From the NCBI GenBank assembly GCA_902623685.1, contig CACNUQ010000007.1, positions 1-53,431 of the forward strand: a stretch of 53,431 bases of DNA, written 5' to 3'. The notes under the pieces were generated by a model. The model did not search any database. It was not told the DNA's origin and saw nothing but the letters and a program-made list of their open reading frames with translations. Below, piece after piece: positions 1 to 53,431 of the stretch. Position 1 is the stretch's first letter; the number at the start of each line of letters is the position of its first letter. Source of the DNA: an uncultured SAR86 cluster bacterium. GTDB lineage: Bacteria; Pseudomonadota; Gammaproteobacteria; Magnimaribacterales; D2472. The position numbers and the translations under genes were made by a program.

Positions 1-2
1 AG

Positions 3-632
3 AATTGGGGAATAGAAATTGATAAAAAAGATCGTACTTCTTACTCATCACCATGCATTATTAGAGTTTATAGAGAAGATAATGAAAAGCATTTAAAAAA
101 GTTCTTGAAAAATGATTACAAAAACAATAATTACGATCTAATTATTGCTTCCCAAGCATATAGAGCAGCATCATCTGTAAACATTAAAGTTAAAAATGTA
201 ATAGGGCCATTGATGCGGTTATTAAACAAATCTGGAAAACTTTTAATAACTCATTCAATTGGGGGTGGCTCCATACAAAAAGTCTTGAAGACAGCTTTTA
301 AGGACAAAGAAGCTTTTCCAAATAAAGCAAAAGATATTATTGAGTACCTAAAAGATAATCCATTTGGAGAAAACAATATTTACAACTTTTCCAAAGTTCA
401 AACTTATCATTTCAAGTTCAAACGGGCACCCGATAAAACAGTTACAGAATTATTTGGTCACAACACAGATGCTAAATGGTCAAATATTTTATATGTAGGC
501 CAAATAGCAGAAAAGGATATACAAGCATTTGAAAAAAATCGAAGACTTCAAGATAAAGTAAGAAGAGCTATAGATAGATCAAAAGATATTCAATTTCAAA
601 ATGAAATTTTTAGCATTACAAAGCTAAGATAA
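3..632 (+). CDS. C-terminal part of a class I SAM-dependent methyltransferase-like protein (5' end outside window)
   Basis: The reading frame is open from the first base, so the gene begins before the window; a TTG at 105 is merely an internal codon. A beta-strand-like segment YDLIIASQAYRAA is followed by VIGPLMRLLNKSGKLLITHS, the acidic strand 4 and the 'leader-G-K-L-L-I' strand 5 pattern of class I methyltransferases. The SAM-binding glycine loop would lie upstream and cannot be seen, so the assignment is by pattern only. The last 90 residues are basic and without recognised motif. A 106-base spacer separates it from the oxidoreductase on the same strand. Confidence 0.5.
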   Translation, partial: NWGIEIDKKDRTSYSSPCIIRVYREDNEKHLKKFLKNDYKNNNYDLIIASQAYRAASSVNIKVKNVIGPLMRLLNKSGKLLITHSIGGGSIQKVLKTAFKDKEAFPNKAKDIIEYLKDNPFGENNIYNFSKVQTYHFKFKRAPDKTVTELFGHNTDAKWSNILYVGQIAEKDIQAFEKNRRLQDKVRRAIDRSKDIQFQNEIFSITKLR

Positions 633-738
633 TCTTAAATTTTTAATATGTTTTATTTGTTTATAATACATTTGTACGATAAGGTATTTTTATAAAATAT
701 TTTAAAGATAGATGGTGCAAAGACACTAAGGGTAATAA

Positions 739-1887
739 ATGAAATCACGAGAGATAAGAAGCAAAATTACGGACCAGGCTAAATTAGAACTATCTATTGA
801 GAAAATCGAGGTAAAAAAGCCAGTTGGAAGTGAGGTATTAATTAAGATGCAAGCAAGTCCTATTAATCCGTCTGATATAGGGCTTTTGATAGCCTCTGCT
901 AATCCAACAACTTTAAAAAAAATAAGAGGGGCTTATCCTAAAGTCGCAATGGATATAGATAAATCTCATTTATCTTTTTTTGCTAAAAGATTAAACAAAA
1001 GCTTAGCAGTTGGAAATGAAGGCGCTGGTAAAGTGGTTGATGCTGGCAAAGATTCTAAACATCTTATAGGAAAGATCGTTTCGGTTTCAGGGGGTAGCAC
1101 CTTCTCTCAATATAAATGCACAGACTCATTTAACTGCATTGAAATGAAAAAAGGGATAACTTCTAAAAAGGCCTCCTCAGCATTCATTAATCCTCTTACA
1201 GCCTTGGGTATGGTAGAAACCTGCAAAATTGAAGGACATGGTGCGATAATCCATACTGCTGCAGCGTCTTCTTTGGGACAAATGTTAGTAAAGATTTGTA
1301 ACGAAGATAAAATTGATTTAATCAATATAGTGCGAAGAGAAAATCAAGTTAAACTGCTTGAGTCTATAGGAGCTAAGTATATCCTCAATTCATCAAGTCC
1401 AGATTTTATGCGGGATTTAATAAAAGCCATACTAAAAACTGGTGCAACGATTGCTTTTGATGCAACGGGCGGAGGGCAACTTACTGATCAGATTTTAACG
1501 GCAATGGAATTTGCCACTTCTGCACTAGAGCAAGATTCGCCAATATCTGTTCAAGGTTATAGTCCTTATGGATCCTCAGCATACAAACAAGTATATATTT
1601 ATGGGGGTTTAGATCCCTCTCCAATAACTCTAAATAAAGCATACGGTATGAACTGGAGTGCGGGAGGCTGGCTACTTTTTCCATTCTTAACGGCTTTAAG
1701 TCAAGAGAGGCTTGAAGCTCTTCGAGAAAGAGTAAAGAAAAATATTGATACAACCTTCAAATCTACATACAAAAAAACAATTGGTTTGGAAGATGTGCTT
1801 AATCCAAAATATATGAAAGAGTATTTAAAAACAGGCACTGGAAATAAGTATTTAATAAATCCACAAGTTAAAAACATCAAAAAATGA
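739..1887 (+). CDS. MDR-superfamily zinc-type alcohol dehydrogenase / quinone oxidoreductase-like protein
   Basis: This 382-residue protein has the medium-chain dehydrogenase layout. An N-terminal GroES-like domain carries SPINPSDIGLL and GNEGAGKVVDAG, and a Rossmann domain follows with HTAAASSLGQMLVKI near residue 175 and FDATGGG near 240. The glycine-rich loop is replaced by AAASSLGQ, as in several quinone-oxidoreductase-like members. The cysteine cluster of a structural zinc site is missing, so a zinc-independent, NADPH-dependent reductase is likely. AAGGG lies 6 bases before the ATG. The stop overlaps the next start by 4 bases (ATGA), so it is translationally coupled to a class III aminotransferase. 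Substrate unknown. Confidence 0.75.
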   Translation: MKSREIRSKITDQAKLELSIEKIEVKKPVGSEVLIKMQASPINPSDIGLLIASANPTTLKKIRGAYPKVAMDIDKSHLSFFAKRLNKSLAVGNEGAGKVVDAGKDSKHLIGKIVSVSGGSTFSQYKCTDSFNCIEMKKGITSKKASSAFINPLTALGMVETCKIEGHGAIIHTAAASSLGQMLVKICNEDKIDLINIVRRENQVKLLESIGAKYILNSSSPDFMRDLIKAILKTGATIAFDATGGGQLTDQILTAMEFATSALEQDSPISVQGYSPYGSSAYKQVYIYGGLDPSPITLNKAYGMNWSAGGWLLFPFLTALSQERLEALRERVKKNIDTTFKSTYKKTIGLEDVLNPKYMKEYLKTGTGNKYLINPQVKNIKK

Positions 1888-3206
1888 AAAACATTGAGTT
1901 AGATAAAAGTCTTCTCACTCATGCGTTCGTTGAGCCCAGAAAAACAAAGCTTTTTGGCTCTCAAGAAGTTGTAGGCGGTAAAGGCATTAGTATTAAACTC
2001 TCTGATGGAAGAGAGCTGATCGATGGGCTGTCTGGTCTATGGAATATAAATGTTGGTCACGGCAGACAAGAAATTGCTGAAGCTGCTCATAAACAAATGA
2101 AAAAACTATCTTTTTATCCATCTGCATTTGAATATACAACTGAGCCCCCAATAAAACTTGCACAAAAACTTACTAAAATTTTGCCTAAAAAGTCTGGTAT
2201 TAGTAAATTTATGTTTGGTCTTACAGGGTCAGATGCTAACGAGACTGCTTTTAGGTTAGCACGTATGTATCACACGATAAGAGGAGAGAGCAAAAGAACA
2301 AAAATAATTTCAAGAAAATATTCTTATCATGGCTTCACTAAAGCTGCGCTTGGTGCTACAAGACTTCCCATGTATCACATTTGGGAACAACCAGATCCGA
2401 ATTTATATTTTGAAGTCTCTCCATATGACTTAAATGAACTAGAAGATCTAATTATTAATGAAGGCCCTAAAACAATTTCAGTTTTTATAGTGGAGCCGAT
2501 CATGGCAAATGGAGGAGTCCACATACCTCCAAAGAATTATTTAAAAGAAGCTCGCAAAATTTGTGATAAACATGGAGTTTTAATGGTTTTTGATGAGGTG
2601 ATTACTGCATTTGGAAGAACAGGAAAGTGGTTTTGTATGGAGCATTATGATTGCTATCCTGACTTTATTTCTTTGTCTAAAGGTCTTACAAGTGGTTATC
2701 TTCCATTAAGTGCAACTGGTATATCGAGTAAAATTTGGAAAGAAGTTGAAAATAAGATACCGCCAGGACTTATTTTTGCAAATGCTCTAACTACCAGCAA
2801 TCATGCAACCTCTTGTGCCGTAGCACTAGCCAATATCGAAATAATTGAAAAAGAAAAACTTGTTAAAAATAGTGAGCAACAAGGAAAATATCTTTTAAAT
2901 CAATTAAAAGCAAAATTTAAGAAAAATTCGATGGTTAAAGAGATTAGAGGATTGGGGTTAATGGCTGGCATCAATTGGAAGAATAACAGAGATGCGCCAG
3001 AAAATTACATGGGTAGAAAAAAAATCCTTGCAAATAAGGTATTTGCTAATGAATTTTCAATGAATTTTGTATCAGAATGTCTAAAAAGAGGGCTGATCGT
3101 AAGGCCAGTTGGTCCAAATACAGTTGTGGCTCCTCCGCTATGCACCTCAAAGAAGGAAGTGGATAAAATAGTTTCCATAATGGTTGAAAGTGCAAAACAT
3201 ACCTAG
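1884..3206 (+). CDS. class III (omega) PLP-dependent aminotransferase
   Basis: A 440-residue protein of normal family length. Visible motifs are the phosphate-binding FGLTGSDANETAFRLAR near residue 110, SYHGFTKAALG, the PLP-contact strand VFDEVITAFGRTG near 240 and the Schiff-base lysine in SLSKGLTSGYLPL near 266. These are typical of omega-amino acid:pyruvate or beta-alanine/GABA-type aminotransferases; the exact amine donor cannot be read from the sequence. It overlaps the preceding oxidoreductase by 4 bases, implying one transcript and possibly a shared catabolic route (amine to aldehyde or enone, then reduction), which is inference. Confidence 0.85.
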   Translation: MKNIELDKSLLTHAFVEPRKTKLFGSQEVVGGKGISIKLSDGRELIDGLSGLWNINVGHGRQEIAEAAHKQMKKLSFYPSAFEYTTEPPIKLAQKLTKILPKKSGISKFMFGLTGSDANETAFRLARMYHTIRGESKRTKIISRKYSYHGFTKAALGATRLPMYHIWEQPDPNLYFEVSPYDLNELEDLIINEGPKTISVFIVEPIMANGGVHIPPKNYLKEARKICDKHGVLMVFDEVITAFGRTGKWFCMEHYDCYPDFISLSKGLTSGYLPLSATGISSKIWKEVENKIPPGLIFANALTTSNHATSCAVALANIEIIEKEKLVKNSEQQGKYLLNQLKAKFKKNSMVKEIRGLGLMAGINWKNNRDAPENYMGRKKILANKVFANEFSMNFVSECLKRGLIVRPVGPNTVVAPPLCTSKKEVDKIVSIMVESAKHT

Positions 3207-3261
3207 AAAATATCGATTTCATGATGTCTTTTTTCAAATTTAAAGCTGGAAATAGAATTTT

Positions 3262-4420
3262 ATGACTAATGTTAAATCTATAAATTCAAATAATTGGCGA
3301 AAACATCCTAATAATCAATGGAGTTTTCAAAATATAGAAAAATTATTTTCTACACAAAGAATTAACAAAGGAGATCGAAAATCATCAGAATTTTTAATTA
3401 AAAATAAACCTATAGATAAAATTGTGTTTTCAAACTTAGAACAAAAAAAACAAACAATAAAAGAAATGCTAGTAAACGGATATGCAGATTCATTTCTTGT
3501 TCTGCAAAGAGGCAAAATCATCTATGAGGAATATTTTAATGGTATGAACCAATCCTCGCTTCATTTAATAAATTCCATATCAAAAAACTTTCTTGGAATG
3601 CTTACAGGTATTCTTCATGAAAATAAGCATATAGATGTTGATAAAAAGGTTTCTGAATATCTACCAGAATTTAGTCAATCTGTTTTTAGCGAAACTACTT
3701 TAAGGCATGCTTTAGATATGACCGCTGCAGTAAAATACGATGAAACTTACGACAATCCTAATGCTGATTTTTGGCATGAAACATCTACTGTTGGATGGAA
3801 TCCTTCCTTAGAAAAAGAAAATCCTTCTAATTTGCTTGATTTTGCTTTATGCCTAAAAGAAAAAGAACAATTAGATGGTGACTCTTATCACTATAGAACA
3901 ATTCTCACAAACATAATTGCAATTACTATCGAGGCAGCAACTGAAAAAAAAAATGTCTAACTTGTTGGAAAATTTACTATGGCAAAAACTTTTTCCAGAA
4001 CAAGACCTGTTGATGGTAGTTGATAACAAAAATTATCCATATATGGGCGCTGGTTTAAATGCGTGCACAAGAGATTTAGCAAGGTTTGGACAAATGTTAT
4101 TGCAACAAGGTGTTTTCAATGGGATTGAGGTGATTCCGGCCTCTTGGATTAAAGAGACAGCAATGGCTGATAATAGTTACAAAGAAAATTTCTCGAAAGA
4201 TCCATTTGGAGAATTATTTCCCAATGGCCACTATAAAAATCAAACAATTGTAGATAAAAATGGATGTTTTTATTGTCTGGGTATATATGGTCAATGTATT
4301 TACATAAATCCTAAATATGAAACTGTGATCGTTAAACTTTCATCACAGCCAGGGCCAGCAATACCCATGCTTTTAATCGATTCAGTAATAGCAATGAACA
4401 AGATTGCATCCTCTGCATAA
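3262..4420 (+). pseudogene. beta-lactamase-family serine hydrolase interrupted by a -1/+2 frameshift in an A10 run
   Basis: Two overlapping frames make one protein. The first (3262-3960) has the Ser-x-x-Lys nucleophile motif SISK near residue 112 and HALDMTAAVKYDE, and ends at TEKKNV-stop. The second resumes from the A run at 3944-3953 with MSNLLENLLWQKLF, MGAGLNACTRDLARFGQML and a C-terminal domain to 4420. Removing one A joins them into a continuous class C beta-lactamase/EstB-like domain of roughly 385 residues with family-typical order. The cause may be a sequencing error, population-level slippage or recent decay. The family hydrolyses esters, peptides or lactams; no lipoprotein signal is visible, so substrate and compartment are unknown. 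Confidence 0.7.
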
Positions 4421-4470
4421 AAATTAGATTATTTAAAGAATTATTTCCTTGTATTAAACTGAGACGCATT

Positions 4471-4905
4471 ATGAAAAAAATTTTACTTATACTTTTAGTT
4501 TTTTCTTCTTTTTCTTATGGGCACAGTGCAAGCAAGGGAGACTTTATGGGAACCTGGAGACTTGTTGAATATGCAGTAGATGGTAAATATCAAGATGTGC
4601 CTAGCCCCACTCCCATTAAAATGTATATGAATGGTGAGTTTGTAATTATTTTTTATCTAGAAAATAAAATTCACTTTAACAAAGGTAAATATGCTCTCAA
4701 AGAAGGAGAAGCAACCGAAACAATTTTAGCAAGCAGCACTGAAACACTCATAGGCGAAGAGATATCTTTTAGACCTAACTTTATGGGTGATAAAAACTCA
4801 TTCTATATAAATCTTGATTTAGGAGATTATAAAACATTTGAAAGATGGGAAAAAACCCATTGCGATGTTGTAAAGTGCGCAAAAATTAGAACTCGAAAGA
4901 ATTAA
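4471..4905 (+). CDS. secreted lipocalin-like domain protein
   Basis: A 144-residue protein with a clear signal peptide: MKKILLILLVFSSFSYGHSA, with cleavage likely after GHSA or nearby. The mature part begins with DFMGTWRLVEYAVDGK, the entry strand typical of lipocalin-like domains (G-x-W-x-L), followed by alternating beta-rich sequence. Two cysteines (CDVVKC) near the end could form a disulfide. It likely resides in the periplasm. The link to the hydrolase upstream is only by orientation and a 50-base gap. The family is assigned by pattern and the ligand is unknown. Confidence 0.55.
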   Translation: MKKILLILLVFSSFSYGHSASKGDFMGTWRLVEYAVDGKYQDVPSPTPIKMYMNGEFVIIFYLENKIHFNKGKYALKEGEATETILASSTETLIGEEISFRPNFMGDKNSFYINLDLGDYKTFERWEKTHCDVVKCAKIRTRKN

Positions 4906-4925
4906 AGAAAGTGTTAATTGTTTAA

Positions 4926-5846
4926 TTAAACCTTTATTCTATCAACAATTTTTCTAATTTCTTTGATGTGATCAGTCGTTGTTCTGCAACAGCCACCAAT
5001 TACTGAAGCTCCATTATCAATCCACTCAGAAACAAAATCACTATACTCTAAATGGCTAATATGTTGATGATTATGATAATGCCATTCGTCGGAGTCAGTA
5101 ACAAATCCCTCAAGCTTATTCTTCCTGTATATAGAAGAATTTGCATATATGCCGAAGCTTTTTTCTTTTTTAAGTTTTTCAATCGCCATACTTGCGGTAT
5201 CTGCGTGAACACAGTTCACCAATTGACAATCAATATCTAATTTTAAACCTTCGTCAATTGCAAGATCCAATAATTCGGTACTTGGAAGTCTGTTAAGTTT
5301 ATTTCCTCTTGTTGTCCAACTTAACCAAACTATATCTGAAAAACTTTTCGCAGTTGATGCGGCAATAATGCCCTCATATATTGATGCCATTGTTTCACAA
5401 ATAATCAAATCAACGTCATCTTTATAAATTTCACCTAAAGTTGAGTAAAACTTTTTAAGTTTTTTTTCTTTTGCACTTAAGTCAGGCCTAAATGTTATAT
5501 GGATTGGTGGATAGCATCCAGCTATCTTGGTGTTCGCACCAGTTTTAATGACAGCTTCTTTACAAAGTTCAAGTGATTTTTTTGCTAGATCTTCATATGG
5601 TGGGGCAGTTTTTTCTCGTATAAGCAATTCTGGCGTAGCTTGATAATTTGAGGTTGTAATGATGTCAGCACCAGCTTCAATATTATCAATATGTATTTGC
5701 CGAATAACTTCTGGTTTATGAATTAGACAGTGTGCAGACCATATAGAAGTTTTAAAACTTGGAAGATATTCTCCACGGTTTTCAAGCTCAGTGCCCAAAG
5801 CTGAATCCAAAATTAGTGGTTTTTTAATTCTCTTTTTTATAGACAT
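4926..5846 (-). CDS. mmuM: homocysteine S-methyltransferase
   Basis: This cytosolic enzyme transfers a methyl group, in the family from S-methylmethionine or a betaine-type donor, to homocysteine to make methionine. The N-terminal strand LILDSALGTELENRG matches the D-G-A-x-G-T-x-L motif with Ser for Gly. The zinc ligands are the Cys in LVNCVHAD and the adjacent Cys-Cys in SVIGGCCRTTTDHI, the family signature. The 306-residue length is normal. The start is set at 5846 because AAAGGAGG lies 5-10 bases upstream; a longer frame to 5888 has no such site. It is preceded by a structured leader (separate entry) and ends facing the lipocalin-like gene. Confidence 0.9.
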   Translation of the reverse strand: MSIKKRIKKPLILDSALGTELENRGEYLPSFKTSIWSAHCLIHKPEVIRQIHIDNIEAGADIITTSNYQATPELLIREKTAPPYEDLAKKSLELCKEAVIKTGANTKIAGCYPPIHITFRPDLSAKEKKLKKFYSTLGEIYKDDVDLIICETMASIYEGIIAASTAKSFSDIVWLSWTTRGNKLNRLPSTELLDLAIDEGLKLDIDCQLVNCVHADTASMAIEKLKKEKSFGIYANSSIYRKNKLEGFVTDSDEWHYHNHQHISHLEYSDFVSEWIDNGASVIGGCCRTTTDHIKEIRKIVDRIKV

Positions 5847-5940
5847 TCTTTCCTCCTTTATTTGCCGAACGCCATATCTTTTTTCCACCTTGCCGGAGTT
5901 GGCAGGTTGGAGAGGAAATAAATCCTTCTCATGATATACA
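5847..5940 (-). promoter_or_regulatory. structured 5' leader of the homocysteine methyltransferase gene (two hairpins, possible SD sequestration)
   Basis: Reading the minus strand, hairpin 1 (5930-5910) pairs GAGA/GGA with TCC/TCTC around one bulged A. Hairpin 2 (5907-5887) pairs ACCT/GCC with GGC/AGGT around one bulged A and an AACTCC loop. The 3' arm of hairpin 1 contains TTTCCTC, exactly complementary to GAGGAAA in the Shine-Dalgarno region just before the ATG, so the arm could pair either locally or with the ribosome site. I do not recognise a known SAM, SAH or cobalamin riboswitch consensus here. The structure is visible; a regulatory role in methionine control is inference. Confidence 0.35.
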
Positions 5941-5989
5941 TATTATTTTATCAAAAATTAATGATATTTAATCCAAAAACTTTCAATTT

Positions 5990-7963
5990 TTAAATTGCTG
6001 GATCGCTCTCTGGAAAATGTTTTATCAATATTTCTAGATGATTTGCATAATTCTTCCAATAATCTAAACCTGTTTTATACATAGGCTGCCGTACTTGCTC
6101 AGAGCTGGCGGTTTTAACTGGGCGCTTTGATTGGTAAAAATTTAAACAGTTTTCTTCAAATTCAACATTACAAAACTCTAATAGGTCATTAATTCTTTCA
6201 TTAGGATTTTTGATAATATCCTCATAGTTAATTGTAAAAATTTCATTTGGAAAAAGCTTTTTCCAATAATCCATAAGTCTAATATAGTCTTTGTAGTATC
6301 TTGCAATATCATCTAGATCATAAGTAAAGTGCTGTCCTTTAGCAAAATATTGTTTAAAGCAGCTAAAGCATGCATCCATTGGATTTCTTCTTGCATCAAT
6401 TATTTTAGCTTTTGGCAAGATCAATTTTATTAAGCCAATGTGAGCAAAATTATTAGGCATTTTGTCAATAAAAAATGGTTTGGAAGACCTGGCCCATTTC
6501 GTTTCATCGATGTATTTTTTCCCTAAGTCAGTAAATGATGATTGATCAAGACTAAGTAAATTATTTGGGTAACCTTTTTTTGGATTAATTAACTTTATAT
6601 CTCTTGATATAGCCAAGATATTTGGTAGTTCTTGAGTGCCTTCGATTAACGAGTGAGAAGCTAGAATCTGTTCAATTAGCGTTGAGCCTGATCTGGGTAG
6701 TCCTAAAATAAAAATTGGATCGTTGAACTTTGAGTTTGCTTTTAGTTTGTAAATATCGTTATTATTTTCAAAAAAATCTATTAGCTCATCGATAGAAATT
6801 TTATAATCCTCAGCGTTGTAACTTATCTGCTTTCTCTGTTGCCAATTTCCCTCAGCATAATGCTCAAATGATTTATCAAATTGTTTATTTGATTCATACG
6901 CTTTTCCAAGAGCAAAGTGCATCTGAATCAACTCATTTGGATGTATGTTTTGTTCAATAGATAATTCCATATTTGCAATTTCCTTTTTTGAGAATTCATA
7001 AGTCTTAAGATTTGCTAAGCTCCAATATGCCTCACCGGACAATGGAAAATATTTAATTGCATTTTGATATGCATGTTCACTCTTTTTTCTTTCTCCAATA
7101 GTTTTTAAAGCGTGGCCAAGGCTGAGATAGACTCTTGGATTTTCTGGTTTAATTTTTAATGACTTTTCATACAAGTTTATGCCCTCTTGATATTTAGACA
7201 ATTTAATATAGACGGTTCCCAACGATACAAGCGCTTCAAAGTTTCTTGGGTCTAACTTAATAAGATTTTCAAATGCTGGAATTGATTTTAAAAGTTTATT
7301 CTGGACTCTATAAAGTTTTGCCAAATTGTCCCAAGCCAGAAAGAAAGAGGAATCTAACTGAAGCACCTTTAGAAAAAGTTTTTCGGCAATGTCATAATCT
7401 TTTGTTTTAAAAGCGAGTAGTCCTAACAACCTAAGAGCATCAATATTATTTTTATCTTTCTTAAGAACCTTTTTATATGCCTCTTCTGCTAGTCGAAGTC
7501 TGCCTGCTTTGACATGTCTGATACCTTTATAAAGATCTCCATAGGTTTTATCGGATTCAAAGAAATTTTGAATTACTTGATCAGATTCTTCCTCTCTATC
7601 ATTCTCAATGTGAATATTAGAAATTAATCTTGCAGTTGTAATCGAGGGAAACTGTTTATGAAATTCAATCAAAGCGGATTGATATGCCTGATCATCATTA
7701 AGAAATTTATAGACTTTTATTAATTTTTCTTGATATTCCTTATTGTTCGGATCTAATTTAATTAATTTTTTAATCAGCTCTAATGCATTTTCAGGTTTAT
7801 TTTGTTTTATGTTGATATCTAATAGCAGGGATAAAGCCTCTAAATTAAGAGGATGTACAGATAAAATTTCTTCAAGTTGTTCTATGCATTCATTTAAATT
7901 ATTATTGCTTAATAAATCAGTGGCGTTGTCTAATGCAATCTTGAGGTTGGTATTCTCTGACAT
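5990..7963 (-). CDS. TPR-repeat protein with C-terminal sulfotransferase domain
   Basis: This 657-residue protein has two parts. Residues 1 to about 380 are tandem tetratricopeptide repeats (for example EALSLLLDINIKQNKPENAL and EAYKKVLKKDKNNIDALRLLG). From about 410 to the end is a sulfotransferase domain with the PAPS 5'-phosphosulfate loop FILGLPRSGSTLIEQIL near residue 420 and a 3'-phosphate region DARRNPMDACFSCFKQYF. Such fusions are common in marine bacteria and are thought to sulfate sugars or peptides with PAPS; the acceptor is unknown. There is no signal peptide, so it is cytosolic. Its ATG directly abuts the ATG of the divergent transporter, leaving no spacer for a promoter. Confidence 0.85.
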   Translation of the reverse strand: MSENTNLKIALDNATDLLSNNNLNECIEQLEEILSVHPLNLEALSLLLDINIKQNKPENALELIKKLIKLDPNNKEYQEKLIKVYKFLNDDQAYQSALIEFHKQFPSITTARLISNIHIENDREEESDQVIQNFFESDKTYGDLYKGIRHVKAGRLRLAEEAYKKVLKKDKNNIDALRLLGLLAFKTKDYDIAEKLFLKVLQLDSSFFLAWDNLAKLYRVQNKLLKSIPAFENLIKLDPRNFEALVSLGTVYIKLSKYQEGINLYEKSLKIKPENPRVYLSLGHALKTIGERKKSEHAYQNAIKYFPLSGEAYWSLANLKTYEFSKKEIANMELSIEQNIHPNELIQMHFALGKAYESNKQFDKSFEHYAEGNWQQRKQISYNAEDYKISIDELIDFFENNNDIYKLKANSKFNDPIFILGLPRSGSTLIEQILASHSLIEGTQELPNILAISRDIKLINPKKGYPNNLLSLDQSSFTDLGKKYIDETKWARSSKPFFIDKMPNNFAHIGLIKLILPKAKIIDARRNPMDACFSCFKQYFAKGQHFTYDLDDIARYYKDYIRLMDYWKKLFPNEIFTINYEDIIKNPNERINDLLEFCNVEFEENCLNFYQSKRPVKTASSEQVRQPMYKTGLDYWKNYANHLEILIKHFPESDPAI

Positions 7964-9445
7964 ATGTTTAAAGAAATAAGCTCGGAATGGAATAAAACTA
8001 TTATCTCCCTTTCGATTGTACTATCTTTACTCTTATCAATATATGTATTGTCTGATCCTGTTGGAAGTTCAAAGCTTCTATTTAAAACATATGACTCTTT
8101 AGCAACATTCTTTGAGTCTACTTATATGTATGGGAGCTTTTGTGTACTAATTTTTTTAATTTTTATTGCTCTATCTAAATATGGCGAAATAGAAATTTTA
8201 TTAGAAAATAAGGAGACTTACTCTTTGTTTTCATGGGGCTCGATGCTCTTTGCTGCTGGAATAGGAGCAGCGCTCTTGTATTGGGCAACTGTCGAGTGGA
8301 TAGAATATTTTAATATATTAAATAAACAAAACTTAGATCTTGATAGAGCATTGCTTTACTCAAGAGCTTATCCCATTTTTCATTGGTCATTTACAGCTTG
8401 GGCTATATATTGTTTGCCAGCAATTGCATTCGGCTTAGCAATCACAATCAATCAGAAATCAAAATTAACATTTTCTGGAATATTTAATGTTAAGAATAAA
8501 TTCTTAGAAGTTGTATTTGACTCATTGTTTATTGGAGCAATACTGTGTGGTGCCGGGGTTGGATTAGGCCTGTCCTTTCCATTAATATCTTCGATTTTAT
8601 CTAATGTATTTAATATTGATCGCACAATAAATCTAGATATTTTTACAATATTTGTTTGTCTCTCTATTTTTGCAACAAGTGCATACCTTGGAATTCAAAA
8701 AGGAATAAAAAGGCTAAGTAATTTCAATATTATTTTAGTTTTTACATTTTTATTTGTTATTTTTATTCTTGGCCCAACTCAATATATTTTCTCTAAATCA
8801 ATGGAGAGTTATGTTTTTTTATTCAAGGAATATGCTGAATTAAGTTTTGCAACAGGCACAACAATAAGCAAAGATTGGACTGTTTTTTATTGGGCGTGGT
8901 GGATGGCATTAGCTCCAATGGTTGGTGCATTTATTGTGAATATATCCAACGGCAAGTCATTGCGAGCTATTATTTTAGGAGTAATATTCATTGGCAGCAT
9001 GGGCTGCATGATTAGCATGTCCATATTGTCGAATTTATCAATTTATTTATTTGAATCAGGTATTTTAAATGCTCCCGCTCTTTTAGAAGGGGGTACATTG
9101 AATCGAGAACAAATAATAATTAGAACCTTGTCTACCTTAAGTTACAGCAATTATCTTCTGATTGGCTTCGGTATCATTTGTATTATCTTCTTATGCACAA
9201 CCTACGATTCAACCTCTTACATTCTTGCATCTGCATCCATGAGGAGCTCAAATATTGAGAGTTCAGGCAATCTAAGATTGATTTTTGCAATATTACTGGT
9301 TATTCAGCCAACGCTCTTAATGTTTCTTGGTGGAGTTGATTCGTTTAAGTGGATAATGGTTATATTCTCTGTTCCATTATTACTTATATATCTTATGCTT
9401 ATGATTTCTGTAATTAAAAATATTATTGCGATTAAAAAAGCATAG
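7964..9445 (+). CDS. BCCT-family betaine/carnitine/choline-type transporter
   Basis: A 493-residue inner-membrane protein with about 12 hydrophobic helices. Family signatures include FSWGSMLFAAGIGAALLYWA with the glycine-rich helix 3, the aromatic segment IFHWSFTAWAIYC, and DWTVFYWAWWMALAP near residue 305, the tryptophan-rich BCCT box that forms the quaternary-amine cage. It probably imports glycine betaine, choline, carnitine or DMSP by ion symport. A TGA sits two codons upstream in frame, so this ATG is the earliest possible start. No Shine-Dalgarno is visible, suggesting a leaderless or divergent-promoter arrangement with the sulfotransferase gene. Confidence 0.88.
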   Translation: MFKEISSEWNKTIISLSIVLSLLLSIYVLSDPVGSSKLLFKTYDSLATFFESTYMYGSFCVLIFLIFIALSKYGEIEILLENKETYSLFSWGSMLFAAGIGAALLYWATVEWIEYFNILNKQNLDLDRALLYSRAYPIFHWSFTAWAIYCLPAIAFGLAITINQKSKLTFSGIFNVKNKFLEVVFDSLFIGAILCGAGVGLGLSFPLISSILSNVFNIDRTINLDIFTIFVCLSIFATSAYLGIQKGIKRLSNFNIILVFTFLFVIFILGPTQYIFSKSMESYVFLFKEYAELSFATGTTISKDWTVFYWAWWMALAPMVGAFIVNISNGKSLRAIILGVIFIGSMGCMISMSILSNLSIYLFESGILNAPALLEGGTLNREQIIIRTLSTLSYSNYLLIGFGIICIIFLCTTYDSTSYILASASMRSSNIESSGNLRLIFAILLVIQPTLLMFLGGVDSFKWIMVIFSVPLLLIYLMLMISVIKNIIAIKKA

Positions 9446-9474
9446 TATTAAATTTTTTATAGATTGCATATTTT

Positions 9475-9503
9475 GCATGGAAAATTCTAATTATTTTCCA
9501 TGC
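9475..9503. terminator. bidirectional terminator-like hairpin between convergent genes
   Basis: A perfect 10-bp inverted repeat, GCATGGAAAA and TTTTCCATGC, with a 9-base loop lies in the 74-base gap where the BCCT gene and the TonB receptor gene converge. Stem placement 30 bases after one stop and 17 after the other fits termination of both transcripts. The downstream T-run is weak. Confidence 0.6.
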
Positions 9504-9519
9504 TGCTGAAGAATTATTT

Positions 9520-11850
9520 TTAATATCTGTACTTGAATCTTACCCCTATAACTCTTGGTCTATTTTGAGTTCTTCTAATATCTCCAAAGTCGTTATATCT
9601 GGATAGATAGCCATTTTCATCAGTTAAATTGCTAATAAAGACCTCCATGGACCTATTATTTGATTCAACCCCTACTCTCATATTTGCAATAGCATATGAG
9701 GGCAACTTAAGTTCATTGGCCTGACTAGTATATCTATCACCTGTGTATGAGTAATCAATAGACATGTATCCTGGCATTCCAAAAATACTCAGCACTTTAT
9801 CTAGCCCGAGCACGTATGATAATTCAGGCACATAGGCGAGCCTATTTCCTGAGTTTGCCTGAAGCACTCCAGAGACATCATAATAATCCTCTGATAAAGA
9901 TGGATCATTGGAAACCACATAACCTGACAATGTTAATGTGTCATTGGGTTTATAAGTTGCATCAAGCTCAAGACCATTTATTTCTGCGTTACCAACATTA
10001 TCGACAAAAGCGACTGTTGAATAAGCTAAATTATAGGTGGTAGATTGAAAATCACTCCAATCCATCATGAAATAAGCCCCATTAAGAATTAGCTTCCCAT
10101 CAGCTAAGGTTGATTTGAAACCAAGTTCAAGACTCTCTAGATAATCAGATTCATATGTTTCAGGAATAAATGCAGTTTGAGCTGGTCTTACCCTATTGAT
10201 ACCACTGGCTCTAAAGCCCTCAGAATAGGTTCCATACAGCATAACATCATCATTTAAATTGTGAGCTATGTTAACTTTTGGCACAACTCCTGAATCACTA
10301 GAATTAAATACCTTATCTACACCATCAAATACGCCAAAATAACCATCTTTAGCATTCACCATGGTGTCTTGATCGTATGATCTAAAGCCTAAAGTTAATT
10401 TAGTTTTTTCATTAACACTAAAACTACCTTCCCCAAAGAAAGCCTCTACATCCTCCTCTCTTGTATTATCAAGATTCCACCACTGGCCATTAGGAACATT
10501 CCATGACAAATTGCCTGGATTTGATCCAGGCCATAGATAAGCAATTTCATAATCTCGTTTAGATGATTCACTAAACGCTCCAAGTATCCACTGGAAGCCT
10601 GAGTCGCCCTTGGATTGGATCCTTATCTCATATGAGTCTCTTTCATGATTATCGATTTGCGTGTAAGACATCCTTGGATCCTGACAGCCTGAGATGTTGT
10701 AATAATAATAGTAGTCATAATAATCACATGTGTAGGTGGGGCCATCATAATTATAATATTCTACATATTCTGAATAATCGTAAGTATATTCAACATCCCT
10801 CTCAAAGGAAGAGGCTGTAAATATATATTCAACGTTATCATTAAGATCGCCGCTTAAGGATAATGAAATTTGACTAAAATCGTCATCAAAATACTCTTCA
10901 TTGAATCGAGAATTTGATCTTGGGCCGACAGCTTCATCAGTCTCCCATGATCCACCAAATTCAGAAGTTTGATCAAGCATGGATAGATCAAGATTTTGGC
11001 CCGCTATTTCTGACGCCAATCTAATTCGAAATCCGCTTTTGTTTAATTCGTTGTAATCATCTTTAGCATGAGCGCTGTTATCGATTGTATAGCCACTGTT
11101 TGTAAAAGTTTTGGATGTAAGTTCATTATCAATCCAGCCGCCATCTTGCAGGTCATACGCGCTTACTCTCACTGCAGTATTAGCTCCAAGAGGCATATTT
11201 ATGAAAGCTTCTAATGATTGATCATTTGACCCATCAGTAATTGACCCATACTCAAGATCAAAACCGTAGTCGACAGAAGTAACATCAGGTTTTTTTGTAA
11301 TAATTTTTATATTTCCAGAGGTTGAGCTTGATCCATATAAAGTTCCTTGTGGTCCACTTAATATTTCAACTCGTTCAACGTCAAAAACATGCAAATCAGG
11401 GGTTTGTCCAATAGTAGTTAAAGGTTGTTCATCTAAATATAAAGCTGTAGTTGAGGCTGCGCCTGAAGGATTTCCAAATCCGCCATCTGAAACACCTCTG
11501 ATATAAAAAGTAGAATTTCCGGGCCCTCCCGCATCTAGAGTTACTGCTGGAGATAAATTAGCAATATCGTCAAGACCTTTCACATTCTTTAAATCCAATT
11601 CAGCTGCGCCTATTGCTTGAACGCTCATAGGAACATCTTGTAAGTTCTCTGACCTCTTGCTGGCTGTGACAACAACCTCTTCAAGATTCTCCTGAGCATG
11701 AACATTTGCCGACTGAGCTACACCAAGTCCAAGCGTTAATGCGCCAAGGTAAGGCAAGGCAAAATTATTTTCCTTAAAAATATCTCTTAAAATAAGAGTT
11801 ACAGGATCAGCTTTTTTTTCAAACAGTGGTTTTAAATAAATAGATGACAT
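9520..11850 (-). CDS. TonB-dependent outer-membrane receptor
   Basis: A 776-residue outer-membrane receptor. The signal region ends near NVHAQ. The plug domain opens with LEEVVVTASKRSENLQDVP (TonB box-like) and contains STFYIRGVSDGG and FDVERVEILSGPQGTLYGSS. The C-terminus RVIGVRFKYRY has the terminal aromatic residue of beta-barrels. It takes up a ligand using TonB energy; substrate unknown, but such receptors in SAR86-like bacteria are numerous and often linked to organic nutrients. GGGGGA lies 6 bases before the ATG at 11850, which decides the start over an upstream TTG. One extracellular-looking loop (about 10690-10800) is extremely tyrosine-rich. A single gene with its own terminator. 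Confidence 0.92.
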   Translation of the reverse strand: MSSIYLKPLFEKKADPVTLILRDIFKENNFALPYLGALTLGLGVAQSANVHAQENLEEVVVTASKRSENLQDVPMSVQAIGAAELDLKNVKGLDDIANLSPAVTLDAGGPGNSTFYIRGVSDGGFGNPSGAASTTALYLDEQPLTTIGQTPDLHVFDVERVEILSGPQGTLYGSSSTSGNIKIITKKPDVTSVDYGFDLEYGSITDGSNDQSLEAFINMPLGANTAVRVSAYDLQDGGWIDNELTSKTFTNSGYTIDNSAHAKDDYNELNKSGFRIRLASEIAGQNLDLSMLDQTSEFGGSWETDEAVGPRSNSRFNEEYFDDDFSQISLSLSGDLNDNVEYIFTASSFERDVEYTYDYSEYVEYYNYDGPTYTCDYYDYYYYYNISGCQDPRMSYTQIDNHERDSYEIRIQSKGDSGFQWILGAFSESSKRDYEIAYLWPGSNPGNLSWNVPNGQWWNLDNTREEDVEAFFGEGSFSVNEKTKLTLGFRSYDQDTMVNAKDGYFGVFDGVDKVFNSSDSGVVPKVNIAHNLNDDVMLYGTYSEGFRASGINRVRPAQTAFIPETYESDYLESLELGFKSTLADGKLILNGAYFMMDWSDFQSTTYNLAYSTVAFVDNVGNAEINGLELDATYKPNDTLTLSGYVVSNDPSLSEDYYDVSGVLQANSGNRLAYVPELSYVLGLDKVLSIFGMPGYMSIDYSYTGDRYTSQANELKLPSYAIANMRVGVESNNRSMEVFISNLTDENGYLSRYNDFGDIRRTQNRPRVIGVRFKYRY

Positions 11851-11937
11851 CTTTTCCCCCAAAAGATTGCAATTAATACCTTATTTTATAATGGAAATAG
11901 GCAGTAAAAACAAGTTTGTATATTTTAATCTAGCTTT

Positions 11938-12975
11938 TTAGTTTTTTAATTCAAATAATAAGTTAATTAAAAAATCATTGCCCCATTCATTCACAATAGA
12001 AAAATTACATTTTGAATAATCAATGTTTGATTGTGGCGGCGAGAAGCAAAACCCTACATTTCTATCGATGCCGGGCCAAAAATGTCCTGCATCTTTGTTT
12101 AAAAGGCTAATAATTTGAACATTGTTCTTGCAATCAGAAGCTATCTTTTTTTCAAAATCATCATTTAGATTAAAATCCAGTTGTTTAAAAGATTTACATT
12201 CAAACTGTTTTGACCAGGCATTAAACGTCTTTTCCATGGGTTCATAAAAATAGCCATCTGAAGCTCGGATATTAATTGGGGGAACGACCGTATCTTTAAG
12301 GCTTCCGTAGATTATAAAATTTACTGGCTCTTTAGGAATGCAGCTGAGATCTTTTTGTTGCATGCCTACAACATTTACAACACCTTTAAAGATGTTTGGG
12401 TATTCACAGGCCAATGCTTGAGCCATCATGCCGCCATTACTCATACCTATTAAATATATATCTCTAATCTTATGATCTTCGTTAGTGCGATCAATTATTT
12501 TTTTAATGAAACCAAGATCATCACTACAGCTTGCCCAAGCACAACGTCCTCCTTCACTACAATTAGGATACTGAGGGTAAATATCTGCATCGATCGCACA
12601 TATTTCACCATTTGGTGTTTCGGTCTTAGAGCCTGCCAAATCATTCCAAGAGGAAACGAATGAGCCAGAATCATTCTCAATGCTATTGAAATAAAGTCCT
12701 TGAGGGTAAATTGCTAAAAATTTATATTTATCCGCAGCATCATTAAATCCACCAGTGGTTTGTTTTTCAAAGCCTGAAGCTGTTCCTGTATAACCATGAA
12801 GTCCAATAAATAAGTCCACTTCATTATCAGAATCAATATTTTCAGGAATATATTTTAAATAGGTTCTGTTAACTGATTCATGGCTGATTGAATGCTCCAT
12901 CATGGTCTCCGATGAAATAGAAATAGACATGAAAAGTATGAATAAAAAATTTACTTTTTTTGATAAGGATTTCAC
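11938..12975 (-). CDS. secreted PHB depolymerase/feruloyl-esterase-like alpha/beta hydrolase
   Basis: A 345-residue protein with an N-terminal signal peptide (hydrophobic FLFILFMSISIS). An oxyanion strand LFIGLHGYTGTASGFE is followed by the nucleophile elbow GMSNGGMMA near residue 178, a cysteine-rich insertion (CAIDADIYPQYPNCSEGGRC), and the likely catalytic histidine in DAGHFWPG. This pattern belongs to the LpqC/PHB depolymerase-type esterases, which cleave polyesters or aromatic esters. Paired cysteines suggest disulfides and a periplasmic or extracellular location. The TonB receptor lies 87 bases further downstream in the same direction, so co-transcription is possible. Confidence 0.75.
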   Translation of the reverse strand: MKSLSKKVNFLFILFMSISISSETMMEHSISHESVNRTYLKYIPENIDSDNEVDLFIGLHGYTGTASGFEKQTTGGFNDAADKYKFLAIYPQGLYFNSIENDSGSFVSSWNDLAGSKTETPNGEICAIDADIYPQYPNCSEGGRCAWASCSDDLGFIKKIIDRTNEDHKIRDIYLIGMSNGGMMAQALACEYPNIFKGVVNVVGMQQKDLSCIPKEPVNFIIYGSLKDTVVPPINIRASDGYFYEPMEKTFNAWSKQFECKSFKQLDFNLNDDFEKKIASDCKNNVQIISLLNKDAGHFWPGIDRNVGFCFSPPQSNIDYSKCNFSIVNEWGNDFLINLLFELKN

Positions 12976-13000
12976 AAAGCAGGCTGTTTTTAAATACTTT

Positions 13001-13456
13001 TTATAATGAATATTCTTCGTTAAGTCCTTTTAGATCATCAAAAGTCATAGCCTGCAGCACCTCAAGATTGTCATCTAAAATTTCATAGATTGGATCGGTG
13101 GCTGTATATGGTCTTAAGCTAAAATAACAGACAACGTCTTGGTCTCCTCCACCTTCCGTATGAGCCTCTCCAGGCTCACCAACTTTAAAGACTCCAGCTG
13201 GTCGAATATCTTTTAGTGTTCCATCTGGCAAATAGGTTCGTAGCTCTCCACTTAGTGTAAAGGTACTATAATTCGAACAGTGTCGATGCATAAGAATTTT
13301 TTCATTTGCTGAAAATTTAAATAAAATATCAACGATCTTTGCTTCTTCATCAACATTCAAAAAAGACAATGAAATATGCTCTGTGGGCTCACCATCAGGC
13401 CCAGGCAATGGCTTCCAATCAATTTTTGATTCATCAAAAGTATTTGTATCTATCAT
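13001..13456 (-). CDS. cupin-domain protein
   Basis: A 151-residue single-domain cupin. The first metal-binding motif is seen as KILMHRHCSNYSTFTLSGEL, with two histidines and a later glutamate-type position, and the second as GEPGEAHTEGGGDQD. This resembles ChrR-like or anhydrosugar/quercetin cupins, so it may bind a metal and act as an enzyme or sensor; no partner sigma factor is present. GGAG lies 7 bases before the ATG. It stands 25 bases upstream of the esterase gene on the same strand, suggesting an operon. Confidence 0.65.
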   Translation of the reverse strand: MIDTNTFDESKIDWKPLPGPDGEPTEHISLSFLNVDEEAKIVDILFKFSANEKILMHRHCSNYSTFTLSGELRTYLPDGTLKDIRPAGVFKVGEPGEAHTEGGGDQDVVCYFSLRPYTATDPIYEILDDNLEVLQAMTFDDLKGLNEEYSL

Positions 13457-13525
13457 AAAGTTACTCCATTAATTTTTTTTATTTAAAATATGCAATTTTT
13501 TACATGTATTTACAAACAACTTTCT

Positions 13526-13723
13526 TCATTGAACAAACGGATCATCTTCCTCTAATAAGCGACCAGTTCCTTTGAGGAAAAAATAATAAGTTAGCCCACC
13601 AAGCATCAAAACACTAAAAAAATCTCCCTCATCATAGAGAAAATCATGGGTGGCAAAGATTGTGACAAATAAGGAAATTATCCAAAAATGTCTTCCATAT
13701 TTCGCTAAAAAATTCTTAATCAT
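13526..13723 (-). CDS. small membrane protein, unknown function
   Basis: A 65-residue protein with two hydrophobic helices (residues about 13-28 and 37-51) and an acidic tail EEDDPFVQ. It overlaps the upstream GFA gene by 8 bases, so it is translationally coupled to it. No family recognised. Confidence 0.6.
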   Translation of the reverse strand: MIKNFLAKYGRHFWIISLFVTIFATHDFLYDEGDFFSVLMLGGLTYYFFLKGTGRLLEEDDPFVQ

Positions 13724-14150
13724 TCTTTATTCTTATATCATCGTAACTGCTTGGATATTCTAAATGTTGTTTCAAATTATCATCAATATCATACCAAGAT
13801 GCCTTTGACCCAACAAAAACATGGTGTGCTTTTGGTAGACTTATCTTTCCATCTAAAGCGCCTGCTGATACATAATATTTTTCAGGATTTCTTTCATCAA
13901 AAAACATTATGTTTGATCCACAAATTCCACAAAATTTTCGTTTGCAATATTTAGAAGACATATAAGATTTAATATTCTTTTTGCCGGAGTGGTATTTAAA
14001 TAAAGGCTTTTCCACCTCAATAAAACTTCCGAATGCCGATCCATGACATTTTCGGCATTGCGAACAATGGCAATGAGAAAAATACTTAATTGCTTGATTT
14101 ATCTCAAAAGAAATTTTTTTACATTCACAATTTCCCTTAATATTATCCAT
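13716..14150 (-). CDS. GFA-family (glutathione-dependent formaldehyde-activating-like) zinc protein
   Basis: A 144-residue protein with the GFA/CENP-V zinc-binding cysteine pattern: GNCECKKISFEI, then SHCHCSQCRKCHGSAFGSF, then KRKFCGICGSNIMFF. The last is the typical C-x-x-C-G motif. The first family member was proposed to condense formaldehyde with glutathione; most members have unknown substrates. Length is normal. It overlaps the 65-residue membrane protein gene at its end. Confidence 0.8.
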   Translation of the reverse strand: MDNIKGNCECKKISFEINQAIKYFSHCHCSQCRKCHGSAFGSFIEVEKPLFKYHSGKKNIKSYMSSKYCKRKFCGICGSNIMFFDERNPEKYYVSAGALDGKISLPKAHHVFVGSKASWYDIDDNLKQHLEYPSSYDDIRIKND

Positions 14151-14191
14151 TCAATTTGTTTTTGTCTTTAGCAAATGTCTAAGGAAGAAAA

Positions 14192-14602
14192 TTATGCCTC
14201 TTTGTTTGGATTCCATATCACTAAGTTTTTGGTTTTAAGTCTATTCTTTACTAACTTGTACCTTGATTGCTCTTCCTTCCATTCTTTTAACCATTTTGCG
14301 CCGTCTCTCTCTGCATCAACAAATATTGCATTGGTAAATGCCAAAGGTAAAATTATTGCAACATGAATCACTATACTTACAATTGTATTGTAGTTAAAAA
14401 ATCCTAAATAATTTGCTGCCAAGAACCCAAAGAAAACGCTCCAAATTGTAAACAAAACTAGCATAAAGTATGTTTGCAAACTTGGGTCAGGTATATGTTT
14501 AAGAGGATTATATCTAACGTCCATTACTCTTCTCCAACCGCTTACAATTTTCATTACAACTCTTCTGAATAAACTAGGTTTTTTCATGCTTGGTTCAATC
14601 AT
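14192..14602 (-). CDS. membrane protein with two transmembrane helices, unknown function
   Basis: A 136-residue protein with a basic N-terminus, two hydrophobic helices (YFMLVLFTIWSVFFGFLAA and a second from about residue 73 to 93) and a charged, helical C-terminus rich in Lys and Glu. GGAGAGCAG precedes the ATG. The start overlaps the end of a 34-residue small gene by 8 bases. Probably inner membrane with both ends cytosolic; no family assigned. Confidence 0.65.
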   Translation of the reverse strand: MIEPSMKKPSLFRRVVMKIVSGWRRVMDVRYNPLKHIPDPSLQTYFMLVLFTIWSVFFGFLAANYLGFFNYNTIVSIVIHVAIILPLAFTNAIFVDAERDGAKWLKEWKEEQSRYKLVKNRLKTKNLVIWNPNKEA

Positions 14603-14699
14603 CTGCTCTCCAATTAAATCTTATGAACTCCTTGATAACATGCATACCTACTGATACCCATGTCACGATTATTAAACTCCAAAATAAAATCTTAAACAT
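14595..14699 (-). CDS. very small (34 aa) membrane protein
   Basis: A short frame of 34 codons: a hydrophobic helix (FKILFWSLIIVTWVSVGMHV) followed by a basic, aromatic tail. It starts 7 bases after the stop of the 90-residue gene upstream and ends 8 bases inside the next gene, so it fills the gap exactly. There is no Shine-Dalgarno, so expression by coupling is plausible but unproven. Confidence 0.45.
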   Translation of the reverse strand: MFKILFWSLIIVTWVSVGMHVIKEFIRFNWRADD

Positions 14700-14705
14700 C
14701 AAATT

Positions 14706-14978
14706 TTATTTATTAGACTGCAAAGTTTCTACGGTTTTTTGCAAAATTTCTATGGTTTCTTGATTAATATACCCAGAGGCAAATTCGCCGATAAAAGTAA
14801 TAATTAAAATAAGTAGGCCAATATAAAAATAAAACTTTGCATTTTCTTGCCGGCCCATTAATACATACAAAATTCCTAATATAAAAAGAGACAGTGAGGC
14901 AAAATAATTATCAATTAAAATTAGATATACAGAAAGAATTACTAATAAAACTAATAAGGCTGTATAAAAATATTTCAT
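14706..14978 (-). CDS. small hydrophobic membrane protein, unknown function
   Basis: A 90-residue protein made of three hydrophobic segments with short polar loops, ending in a likely amphipathic helix (TIEILQKTVETLQ). No family recognised. It lies in the same-strand run of membrane-protein genes from 16.7 to 14.2 kb. Confidence 0.6.
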   Translation of the reverse strand: MKYFYTALLVLLVILSVYLILIDNYFASLSLFILGILYVLMGRQENAKFYFYIGLLILIITFIGEFASGYINQETIEILQKTVETLQSNK

Positions 14979-15026
14979 AACTATTCAAACACCTCGTAAT
15001 TTAATAAGCCATAACCTATATTAATA

Positions 15027-15626
15027 TTAAATATCCTTAAAACCTGCCATCTTATCCATTGCTTTGATTCTTGATTTTGGGATGCCAGCTTCAACAACAT
15101 CATCATGAAATCTCTTGTAAGTGTATGGATTTATATTTTTCCTTGTATTAAGAAAATAAACAATTAGTCCCCAAATGTTTAACCCCAAACAAAGATAGAA
15201 AATTTCTGCTCTTATTAAATCAGAAAATAGGACAAACATAATTACCGAAAGATATGTTTCTGGTTTTGTAAGCATCATTAGTAAGGCCAATCTTCCAGGA
15301 GGCAATATCATCCAAAGCAACATCATTATCAAAGCAAGACCTATAAACAAAAGCTCTATTTCGAATCTCGACACTGCTCCTTCTATGATTCCATTGAGTG
15401 CAATAAAGCCTAGAAAAAAGCAAATTGCAGCATGAAATTTATGTTGCATTTTGTCTTCCATAAACAAATATGCATTAAGTTTCCCATTAAGCTTTGTCCA
15501 TGAAGGCAGTTTTCTGAAAAAATCATCAAAAATTTCAACTATGCCAATGCCTAAATAAACAATTGCTTCGACCCAAAGAACCACTTTGAGAGCAAATGTT
15601 AAATCAAAAATTTCTGTTGGATTCAT
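15027..15626 (-). CDS. multi-pass membrane protein, unknown function
   Basis: A 199-residue protein with about five hydrophobic helices, including AAICFFLGFIALNG and LLFIGLALIMMLLWMI. A cytosolic, basic C-terminus contains PYTYKRFHDDVVEAG. No enzyme motif is visible. It follows the YugP-type protease gene by 27 bases on the same strand, which suggests one transcript. Confidence 0.65.
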   Translation of the reverse strand: MNPTEIFDLTFALKVVLWVEAIVYLGIGIVEIFDDFFRKLPSWTKLNGKLNAYLFMEDKMQHKFHAAICFFLGFIALNGIIEGAVSRFEIELLFIGLALIMMLLWMILPPGRLALLMMLTKPETYLSVIMFVLFSDLIRAEIFYLCLGLNIWGLIVYFLNTRKNINPYTYKRFHDDVVEAGIPKSRIKAMDKMAGFKDI

Positions 15627-15653
15627 AAATGATTCCTTAATAAATTTATTACT

Positions 15654-16340
15654 TCATCGCCTTAATAGTATAACCATCCAGCGACCAAGGTTTAAAATAT
15701 CGGCTAACGCAGCAGAAACATAAGTAAGGGATGCAGCCTTCAAAATACGACTAACGGCTTTTTCGTTTGACTTAGATACATAATTCCCCTCCTTTAATAA
15801 AGGTAGCGCTTTAGAAAAACTTGCATCAAACTCAATCGGCAGTGTCACAGCATGGACCATCATACGAGCAATAAAACCTGATAGCCCCAGGAAAAGTAAT
15901 AAAGAAAATGGCATAGGATGTCGCGTAATAATTCCGATTACTGGTGATAAAGAGATAACGGCAACACTTCCACGAGCTATCTTTTCAACAATAGGAATCA
16001 TCTTTGTCCTGGTAGCCAGACGTTTATCGCCTTGCTGATCCTGAATTGCATGCCCAACCTCATGGGCCGCAATAGCGATTGCAGTCAAAGACTTAGATTC
16101 ATAATGCTCACGCAAAAGCCTTACTTTTTTTTCGATTGGATCATAATGATCTCCTAGCTCAGTTACCTCAACTTCCACATCTTTTAAAGAAAATCGCTTA
16201 ATCAGATGCTTTGCTAGCTCTCCGCCAGTACCAGGCATTTCAGGCTTTTCCAATGAGTACCACCTCATAACCAACTTCACCCATAACGTTGGTCCAAATA
16301 TCAGTGCCAGAACTATGAGCGTGCCCAACGCTAAAACCAT
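15654..16340 (-). CDS. YugP-type membrane zinc metallopeptidase
   Basis: A 228-residue protein matching the membrane zinc peptidase family of Bacillus YugP in length and layout. It has an N-terminal membrane helix, a soluble stretch with HYDPIEKKVRLL, then the zinc-binding IAAHEVGHAIQDQ near residue 92 (HExxH) and two or three further helices. An AVTLPIEFDAS segment follows in the family as the third-ligand region and is present here. It is expected in the inner membrane with the active site facing the cytosol; substrates are unknown. Confidence 0.85.
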   Translation of the reverse strand: MVLALGTLIVLALIFGPTLWVKLVMRWYSLEKPEMPGTGGELAKHLIKRFSLKDVEVEVTELGDHYDPIEKKVRLLREHYESKSLTAIAIAAHEVGHAIQDQQGDKRLATRTKMIPIVEKIARGSVAVISLSPVIGIITRHPMPFSLLLFLGLSGFIARMMVHAVTLPIEFDASFSKALPLLKEGNYVSKSNEKAVSRILKAASLTYVSAALADILNLGRWMVILLRR

Positions 16341-16399
16341 ATTTTAGTCTCCTTAAAAATGTTTTTCATTTTTTATTTTGGTATTAGATAGTTTATATA

Positions 16400-16687
16400 T
16401 TAAGTTATCAGCTTAGGTATTATTCCTAGTTGAGCAAGAATACCAAAGATAATTAACAATATAATGCTGGAGAGAAACTTAAGATTCTTCTGTTGAATCC
16501 ATTCAAATAAGTCATCTATAAATTTTCTTATCCAATCATCAACTTTACCCATCCACTTAACAGCTTTTCTTGTCCATTTATCGGTCCCATCAATTATTAA
16601 TAAAGAAAATGCTGCGATAATAAGCCACACAAAACCATTGAGAATCATGTCAATCAACCAACCTATAATCACCCAATTCAGTTCCAT
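16400..16687 (-). CDS. small membrane protein, unknown function
   Basis: A 95-residue protein with a hydrophobic N-terminal helix (about residues 5-32), a charged, tryptophan-rich amphipathic middle (KWMGKVDDWIRKFIDDLFEW) and a C-terminal hydrophobic helix. No family recognised. It is the first gene of the leftward run and is transcribed divergently from the class V aminotransferase. Confidence 0.6.
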   Translation of the reverse strand: MELNWVIIGWLIDMILNGFVWLIIAAFSLLIIDGTDKWTRKAVKWMGKVDDWIRKFIDDLFEWIQQKNLKFLSSIILLIIFGILAQLGIIPKLIT

Positions 16688-16772
16688 TATTTAGCCTTAA
16701 CAGTCCAGTTTATTAGATCCATTAACTAATTATACTTCCACTGCTTTTTTTTGTACTTTTTCCTACCCACAT

Positions 16773-16800
16773 TTGAAAAAGAAAAGTCTTTATCTAGTAT
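16773..16800 (+). promoter_or_regulatory. sigma70-type promoter for the class V aminotransferase
   Basis: TTGAAA at 16773-16778 and TAGTAT at 16795-16800 are separated by 16 bases. Transcription would begin about 16807, at or just before the ATG at 16810. With no Shine-Dalgarno visible, a leaderless message is likely. Confidence 0.4.
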
Positions 16801-16809
16801 CATAACGGT

Positions 16810-17925
16810 ATGAAAGTAAATTCATTCATGCCACCAAATAGGATTTTAATGGGCCCAGGTCCATCTGATGTTTGTGATAGAGTTTTAGAAGCAATGGCAA
16901 GACCAACTATTGGTCATCTCGATCCTATTTTTATCAAAATGATGGACGAAATAAAACAATTACTCCAATATACATTTCAAACTAAGAATGAGCTAACTTT
17001 TGCTGTATCGGCTCCTGGCATGGCAGGTATGGAATGTTGCTTTGCAAATCTTGTTGAGCCTAATGACAAGGTAATTATTGCTAAAAACGGGTTCTTTGGT
17101 GAAAGAATGAAAGAGAATGTCGAACGATTTGGTGGAATACCTATAGTTATTGATGATGAATGGGGAACAAAAGTAGATTTAAATAAAATTGAATCAGCCT
17201 TAAATGAACACAAAGATGCAAAAATTGTTGCTTCAGTTCACGCTGAAACCTCTACGGGAGCTCTCACGGATCCAGAATCAATAACAAAATTAGCACATGA
17301 TTACGGCTGTTTATCAATTGTAGATACTGTTACTGGTTTAGTTGGAGTTCCTCTTAAAGTAGATGAATGGGGAATTGATGCAATTTATTCTGGTACGCAA
17401 AAATGTTTATCTGCTTCCCCTGGTTTATCGCCAATTAGTTTTAGTAGTGCCGCAAAAGAAAAGATTAAGAATAGAAAATCAAAAGTGAAGAGTTGGTTTC
17501 TTGATTTAAACTTAATCATGTCATATTGGGAAGGAGAAGGAGGTCGATCCTATCATCACACCGCACCTGTGAATTCATTATATGGATTACATGAAGCCTT
17601 GGTAATGTTAAGCGAGGAAGGTCTAGAAAATTCATGGAAAAGACACAAAGAAAATCACCTTCAACTCCGAGAAGGCTTAGAAAAATTAAACATAAAATTT
17701 TTAGTAAAAGAAGAAGACAGGCTGCCTCAATTAAATGCTATTTATATTCCTGATGGTGTTAATGATCTAGAATCAAGAAAAAGACTTTTAAATGAATTTA
17801 ATCTAGAAATTGGAGCTGGTCTTGGAGTTCTAGCAGGAAAAGTATGGCGAATTGGACTAATGGGACAATCTTCTAATAAAAAGAATATTGAATATTGCTT
17901 AAATTCTCTTTCGGAAATAATTTAA
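16810..17925 (+). CDS. class V aminotransferase (alanine-glyoxylate / serine-pyruvate type)
   Basis: A 371-residue PLP enzyme. It opens with PPNRILMGPGPSDVCDRVLEAM, the alanine-glyoxylate aminotransferase signature. The PLP-stacking region is SAPGMAGMECCFANL, the cofactor aspartate lies in SIVDTVTGLVGVPL, and the Schiff-base lysine is in SGTQKCLSASPGL near residue 197. It probably converts glyoxylate to glycine or serine to hydroxypyruvate. It is a single gene with its own promoter and borders the glmS-downstream island. A second ATG six codons in is an alternative start. Confidence 0.88.
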   Translation: MKVNSFMPPNRILMGPGPSDVCDRVLEAMARPTIGHLDPIFIKMMDEIKQLLQYTFQTKNELTFAVSAPGMAGMECCFANLVEPNDKVIIAKNGFFGERMKENVERFGGIPIVIDDEWGTKVDLNKIESALNEHKDAKIVASVHAETSTGALTDPESITKLAHDYGCLSIVDTVTGLVGVPLKVDEWGIDAIYSGTQKCLSASPGLSPISFSSAAKEKIKNRKSKVKSWFLDLNLIMSYWEGEGGRSYHHTAPVNSLYGLHEALVMLSEEGLENSWKRHKENHLQLREGLEKLNIKFLVKEEDRLPQLNAIYIPDGVNDLESRKRLLNEFNLEIGAGLGVLAGKVWRIGLMGQSSNKKNIEYCLNSLSEII

Positions 17926-17928
17926 TAA

Positions 17929-18096
17929 TCAAGGTGCTTCTTTTTCATTATTTTTTATGTAAATTTTTCCAAAAATGGCAAATAAAACATATAAACCAAT
18001 TAACAACCATTTATAGTCATCTGCATTTAATAAAATAATCGTTACTATTGCTGCACCCCAAAATGGTGAATGGAGAATTTGAATTAATTGACTCAT
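17929..18096 (-). CDS. 55-aa membrane protein, cassette 6 cargo
   Basis: A short frame beginning MSQLIQILHSPFWGAAIVTI and continuing with a second hydrophobic helix (WLLIGLYVLFAIFGKIYI), then a charged tail ending NNEKEAP. The start is 20 bases after the stop of the outermost glmS-tail copy. The stop is 3 bases from the end of the convergent aminotransferase gene, so it fills the space exactly. No Shine-Dalgarno or family recognised. Confidence 0.5.
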   Translation of the reverse strand: MSQLIQILHSPFWGAAIVTIILLNADDYKWLLIGLYVLFAIFGKIYIKNNEKEAP

Positions 18097-18116
18097 TTTT
18101 AATTAGACGCCTTTAT

Positions 18117-18134
18117 CTATTCCACCGTCACTGA
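18117..18134 (-). repeat. glmS 3'-end copy 5 (SVTVE-TAG)
   Basis: The minus strand reads TCA GTG ACG GTG GAA TAG, i.e. S-V-T-V-E-stop. It is identical to the copy at 19031-19048, and the match continues into the following AT(A/G)AA. A hairpin TCACTG / CAGTGA (18128-18151, loop 12) overlaps its glmS-proximal side. Confidence 0.8.
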
Positions 18135-18152
18135 TTAAGTTTAAACAGTGAT

Positions 18153-18527
18153 TTACATATCTAATAGTGGATTTCTTCCCCATTTGTTTTCATCCTCTTT
18201 TGCTGGAAGCATTAGTAAAATGAAAATTACAAACACCCCAATAATAGTGAAATAAGACAATTGCCACCATCCTGAAATGCCCCTGTCTTGAAGTCTTCTA
18301 GAGGTTACAGATATGTAGGGAATGATAATAATAATTTGAAAGAATGTTGAAAATGGCCCATAGACACTTCCTTCGTTTTTGGTTGCTAGTGTCATTTCGA
18401 TAATTGTTAAACTGAAAGTTACTATGCTTGCAAAAAGGTAAAAATACCAATACTCACTTCTGCACGCTCTTCCACTAAAATTTTTCCAATTTGTAAAGAC
18501 TGAAATAAATGATTCTTTAATATTCAT
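18153..18527 (-). CDS. DUF805 membrane protein, cassette 5 cargo
   Basis: A 124-residue protein with the DUF805 signatures: NFSGRACRSEYWYFYLF near residue 16, SRRLQDRGISGWWQL near residue 76 and a final NKWGRNPLLDM. There are three to four hydrophobic helices in the inner membrane; function unknown. It follows the NTF2-like gene of the same cassette by 50 bases and ends 19 bases before the next glmS-tail copy. Confidence 0.85.
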   Translation of the reverse strand: MNIKESFISVFTNWKNFSGRACRSEYWYFYLFASIVTFSLTIIEMTLATKNEGSVYGPFSTFFQIIIIIPYISVTSRRLQDRGISGWWQLSYFTIIGVFVIFILLMLPAKEDENKWGRNPLLDM

Positions 18528-18577
18528 AATTTCTTCTCTTTAAATCTCTGTTCAAACTTAATCGGTGATTTAATTCT

Positions 18578-19030
18578 TTATTTTCCAGTTGAAATATTTA
18601 TTGGAATTATAGCGATCTTTAATTTCCAATAATCTCCTCTTTTTATTAAAGTTAAATTTGTATCTGTAGATATAAGTTCAACATCTTGGTTGTTAAATCT
18701 AGTGAAGTTAGTTTTATATATTGCAAAATCTTCTTGTGAAACTATTGGATCTATCGAATTGATTTTTGAATATGCCCAACCTTCTTTTTTTAAGTTTTCA
18801 TAATTAACAATTTCACTGTAACTTTTTGCAACTACTATTTCATCACCAACAAAATAAGTAATTGGTAAATCCCATAGTTCATTAATTTTATTTATATCCA
18901 TCTCATTGAAATGATAGAAAAAATCTTCGATCACTTTCTCTGGGTTGTTGTTTGCGTCTTTTGCAAATAACAAAGAAGAAAATAAAAATAAAGTTAATAA
19001 AATGTTTCTAATATAAATCACTGTTTTCAT
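18578..19030 (-). CDS. secreted NTF2-like protein, cassette 5 first gene
   Basis: A 150-residue protein with a signal peptide (IRNILLTLFLFSSLLFAKDA) followed by one domain that opens with PEKVIEDFFYHFNEMDINKINELW and ends with LTLIKRGDYWKLKI, the helix-then-sheet pattern of NTF2/SnoaL-like folds. Function unknown. Its ATG directly follows the TAG of a glmS-tail copy. GGTGGA within that tail lies 4 bases before the ATG and may serve as ribosome site, so in the donor it would have been translated right behind glmS. Confidence 0.6.
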   Translation of the reverse strand: MKTVIYIRNILLTLFLFSSLLFAKDANNNPEKVIEDFFYHFNEMDINKINELWDLPITYFVGDEIVVAKSYSEIVNYENLKKEGWAYSKINSIDPIVSQEDFAIYKTNFTRFNNQDVELISTDTNLTLIKRGDYWKLKIAIIPINISTGK

Positions 19031-19048
19031 CTATTCCACCGTCACTGA
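19031..19048 (-). repeat. glmS 3'-end copy 4 (SVTVE-TAG)
   Basis: The minus strand reads TCA GTG ACG GTG GAA TAG, the GlmS C-terminus with GTG/ACG/GTG codons instead of GTT/ACC/GTC in the resident glmS. A short hairpin GTAGA/TCTAC (19049-19066) sits just upstream on the minus strand. The stop is followed immediately by the ATG of the next cargo gene. Confidence 0.8.
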
Positions 19049-19122
19049 GTAGATTTAACTGTCTACTTGTTGGTTTATGGAATCTAATTAAAAATTCTAT
19101 GTGCCTTTCTTTCATTAAACTC

Positions 19123-19509
19123 CTATGTTGTTTTGCTGAACTTCTTGTGAGTCAATGTAAACAAACATGCTCCAATTATAGTCCATAGAATATCATTCCA
19201 ATCGAAGACACCTCTTCCAGGTGTAAAAATTGTAATGAACTCATTGGCAATTAATCCCAATATGGAGATTCCTACTGACCAATAGAGTCGATTTTTAAAT
19301 AAAGATGAATAAGGTTTGGATACTTCTGGAATCACCACATATAACAGAGCAGGCAATCCAATTCCTGGCAAGAAATTTGGAGCAACCCCAAGAAGATAAA
19401 TTATTATTTCATTAGCACCATCATAATTTGGTCTTATGTAATCCTGGACTACAGAAAAAAGCAAAAAAGAAATAGCAAAAATAATGTAATAAACGAACTT
19501 TCTATTCAT
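19123..19509 (-). CDS. VanZ-like membrane protein, cassette 4 cargo
   Basis: A 128-residue protein with about four hydrophobic helices. PNFLPGIGLPALLYVV, FTPGRGVFDWNDILWTIIGA and a basic tail resemble VanZ-like proteins, in which a R/G-x-x-D-x-x-D segment precedes the last helix. Function unknown. It is the only gene between glmS-tail copies 3 and 4, and starts 60 bases after copy 3. Confidence 0.55.
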   Translation of the reverse strand: MNRKFVYYIIFAISFLLFSVVQDYIRPNYDGANEIIIYLLGVAPNFLPGIGLPALLYVVIPEVSKPYSSLFKNRLYWSVGISILGLIANEFITIFTPGRGVFDWNDILWTIIGACLFTLTHKKFSKTT

Positions 19510-19568
19510 TTTTATGTTTTATCACTAATATTTAATATCCACAATCTTGTAAAAGTGGACAGTTCTAT

Positions 19569-19586
19569 CTACTCGACAGTAACAAA
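19569..19586 (-). repeat. glmS 3'-end copy 3 (FVTVE-TAG)
   Basis: The minus strand reads TTT GTT ACT GTC GAG TAG, i.e. F-V-T-V-E-stop. A small hairpin CAAAT/ATTTG (19583-19595) overlaps the glmS-proximal side. The bases after the stop (ATAGAACTGTCCAC) weakly resemble those after the resident glmS stop. Confidence 0.75.
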
Positions 19587-19591
19587 TTAGA

Positions 19592-20036
19592 TTTGAGTGC
19601 AGAATTAAGAGTATAGTTTTTTCTGAACCCTTTGTGAAACTTCAAATAAAATTCAATATCTTTATAGTTCATAAAAAATCAACATATCATGCAATGATCG
19701 ATAAGAATTTTGCCCTCTTCTTCCTTAAAAATTGCTTGATTGATCAATTCGTCATTGCTTGAAGAAGTTTTTTGTTTCCAAACAATTCCAACTGAGTCGC
19801 TTCTTCGAAATAAACACACAAACTCTCTTTTAGTCCAAAAAATATTTGGTTCAATTGATAACTGTCTTTTGAGTTCTTCAGGTGTAACTATGGACTTCAT
19901 TCTATCTGTGAAATCCTTTGTATGCTTTTTATGGTCACCCTCATTGGAACCCTCCAAACAACTATCCATAATCGGTTCTACTATACTAAGAATTTCATCT
20001 TCACTAAGATTGGGGAGTTTCAATTCTGCACTCAAA
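19592..20036. repeat. 15-bp perfect inverted repeats bounding cassette 3
   Basis: TTTGAGTGCAGAATT at 19592-19606 recurs in inverted orientation at 20022-20036. The pair lies just inside the two glmS-tail copies that flank the 120-aa orphan gene; the right copy is within its first codons. This looks like a terminal inverted repeat of that cassette. Confidence 0.6.
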
Positions 20037-20041
20037 CTCAT
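19679..20041 (-). CDS. 120-aa protein of unknown function, cassette 3 cargo
   Basis: The start is placed at the ATG that overlaps the TGA of a glmS-tail copy (GAATGAG: stop and start share ATGA). A longer frame to 20074 would read through the repeat and is less likely. The protein opens MSLSAELKLPNLSEDEILSI and contains EGDHKKHTKDFTDRMKSIVT, reminiscent of NTF2-like DUF3887-type domains, then a beta-rich half with FVCLFRRSDSVGIVWKQK. It is likely cytosolic, with no catalytic motif. The function is not recognised; the fold suggestion is weak. Confidence 0.6.
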   Translation of the reverse strand: MSLSAELKLPNLSEDEILSIVEPIMDSCLEGSNEGDHKKHTKDFTDRMKSIVTPEELKRQLSIEPNIFWTKREFVCLFRRSDSVGIVWKQKTSSSNDELINQAIFKEEEGKILIDHCMIC

Positions 20042-20055
20042 TCCACCGTAACGGA
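20038..20055 (-). repeat. glmS 3'-end copy 2 (SVTVE-TGA)
   Basis: The minus strand reads TCC GTT ACG GTG GAA TGA, i.e. S-V-T-V-E-stop, with a TGA stop that overlaps the ATG of the downstream cargo gene. It is part of a longer direct repeat shared with copy 1. Confidence 0.8.
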
Positions 20056-20116
20056 TTGTTCTTAACCCACCCAATATTTAACATTTATTGATTATCGCAT
20101 AAGTTAGAATGTTTTT

Positions 20117-20926
20117 ATGAGAGTAATAACTTGGAATTTAAATTCACGAACAAATAAAAAAGATTTAACTGAACAATGTGATTATTTGAGAAAAGGAGAC
20201 TTTGACATAATCACACTTCAAGAAGTTCTTTTAGGTTCAGAGGGTTTTATAAAAGACTATTTTGCCAATGAGGGTGTTATATGTTCTTTCGACTTGGTTA
20301 AAGATAAGTCTGTATTAGTGAATAAAAGAAAATATGGTCAAATAATAATCTCTAAAAGTCCTATTATTAATATAGAGGAGTTTGCTCCAGTTCCTTTTCC
20401 TGAAAGGGTTTTATCTTGTTCTATACAGGATTATGAAGTTCACACTACCCATGTTCCACCAGGGTCATCGAATGGAGTTATTAAAGTTGAACACTTTGAG
20501 GGTCTGTATAAATTTCTATCACAAAGGGGTGTTAAGAATATGATACTGACTGGCGACTTTAATTCACCAAAACAAGAGTTGATGTCTGGTGAAGTTATAA
20601 CCTGGGGTCAAAAAGTAAACTCAAATGGGAAAGTAAGAATTGCTGTTAATCCCAAGTGGAAGGATGAGTGTACTGGTGAAAGATGGGATCTTGCTGAAAG
20701 AAACATTATTGAAAATCATACAGATTTAGACATGAAGGATGTATTTAGATCTCAACATGGTTATGAGAAAGAGTCTTTTAGTTGGTTTACTAATAAGGGT
20801 GTTGGCAGAAGATATGATCATATTTTCTGTTCATCTAATATGAGAGTTGATAATGTGTTTTATGATCAAGAACCAAGAACAAGAAAAATTAGCGATCACT
20901 CACCACTAATTGCTGAGTTGGGTTAA
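20117..20926 (+). CDS. endonuclease/exonuclease/phosphatase-fold protein, cassette 2 cargo
   Basis: A 269-residue single-domain protein with the EEP motifs in order: ITWNLNS near residue 4, DIITLQEVLLGSEG with the metal-binding glutamate near 36, THVPPGSS near 111, MILTGDFNSPKQE near 141 (catalytic Asp/Asn), RRYDHIFCSSN near 237 and KISDHSPLIAEL at the end (catalytic Asp-His). It may be an AP-endonuclease-like DNase, phosphodiesterase or phosphatase. It is the only cargo gene running opposite to glmS. There is no signal peptide, so it is cytosolic. Confidence 0.8.
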   Translation: MRVITWNLNSRTNKKDLTEQCDYLRKGDFDIITLQEVLLGSEGFIKDYFANEGVICSFDLVKDKSVLVNKRKYGQIIISKSPIINIEEFAPVPFPERVLSCSIQDYEVHTTHVPPGSSNGVIKVEHFEGLYKFLSQRGVKNMILTGDFNSPKQELMSGEVITWGQKVNSNGKVRIAVNPKWKDECTGERWDLAERNIIENHTDLDMKDVFRSQHGYEKESFSWFTNKGVGRRYDHIFCSSNMRVDNVFYDQEPRTRKISDHSPLIAELG

Positions 20927-20962
20927 ACCTATTCGACAGTAACCAAGTGTTTTTAACCCAAC
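20917..20962. terminator. 11-bp inverted repeat around glmS-tail copy 1
   Basis: GTTGGGTTAAA at 20917-20927 and TTTAACCCAAC at 20952-20962 are perfectly complementary with a 24-base spacer that contains the glmS-tail copy. The left arm includes the stop of the EEP gene. It could end transcription from both convergent genes. Confidence 0.4.
20929..20946 (-). repeat. glmS 3'-end copy 1 (LVTVE-TAG)
   Basis: The minus strand reads TTG GTT ACT GTC GAA TAG, i.e. L-V-T-V-E-stop. It is the displaced copy nearest to glmS and forms the spacer of an 11-bp inverted repeat. Confidence 0.8.
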
Positions 20963-20993
20963 CTATATTTAACATTTTAGATTATCGCATAAG

Positions 20994-21713
20994 TTAAAAG
21001 GGTATATCTTCGTCTTCGAAGACATGAATATCATTTTCATAGTTAATTGCAGAGTTTTTTGATAAGGGTTTAGTGGTTCCACCCTTCCAGTCTGAAAAAA
21101 TTTCATTTGTTTTTGATTCTACGAACTCATTTATTTCCTCTTCGGATATCATTACCCTTGAAAATGTTCCCCCAAGCAACTCATTAAGACTGTCTGCAAC
21201 AACTGTTAACATCATAATTGATCCTGTAATTGGCAATGTTAAAAATCTTGCAACAAACAATGGAAGATATACTGCTAAATTTTTATCACCAACTTTTTCT
21301 TCGGGATAACTCATAATTTCCATAAAACCATCATTAAACTCTTTTATAATTTTTGGATCCACGATTCCTTGTAACGATTTATAGTCTTTTCTTGAGATAT
21401 GTTTTCTAGCATACTTTCTAACATTAAGTTTGAACTTTTCTTTTTCTATTTCTATTTCTACTAATAATTTTTTTGGTGTTTCTTCTAGAAATGAAACAAT
21501 ATAAGTATCACTTTTGTAATCATTACAAACCCAACACAATGTTTGAATATTGTATTCACTCAATTCAAGATCAGGTCTTAATTTTCTGGGAATAATGTGA
21601 TCGCCACACAACCTTTTTGTAGAACCACACCTCAAACAAGATTTGTCTCTTTTTCGAATCTTTTTGCTTAACGACTTCCACTCTTTAGAATTAAGAAAAT
21701 CGTCTTTTGCCAT
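20994..21713 (-). CDS. HNH endonuclease with SSB-like C-terminal tail, cassette 1 cargo
   Basis: A 239-residue protein (start at the ATG of MAKDDFLN, one base after the stop of the small gene upstream; an upstream TTG is an alternative). The HNH module occupies the first 70 residues: CLRC (26-29), CGDHIIPRK with the catalytic His, then TLCWVCNDYKS with the second cysteine pair and the N-x-x-K ending. A hydrophobic stretch near residues 147-175 (YLPLFVARFLTLPITGS) suggests membrane contact. The last residues, FEDEDIPF, closely match the acidic DDDIPF tip of single-stranded DNA-binding protein. Likely a DNA nuclease, perhaps in defence or conflict; role inferred. Confidence 0.75.
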   Translation of the reverse strand: MAKDDFLNSKEWKSLSKKIRKRDKSCLRCGSTKRLCGDHIIPRKLRPDLELSEYNIQTLCWVCNDYKSDTYIVSFLEETPKKLLVEIEIEKEKFKLNVRKYARKHISRKDYKSLQGIVDPKIIKEFNDGFMEIMSYPEEKVGDKNLAVYLPLFVARFLTLPITGSIMMLTVVADSLNELLGGTFSRVMISEEEINEFVESKTNEIFSDWKGGTTKPLSKNSAINYENDIHVFEDEDIPF

Positions 21714-21714
21714 C

Positions 21715-21879
21715 TTATTTGAAACCTTTGAAGTTTTTAACAACTATAAAAACTATTACCCCGATTGTTATTCCAACTAAGGAATCAAACCAACCTACGG
21801 GTCTAACATTAGAAACATAAAACAAAAATGCTGTGACCCCTAAAATTATTGAAATTATTGTTGAAATGCTAAATCTCAT
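21715..21879 (-). CDS. 54-aa membrane protein, cassette 1 first gene
   Basis: A short frame beginning MRFSISTIISIILGVTAFLF, then a polar stretch and a second helix (SLVGITIGVIVFIVV), ending KNFKGFK. It starts 58 bases after the resident glmS stop and ends one base before the HNH start (TAA-G-ATG), so the two are surely co-transcribed and probably coupled. No family recognised. Confidence 0.55.
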   Translation of the reverse strand: MRFSISTIISIILGVTAFLFYVSNVRPVGWFDSLVGITIGVIVFIVVKNFKGFK

Positions 21880-21936
21880 AAGATCATCTTCTCAATAATT
21901 TTAAATAACTACAAGATTTGAAATGTGGCGAAGTCT

Positions 21937-23763
21937 TTATTCGACGGTAACGGATTTTGCTAAGTTCCTTGGTTGGTCTAAATCGGTGCCTCTTTGACAA
22001 GCAACTTGATATGCAAGGATCTGAAGTGGAATAGTGTAAATAATTGGCGCTAGTAGCTCGCTGCACTCCGGCATTTGAATGTATTCACCTCTTTCAATTT
22101 TAATTTTTGCATTCTCTCCGCCAAAAACATAAAGCGTTCCGCCCCTAGCTTTCACCTCTTCAAGATTTGAAACTAATTTTTCAGTTAGAGTATTTTCAGG
22201 TGATAGTGCAACAACAGGTATTTGATCATCAACCAATGCCAACGGGCCGTGTTTAAGCTCTCCTGCAGGATAAGCTTCAGCATGAATATATGAAATTTCT
22301 TTAAGTTTTAATGCGCCTTCTTGAACAATAGGAAAAAACATTCCTCTGCCTAGAAATAAAGCATTATGTTTATCAGCTATATTGGGAACAATGTTCAGGA
22401 TCTCATTAGAAAGTTTCAATGTCTCTTCAATCACCTTCGGCAGATTTCTTAACTCATATGCAAGATTTTTTCTTTGTTCTTTATCTTTATTTAAGCTTTT
22501 TGCAATAGACATGGCCAGAAGCATTAAACCTGCAAGCTGAGTTGTAAAAGCTTTCGTTGATGCAACACCTATTTCAGGGCCAGCATTAGTAAAAAGAACG
22601 TGCTCCGATTCTCTAGCAAGAGAACTAGTTGGTACATTGCAAATTGACAGAGTGCTTAAATAGTCTTTTTCTTGTGCATACCTTAGGGCAGCAAGAGTGT
22701 CAGCGGTTTCACCTGATTGTGAGATAGTAACAAACAAGGTGCCTTTCTCAACAAGCGGATCTCTGTATCTATACTCGCTAGCAAAGTCTACATAGCATGG
22801 AATTTGAGCTATGTGTTCAAACCAAAACCTTCCAACTTTTCCTGCATGAAGGCTTGTGCCACATGCAACAAACTGAATCCTTTTAATTTTGCTAAAAACT
22901 TCTGATGAACCTAAACCAAATATGTTATCTAATACGTCATCATCTCCGAGCTTCCCATCAATAGTGTTTGCTAATGCGGTTGGTTGTTCATATATCTCTT
23001 TCTCCATAAAGTGTGAGTACTCGCCCTTAGTAACTGCATTTACCGCTATGTCTATTTGGGTTACATCTCTTGTGACAGGAGAGTTATTTTCATCAAATAC
23101 TTGATAGCTCTCCTTGGTAATTTCTGCAATGTCACCATCCTCTAGAAAGACAAACTCACTGGTAAGCTGCGATAAAGCCAATGGGTCAGATGCAGCAAAA
23201 TTTTCTTCTAGGCCGATTCCAATCAATAATGGGCTTTTATTTCTTGCAACCACTAATCTATTTTTATCTTTGATGTGAATAGCTGCTATTGCAAAAGCGC
23301 CATCAAGTTCTTTAATAGCCTCATGCATGGCAGCAAGCAGATCGCCGTTCGACTGAAGATGTTGATGCAGTAGGTGCGCAATAACCTCTGAATCAGTCTC
23401 TGATTCAAAAGCATAGCCAGCCTCGATCAATTTATCTTTAAGCTCGAGATAATTTTCTATGATTCCATTATGAACAATGTTAACTTCTCCACTTGATGCA
23501 TGCGGATGTGCGTTTTTTTCTGATGGTTTACCATGCGTTGCCCAACGTGTATGAGCAATCCCAAGTTTGCTTTTCGGGCGCTGCTCAATCATCTCATCTT
23601 CGAGCAAGCTCACTTTGCCTAAAGTTCTAAGATTAAAAATATTATCTTTTTGATGAAGAGCAATACCGGCTGAGTCGTAGCCACGGTACTCCATCTTATG
23701 CAAACCTTGAACCAATAACTTTCCAACGTTGCGAGATGATGCCGCCCCTATAATTCCACACAT
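21937..23763 (-). CDS. glmS: glutamine-fructose-6-phosphate aminotransferase
   Basis: Makes glucosamine-6-phosphate from fructose-6-phosphate and glutamine, the first step of amino-sugar synthesis for peptidoglycan and lipopolysaccharide. The 608-residue protein starts MCGIIGAASSRNVG, with the N-terminal nucleophile Cys exposed after Met removal. The glutaminase domain has HTRWATHGKPSEKNAHPH. The two SIS domains include CGTSLHAGKVGRFWFE and SQSGETADTLAALRYA. It ends NLAKSVTVE, the conserved C-terminus. ATG follows the glmU stop by one base. Its 3' end is copied five more times downstream. Confidence 0.98.
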   Translation of the reverse strand: MCGIIGAASSRNVGKLLVQGLHKMEYRGYDSAGIALHQKDNIFNLRTLGKVSLLEDEMIEQRPKSKLGIAHTRWATHGKPSEKNAHPHASSGEVNIVHNGIIENYLELKDKLIEAGYAFESETDSEVIAHLLHQHLQSNGDLLAAMHEAIKELDGAFAIAAIHIKDKNRLVVARNKSPLLIGIGLEENFAASDPLALSQLTSEFVFLEDGDIAEITKESYQVFDENNSPVTRDVTQIDIAVNAVTKGEYSHFMEKEIYEQPTALANTIDGKLGDDDVLDNIFGLGSSEVFSKIKRIQFVACGTSLHAGKVGRFWFEHIAQIPCYVDFASEYRYRDPLVEKGTLFVTISQSGETADTLAALRYAQEKDYLSTLSICNVPTSSLARESEHVLFTNAGPEIGVASTKAFTTQLAGLMLLAMSIAKSLNKDKEQRKNLAYELRNLPKVIEETLKLSNEILNIVPNIADKHNALFLGRGMFFPIVQEGALKLKEISYIHAEAYPAGELKHGPLALVDDQIPVVALSPENTLTEKLVSNLEEVKARGGTLYVFGGENAKIKIERGEYIQMPECSELLAPIIYTIPLQILAYQVACQRGTDLDQPRNLAKSVTVE

Positions 23764-23764
23764 A

Positions 23765-25117
23765 TTACTTTTTGTTCTTTGCCCAGTCTTCTTTTATGAC
23801 TTGTTTGCCACGACCTACTGCTAAAGCCTCGTCGGGTACATCTTTAGTAATTACAGAACCAGCTCCTACATAAGCACCTTTACCAATATTAACTGGTGCA
23901 ACCAACGAAGAGTTTGTGCCAATGAAACTATCATTGCCAATAGTTGTTTTATGTTTATTAGTCCCGTCGTAATTGCATGTGATGGTTCCTGCGCCAACAT
24001 TTGTTTTATCGCCTATATTTGCATCTCCCAAATAAGCTAAATGATTGGCTTTAGCACCATTTCCCAGTTTAGTTTTTTTGGTCTCAACAAAATTGCCAAT
24101 TTTGGCGCTATCGCCTATTTCTGAACCCTCCCTGAGGCGGGCATAGGGACCTATATTACAATTAGAGCCAACTGAAGCAGATGAAAGATGACTAAAAGAT
24201 TCGATTATCGAGTTATCACCAATAGAGACGTTTTGTAAGACAACGTTTGATTTAATACTAACATTATCACCTAAAGTTACATCTCCTTCCAAAATAACAT
24301 TGACATCAATGGTACAATCTTTTCCTGCGATAACTTTGCCACGAACGTCAACACGAGTTACATCTGAGAGCGTAACCCCTTGTTCTAGTAATTTTTCAGC
24401 ACTCATATTTCTTAAAATTGATTCTAACTCATGTAATTCATGCTTATTATTTGCCCCTAGTACTTCTGTGGGGTTGGCTTGAATACAATTTATTTTAACC
24501 CCTTTTGAGGAAAGTATCTCTACCAAGTCAGTAAGATAGTACTCATTAGCTGCATTTTGGTTGCTAATTTCCTCCAGCGCAGGTCTCAAAAGACTTCCAT
24601 CAATAAGCAAAATACCAGTAAATACCTCTTTTATTTTTCTTTCATCCTCAGATGCATCTTTTTGCTCAATGATTTTAAGGGCAAGATTTTCTTCATTGGA
24701 TACAATTCTTCCATAACCAGTTGGATCGCTTAAAATCATAGATAGAAGCGTACATTTATTTTTGGAATCTAGGAGTGATTGGATTGTTTTAGTGCTTATT
24801 AATGGAACATCACCATATAAAATCAATACCTTTTCATCATCTTGTATTAAGTGAGAAGCAGTTTTCACTGCATGAGCGGTACCAAGCTGATTCTCTTGAT
24901 TAACTGTTTCGATAATAGGATCAATTTCAGCTAAATGTTCTTTTAAGAGATTTTTTTGATGTCCAATAACAACAGTGATTTTTTTACTAATTTCTTGTGC
25001 GGTACTTATTACGTGTTCAATTAAACTCATCCCGCCAAGAGGCTGCATTACCTTTGGCAAATTGGTGTTCATTCGAGTGCCTTTGCCTGCAGCAAGAATT
25101 ATAGTATGAGTGTTCAA
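23765..25117 (-). CDS. glmU: bifunctional UDP-N-acetylglucosamine pyrophosphorylase / glucosamine-1-phosphate acetyltransferase
   Basis: A 450-residue cytosolic enzyme completing UDP-GlcNAc synthesis. The N-terminal uridylyltransferase domain begins IILAAGKGTRMNTNLPKVM and has QENQLGTAHAV and ILYGDVPLI. The C-terminal left-handed beta-helix shows hexapeptide repeats and the acetyltransferase residues in GPYARLREGSEIGDSAKIGN and GAGTITCNYDGTNK. It lies between atpC and glmS, the common gammaproteobacterial order. Confidence 0.97.
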   Translation of the reverse strand: MNTHTIILAAGKGTRMNTNLPKVMQPLGGMSLIEHVISTAQEISKKITVVIGHQKNLLKEHLAEIDPIIETVNQENQLGTAHAVKTASHLIQDDEKVLILYGDVPLISTKTIQSLLDSKNKCTLLSMILSDPTGYGRIVSNEENLALKIIEQKDASEDERKIKEVFTGILLIDGSLLRPALEEISNQNAANEYYLTDLVEILSSKGVKINCIQANPTEVLGANNKHELHELESILRNMSAEKLLEQGVTLSDVTRVDVRGKVIAGKDCTIDVNVILEGDVTLGDNVSIKSNVVLQNVSIGDNSIIESFSHLSSASVGSNCNIGPYARLREGSEIGDSAKIGNFVETKKTKLGNGAKANHLAYLGDANIGDKTNVGAGTITCNYDGTNKHKTTIGNDSFIGTNSSLVAPVNIGKGAYVGAGSVITKDVPDEALAVGRGKQVIKEDWAKNKK

Positions 25118-25148
25118 CGTAATGATGAATTAAGCTTATACAAGTACC

Positions 25149-25562
25149 TTACTTGTTTTTTCTTAATTTTTGAATGGTTTTGATTCTTGCAGCTGCTTCG
25201 GCAAGCTGAGCAGCCGCTTTTGTGTAGTCTAACTCTGACTCTTTATCATGCATGTTTTTTTCTGCTTGTTCTTGAGCTTTAATGGCTTCAGCCTCATCCA
25301 TAGATTCTGCACGCTCAGCTCTATCAGATAAGAAAGTAACTAAATCAGGCTGTATTTCAATAAACCCACCAGAGCAAAAAAAAGTTTTTTCATCATCACC
25401 ATTTTGAACTCTCACAGGTCCTGGAGCTAAGCCAGTTAAAAGAGGTGTGTGTCCTGGAGCAATGCCTATCTCACCAAGAGAGCCAGTAGCAAAAACCATA
25501 GTGCCCTCGCCAGAATAAATTTCTTCGCTTGATGAAACTATGCTGACTTTAATGGTAGACAT
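25149..25562 (-). CDS. atpC: F1 ATP synthase epsilon subunit
   Basis: A 137-residue protein with the N-terminal beta-sandwich (ATGSLGEIGIAPGHTPLLTGL) and a C-terminal helical hairpin rich in Ala and Glu. It forms the central stalk with gamma and restrains ATP hydrolysis. Last atp gene, 3 bases after atpD. Confidence 0.95.
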   Translation of the reverse strand: MSTIKVSIVSSSEEIYSGEGTMVFATGSLGEIGIAPGHTPLLTGLAPGPVRVQNGDDEKTFFCSGGFIEIQPDLVTFLSDRAERAESMDEAEAIKAQEQAEKNMHDKESELDYTKAAAQLAEAAARIKTIQKLRKNK

Positions 25563-25565
25563 AAA

Positions 25566-27837
<2,272 letters not shown>

Positions 27838-27847
27838 TAGTTATAAA

Positions 27848-29392
27848 TTAATATGTTTGTGTTTTTTTAAACTGCTCAACAACTTCAGTAAATTGTTTTT
27901 CAATGTCATCATTCCAATCGCCAGTATCATTGATGCTCTTTTCAAGGTCTGCTTTTTCAGAGGTGAAGTATCCATGCAAGGCTTCCTCAAAGCTGCCAAT
28001 TTTTTCAACTTCAACATCATCCATATAGCCTCTATCAGCAGCAAAAATACTTAATGATTGTTGCGCTACACTCATTGGAGAATATTGTTTTTGTTTTATC
28101 AACTCAGTAATTCTAATCCCTCTAGCAAGCTGAGCTTTTGTTGCATCGTCTAAATCAGATGCAAACTGGGAGAACGCTGCAAGTTCTCTATATTGAGCTA
28201 ATGCAGTTCTAACTCCTCCACTAAGTTTTTTCATGATTTTAGTTTGGGCCGCTCCGCCCACCCTAGAAACTGAAATGCCCGGGTTAATAGCTGGTCTTAT
28301 ACCTGAATTAAACAGATCGGTTTCTAAGAAAATTTGACCATCAGTAATTGAAATAACATTGGTTGGAACAAACGCAGAAACATCTCCTGCCTGGGTTTCA
28401 ATAATTGGAAGTGCAGTAAGAGATCCGGTTTTACCTTTTACCTTTCCATTGGTAACTTTTTCTACGTAATCTGCATTTACTCTAGCCGCTCTTTCTAGCA
28501 GTCTTGAATGAAGGTAGAAAACATCGCCTGGATAGGCCTCTCTTCCTGGGGGTCTCTTTAAAAGCAAAGATACCTGCCTATATGCAACTGCTTGTTTAGA
28601 GAGGTCATCATAAACAATCAATGCATCCTCACCTTTATCCCTGAAATATTCACCCATTGAACAGCCTGAGTAAGCAGAAAGATACTGCATAGGCGCAGGA
28701 TCAGATGCTGAAGCTGAAACAATAATTGTATGTTCTAGCGCTCCATGTTCCTCAAGCTTTTTAACAACATTAACTACGGTTGATTGTTTTTGGCCAATAG
28801 CAACATATATGCATTTGATGCCGGTTCCTTTTTGGTTAATGATTGCATCAACCGCAACAGCAGTCTTGCCTGTTTGTCTGTCGCCAATAATAAGCTCTCT
28901 TTGGCCACGGCCAATTGGTACCATTGCATCAACTGCTTTTAATCCAATTTGAACTGGTTGATCAACTGACTGTCTCGCAATAACACCTGGTGCAACAACT
29001 TCTACAGGAGCGGTCATCTCTGTTTTAATTTCTCCTTTACCATCAATAGGATTGCCTAAGGCATCTACAACTCTACCTAATAACCCTTCGCCCACTGGAA
29101 CCTCTAAAATTCTTCCTGTACAAACAGCTTTTTGACCTTCGATTAGTCCCAAATAGTCTCCTAGCACCACTGCTCCAACAGAATCTTGCTCGAGATTTAG
29201 TGCCAAGCCGAGAACACCGTTTTCAAACTCTATAAGCTCACCGTACATAACATCACCCATACCATGAATTCGAACGATCCCGTCTGAAACACTGACGATT
29301 ATGCCTTCATTTTTTCTTTCTGCAGAAAGATCAAGACCTGCTATTTTTTCCTTTAAAACACTGGATATTTCTGATGGATTTAATTGGCTCAT
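27848..29392 (-). CDS. atpA: F1 ATP synthase alpha subunit
   Basis: The 514-residue regulatory nucleotide-binding subunit. Walker A is [17 protein letters not shown]; the family signature region has [17 protein letters not shown]. Length and both end sequences are normal. It sits between atpH and atpG with short spacers. Confidence 0.97.
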
Positions 29393-29401
29393 TTTTTCAC
29401 C

Positions 29402-29938
29402 TTAAAAATTTAATTGATTTACTAATTTTTTGACCTTTCCTCTAATGGATAGGTCCAGAGTTTCATCTCCGATTTTGATTGACAAACCGCCCATAATTGA
29501 AGGGTCCTTTGAAAATTCTATATTGGAGCTCTCTCCATATTCTGCAAGCAATTTTTCTGTGATAATTTTTTTATTATCCTCAGAGGGTTCATCAGCAACA
29601 TTCACAAGAATGGCGCTTGTTTTATTGTGTTGCTCTAAAAGTTCTTGATAACTAACATTGATTGCTTCAATAAGATTAAGTCTTTTATTATCCGCAAGAA
29701 GAACCAGCATCTTGTTTGGCAAGTCACCAACCTCTCCGTCAGCTAAACTAATAATAGTTTTAGCAATTTTTTCTTTTGAAAGCTGTGGGTCTTCTATTAA
29801 GCTAGAAACCTCTTTGGTTTGAGACACTGCAGACAATAGGGAAAGGTCCTGAGCAACCGTCTCATGTTTTCCATCATCTAAAGCGGCCGCAAAAATCGCT
29901 TTGGCATAGGGTCTGGCGAGTGGAGACAGTTCTATCAT
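29402..29938 (-). CDS. atpH: F1 ATP synthase delta subunit
   Basis: A 178-residue peripheral-stalk subunit. It opens with LARPYAKAIFAAALDDG and ends with IMGGLSIKIGDETLDLSIRG, the conserved OSCP/delta C-terminal signature. Three bases after atpF. Confidence 0.95.
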   Translation of the reverse strand: MIELSPLARPYAKAIFAAALDDGKHETVAQDLSLLSAVSQTKEVSSLIEDPQLSKEKIAKTIISLADGEVGDLPNKMLVLLADNKRLNLIEAINVSYQELLEQHNKTSAILVNVADEPSEDNKKIITEKLLAEYGESSNIEFSKDPSIMGGLSIKIGDETLDLSIRGKVKKLVNQLNF

Positions 29939-29941
29939 TTT

Positions 29942-30412
29942 TTATAACTCAGAAGCTGCTTTTTTAAGCAGCTCTTGATGTTTCTCAGGGCTTATTTCAT
30001 CGCCCAATATTTTTTCAGAGGTGTCGATAATAAGTTCTGACATTTTTTGCCTTAACTCTTCTTTGGCTTTGTTAGCATCATTTTCGATGGTTTTTGCTGC
30101 TGAAGATAAAATCTTTTCAGCCTCTATTTCTGCTTTTGCTGTAGCATCATTAACAATCTGAGAAGCTCTTGAGTTGGCTTTTTCTAATATTTCCGCGGCC
30201 TCTGCTTTTGCTTTATTCATCTCTTGATCAAAGGCAAGTTGCGCCTCTTCCAAAGAATCATCTGCTTTTTTTGCCGCCTCTAAGCCGTCCGCTATACGCT
30301 TCTCTCTTTCTTCCATTATCGCAATGATAGGAGGCCATACATACTTCCAACAAATTGCTACAAAAATAACAAATGCTAAAGTCTGACCTAAGAGTGTTGC
30401 GTTAATATTCAT
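29942..30412 (-). CDS. atpF: Fo ATP synthase b subunit
   Basis: A 156-residue peripheral-stalk protein with one N-terminal membrane helix ([18 protein letters not shown]) and a long Ala/Glu/Lys-rich coiled coil. Length equals the E. coli subunit. Confidence 0.95.
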
Positions 30413-30419
30413 TATCTAT

Positions 30420-30656
<237 letters not shown>

Positions 30657-30669
30657 CTAAAAATAAGAC

Positions 30670-31843
<1,174 letters not shown>

Positions 31844-31914
31844 AGTAATAATTTTAGTTCAAGTAAGTTTTTTTACGGGGCTGATTATAAAAATTTATAG
31901 TCTCAAGGACAAGC

Positions 31915-32757
31915 TTAATCTTTCTTTAATTTTAATAATTTGGTGATAATAGACTCTCTTTCGTTTTTTGAAGAGTATGAAATAGATATTTTACCTTTTG
32001 AAGCTGTTTGTTGATCAATTTGTATCTTGTGGCCTAGGTTTTCAGAAAGCTCTTCTTCTATATTTAATTGGTCTCTACTCTTTGTTTTTATCTTATTTTT
32101 TGTTGTACTGGTTTTGGTTGAGGTCGCTGTATCTTTAACTGTCATACCCAAAGAGACTATTTTTTGTGCAAGCTCAGTTGCTTCTTTGGGATCCATGGAT
32201 GCAAGAATTTTAGCGTGACCTTTTTCCAAATCACCGGCATACAAAAGGTCAATAATAGAAGTGGGAAGATTTAACAACCTCATTGAGTTAGCCACGGAGC
32301 TACGAGCCTTTCCTGTTACTTCAGCAATTTTATCTTGTGTTAAAGAAAACTCTCTTTTAAGCCTATCATAACCCCTGGCTTCTTCAATTGGATTCAGGTC
32401 TTCCCGCTGAAGATTTTCAATCAACGCTAGCTCCAGTGAAAGTTGATCTTCGGCAGAATCAATCATGCATGGAGCGGTTTGGAGCCCCGCCTGTTTCGCC
32501 GCTCTTAATCGTCTTTCGCCTGCAATTAACTCAAACCCACCCGCGCCAGTTTCTCGAACAAGGATAGGTGAAAGGATGCCATGTTTTGCAATAGATTGAG
32601 ATAGCTCTGTTATTTTCTGCTCATCAAAAGATTGCCTGGGTTGAAAACGATTGGGTTTAATTTGGGCGAGATCAATTTCCTTGATGGATTGTTTGTTTGG
32701 GGCCGCAACATCTCCCAGAAGGGCATCTAGGCCTGTGTTTAATATTTTATCTGCCAC
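31915..32757 (-). CDS. parB: chromosome-partitioning protein ParB
   Basis: A 280-residue centromere-binding CTPase. The N-terminal domain has IKPNRFQPRQSFDEQKI, the CTP-binding GERRLRAAKQAGL and ENLQREDLNPIEEARGY. A helix-turn-helix (TQDKIAEVTGKARSSVANSM) binds parS, and a short C-terminal dimer domain follows. It overlaps parA by 11 bases. A parS-like palindrome is found inside recF, 11 kb away. Confidence 0.96.
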   Translation of the reverse strand: MADKILNTGLDALLGDVAAPNKQSIKEIDLAQIKPNRFQPRQSFDEQKITELSQSIAKHGILSPILVRETGAGGFELIAGERRLRAAKQAGLQTAPCMIDSAEDQLSLELALIENLQREDLNPIEEARGYDRLKREFSLTQDKIAEVTGKARSSVANSMRLLNLPTSIIDLLYAGDLEKGHAKILASMDPKEATELAQKIVSLGMTVKDTATSTKTSTTKNKIKTKSRDQLNIEEELSENLGHKIQIDQQTASKGKISISYSSKNERESIITKLLKLKKD

Positions 32758-33502
32758 CTTCTATTCTCCTGATAAGTTCACCCGCTAGAGCCAAATAAGC
32801 CTTGGCACCAAATGAGGATGGCATATATTGTATAGCCGAAGTTCCATGGCTTGGTGCTTCTGCTAATTTAACATTTCTTGGTATAAGGGTGTTAAAAACC
32901 AAAGCGGGGAAATGTTTCTCCAATTCTTCGGATACCTCTTTAGCCAGGTTGTTGCGCATATCTACCATGGTTCTAATAATCCCAAACACTCTATTGTTTG
33001 TGAGGTTTTTGTTTTTAAGGGTGTTGATGGTATTAATAAGTGATGAGATTCCTTCTAAAGAATAATATTCACATTGAAGGGGTATAAGTGTTGCGGTAGC
33101 AGCAAACAGAGACTCCAGTGTTAGTTGGTTGAGTGAAGGTGGTGTGTCCACGATTACGAATTCATAGTTTAAGGGTGCCAGTTGTTTTTTTAACTCGCCC
33201 TGTTTTCCTTCATTTCTTATATAAACCTCAAGAGCTATGAGGTTTTCCCCGCCCGGCACAACATCATATCCGCCGGAAGATTCGATTATATGTTCTTTGA
33301 TGTTTAGGTTTTGAGAATAGATTTGAAATAACGTTCTTTCGTTTTTGGGGGCCCCTGCAGCTGTACTAGCGTTTCCCTGGGGGTCAAGATCTATCAATAA
33401 AACCTTTCTTTTTGTTGCTGCAAGCGCTGCGGCTAGGTTCACTGCTGTTGTTGTTTTTCCAACACCTCCTTTTTGGTTGGCTATAGCAATAATGTGTTTC
33501 AT
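32747..33502 (-). CDS. parA: chromosome-partitioning ATPase ParA
   Basis: A 251-residue deviant-Walker ATPase that moves ParB-parS complexes. It begins with IAIANQKGGVGKTTTAVNLAAALA, including the signature lysine. VIVDTPPSLNQLTLESL follows as switch region. It overlaps rsmG and parB, forming one transcript. Confidence 0.96.
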   Translation of the reverse strand: MKHIIAIANQKGGVGKTTTAVNLAAALAATKRKVLLIDLDPQGNASTAAGAPKNERTLFQIYSQNLNIKEHIIESSGGYDVVPGGENLIALEVYIRNEGKQGELKKQLAPLNYEFVIVDTPPSLNQLTLESLFAATATLIPLQCEYYSLEGISSLINTINTLKNKNLTNNRVFGIIRTMVDMRNNLAKEVSEELEKHFPALVFNTLIPRNVKLAEAPSHGTSAIQYMPSSFGAKAYLALAGELIRRIEGGR

Positions 33503-34131
33503 TTTTGTGTTATTTCTAAAATGTGCCTGTTTGTTTCTGTGTTTTTTGTTTTGTGGATAGTATAAGAGTATGTATTATTTTCCAGCTGAGCAACCTCTTC
33601 ATTTATTTTTTCTATTGCTCCCTTCATTAAAAGGAACTTTCCTTCTTGGGATAAAAGGTGCTTTGACATCTTAATTATTTTCAATACAGATGCTAGGGCT
33701 CTGGCTGTAACAATATCAAACTTATTTTCTGTAATTAGTGTTGGTGTTATGGCTTCATCGAGAATTCTTGCATTTTCAAGTTGTAGGGTCCGAATTGTCT
33801 TTTTAATAAAGTAGGCTTTTTTTTTGTTTTTTTCAGACATGGTTACTTCGGTTTGGGGTTGGTGTATGGCTATTATTATGCCTGGCAGTCCTGCTCCACT
33901 TCCAATATCTAATATGCTTTTTGCAGATCTTGTGTGCGGAAGAATTAACTCGCAATCGAGAACATCTAAAAAGTTTATTTCTGATTCTGTCGAGCGTCCA
34001 ACTATGTTGTGAGCTTTGTTAAACTTTAAAATCTCTTCTACAAAAGTTTTGGTAAGTTCGTTTGTTTTTCTTTGGTTGTTGATTTGATTATGCCTTCTCA
34101 AGCAATTGTTTCTTTTTAATGGTGATAGCAA
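33499..34131 (-). CDS. rsmG: 16S rRNA (guanine527-N7)-methyltransferase
   Basis: A 210-residue SAM-dependent methyltransferase acting on 16S rRNA G527. The core has [20 protein letters not shown] near residue 70 and [14 protein letters not shown]. The start is uncertain: no ATG is available, and two TTG codons (34131 and 34101) both lie within the end of mnmG. The family core [17 protein letters not shown] begins about 25 residues in. It overlaps parA by 4 bases. Confidence 0.9.
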
Positions 34132-35905
34132 TTAAATTTGTTGCTGCGGGTGTTACGCCCTCTAATCTGCTTGCTTGGCCTAGGGTTGATGGTTTGTGTT
34201 TGATTAGCTTTTCAATAACTTCGTTTGAGAGGCCTTTAATGCTTGAGTAATTGGTGTCGCTTGGTATCAACATTTTTTCGTTCTTTTTGGAGCTTTCGAC
34301 TTCTCTTTTTTGTTTTAAAATATAGCCGGCGTATTTAATTTCGTTTGATGCTCTTTTAAAAAACTCTTCTTTGCCCTTTGAGATTTTTAAAAGCAGTTTA
34401 ATCTGGCTTGTGGTGAGGTCGGTTCTCTTAAGCAAGTCTTCTCCTGTTGTGGGTTTGTTGTTGTGTTTTGTTTTTGTTTTTTTAATTTGTTTTAAAAAAA
34501 CTTGGTATTTGTTTTCTTTTTCCAGGTAAGAGTCAAATATTTTTTTTGTAATCAAGCCAAGTGCGTGACCCTTTTCGGTAAGTCTCTGACATGCGGTATC
34601 TTGGGAAAGCATGAGACGGAACTCTGCTCTGCTTGTAAACATTCTGTATGGTTCTGTTACGCCTTGAAGCGTTAGGTCATCTATTAAAACACCTATATAT
34701 GCCTCGCTTCTATCAAATACTACATCCGGTTTATTAAGAATGTTTTGAGCAGCATTAATACCTGCAACAAGGCCTTGTGCTGCCGCCTCTTCGTATCCCG
34801 TTGTACCGTTTATTTGGCCCGCAAGATAAAGGTTTTTAATAAATTTTGTTTCGAGTGTTAGTTTTAATGACCTGGGGTCAATAAAGTCATATTCTACGGC
34901 GTAACCAAATTCTTCTATTATACAATTTTCCAGTCCTTGAATTGACTCTACAAATTCTTTTTGCGCTAAAGTGGGCAAGCTTGTGGAAATGCCGTTTGGA
35001 TAAACAAGATCCTTATCCAAACCCTCGGGTTCTATGAAAATTTGATGGCTATCCTTTTCGCCGAACTTATTAACTTTATCCTCTATAGATGGACAGTATC
35101 TTGGCCCAATTCCGGAAATTTTTCCTGAATACATTGCAGATAGGTGGGTGTTATCCGAAATGATTTTGTGGGTTTGTTTGTTAGTCCTTGTTATATAACA
35201 AGAGATCTGCGGAAGCTTTGTTTGGGGTGGTTGCAGGACAGACATAGAGGGTGGGTTTTTATCACCAGGTTGTTCTTCCATAAGATTTAAGTTGATGCTG
35301 GAAAGTTTTATTCGTGCTGGTGTTCCTGTTTTAAGCCTCCCCATGGGTAGTTTTAAATCATATAGTTTTTCCGACAAGGGTATTGATGAATTATCTCCAA
35401 TGCGGCCACCTGAAATCTTTTCATCACCTTTGTACATTACTCCGTTTAGGAATGTTCCTGTGGTCAAAATAGTTTTGGATGAGTTTATTTTTTCGCCTGA
35501 TCTTAATTCAACTCCAAGAATAGTATTGCGCTCAAGGATGATATCTACCACCTCACCCTCCTTAATTGTGATGTTTGTTTCAAGCAGAAGTTCCTGTATG
35601 GCTTGTTTATATTTATCTCTATCACACTGAACCCTAAGAGCCTGAACGGCAAAACCTTTTCTTGTATTAAGGATTCTTGATTGAATGCCCGAACGATCTG
35701 TAGCTTGAGCCATAATTCCACCCAAGGCATCAACCTCTCTAACAAGGTGAGATTTTCCAAGGCCTCCAATAGCTGGATTACAAGACATTTGACCTATAGT
35801 TTCAGTTTTAAAAGTAACTAAACAGCAGTTAAGGCCCTGCCTATAAACCGCGTGTGCAGCCTCAACACCAGCATGACCCCCTCCAATTACTATTACATCA
35901 AACAT
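34088..35905 (-). CDS. mnmG: tRNA uridine-5-carboxymethylaminomethyl modification enzyme MnmG
   Basis: A 605-residue FAD protein that with MnmE makes cmnm5U34. It starts [19 protein letters not shown], with the FAD loop, and has [44 protein letters not shown] is the second FAD motif. A longer frame to 36007 is rejected because family proteins begin right at the FAD strand. Overlaps rsmG. Confidence 0.96.
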
Positions 35906-36113
35906 ATATATAAGAATGGTATAACAACAATATATTATTGTTGTTATTATTAAGAGGCTTTTTTTTGTTGATAAAACTAATGCGCCTCTCCCCAAAAGGA
36001 CATTCAAGCATTGATAAATTATGTAAATCTAAACCCATAAACTGTAACCATTTATTAAATATCTTGTGGATAAAAAAAACAAAAAAATTAAACACAAATT
36101 TTTCACATTTTAT
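35906..36113. other. AT-rich intergenic region between mnmG and mnmE with a DnaA box and inverted repeat
   Basis: This 208-base gap holds a perfect DnaA box TGTGGATAA (36065-36073), a one-mismatch box TGTTGATAA near 35967, and a 10-bp perfect inverted repeat AACAACAATA/TATTGTTGTT (35923-35945, spacer 3). Long A and T runs are present. In E. coli oriC lies beside mnmG, so this is a secondary candidate for origin function or DnaA-controlled expression of mnmG. No gene is seen. Confidence 0.5.
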
Positions 36114-37421
36114 CTACTTACCTATGCAGAAATCATTAAAGATATCTCCCAATAACTCATCTGGATATTTAACACCCAAAAACTCATCAAAAACAGACCG
36201 CACCATCTTTAGATCTTCAGCCGCAAGCTCAATATCTCTCTCTTCTGAAATTTTTTCTATACAGGCATCAAGGCTCAATAAGGCTGATTGAAACAAAACA
36301 AGGTGTCGCTCTCTAATAATAAAGGTTTTCTTGGAACCCTCGTTATTTTTTTGAATACAATCAAAGATTAATTTTTTTAATTCCTGAATACCCTCACCCG
36401 ACTTTGCTGACACGATACAGTCATAAGTATTGCTTGGAGGTTTTTCATCTGATTTATTAAAAACAAACAAATGGTTTTTTTTCTTTAAAATTTCTGCAAA
36501 GCTTTCAGCAAGTCCTTCAGTAAGGTGATCTAAAACAACCAAAACTAAGGCCGAATCATGAACCTCATCTCCAGAACGGGCAACACCCTTCACCTCGATC
36601 AAGTCACTGGTTTCTCTAACACCCGCAGAATCAACCAACTCCATATTTATGCTGTTATAAAAAATTTCTGAATCTATTAGGTCTCTTGTAGTGCCAGGAA
36701 TATTTGAAACAAGAGCCCTCTCAAAACCCAACATCCTATTGAATAAAGAAGACTTGCCGGTATTAGGAGGGCCAAAAAATAAAATTCTGTTTTTAGTTAG
36801 CTTTTTAGTTGATATCAGCGAAGAGTCAATCAAATCTAACAACGAAGACCTAATCTCAACCAACCTCTCATCTACTGATCCCTCAGAAATAAAATCATAA
36901 TCTTCATCAGAAAAATCTATACTTCCTTCTATATAAACCCTTAACGAATCTACTTCATTGCCTAGGGTTTTTATTATATTGCTTAATTTACCAGCAACCG
37001 CTTCCGAAGAAAGAAGACCCCTGCTTTCGTCTTCAGAGTGAATAAGATCAACAACCGCCTCAGCTTCGTTTAAGGAAAGCTTTCCGTTCTCAAAGGCAAT
37101 TCGTGAAAATTCTCCAGGCTCTGCCTCTCTAAAGCCAAGATCAAGAAAAACACCGCTTAACGATTTGATTACAGAAAGGCCACCATGACAAAAAACCTCA
37201 ACAGAATCTTCTCCGGTATAACTGCTTGGGGCTGAATAAAAGACGACTGAACACCTATCAACAAGAGCGCCCTGCCATACAACATCTCTTTGAAGCACCT
37301 TTCGATAACTAGAAACGGGTTTACTAAGCGCCTTGTTAAATATTTCACAACAACCAGCACCAGAGAGCCTAAAAACGCCTATGGCAGATTGGGCTACCGG
37401 AGTTGCAAGTGCAAAAATCAA
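36114..37421 (-). CDS. mnmE: tRNA modification GTPase MnmE
   Basis: A 435-residue protein, slightly shorter than E. coli's. The N-terminal domain begins MIFALATPVAQSAIGVFRLSG. The G domain has FFGPPNTGKSSLFNRM (P-loop) near residue 215, DSAGVRETSD, NKSD and SAKSGEG. It ends in the required CIGK. It acts with MnmG on tRNA wobble uridines. Confidence 0.96.
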   Translation of the reverse strand: MIFALATPVAQSAIGVFRLSGAGCCEIFNKALSKPVSSYRKVLQRDVVWQGALVDRCSVVFYSAPSSYTGEDSVEVFCHGGLSVIKSLSGVFLDLGFREAEPGEFSRIAFENGKLSLNEAEAVVDLIHSEDESRGLLSSEAVAGKLSNIIKTLGNEVDSLRVYIEGSIDFSDEDYDFISEGSVDERLVEIRSSLLDLIDSSLISTKKLTKNRILFFGPPNTGKSSLFNRMLGFERALVSNIPGTTRDLIDSEIFYNSINMELVDSAGVRETSDLIEVKGVARSGDEVHDSALVLVVLDHLTEGLAESFAEILKKKNHLFVFNKSDEKPPSNTYDCIVSAKSGEGIQELKKLIFDCIQKNNEGSKKTFIIRERHLVLFQSALLSLDACIEKISEERDIELAAEDLKMVRSVFDEFLGVKYPDELLGDIFNDFCIGK

Positions 37422-37423
37422 AA

Positions 37424-38974
37424 TTATACAGTTGAGCTGGGGGCACCAAATTTTTTATACATCGCCCTTTGTTGAACAAGTGATATTGCGCTATTTGCAA
37501 CAGAGTACAAAACAAGACCAGCCGGCATAATTACAAAAATAACAGCGATCATAACTGGCATAAATTTCATAATCTGCGCTTGTGTTGGATCCATGCCAGG
37601 AGGCTGAGGATTAAGTTGTTGAGTTAGGTACATAAGTGCTGCAAACACAACCGGAAGAATAAATAATGGGTCAGGTGCTGATAAGTCTTGTATCCAGAAA
37701 AAGAACGATTCATGCCTCAACTCAACACTTTCTCTTAAGCAAAAAAAGAAAGCTATAAAAACTGGCATTTGTAGAAAAAGAGGAAAACAGCCGCCAGCTG
37801 GATTTATACCCTCTTTTTTATACAACGCCATCATCTCGGTTCCGAGTTTTGCCCTGTCATCTTTATACCTATCTTGTATTTCTTTTAATTTAGGTTGGGC
37901 CGTTCTCATTTTAGCCATACTAGAAAACCCTTTGGCTGAAATTGGCCACAACAACAGCTTCACCAAAACCGTCAGCAACAATATTGAGACACCCCAATTA
38001 CCGATAAACACATTTATCATGCTCAGCAACATCATGAGGGGTTGTGCTAAAAACCAAAACCAACCCATGTCAATTGTTAGCTCCAAATCAGACGCTCGAC
38101 CCATTAAATCGGAACGAATCTTAGGCCCAAGAAAAACCCTATGATCTATACCAGATATAAGATCGCTTGCTTTTGATTCTCGAGACATGGCCCCCATTAC
38201 ATATGTATCAGAGCCGGGAGACGGAGCAAGCGCAATTAATGTTTGCACCCTATCTGAAGGAGTTAGAATGGCTGCCATAAAATATTTTTGTATGAAAGCA
38301 ACCCAACCACCTCGTTGAAAATATTCTATCCTCTCATCGATAGATCTTAGTCTGCTATTTGCATATGGTTCGTCTGGTGTATTAAAAGCAACCCCTGTGT
38401 AAGAACTGTTTTCAAAAAAGTTATCCCTGGTATCCAGCGCCCTTCCATCTGTTCTATACATAGCAATATATGGGGTCGGTAAGTCAACAGGAATGTCACC
38501 GGACCAAGCATCCTTTATCAACAACTCATAATCATCTGCTTTAAGAGAAATATTTTTATTAATATTCCCATCAACTGACACTAACTCGACTGATGTGGGC
38601 TGTATACTAACAACCTCAAAATTTTGATCTTCAGAGGCAAAGCCGCTGTTTAGATAGAACTTAAACCCAGTAGCATTATCAAAACCAAACAGCCTTACAC
38701 CCAAAGATTCTTCATTGTTAAGATAGGTGTGTTCTTTGAGCCTTGCTTCCCAAACCTTACCAGTGACAGGACTTATCTTAACAACCAGTTTGCTGTTTTC
38801 TATCTCAACAAAGTCTTCTGTTTCTCCAACAGGCAGAATTTGTTCGCTATTATTTAGGCTTATAGCTGTTGCTTCAGCAACCTCTTGTTTAATTTCTTTC
38901 TCAGCGTTCCATGACAAAAACAAGACGTAGGATAAGACCACTACAGAAGCTATGTATATATCTCTCCAGCTCAT
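37424..38974 (-). CDS. yidC: membrane protein insertase YidC
   Basis: A 516-residue gammaproteobacterial-type YidC: one N-terminal helix, a large periplasmic beta domain to about residue 310, and the five-helix insertase core with LLTVLVKLLLWPISAKGFSSMAKMR. The groove arginine is KGFSSMAKMR-adjacent as expected. It starts overlapping yidD by 4 bases and ends 2 bases before mnmE. Confidence 0.96.
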   Translation of the reverse strand: MSWRDIYIASVVVLSYVLFLSWNAEKEIKQEVAEATAISLNNSEQILPVGETEDFVEIENSKLVVKISPVTGKVWEARLKEHTYLNNEESLGVRLFGFDNATGFKFYLNSGFASEDQNFEVVSIQPTSVELVSVDGNINKNISLKADDYELLIKDAWSGDIPVDLPTPYIAMYRTDGRALDTRDNFFENSSYTGVAFNTPDEPYANSRLRSIDERIEYFQRGGWVAFIQKYFMAAILTPSDRVQTLIALAPSPGSDTYVMGAMSRESKASDLISGIDHRVFLGPKIRSDLMGRASDLELTIDMGWFWFLAQPLMMLLSMINVFIGNWGVSILLLTVLVKLLLWPISAKGFSSMAKMRTAQPKLKEIQDRYKDDRAKLGTEMMALYKKEGINPAGGCFPLFLQMPVFIAFFFCLRESVELRHESFFFWIQDLSAPDPLFILPVVFAALMYLTQQLNPQPPGMDPTQAQIMKFMPVMIAVIFVIMPAGLVLYSVANSAISLVQQRAMYKKFGAPSSTV

Positions 38975-39183
38975 CTTTTCACCTCATCTATACCACCTTC
39001 GGACCAAGGCCCACATTTTAAAATTCTAACAAGGGAATAATAACTACCAATTAGTGCTCCATGAATTTCAATGCTTTCTTTTGCATATTGTGAACACGTT
39101 GGCTCAAACCTACAGTTTTTACCTAACAAAAAACTAAGATATTTTTGATAAAAATCTATCATATATACAAACATCACCTTCAT
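38971..39183 (-). CDS. yidD: membrane protein insertion efficiency factor YidD
   Basis: A 70-residue protein with the YidD core: YQKYLSFLLGKNCRFEPTCSQYA and GSYYSLVRILKCGPWSEGG, with conserved cysteines. It begins 2 bases after the rnpA stop and overlaps yidC. Confidence 0.95.
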   Translation of the reverse strand: MKVMFVYMIDFYQKYLSFLLGKNCRFEPTCSQYAKESIEIHGALIGSYYSLVRILKCGPWSEGGIDEVKR

Positions 39184-39185
39184 AT

Positions 39186-39491
39186 TTATATATCTTGTTC
39201 CTCAGTTAAAAATTTTTCTAGCGCACATTTAAATTCATTATGAATTTCTTTATAGCCTGTTTCCAGAAAACCAGTCCTCACAACCACAACATAACCTTTG
39301 TTTAACGTATTTTGTTGAAAAATATCTCTTACCCAACGCTTAATTTTATTCCGATGCACTGCTAAAGAATAGTCCTTTTTTTTAACTACTATTTTTAAAC
39401 TTGAGTTAATGCAGCTTTCATCATAAAAGATCGATGCAAAACTAGAATGATAAATTTTTTTTGAGATAACGAGGCCTAAAAAATTAAGCAG
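39186..39491 (-). CDS. rnpA: ribonuclease P protein component, non-ATG/GTG/TTG start
   Basis: The protein subunit of RNase P, about 101 residues. The family core is visible as [21 protein letters not shown] (17 residues after a Phe-rich N-terminus), equal to the R-x-G-x-x-V-x-K-K...R-N-x-x-K-R signature, then WVRDIFQQ and [10 protein letters not shown]. In this frame a TAA precedes the codon at 39491 and there is no ATG, GTG or TTG before the core; the first candidate is CTG at 39491-39489, inside the rpmH end. The ATT and ATC codons further in are alternatives. The start therefore remains open. It stops 2 bases before yidD. Confidence 0.85.
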
Positions 39492-39618
39492 TTAAAACTT
39501 TGCGACCCTTCTTTCTTCGATTAGCTATTACAGCTCTTCCTGCTTTCGTTGCCATTCTCACCCTAAAGCCGTGGGTCCTTTTTCTTTTTAATGTGCTGGG
39601 TTGAAATGTTCTTTTCAT
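39484..39618 (-). CDS. rpmH: 50S ribosomal protein L34
   Basis: A 44-residue ribosomal protein: [20 protein letters not shown], then [19 protein letters not shown], all conserved. First gene of the leftward rpmH-rnpA-yidD-yidC-mnmE series and divergent from dnaA. Confidence 0.97.
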
Positions 39619-39793
39619 GATTACTCAAATTAAGCCGAAAATTATATAGCATTAGTCCTGAAAAGGAAGAAAAAAAAGTTAAAAATTAATACATCGTATA
39701 CTAACAACTTATCCACAGAAAATACATATGCTTATGCTGTAGATATCTTGTTAGTTTTTGTTAGACTAACTTTTCTACCGGAGGTCTTATAAA
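39619..39793. other. rpmH-dnaA intergenic region, probable origin of replication and dnaA promoter
   Basis: This 175-base AT-rich gap lies where gene direction switches from leftward to rightward, as at oriC in Pseudomonas. It holds one perfect DnaA box TTATCCACA (39709-39717), long A runs (39661-39680) and GGAGG at 39780-39784, which sets the dnaA start. Only one perfect box is seen, fewer than in most origins, so origin function is probable rather than shown. Confidence 0.6.
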
Positions 39794-41083
39794 TTGAAAT
39801 TTTGGTCTGAATGCACTGAAAAACTTGAAGCCAAGCTGTCGCAAGAAGAGTTCAACACCTGGATTAAACCTCTTAAGGCTGATATTAAAGAAAATAACCT
39901 GGAAATAAGCGCTCCAAATGATTTTGTCTTAACTTATGTTAAAGAGAATCTTGGCCAAATAATAGAAAGCTTAGTAAATAAATCAGATGAATCTCTAATT
40001 GTAAAATTCAAAAAATTAGATAAATCAACATTTGTCGAGAAATTAAATATTACAGAAGAGATTAAACCTGGACTTGTTCAAAACTTTACATTTAATTCAT
40101 TTGTGGAGGGCAAATCAAACCATATGGCCCTGGCCGCAGCAAAACAGGTGGCAGCAAACCCCAAAGGAGACTACAACCCCTTATTTATATATGGTGGTGT
40201 TGGGCTGGGAAAAACCCATCTTATGCACGCGGTGGGAAATGAAATACTAAATGCAGACACCTCAAAGCGAATAGTTTATGTTCATTCAGAAAAATTTGTA
40301 GCAGATATGGTAAAAGCCCTTCAATTAGGCGCTATGAGCGAGTTTAAGGAGTTTTATAGGAACGCAGACGCCCTATTAATTGATGATATTCAATTTTTCG
40401 CTGGCAAAGAGCAGTCACAAGAAGAGTTTTTCCACACCTTTAACACTCTTTTGGACCGAAACCATCAAATGGTGCTTACATGTGACAAGTATCCAAAGGA
40501 AATAGAAGGTCTCGAAGAGCGATTAAAGTCAAGGCTTGGGTGGGGACTGCCTGTTATTATTGAACCTCCTGAGCTTGAAACTCGAGCGGCAGTATTATTG
40601 AGTAAAGCTAACTCTATGGGAGTTACACTCCCAAATGATTGTGCTATATATATTGCTCAGAGAATTAGATCTAATATTAGAGAGTTAGAGGGCGCTCTTA
40701 AAAGGGTTGTGGCAAACTCACGTTTCACCGATCAAGAGATAGACGTTCCTTTTATAAAAGAGGCGCTTAAAGATCTATTTGTTATTTCAGCAAAAATGGT
40801 AAGTATTGATAACATTCAAAAGACTGTTGCTGAATATTATAATATTAAATTATCTGACCTTTTATCCAAAAGAAGAAGCCGCTCAATTACCAGACCAAGA
40901 CAATTGGCTATGGCCCTTACAAAATCCTTAACCAATCACAGCTTACCTGAAATCGGAGAAGCTTTTAATGGAAGAGACCATACAACAGTTCTTCACGCTT
41001 GCAGTAAAATTAAAGAATTAAGAAAAGAAATTCCATCCCTTGAAGAGGATTATAGAAATTTAAATAGGGCGCTTACAAATTAA
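39794..41083 (+). CDS. dnaA: chromosomal replication initiator DnaA (TTG start)
   Basis: A 429-residue initiator, shorter than E. coli's mainly in the domain II linker. Domain I starts [20 protein letters not shown]. The AAA+ domain has [20 protein letters not shown] and [14 protein letters not shown]. Domain IV carries the DnaA-box-binding [14 protein letters not shown]. The TTG start is fixed by GGAGG nine bases upstream. It abuts dnaN with no spacer. Confidence 0.97.
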
Positions 41084-42181
41084 ATGGAAATTAATGTAAA
41101 AAAAGAGGATATTGTTTCAGCTCTTAATATTACATTAGGGGTTGTAGAAAAAAGACAGACACTTCCAATTCTTGCAAATGTTTTATTTGAGGTCGATGAA
41201 AATTCATTTAAATTAACAGCAACAGATCTAGAATCAGAGGTCACCACCAGGGGCTCATTATTAGACATGAAATCAGTCGGCAAAATAACAACGTCTGCAA
41301 AAAAATTTAATGAGCTTTGTAGATTAATCCCAGATGGAGAGGAAATTAATCTGTCATTAAAGTCTGATAAATTAAATATAAAAACGAAAAATGGTAAGTA
41401 CTCACTATCAACTCTTCCCAGTTCTGACTTCCCTATATTTGATATTGAATCTGGTGATAATCCGTTGGTTATTCCCGCCAAAGATCTACAAGAGCTTATA
41501 AAAAATACATCTTTTGCAATGGGAAACCAAGATTGGCGACATTATTTAAACGGGCTTTTTATCTCAATTGGTAACGGCCAGATTACCGCTGTCTCGACAG
41601 ATGCTCACAGGTTGGCCGTAGCTAATATACCCATAAATTCTGATCATTCTTTTTCTGGAATCATACCAAGAAAATCTATTAATGAGATGGCCAAATTTCT
41701 CTCTGATCAACCTGGTAATGCAGAACTCAAAATAAATGATTCCTCATTAGAGCTTGCTGTTGGAAATTTAATTTTTAAAAGTAAATTAATTGATGGAAAA
41801 TTTCCAGATTATCAACAAGTTATTCCATCTGGCGAGAGTTCTATGTTAGAAATTAACGTAAAGGATTTTTCGGAAACTTTAAGCCGAGTTTCTGTTTTAT
41901 CTAGTGAAAAATATAAAGGCATCAGATTAATTACCTCTTCAGACGGGGTTAGAATTTCTGCTAATAATCCAGAGCAAGAAGAGGCAGAAGAATTCTTTCC
42001 AGCTTCTTATAAGGGCGAAGATTTAGATATAGCTTTTAACGTTACATATCTTCAAGAAATAATGTCGCACATGCAAACAGATACTTGCCATATAAATTTC
42101 TTTGGGTCTGATAAAAGCTGCCTGTTAACACCACCGGGCGGTGACAGTCCTAAATATGTCGTTATGCCTCTCCTAATATAG
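41084..42181 (+). CDS. dnaN: DNA polymerase III beta subunit (sliding clamp)
   Basis: A 365-residue clamp of normal length, with ALNITLGVVEKRQTLPILANV at the N-terminus, the middle-domain DAHRLAVANI and the family C-terminal end KYVVMPLLI. Its ATG directly follows the dnaA stop. Confidence 0.97.
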   Translation: MEINVKKEDIVSALNITLGVVEKRQTLPILANVLFEVDENSFKLTATDLESEVTTRGSLLDMKSVGKITTSAKKFNELCRLIPDGEEINLSLKSDKLNIKTKNGKYSLSTLPSSDFPIFDIESGDNPLVIPAKDLQELIKNTSFAMGNQDWRHYLNGLFISIGNGQITAVSTDAHRLAVANIPINSDHSFSGIIPRKSINEMAKFLSDQPGNAELKINDSSLELAVGNLIFKSKLIDGKFPDYQQVIPSGESSMLEINVKDFSETLSRVSVLSSEKYKGIRLITSSDGVRISANNPEQEEAEEFFPASYKGEDLDIAFNVTYLQEIMSHMQTDTCHINFFGSDKSCLLTPPGGDSPKYVVMPLLI

Positions 42182-42184
42182 GAA

Positions 42185-45906
<3,722 letters not shown>

Positions 45907-45920
45907 ATATAAACTTTTGT

Positions 45921-47282
45921 CTAGTTTATTATTAAGTCCTCCAAAAATTTTGAGAGCTCTGAGATTGCAATTCTTTTTTGTTGCATTGTATCTCTGTCAC
46001 GAATTGTTATTGAATTATCCTCAAGGGTTTCAAAATCAACAGTTATGCATAATGGTGTTCCAATCTCGTCATGGCGTCTATAACTTTTTCCTATATTGCC
46101 TGAATTTTCAAGCAGAATTCTTCCCAATCTTAATCTTTGTAAATCTTTTTTAATATTTGAGGCAATATTTACCAGTTCCGAGTTATTTTTTTTAAGGGGT
46201 ATTACTGCAGCTTTAATTGGAGCAAGATGTGGTTTTAGATTGAGAACTGTCCGAGTTTTGCCATCACTTAGTTCTTCAACGTTGTATGCCTCGTTTAATA
46301 CTGCAAGAACGCCTCTATCTACACCAGCAGATGGCTCTATTACATATGGCACAATCCATTTTTTTGTTTCAGGATCTTGGACTGCTAATCTTGCATTAGA
46401 TTCATTATTCTCTAAAACATTTGATTGAAGGTTTAGGTCGGCTTGATTTTTACTATGAGAACCTAAATCAAAGTCTGTCCTATTCGCAATACCCTCTAAC
46501 TCTTCAAGACCGTGAGGAAATTTATACATGATGTCTACAGTTGCTTTTGAATAATGAGCAAGTTCATTTTCAGGTACACGGTAAAGTTCAAGATTATCTT
46601 TACTTACGCCTTGTTGATCCCACCAATTTAATCTCGAGTTTACCCAAGTTTCATGCCATTGATCATCTGTTCCTGGAGTAACAAAAAATTCTAATTCCAT
46701 TTGCTCAAATTCTCTTACTCTAAAAACAAAATTTCTCGGCGTAATTTCATTTCTAAAAGCTTTGCCTATTTGAGCAATGCCAAATGGCAGTTGTTTAGAT
46801 GTTGAATCTATAACGTTCTTAAAGTTTGTGAAAATATTTTGCGCAGTTTCAGGCCTCAAGTACGCAAATGAATTGTTATCTTCAACAGGGCCTACAGATG
46901 TTTTAAACATAAGGTTAAAAGGCCTTGGGTCAGTTAAGTTTTTGGAGCCACATGAGGGACATTTATTTGACTTCAACTGGTCAGCACGCCATCTCGAATT
47001 ACAATCTTTACAATCTACTAATGGATCAGTAAAAGTGTCTTCATGGCCCGAAAATTTTAGAACATCAGGCTTAGTTAATATTGAGGCATCCAACCCTTCA
47101 ACGTCATCTCGGTCAAAAACTAGGTCTTTCCACCAAGCTTGTTTTAAGTTATTTTTTAGCTCAACACCTAATGGACCATAATCATATAATCCCTGAAGAC
47201 CGCCGTAAATTTCATTAGACTGAAATATAAAGCCCCTTCTTTTGCAAAGAGCTACAAGTTCGTCCATTGTTTTTGCTGTCAA
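45921..47282 (-). CDS. glyS: glycyl-tRNA synthetase, single-chain alpha2 type
   Basis: A 453-residue class II synthetase of the homodimeric kind, otherwise found in Gram-positive bacteria, archaea and eukaryotes. It starts [20 protein letters not shown] after a short lead, has [14 protein letters not shown], the motif 2 region [19 protein letters not shown] and motif 3 EPSAGVDRG, plus the zinc cluster [16 protein letters not shown]. Anticodon-binding domain follows from about residue 355. Most gammaproteobacteria instead carry glyQ-glyS at this locus. Start TTG at 47282, with AAAGGG upstream; the ATG at 47267 is an alternative. Confidence 0.94.
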
Positions 47283-47418
47283 AATTAACCCTTTTATATA
47301 TTTCAGAGATTATATTATGCAGTCATTTTCATTATATCTATAGGTTTTTTATAAACTCTATTGAGATAACTCTATTAAATATGTTATCAAGAGTTGATAA
47401 TTAAGAAAAAGATCTGAA

Positions 47419-48282
47419 ATGAAAATAATTTTTTATGTTTTATCAATTCTACCTATTAAATTAGCATTTTCATTTTTAGATATATTCTTTAAATTTTTAC
47501 CACTTAGACTTTTAAAAATCTTTTCTCCCTTTAACGTAACAAGAAAAAATTTAAGCATTGCTTTTGAAAACATTACGCCATTAGAAATAGATTTGCTTGC
47601 AAAAGAAAGCTACAAAGAAACAATTAAAAGTCTTTACGAAACTTTATATACATGGTCAAGGCCATCAAAAAAAATTATTTCAAAAGTTAAAAAAATTAAT
47701 AATAGATTTCTATTCAACTTTCAAAATCATGAGAGTGGGTTGATTATTTTTGCTCCTCACAATCGAAGCATTGATTTTATGTTGAGATGGATAAGCACCC
47801 AAAGGTCACACACCTCTCTTTATAAAAAAATTAAATTCAAGCCGATTAATAAATTCGTAAAAAAATTTAGAGAGGAAGAAGATTGCACAATGGTTGAAAC
47901 TGGAATAGGGGGAGTGAAATCTATTTATAATGCATTAGAAAATAATCAGATGACATGTATGGCATCAGATCAAGTTCCGGCTGATGGGCTTGGCATATAT
48001 TCTAAATTCTTTGGACATGAATGTTACTCATTTGCCTTGGCACCAAAATTGGCTAGAAAAACAAAGAAAGAAATTCTATTAACTTATCTTTCTTATAAAA
48101 GTGAAATTGGTCATATTATTAATTTCAAAAAACCTAAAATTGAGATCTATGAAAAAAACGGTGTTGATGTGATGAATAAAGAAATGGAAGATGAGATAAA
48201 GAAATCACCATTAGAGTATTCATGGGAATATAAAAAGTTTAGAAAGCTGTCAGGAGATATAAAAGATATCTATCAAAATTAA
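47419..48282 (+). CDS. LpxL/HtrB-family lipid A acyltransferase-like protein
   Basis: A 287-residue, inner-membrane-anchored acyltransferase. N-terminal hydrophobic segment, then IIFAPHNRSIDFM with the catalytic His and Asp (H-x4-D) near residue 115, and MASDQVPADGLGIYSKFFG. It likely adds a secondary acyl chain to lipid A, as do the Pseudomonas htrB-type genes near trkA. The 136-base upstream gap to glyS is the shared promoter region and holds no gene. It overlaps the convergent trkH end by 4 bases. Confidence 0.75.
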   Translation: MKIIFYVLSILPIKLAFSFLDIFFKFLPLRLLKIFSPFNVTRKNLSIAFENITPLEIDLLAKESYKETIKSLYETLYTWSRPSKKIISKVKKINNRFLFNFQNHESGLIIFAPHNRSIDFMLRWISTQRSHTSLYKKIKFKPINKFVKKFREEEDCTMVETGIGGVKSIYNALENNQMTCMASDQVPADGLGIYSKFFGHECYSFALAPKLARKTKKEILLTYLSYKSEIGHIINFKKPKIEIYEKNGVDVMNKEMEDEIKKSPLEYSWEYKKFRKLSGDIKDIYQN

Positions 48283-49721
48283 CGACGCCAAAAAGCTGGA
48301 GTAAATAATACAAGAAGAGTAAATATTTCTAGCCTTCCCAAAATCATCGCAATGCACAAAATTATTTTTCCACTTTCGCTTACACCTTTATAGTTGTTTG
48401 CAATATCTCCCAGGCCAGGACCTAAATTATTAAGACATGCACCAATTGAAGAAAATGAGGATTCAAAATCTAACCCAGTCCCAAGCATTGCCATTAGTAA
48501 AAACATAAATATAAATACATAAATAGAAAAAAAACCCCAAACTTTTTCAGCAATTTTTGAATCTATAACCTTATTCCCTATTTTTGACGATAGAACAGCA
48601 TTAGGATGGATGATATTTAAAATTTCTTTATACGCTTGCTTTACCATGATTAAAACTCGCCAGGTTTTTATACCTCCACCAACTGACTGTGAGCAGGCTC
48701 CCATAAAAGCACCAACCAATAAAAGATAGGGCAAAAAACTAGGCCAAAGAGAGAAGTTTTCTGTTGTGAAACCCGAAGTCGTTACTATGGAAACTGTATG
48801 GAAAATTGATGTCCTTACAGCCAATAAAAACTCTGCATATGAGTCATTTACAGTATGAAATATCAAAATTACTATAGCTATTGATATTACTACTGACAAG
48901 AAGAATCTAAATTCTGAATCATAAAAGTATTTCAGAGGTTTGCCTCCAAATATTGCTGCATAATGAACAGCGAATGAAGCAGCAGAAAGCAACATAAAAA
49001 TAATACAGACTGCTTCTATTAAACCGCTATCAAAAAAACCAATACTATCATCATGAGTTGAAAAACCACCTCCAGCCACAGTGCTTAAACTATGAGCAAT
49101 TGCATCAAATAAGTTCATACCTGAAAGCAAATAAAGCAGAGCACAGATTATTGTTAGGCCAAAATAGATTTTCCATAGAGCTTTTGCGCTATCTGTTATC
49201 TTTGGAGTTAGCTTCTGATTTCCATGACTGCCTGGAAGCTCCATTTTATATAATTGACCTCCCCCAATTCCAAGAGTTGGCATAACTGCAACAGCCAAAA
49301 TTATTAATCCCATTCCACCAATCCATTGAAGAAGTTGTCTATATAAGAGCAGAGATTTTGGCAGTTCATCAAGTCCAACAATAACAGTTGCTCCTGTGGT
49401 AGTAATTCCAGATACTGATTCAAAAATAGCATCACTGGCGTTTAATCCAAAAAAATAAAAAGGAATTGAGCCAGCGAAGGCCAAAACAACCCAGAACATT
49501 GTTGTAATAATAAAACCGTCTGAAATGTTTAGAGGAAGATCTTTTTGGCGACTAGTAAACCACATAAGGCATCCCAAAGTAATTAAAAATAAAAATGAAT
49601 ATAAAAATATTCCATTAAGTGGCTCATCATAAAAAACAGACAACATTAATGGAGGAATAAATGAAAGACTAAATATTACAAGTAGAATTCCTAAAAGATT
49701 TAATATAGATTTATAGTTCAT
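48279..49721 (-). CDS. trkH: Trk potassium uptake protein TrkH
   Basis: A 480-residue membrane pore subunit with four pore-loop repeats, such as SVSGITTTGATVIVGLDEL and SIVTTSGFTTENFS, where the K+-selectivity glycines are seen. It imports potassium with TrkA. The start overlaps a 41-aa gene that joins it to trkA. Confidence 0.94.
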   Translation of the reverse strand: MNYKSILNLLGILLVIFSLSFIPPLMLSVFYDEPLNGIFLYSFLFLITLGCLMWFTSRQKDLPLNISDGFIITTMFWVVLAFAGSIPFYFFGLNASDAIFESVSGITTTGATVIVGLDELPKSLLLYRQLLQWIGGMGLIILAVAVMPTLGIGGGQLYKMELPGSHGNQKLTPKITDSAKALWKIYFGLTIICALLYLLSGMNLFDAIAHSLSTVAGGGFSTHDDSIGFFDSGLIEAVCIIFMLLSAASFAVHYAAIFGGKPLKYFYDSEFRFFLSVVISIAIVILIFHTVNDSYAEFLLAVRTSIFHTVSIVTTSGFTTENFSLWPSFLPYLLLVGAFMGACSQSVGGGIKTWRVLIMVKQAYKEILNIIHPNAVLSSKIGNKVIDSKIAEKVWGFFSIYVFIFMFLLMAMLGTGLDFESSFSSIGACLNNLGPGLGDIANNYKGVSESGKIILCIAMILGRLEIFTLLVLFTPAFWRR

Positions 49722-49836
49722 CAGTCTCTAGGAATAAAGATTCCCAACCCTTGATTTTCCTGATTGCAAAAAATAAAAAAAACAATCTTTTCGTTATGTC
49801 TTTTTCAAAAAAACTTGGCACAAATTTTAATTTCAT
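49711..49836 (-). CDS. 41-aa small protein between trkA and trkH
   Basis: A short frame, start MKLKFVPSFFEKDITKRLFF and end WESLFLETDEL. Its ATG overlaps the trkA stop (TAATG) and its end runs 11 bases into trkH, so it fills the otherwise 114-base gap exactly. It is aromatic and basic in its first half, acidic at the end, possibly membrane-associated. No family recognised; a coupling role or a TrkH partner is speculation. Confidence 0.5.
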   Translation of the reverse strand: MKLKFVPSFFEKDITKRLFFLFFAIRKIKGWESLFLETDEL

Positions 49837-51194
49837 TAGTCTTTAAGAAAAAGATTTTCAATTTGCTCTTTATCTGTTTTACCAAGAATAAAAACAATAA
49901 CCTTATCGTCTGGTTTGAGAAGTAATTTTTTAGAATGCATAAAAATTTTATCTTGTCTAATAACTGCCGCAATTACGCAATTATCTGGAAGAGGAATTTC
50001 TGAAATAGCTCGATCAAAGAAATTTTTTGTAAATTTATTCTTATGAATAATTCCTTCGATTGCCTCTGCGCCACTTTGCATCTTTAACATTACTTCTTGT
50101 GGAACATCTCCCTTAGCAAGATGCTGAAGAACCATAGATACAGTTAATCTTTGTGGAGAAAGAGCTATGTCAACAAAATTCTTGGGAAGAATATTTATGT
50201 ATGTATAGTTATTGACAATAATAATAGTCTTTTTAGCACCTAATTTTTTTGCTAAAAATGCAGACATGATATTTGTCTCATCATCATTTGTTAAAGCACA
50301 AAAAATATCAATATTTTCAATATTTTCACTTTTAAGTAATTCTTCGTCGGACCCCTCTCCTTTAAGAACAATTGTTCTGTTTAGTTGATTTGAAATTACC
50401 TCACACCTGTCATCACTTGGGTCAATGATTTTAATCTTATAATCTTCTTCCAAAGTCTTTGCTAGTGCAAAGCCTATTTTCCCACCACCCACTATCATCA
50501 TCCTTGAGGACGAACTGTCTTGCAATCTCATTTCCTGAACAACGCTATCAATGTCACTTTCTGCAGCCAGGAAATATATTTCATCATTTTCTTTTATGAT
50601 TGTTTTACCGTCAGGCATGAGAGGTTTTCCCTTTCTATAGATAGCAGGAACGAAGGTATTTGTATCCGGCATATCACTTTTTATACTTTTAAGCTCTCTA
50701 TTAACCAGCATTCCATCTTTTTTAGCTTTAACAGACACAACTTTTATAGATCCATTTGCAAAAGACTCAATTTGCTCTGCCCCAGGATGTTTAATCAAAT
50801 CTACTAGGTGCTCAGTTACCTCATTTTCAGGACTTATTGCAATATCAATATTATTATCACCAAACGCATCTAAGGAGTCTAAATATGAAGCATTCGATAA
50901 TCTGCATATTGTTTTTTTAACATTAAACTTTGATTTGGCTATTTGGCATGAAGTAATATTGCATTCGTCACTATTTGTAACTGCTAATAAAATAGTTTCC
51001 TCATCAGCACCGGCTTTTTTCAATGTGCTTGGATAAGAGCCATGACCAACCTCAACTGCAAGATCAAAATCTTCTTGAAGTCTTTGAAGCTTATCTTTAC
51101 TTAAATCAATAACACTAACTTCATATTGTTGCTTTGATAAAGTGGATGCAAGACTACTTCCAACTCTTCCAGCGCCAAGTATTAGAATTTTCAT
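49836..51194 (-). CDS. trkA: Trk system potassium regulator TrkA
   Basis: A 452-residue cytosolic gating protein with two RCK units: ILGAGRVGSSLASTLSKQ at residue 4 and IVGGGKIGFALAKTLEED near 234, each an NAD-binding fold followed by a TrkA-C domain. Neighbour of trkH and, as in Pseudomonas, of fmt-def; rsmB, which usually sits between, is absent. Confidence 0.95.
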   Translation of the reverse strand: MKILILGAGRVGSSLASTLSKQQYEVSVIDLSKDKLQRLQEDFDLAVEVGHGSYPSTLKKAGADEETILLAVTNSDECNITSCQIAKSKFNVKKTICRLSNASYLDSLDAFGDNNIDIAISPENEVTEHLVDLIKHPGAEQIESFANGSIKVVSVKAKKDGMLVNRELKSIKSDMPDTNTFVPAIYRKGKPLMPDGKTIIKENDEIYFLAAESDIDSVVQEMRLQDSSSSRMMIVGGGKIGFALAKTLEEDYKIKIIDPSDDRCEVISNQLNRTIVLKGEGSDEELLKSENIENIDIFCALTNDDETNIMSAFLAKKLGAKKTIIIVNNYTYINILPKNFVDIALSPQRLTVSMVLQHLAKGDVPQEVMLKMQSGAEAIEGIIHKNKFTKNFFDRAISEIPLPDNCVIAAVIRQDKIFMHSKKLLLKPDDKVIVFILGKTDKEQIENLFLKD

Positions 51195-51246
51195 TGTTAT
51201 AAATTAAACCTCTTTTTATATAATTGAAAGAAATGCTTTAATTAAA

Positions 51247-52167
51247 TTAATCTATGAAAAAATCAGCATAGGAGTTTGCTGCATCATTTGAGGATATAAT
51301 TCTTTTGCCTGGAAATTGTAAGTGAGTGATCACTATGATTCCATCTATTGTTTTTGCATGCAATAAATTGTCATGGAAATAAAATTTATTTTTTATAAAG
51401 TTTGTATTTTTTTTAACTTTTAAGTCAATACCATGGATCTTGATCTTTAAGTTTTTAAATTCAAAATACAGACCCGGCCAACCATAATAGGCTTTATATT
51501 TCCTAAAAACACTATCACTTTCTTCCTGATCTAAAGTAATTTTGCCTGAAAGTTTATCTATCTTTTTGCAATAACTTATGTTTTTTGAGCCTTGTTTAAT
51601 CGGGGCTAGTTTATCGAAATATATCTCAGAAAGATCCTTACCAATATTTTTTATAGCCAAAGATGTAAGCTTTTCTTCAAGGGTATTTCTATTATCCTTA
51701 TGTAATATTTTTTGTTTATGGAAAAAATACACTGGTCCCTCATCCAACCCATCAGTCATTTTCATTACTGAAATCCCAGTTATTTTTTCATCGTTCAAGA
51801 GAGCGGATTGAATTGGCGATGCTCCTCTATATTTTGGAAGTAAGGAATAATGGATATTAATAGATTCTTTTGAGGGACTTTTCAGCAACCATGAAGGCAA
51901 TATTTTTCCATAAGCCACAACTAGTAAAATATCAAAGTTAAGTTTTAATATTTTATCTTTAAAATTTTCATCTAAGGTTTTGGGTTTAAAAACAGTTATA
52001 TTATTTTTTTCTGCTACAGATGAAACATAAGATGGCTCAATTGCAGCCCTTCTTTTTGACCTTTTGTCTGGTTGACTTATGACCCCAATTACCTCGTTGG
52101 TACTAGTGATTAATGATTCAAGAATCAATGAGGATGAGTGAGATGAGCCCGCATACAAAATCTTCAT
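51247..52167 (-). CDS. fmt: methionyl-tRNA formyltransferase
   Basis: A 306-residue enzyme that formylates initiator Met-tRNA. The catalytic Asn-x-His is seen in ESINIHYSLLPKYRGASPI and the Asp in KMTDGLDEGPVYF. Length is normal. It lies 83 bases downstream of def. Confidence 0.96.
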   Translation of the reverse strand: MKILYAGSSHSSSLILESLITSTNEVIGVISQPDKRSKRRAAIEPSYVSSVAEKNNITVFKPKTLDENFKDKILKLNFDILLVVAYGKILPSWLLKSPSKESINIHYSLLPKYRGASPIQSALLNDEKITGISVMKMTDGLDEGPVYFFHKQKILHKDNRNTLEEKLTSLAIKNIGKDLSEIYFDKLAPIKQGSKNISYCKKIDKLSGKITLDQEESDSVFRKYKAYYGWPGLYFEFKNLKIKIHGIDLKVKKNTNFIKNKFYFHDNLLHAKTIDGIIVITHLQFPGKRIISSNDAANSYADFFID

Positions 52168-52170
52168 ATT

Positions 52171-52230
52171 TAAATCTGCTAAAATCTGCTAAAATCTGCT
52201 AAAATTCACTAAAACCATATAAAATGATAC
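52171..52230. repeat. 10-base phased A-tracts between def and fmt
   Basis: Six consecutive 10-base units each begin with three or four A; units 1-3 are TAAATCTGCT, AAAATCTGCT, AAAATCTGCT, then AAAATTCACT, AAAACCATAT and AAAATGATAC. The three exact copies are a tandem repeat; the strict 10-base phase of A-tracts predicts curved DNA. It lies in the 83-base gap just upstream of fmt. Confidence 0.7.
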
Positions 52231-52250
52231 TTTATAATTATAAATTTATA

Positions 52251-52751
52251 TTAATTTGCTGATTTAAGTGCTTTTTTTCTAATCCTGTCTCGTTTTAGTG
52301 GGGAAATGTAATCTACTAAAAGCTTGCCCTCTAAATGATCTATTTCATGTTGAAAACATACTGCAAGAAGGCCCTGCGGCTGGTCCTCGTATTTTTTTCC
52401 TTGAATATCCTGCCAATAAGCTTTAATTTTATCTGGTCTGGTAATTTCCTCTCTTACGCCTGGGATTGATAAACATCCTTCTTCGCATGAAAATAGACTT
52501 TTGTTGTCTAATATTTCAAATTCGGGATTAATGAATATTTTTGGGTCGTTTTTTTCTTCAGATAGATCCATAACAACAATTCTTTCATGAATATCCACTT
52601 GAGTTGCAGCAAGACCGATACCACCCTCTTCATACATTGTTTCAAGCATATTTTCAGTAATCTTTATTAGACTTTTGTTGAATTCTTTGACAGGCGAAGC
52701 AACTTTTCTTAATCTGGGATCTGGAAATGTTAAAATTTTTAATCTAGCCAT
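52251..52751 (-). CDS. def: peptide deformylase
   Basis: A 166-residue metal enzyme removing the N-formyl group. All three motifs are present: GGIGLAATQ near residue 45, EEGCLSIPG with the metal-binding Cys near 92 and QHEIDHLEG (HExxH) near 133. The start is put at MARLKILTFPDPRLRK, matching the family; an ATG two codons earlier is possible. Confidence 0.95.
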   Translation of the reverse strand: MARLKILTFPDPRLRKVASPVKEFNKSLIKITENMLETMYEEGGIGLAATQVDIHERIVVMDLSEEKNDPKIFINPEFEILDNKSLFSCEEGCLSIPGVREEITRPDKIKAYWQDIQGKKYEDQPQGLLAVCFQHEIDHLEGKLLVDYISPLKRDRIRKKALKSAN

Positions 52752-52815
52752 ATACACATTATATGTTGATTCTTTATAATCAACACCACTAATTTATATA
52801 AATAGGAGCCATTTT

Positions 52816-53310
52816 ATGCCTGATAACATTTTAGTTTCAATATTTATGGGATCAAAATCAGATTTACCTGTTGTTCAAGCAGCATCAGACACACTAAAAG
52901 ATTTTGGAATTTCTCATAAAATGTTTATTTTGTCTGCCCATAGAACGCCAGAAGAGGTTGTTAAAAGAGTCAAGGAATCTGAAGCTAATGGAGTAAAAGT
53001 ATTTATAGCTGCTGCAGGTATGGCTGCACATCTAGCAGGTGCTATAGCTGCTCAAACGAAAAATCCAGTATTAGGCATTCCATTGGGCGGAGGTGATCTT
53101 GATGGAATGGATTCTTTGCTGGCAACAGTTCAAATGCCCAAAGGAGTTCCTGTAGCAACTTTTGCAATAGGAAAATCTGGGGCTATCAATGCGGCAATTT
53201 GTGCAGCACAAATTATAGGCACAAGTGACGATGCGATAGCAAAAAAATTAGACGAATATAAGTTAAAAATGCACGCAGATGTTCTAGACGCAAACGAATC
53301 TATCCAATAA
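52816..53310 (+). CDS. purE: N5-carboxyaminoimidazole ribonucleotide mutase
   Basis: A 164-residue purine-synthesis enzyme. It has FMGSKSDLPVVQAASDTLK near the N-terminus and the catalytic ILSAHRTPEEV, with GIPLGGGDLDGMDSLLATVQMP later. AGGAG precedes the ATG by 7 bases. PurK is not in the window. Confidence 0.95.
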   Translation: MPDNILVSIFMGSKSDLPVVQAASDTLKDFGISHKMFILSAHRTPEEVVKRVKESEANGVKVFIAAAGMAAHLAGAIAAQTKNPVLGIPLGGGDLDGMDSLLATVQMPKGVPVATFAIGKSGAINAAICAAQIIGTSDDAIAKKLDEYKLKMHADVLDANESIQ

Positions 53311-53314
53311 AAAT

Positions 53315-53431
53315 TTGAATAAAATTTTTAATCCACAGGATGCTGCCGAATGGTTAAATCATGGAAAAATATTAATACATCCAACAGAAGGAGTATGGGG
53401 AATTGGCTGTGATGCTTTTAATCAATCAGCA
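53315..53431 (+). CDS. tsaC: threonylcarbamoyl-AMP synthase, N-terminal fragment (cut by window end)
   Basis: The open frame runs to the window end from a TTG at 53315, 4 bases after purE. KILIHPTEGVWGIGCDAF matches the YrdC/Sua5 start ('Y-P-T-E-x-V-x-G-x-G-C-D'). It makes the threonylcarbamoyl adenylate for t6A37 of tRNA. Pseudomonas also has tsaC close to def at this locus. Confidence 0.8.
   Translation, partial: MNKIFNPQDAAEWLNHGKILIHPTEGVWGIGCDAFNQSA

Follow-up and report, generated by a model that had tools for sequence, protein, structure and literature searches.

Arrays of one-gene cassettes are known from integrons, whose attC sites have a GTTRRRY core with exchange at its end, and the dyad of these sites lies beside the crossover and is not centred on it. 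The transposon Tn7 recognises the 3' coding end of glmS, where it tolerates silent changes, and inserts downstream of the stop codon without exchanging half of the coding end. The elements known as SCC and ECC, according to excerpts of two accounts (PMC6222049, PMC8407400), are inserted by Ccr large serine recombinases at the 3' end of rlmH; their att sites are direct repeats, inverted repeats give the element site a dyad symmetry, and some elements have more than one copy of attR. The genomic islands of the Methylophilaceae, in the portions of their description available (PMC10872708), have a tRNA gene as their border and a tyrosine recombinase among their genes, with glmS as the first conserved gene at their end.

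The window, that is, the whole stretch of 53,431 nucleotides analysed here, comes from an uncultured SAR86 cluster bacterium, and the earlier note on it dealt with an HNH nuclease gene and its small membrane partner. Our analysis places this gene pair in an array of small cassettes at the 3' end of glmS, which is absent from that note. We consider it quite likely that the pair is cargo of this array, which would grow by site-specific insertion through a Ccr-like serine recombinase acting in trans. There is good support for the array and for its site-specific origin, a serine recombinase is the likely agent, and we infer that it acts in trans.

Like SCC, the cassettes of the glmS array insert into the 3' end of a host gene, a gene that is restored in the process, and they have inverted repeats that form a dyad around the att core (at 12 of 19 positions or more in 78 of 151 cassettes); with SCC and ECC, as the excerpts describe them, the array also shares direct-repeat tail copies and, in the array of one genome (G084), a large serine recombinase. 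It differs from SCC in its target, which is glmS and not rlmH, in the absence of ccrAB and ccrC, the one enzyme being a 551-aa protein in a single array that scores below the CcrB cut-off, in the small size of its cassettes (median 752 bp), nearly all of them without enzyme, and in its several arm families, its central AC and its exact tail copies, of which a genome has up to 10. As in integrons, small genes stand in rows of changing order, most of them pointing the same way (131 of 153), and each boundary has its recombination site; unlike in integrons, exchange occurs at the centre of the dyad, a host gene provides its coding end as the site, and no integron integrase was recognised among the PF00589 matches in 26 genomes of the window's genus. 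The glmS target and the tolerance of silent changes are shared with attTn7, but the exchange lies inside the coding end and is not an insertion downstream of the stop codon. Tycheposons and flexible islands likewise gather accessory genes at a fixed site in small genomes, whereas the Methylophilaceae islands differ by their tRNA border and tyrosine recombinase, the word 'serine' being absent from the main text of their description as far as available (PMC10872708). Among the matches listed from the open-licence literature (titles and starts of abstracts), no description of glmS-end cassettes was found.

A cassette array at the 3' end of glmS

The 608-aa ORF of the window that ends RNLAKSVTVE is presumably glmS, a name given by recall of its sequence. 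We wrote the 3' end of this gene (SVTVE and the stop codon) as the tail pattern TCNGTNACNGTNGARTRR, which has 11 fixed bases of 18; copies of it in which silent bases vary freely stand at the cassette boundaries. The features of the array in the window are the following.

21937-23763, (-) strand: glmS, 608 aa, the host gene, with the insertion site at its 3' end
21937-21954, (-) strand: true glmS tail TCCGTTACCGTCGAATAA, with the putative crossover at AC
20947-21936, (-) strand: cassette 1, 990 bp, with the 54-aa protein and the HNH protein; the third cassette parsed in G031 is 95.8% identical to it
21715-21879, (-) strand: 54-aa membrane protein, partner of the HNH protein; relatives retain SNVRPVGWFDSLVG
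20994-21713, (-) strand: HNH protein ORF, 239 aa, ATG at 21713, C-terminus ...NDIHVFEDEDIPF-stop
20994-21020, (-) strand: SSB-like C-terminal tip FEDEDIPF and stop, from a [DE]-D-I-P-F pattern search and translation
20929-20946, (-) strand: displaced tail copy TTGGTTACTGTCGAATAG, one mismatch
20056-20928, (-) strand: cassette 2, with an endonuclease/exonuclease/phosphatase gene at 20117-20926 on the (+) strand
20038-20055, (-) strand: displaced tail copy TCCGTTACGGTGGAATGA, exact
19587-20037, (-) strand: cassette 3, with a 118-aa protein of unknown function; arms match at 16/19
19569-19586, (-) strand: displaced tail copy TTTGTTACTGTCGAGTAG, one mismatch
19049-19568, (-) strand: cassette 4, with a 128-aa protein, hydrophobic by eye
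19031-19048, (-) strand: displaced tail copy TCAGTGACGGTGGAATAG, exact
18135-19030, (-) strand: cassette 5, with a 150-aa and a 124-aa protein; probably two fused cassettes that would have lost a tail near 18541-18572
18117-18134, (-) strand: displaced tail copy TCAGTGACGGTGGAATAG, exact, the last recognised in the window
15654-16340, (-) strand: Zn_peptidase_2-like gene, named from the Pfam match of the G084 copy

The 128-aa protein of cassette 4 belongs to a cluster of eight ORFs in eight loci, where it occupies array positions 0, 1, 2, 3 and 5. The endonuclease/exonuclease/phosphatase gene at 20117-20926 runs opposite to glmS, as do all five ORFs of its cluster, which come from five loci. 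At 18541-18572, remnant arms stand without a tail between the 124-aa and 150-aa genes, like a deleted boundary. A loose repeat pattern applied to the window alone was not above chance (six matches against a shuffle mean of 3.5, with six or more reached in 17 of 100 shuffles); the signal for the array came from the tail pattern across genomes.

The tail pattern is present in 87 of the 107 genomes of the family (SAR86), and exact copies number at least two in 74 of the 107 genomes, at least three in 48 and ten at the maximum, the reversed pattern giving at most one per strand. The matches listed are clustered and lie on one strand in all but a few genomes. One copy per genome should be attributable to glmS itself. 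When a pattern two bases longer (20 bases) was searched in a sample of 369 genomes of the class, 367 of them outside the family, it occurred at least once in 308 of the 369; outside the family, among the matches listed, there were never more than two copies, and two were found in 12 of the 367. Among the genomes searched, only the window's family showed arrays of three or more tail copies. A locus of another family (L141; G550:C15, ~143430 and 144410) has two tail copies 980 bp apart, and the right arm before the second copy (..CCATCCAAAAACAT) resembles an arm in the SAR86 locus L075, so that the system may extend beyond SAR86.

The anatomy of the cassettes was described on 40 glmS loci including the window, which we chose ourselves from printed coordinates, favouring genomes with more copies; of the 40 stretches fetched, L080 was left out as too short, and the window was added. 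Cassettes were defined by bounding tails with at most one mismatch and by gaps under 6 kb, which gave 197 tails and 157 cassettes with a median length of 752 bp. All 40 loci hold the true glmS end and 39 a displaced tail, L079 having the true end only. In 131 of the 153 ORF-bearing cassettes, the longest ORF is on the same strand as glmS. The 279 cassette ORFs, nine of which belong to a spurious last 'cassette' of L075 that runs past the border gene, form 188 clusters, and eight of these occur in five to eight loci, each at several positions. A Pfam scan of 146 cluster representatives of 75 aa or more, some of them from the spurious L075 stretch, found 78 families; the 25 shown include HNH, type I and other restriction genes, MvaI/BcnI, Mrr, SRA, McrB-like genes, DNA methylases and aldo-keto reductases. 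The Zn_peptidase_2-like gene lies behind glmS on the same strand in 18 of the 40 loci, the window included, and was not found in the other 22 fetched stretches, many of which extend at least 9 kb past the last tail; it is therefore not a universal border. A recurrent 89-aa protein, represented at L068:6164-6430, resembles residues 188-228 of CcrB (E 0.0011), and its cluster (five ORFs in five loci) looks like a stand-alone piece of part of a large serine recombinase.

The window and a second genome, G031, both carry the HNH, 118-aa, 128-aa and 150-aa cassettes, in a changed order. The HNH cassette, whose 95.8% identity between the two extends over 1003 bp, adjoins glmS in the window and follows the 118-aa, 128-aa and 184-aa genes in G031. 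In its left tail, the second part, ACCGTCGAATAA, is identical in the two genomes and the first part differs. Of cassette 2 of the window, the fetched G031 stretch has the common right end only.

The HNH protein and its SSB-like tip

The earlier note was right to call the 239-aa protein an HNH nuclease and not an SSB: Pfam places an HNH domain at residues 26-69 (E 3.5e-8), and no match to the SSB (OB-fold) domain was found in the protein up to E 1. The hydrophobic middle that it described is present and is borderline, with a best 19-residue Kyte-Doolittle mean of 1.68 at residue 154. The pairing with the 54-aa membrane protein is tight, the stop codon of the partner lying 1 nt ahead of the HNH ATG, and the partner has two strong hydrophobic stretches; the two genes are presumably co-transcribed.

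The C-terminus reads ...HVFEDEDIPF and is like the tip of SSB in having acidic residues followed by IPF at the extreme end; it is unlike it in standing on an HNH protein without SSB match, in a family where two of the three members have the tip. The pattern [DE]-D-I-P-F-stop, written with GAN for its first codon, was searched over 26 genomes of the window's genus and gave 26 matches, with at least one in 25 of the 26 genomes and none for the reversed pattern. On translation and with our own SSB motif, 24 of these matches are SSB proteins, all 24 ending ISEEDIPF, and two are the HNH protein, in the window and in G031; these are also the two of the 279 cassette ORFs that have this tip. Because the matches in the genus all fall on SSB or the HNH protein and the reversed control is empty, the FEDEDIPF ending is a specific one and did not turn up by chance, and the likeness to SSB noticed earlier is real.

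We give an even chance to the explanation that FEDEDIPF arose by coincidence in a tail that is acidic and changes fast, and that it plays no part in docking. The comparison of homologues that had been suggested as a check on the ending points both ways. A search of 203 genomes of the order gave three members of the HNH family (window, G031 and G078), and the sample of 369 genomes of the class gave none besides the window's own. The G031 homologue retains the tip at 95% protein identity; over the cassette the DNA of the two is ~96% identical, so that little can be concluded from the retained tip, and this is the sole tip-keeping homologue. The distant G078 homologue (39-43% identity) retains the membrane partner, 63% identical to the 54-aa protein, and ends ...NLHRSGRKE, without the tip. 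These two points favour a coincidence. They are countered by the occurrence of the ending otherwise on SSB only in the 26 genus genomes, and by the alignment of homologues, where DEDIPF is kept although the linker ahead of it differs and has an indel.

The DNA-conflict setting put forward in the earlier note fits, because the cassettes of relatives hold several restriction-modification and nuclease genes; PADLOC, on the other hand, matched the HNH domain only (PDC-M01B, 1.6e-6; PtuB, 5.8e-4), with no full-length match of the HNH protein to any system protein and no match for the 54-aa partner at E 0.05. A PDB sequence search with the HNH profile returned nothing at E 0.1, and structure prediction from a three-sequence input was poor (mean pLDDT 41). 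No full relative of the HNH protein was found in viral contigs, where an alignment query matched nine loci within HNH residues 13-75 only; phage records (20 of 62 shown) and all five plasmid records match it within residues 1-78 only. The HNH protein is probably a membrane-tethered nuclease active in DNA conflict, and docking of its tip to the partner proteins of SSB, such as RecO, RecQ and PriA, is plausible on the motif. The full combination, in which the tip would dock on the host repair proteins that bind SSB tips while the HNH protein, tethered to the membrane, acts in DNA conflict, is one that we put forward tentatively.

The exchange point and the candidate recombinase

Homologous cassette ends in different genomes were compared for the silent bases of their tails, in pairs that are not independent and with cassettes under 120 bp left out. 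At right ends (102 pairs), silent bases 3 and 6 agree at 0.84 and 0.75, against 0.35 and 0.33 expected, and bases 9, 12 and 15 are not shared (0.30, 0.38 and 0.46). At left ends (112 pairs), bases 9, 12, 15 and 18 agree at 0.57, 0.63, 0.96 and 0.79, against 0.37, 0.35, 0.52 and 0.49 expected, and bases 3 and 6 are not shared. The same split is found with exact tails only, in the 103 of 157 cassettes that have such tails and a length of 150-4000 bp. Since silent bases 3 and 6 and silent bases 9-18 follow opposite cassettes, strand exchange maps between bases 6 and 9, around the central AC (bases 7-8), which would be the exact cut. This AC is invariant in 40 of 40 true tails; the displaced tails have the A in 156 and the C in 157 of 157, a conservation of coding bases that is partly due to their selection with at most one mismatch.

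Within a cassette, the left arm is complementary to the right arm, and the centre of symmetry lies at 7.5, the middle of the AC. This centre scores 0.58 and the next 0.357, and swapped arms reached a maximum of 0.443 in 1000; the symmetry is seen at distances of roughly 11 to 29 bases from the centre. With cassettes under 200 bp left out (151 of 157 kept) and at the best arm offset of 4 bases, the 78 cassettes that reach 12 of 19 matching arm bases or more compare with a null mean of 17 and maximum of 29, and 73 fall below this mark. The arms fall into several families. A two-base overlap within a long dyad is the layout of a serine-recombinase site and, as read from the sequences, tail and arms have the att geometry of such an enzyme. 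Left ends of the forms AGAAA..TTTCT.GGTTGA and AGAC.TCGCCA, directly after the tail, make up a class without a matching right arm that is seen in several arrays (for example in the first cassette of L069, and in L072) and to which the window HNH cassette belongs. The left and right arms of the latter do not match each other, and it may no longer be mobile.

Insertion of the cassettes at the glmS end by a tyrosine recombinase, integron-like or the host's XerC/XerD, would agree with integrons being the known one-gene cassette arrays and with the presence of tyrosine recombinases in 26 of 26 genus genomes. These PF00589 proteins are nearly all Xer-sized (~301-319 aa, one or two per genome) and are taken for XerC and XerD, an extra match occurring in two of the 26 genomes. 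Tyrosine recombinases need 6-8 matching bases, whereas at the crossover no invariant run is longer than the two bases AC and the flanking silent bases differ between partners; the dyad, moreover, is centred on the crossover, unlike that of attC. We therefore regard such an enzyme as an improbable agent. A shuffling of the array that relied on ordinary homologous recombination between old repeats, and on no site-specific enzyme active today, would explain why nearly all genomes are without a serine recombinase gene, and it would suit the right-end module of 51 bp that two different cassettes have in common at 88%. It is nevertheless unlikely, as no more than 11 of the 18 bases of the tail pattern are fixed, exchange is confined to a sharp point, and that point is the centre of arms that covary within each cassette. 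A Tn7-like transposon that recognised the glmS end and left repeated tails would share the target of Tn7 and its tolerance of silent changes, but is very improbable with an exchange that lies inside the glmS coding end.

As to the serine recombinase that we favour as agent, PF00239 matches occur in three of the 107 family genomes, and only that of G084 lies inside its array; those of G079 and G088, located away from their arrays, were set aside. The enzyme is thus unseen for nearly all arrays, in a set where many genomes are incomplete. The G084 protein is a large serine recombinase of 551 aa in the first element behind glmS (Resolvase 6.1e-24, Recombinase 1e-11). Its nearest NCBIfam models are CcrB (8.4e-23) and XisF (8.1e-22), both far below cut-off (80.8 bits against a cut-off of 900 for CcrB), and its PDB relatives include the SPbeta YokA recombinase and the TP901-1 integrase. 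Its stop codon adjoins the right arm of the element, which is ~6 kb long and has no internal tail with two or fewer mismatches. The arms of this element (GTTTAGTCGGTCTTTCCCC/GTTTAATCGGTCTTTCATT) match those of the G078 cassette with the HNH relative (GTTTAGTCGGTCTTTCATT/GTTTAATCGGTCTTTCATT). As there are several arm families, one enzyme is unlikely to serve all cassettes. Viral contigs gave no arm-plus-tail match and no relative of the G084 recombinase. The G084 element also has a replication-protein-like gene (L105:13684-14145; REP_ORF2-G2P, PF23343, 1.6e-6), which hints at a self-replicating element.

In the model that we propose, a circular cassette would carry an att site made of the right arm, the glmS end AN-TCNGTNA/CNGTNGARTRR and the left arm, with the two arms as inverted repeats on either side of the central AC. 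The cassette would be inserted by recombination with the final codons of glmS, and its left half-site would rebuild ...SVTVE-stop, leaving glmS intact and the old tail displaced downstream; repeated insertion would build the array, with the newest cassette beside glmS. The best candidate for the enzyme is a Ccr-like large serine recombinase on rare autonomous array elements, which would act in trans on cassettes with matching arms, and the whole would be an SCC-like platform whose small cassettes are mobilised in trans.

Accessory-gene exchange in SAR86

SAR86 genomes are small and largely uncultured, and the array bears on the exchange of accessory genes in lineages of this kind. The balance is even, in our judgement, for the broader proposal that SAR86, a lineage abundant in the ocean, has a second bacterial cassette platform besides integrons, with cassettes of one to a few genes, one that would work by replacement of the end of the essential gene glmS with a Ccr-like enzyme supplied in trans by rare elements and carry much DNA-conflict cargo, including one borrower of the SSB tip. 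A fixed att grammar, consisting of the glmS end and inverted arms, would allow the accessory cassettes of SAR86 to be listed from metagenomes and their insertions to be ranked by position. It would also provide recombinase tests with a natural protein-coding target site that is conserved well beyond SAR86 (308 of the 369 class genomes), and the HNH case adds the idea that the tip of SSB may be grafted onto a mobile nuclease.
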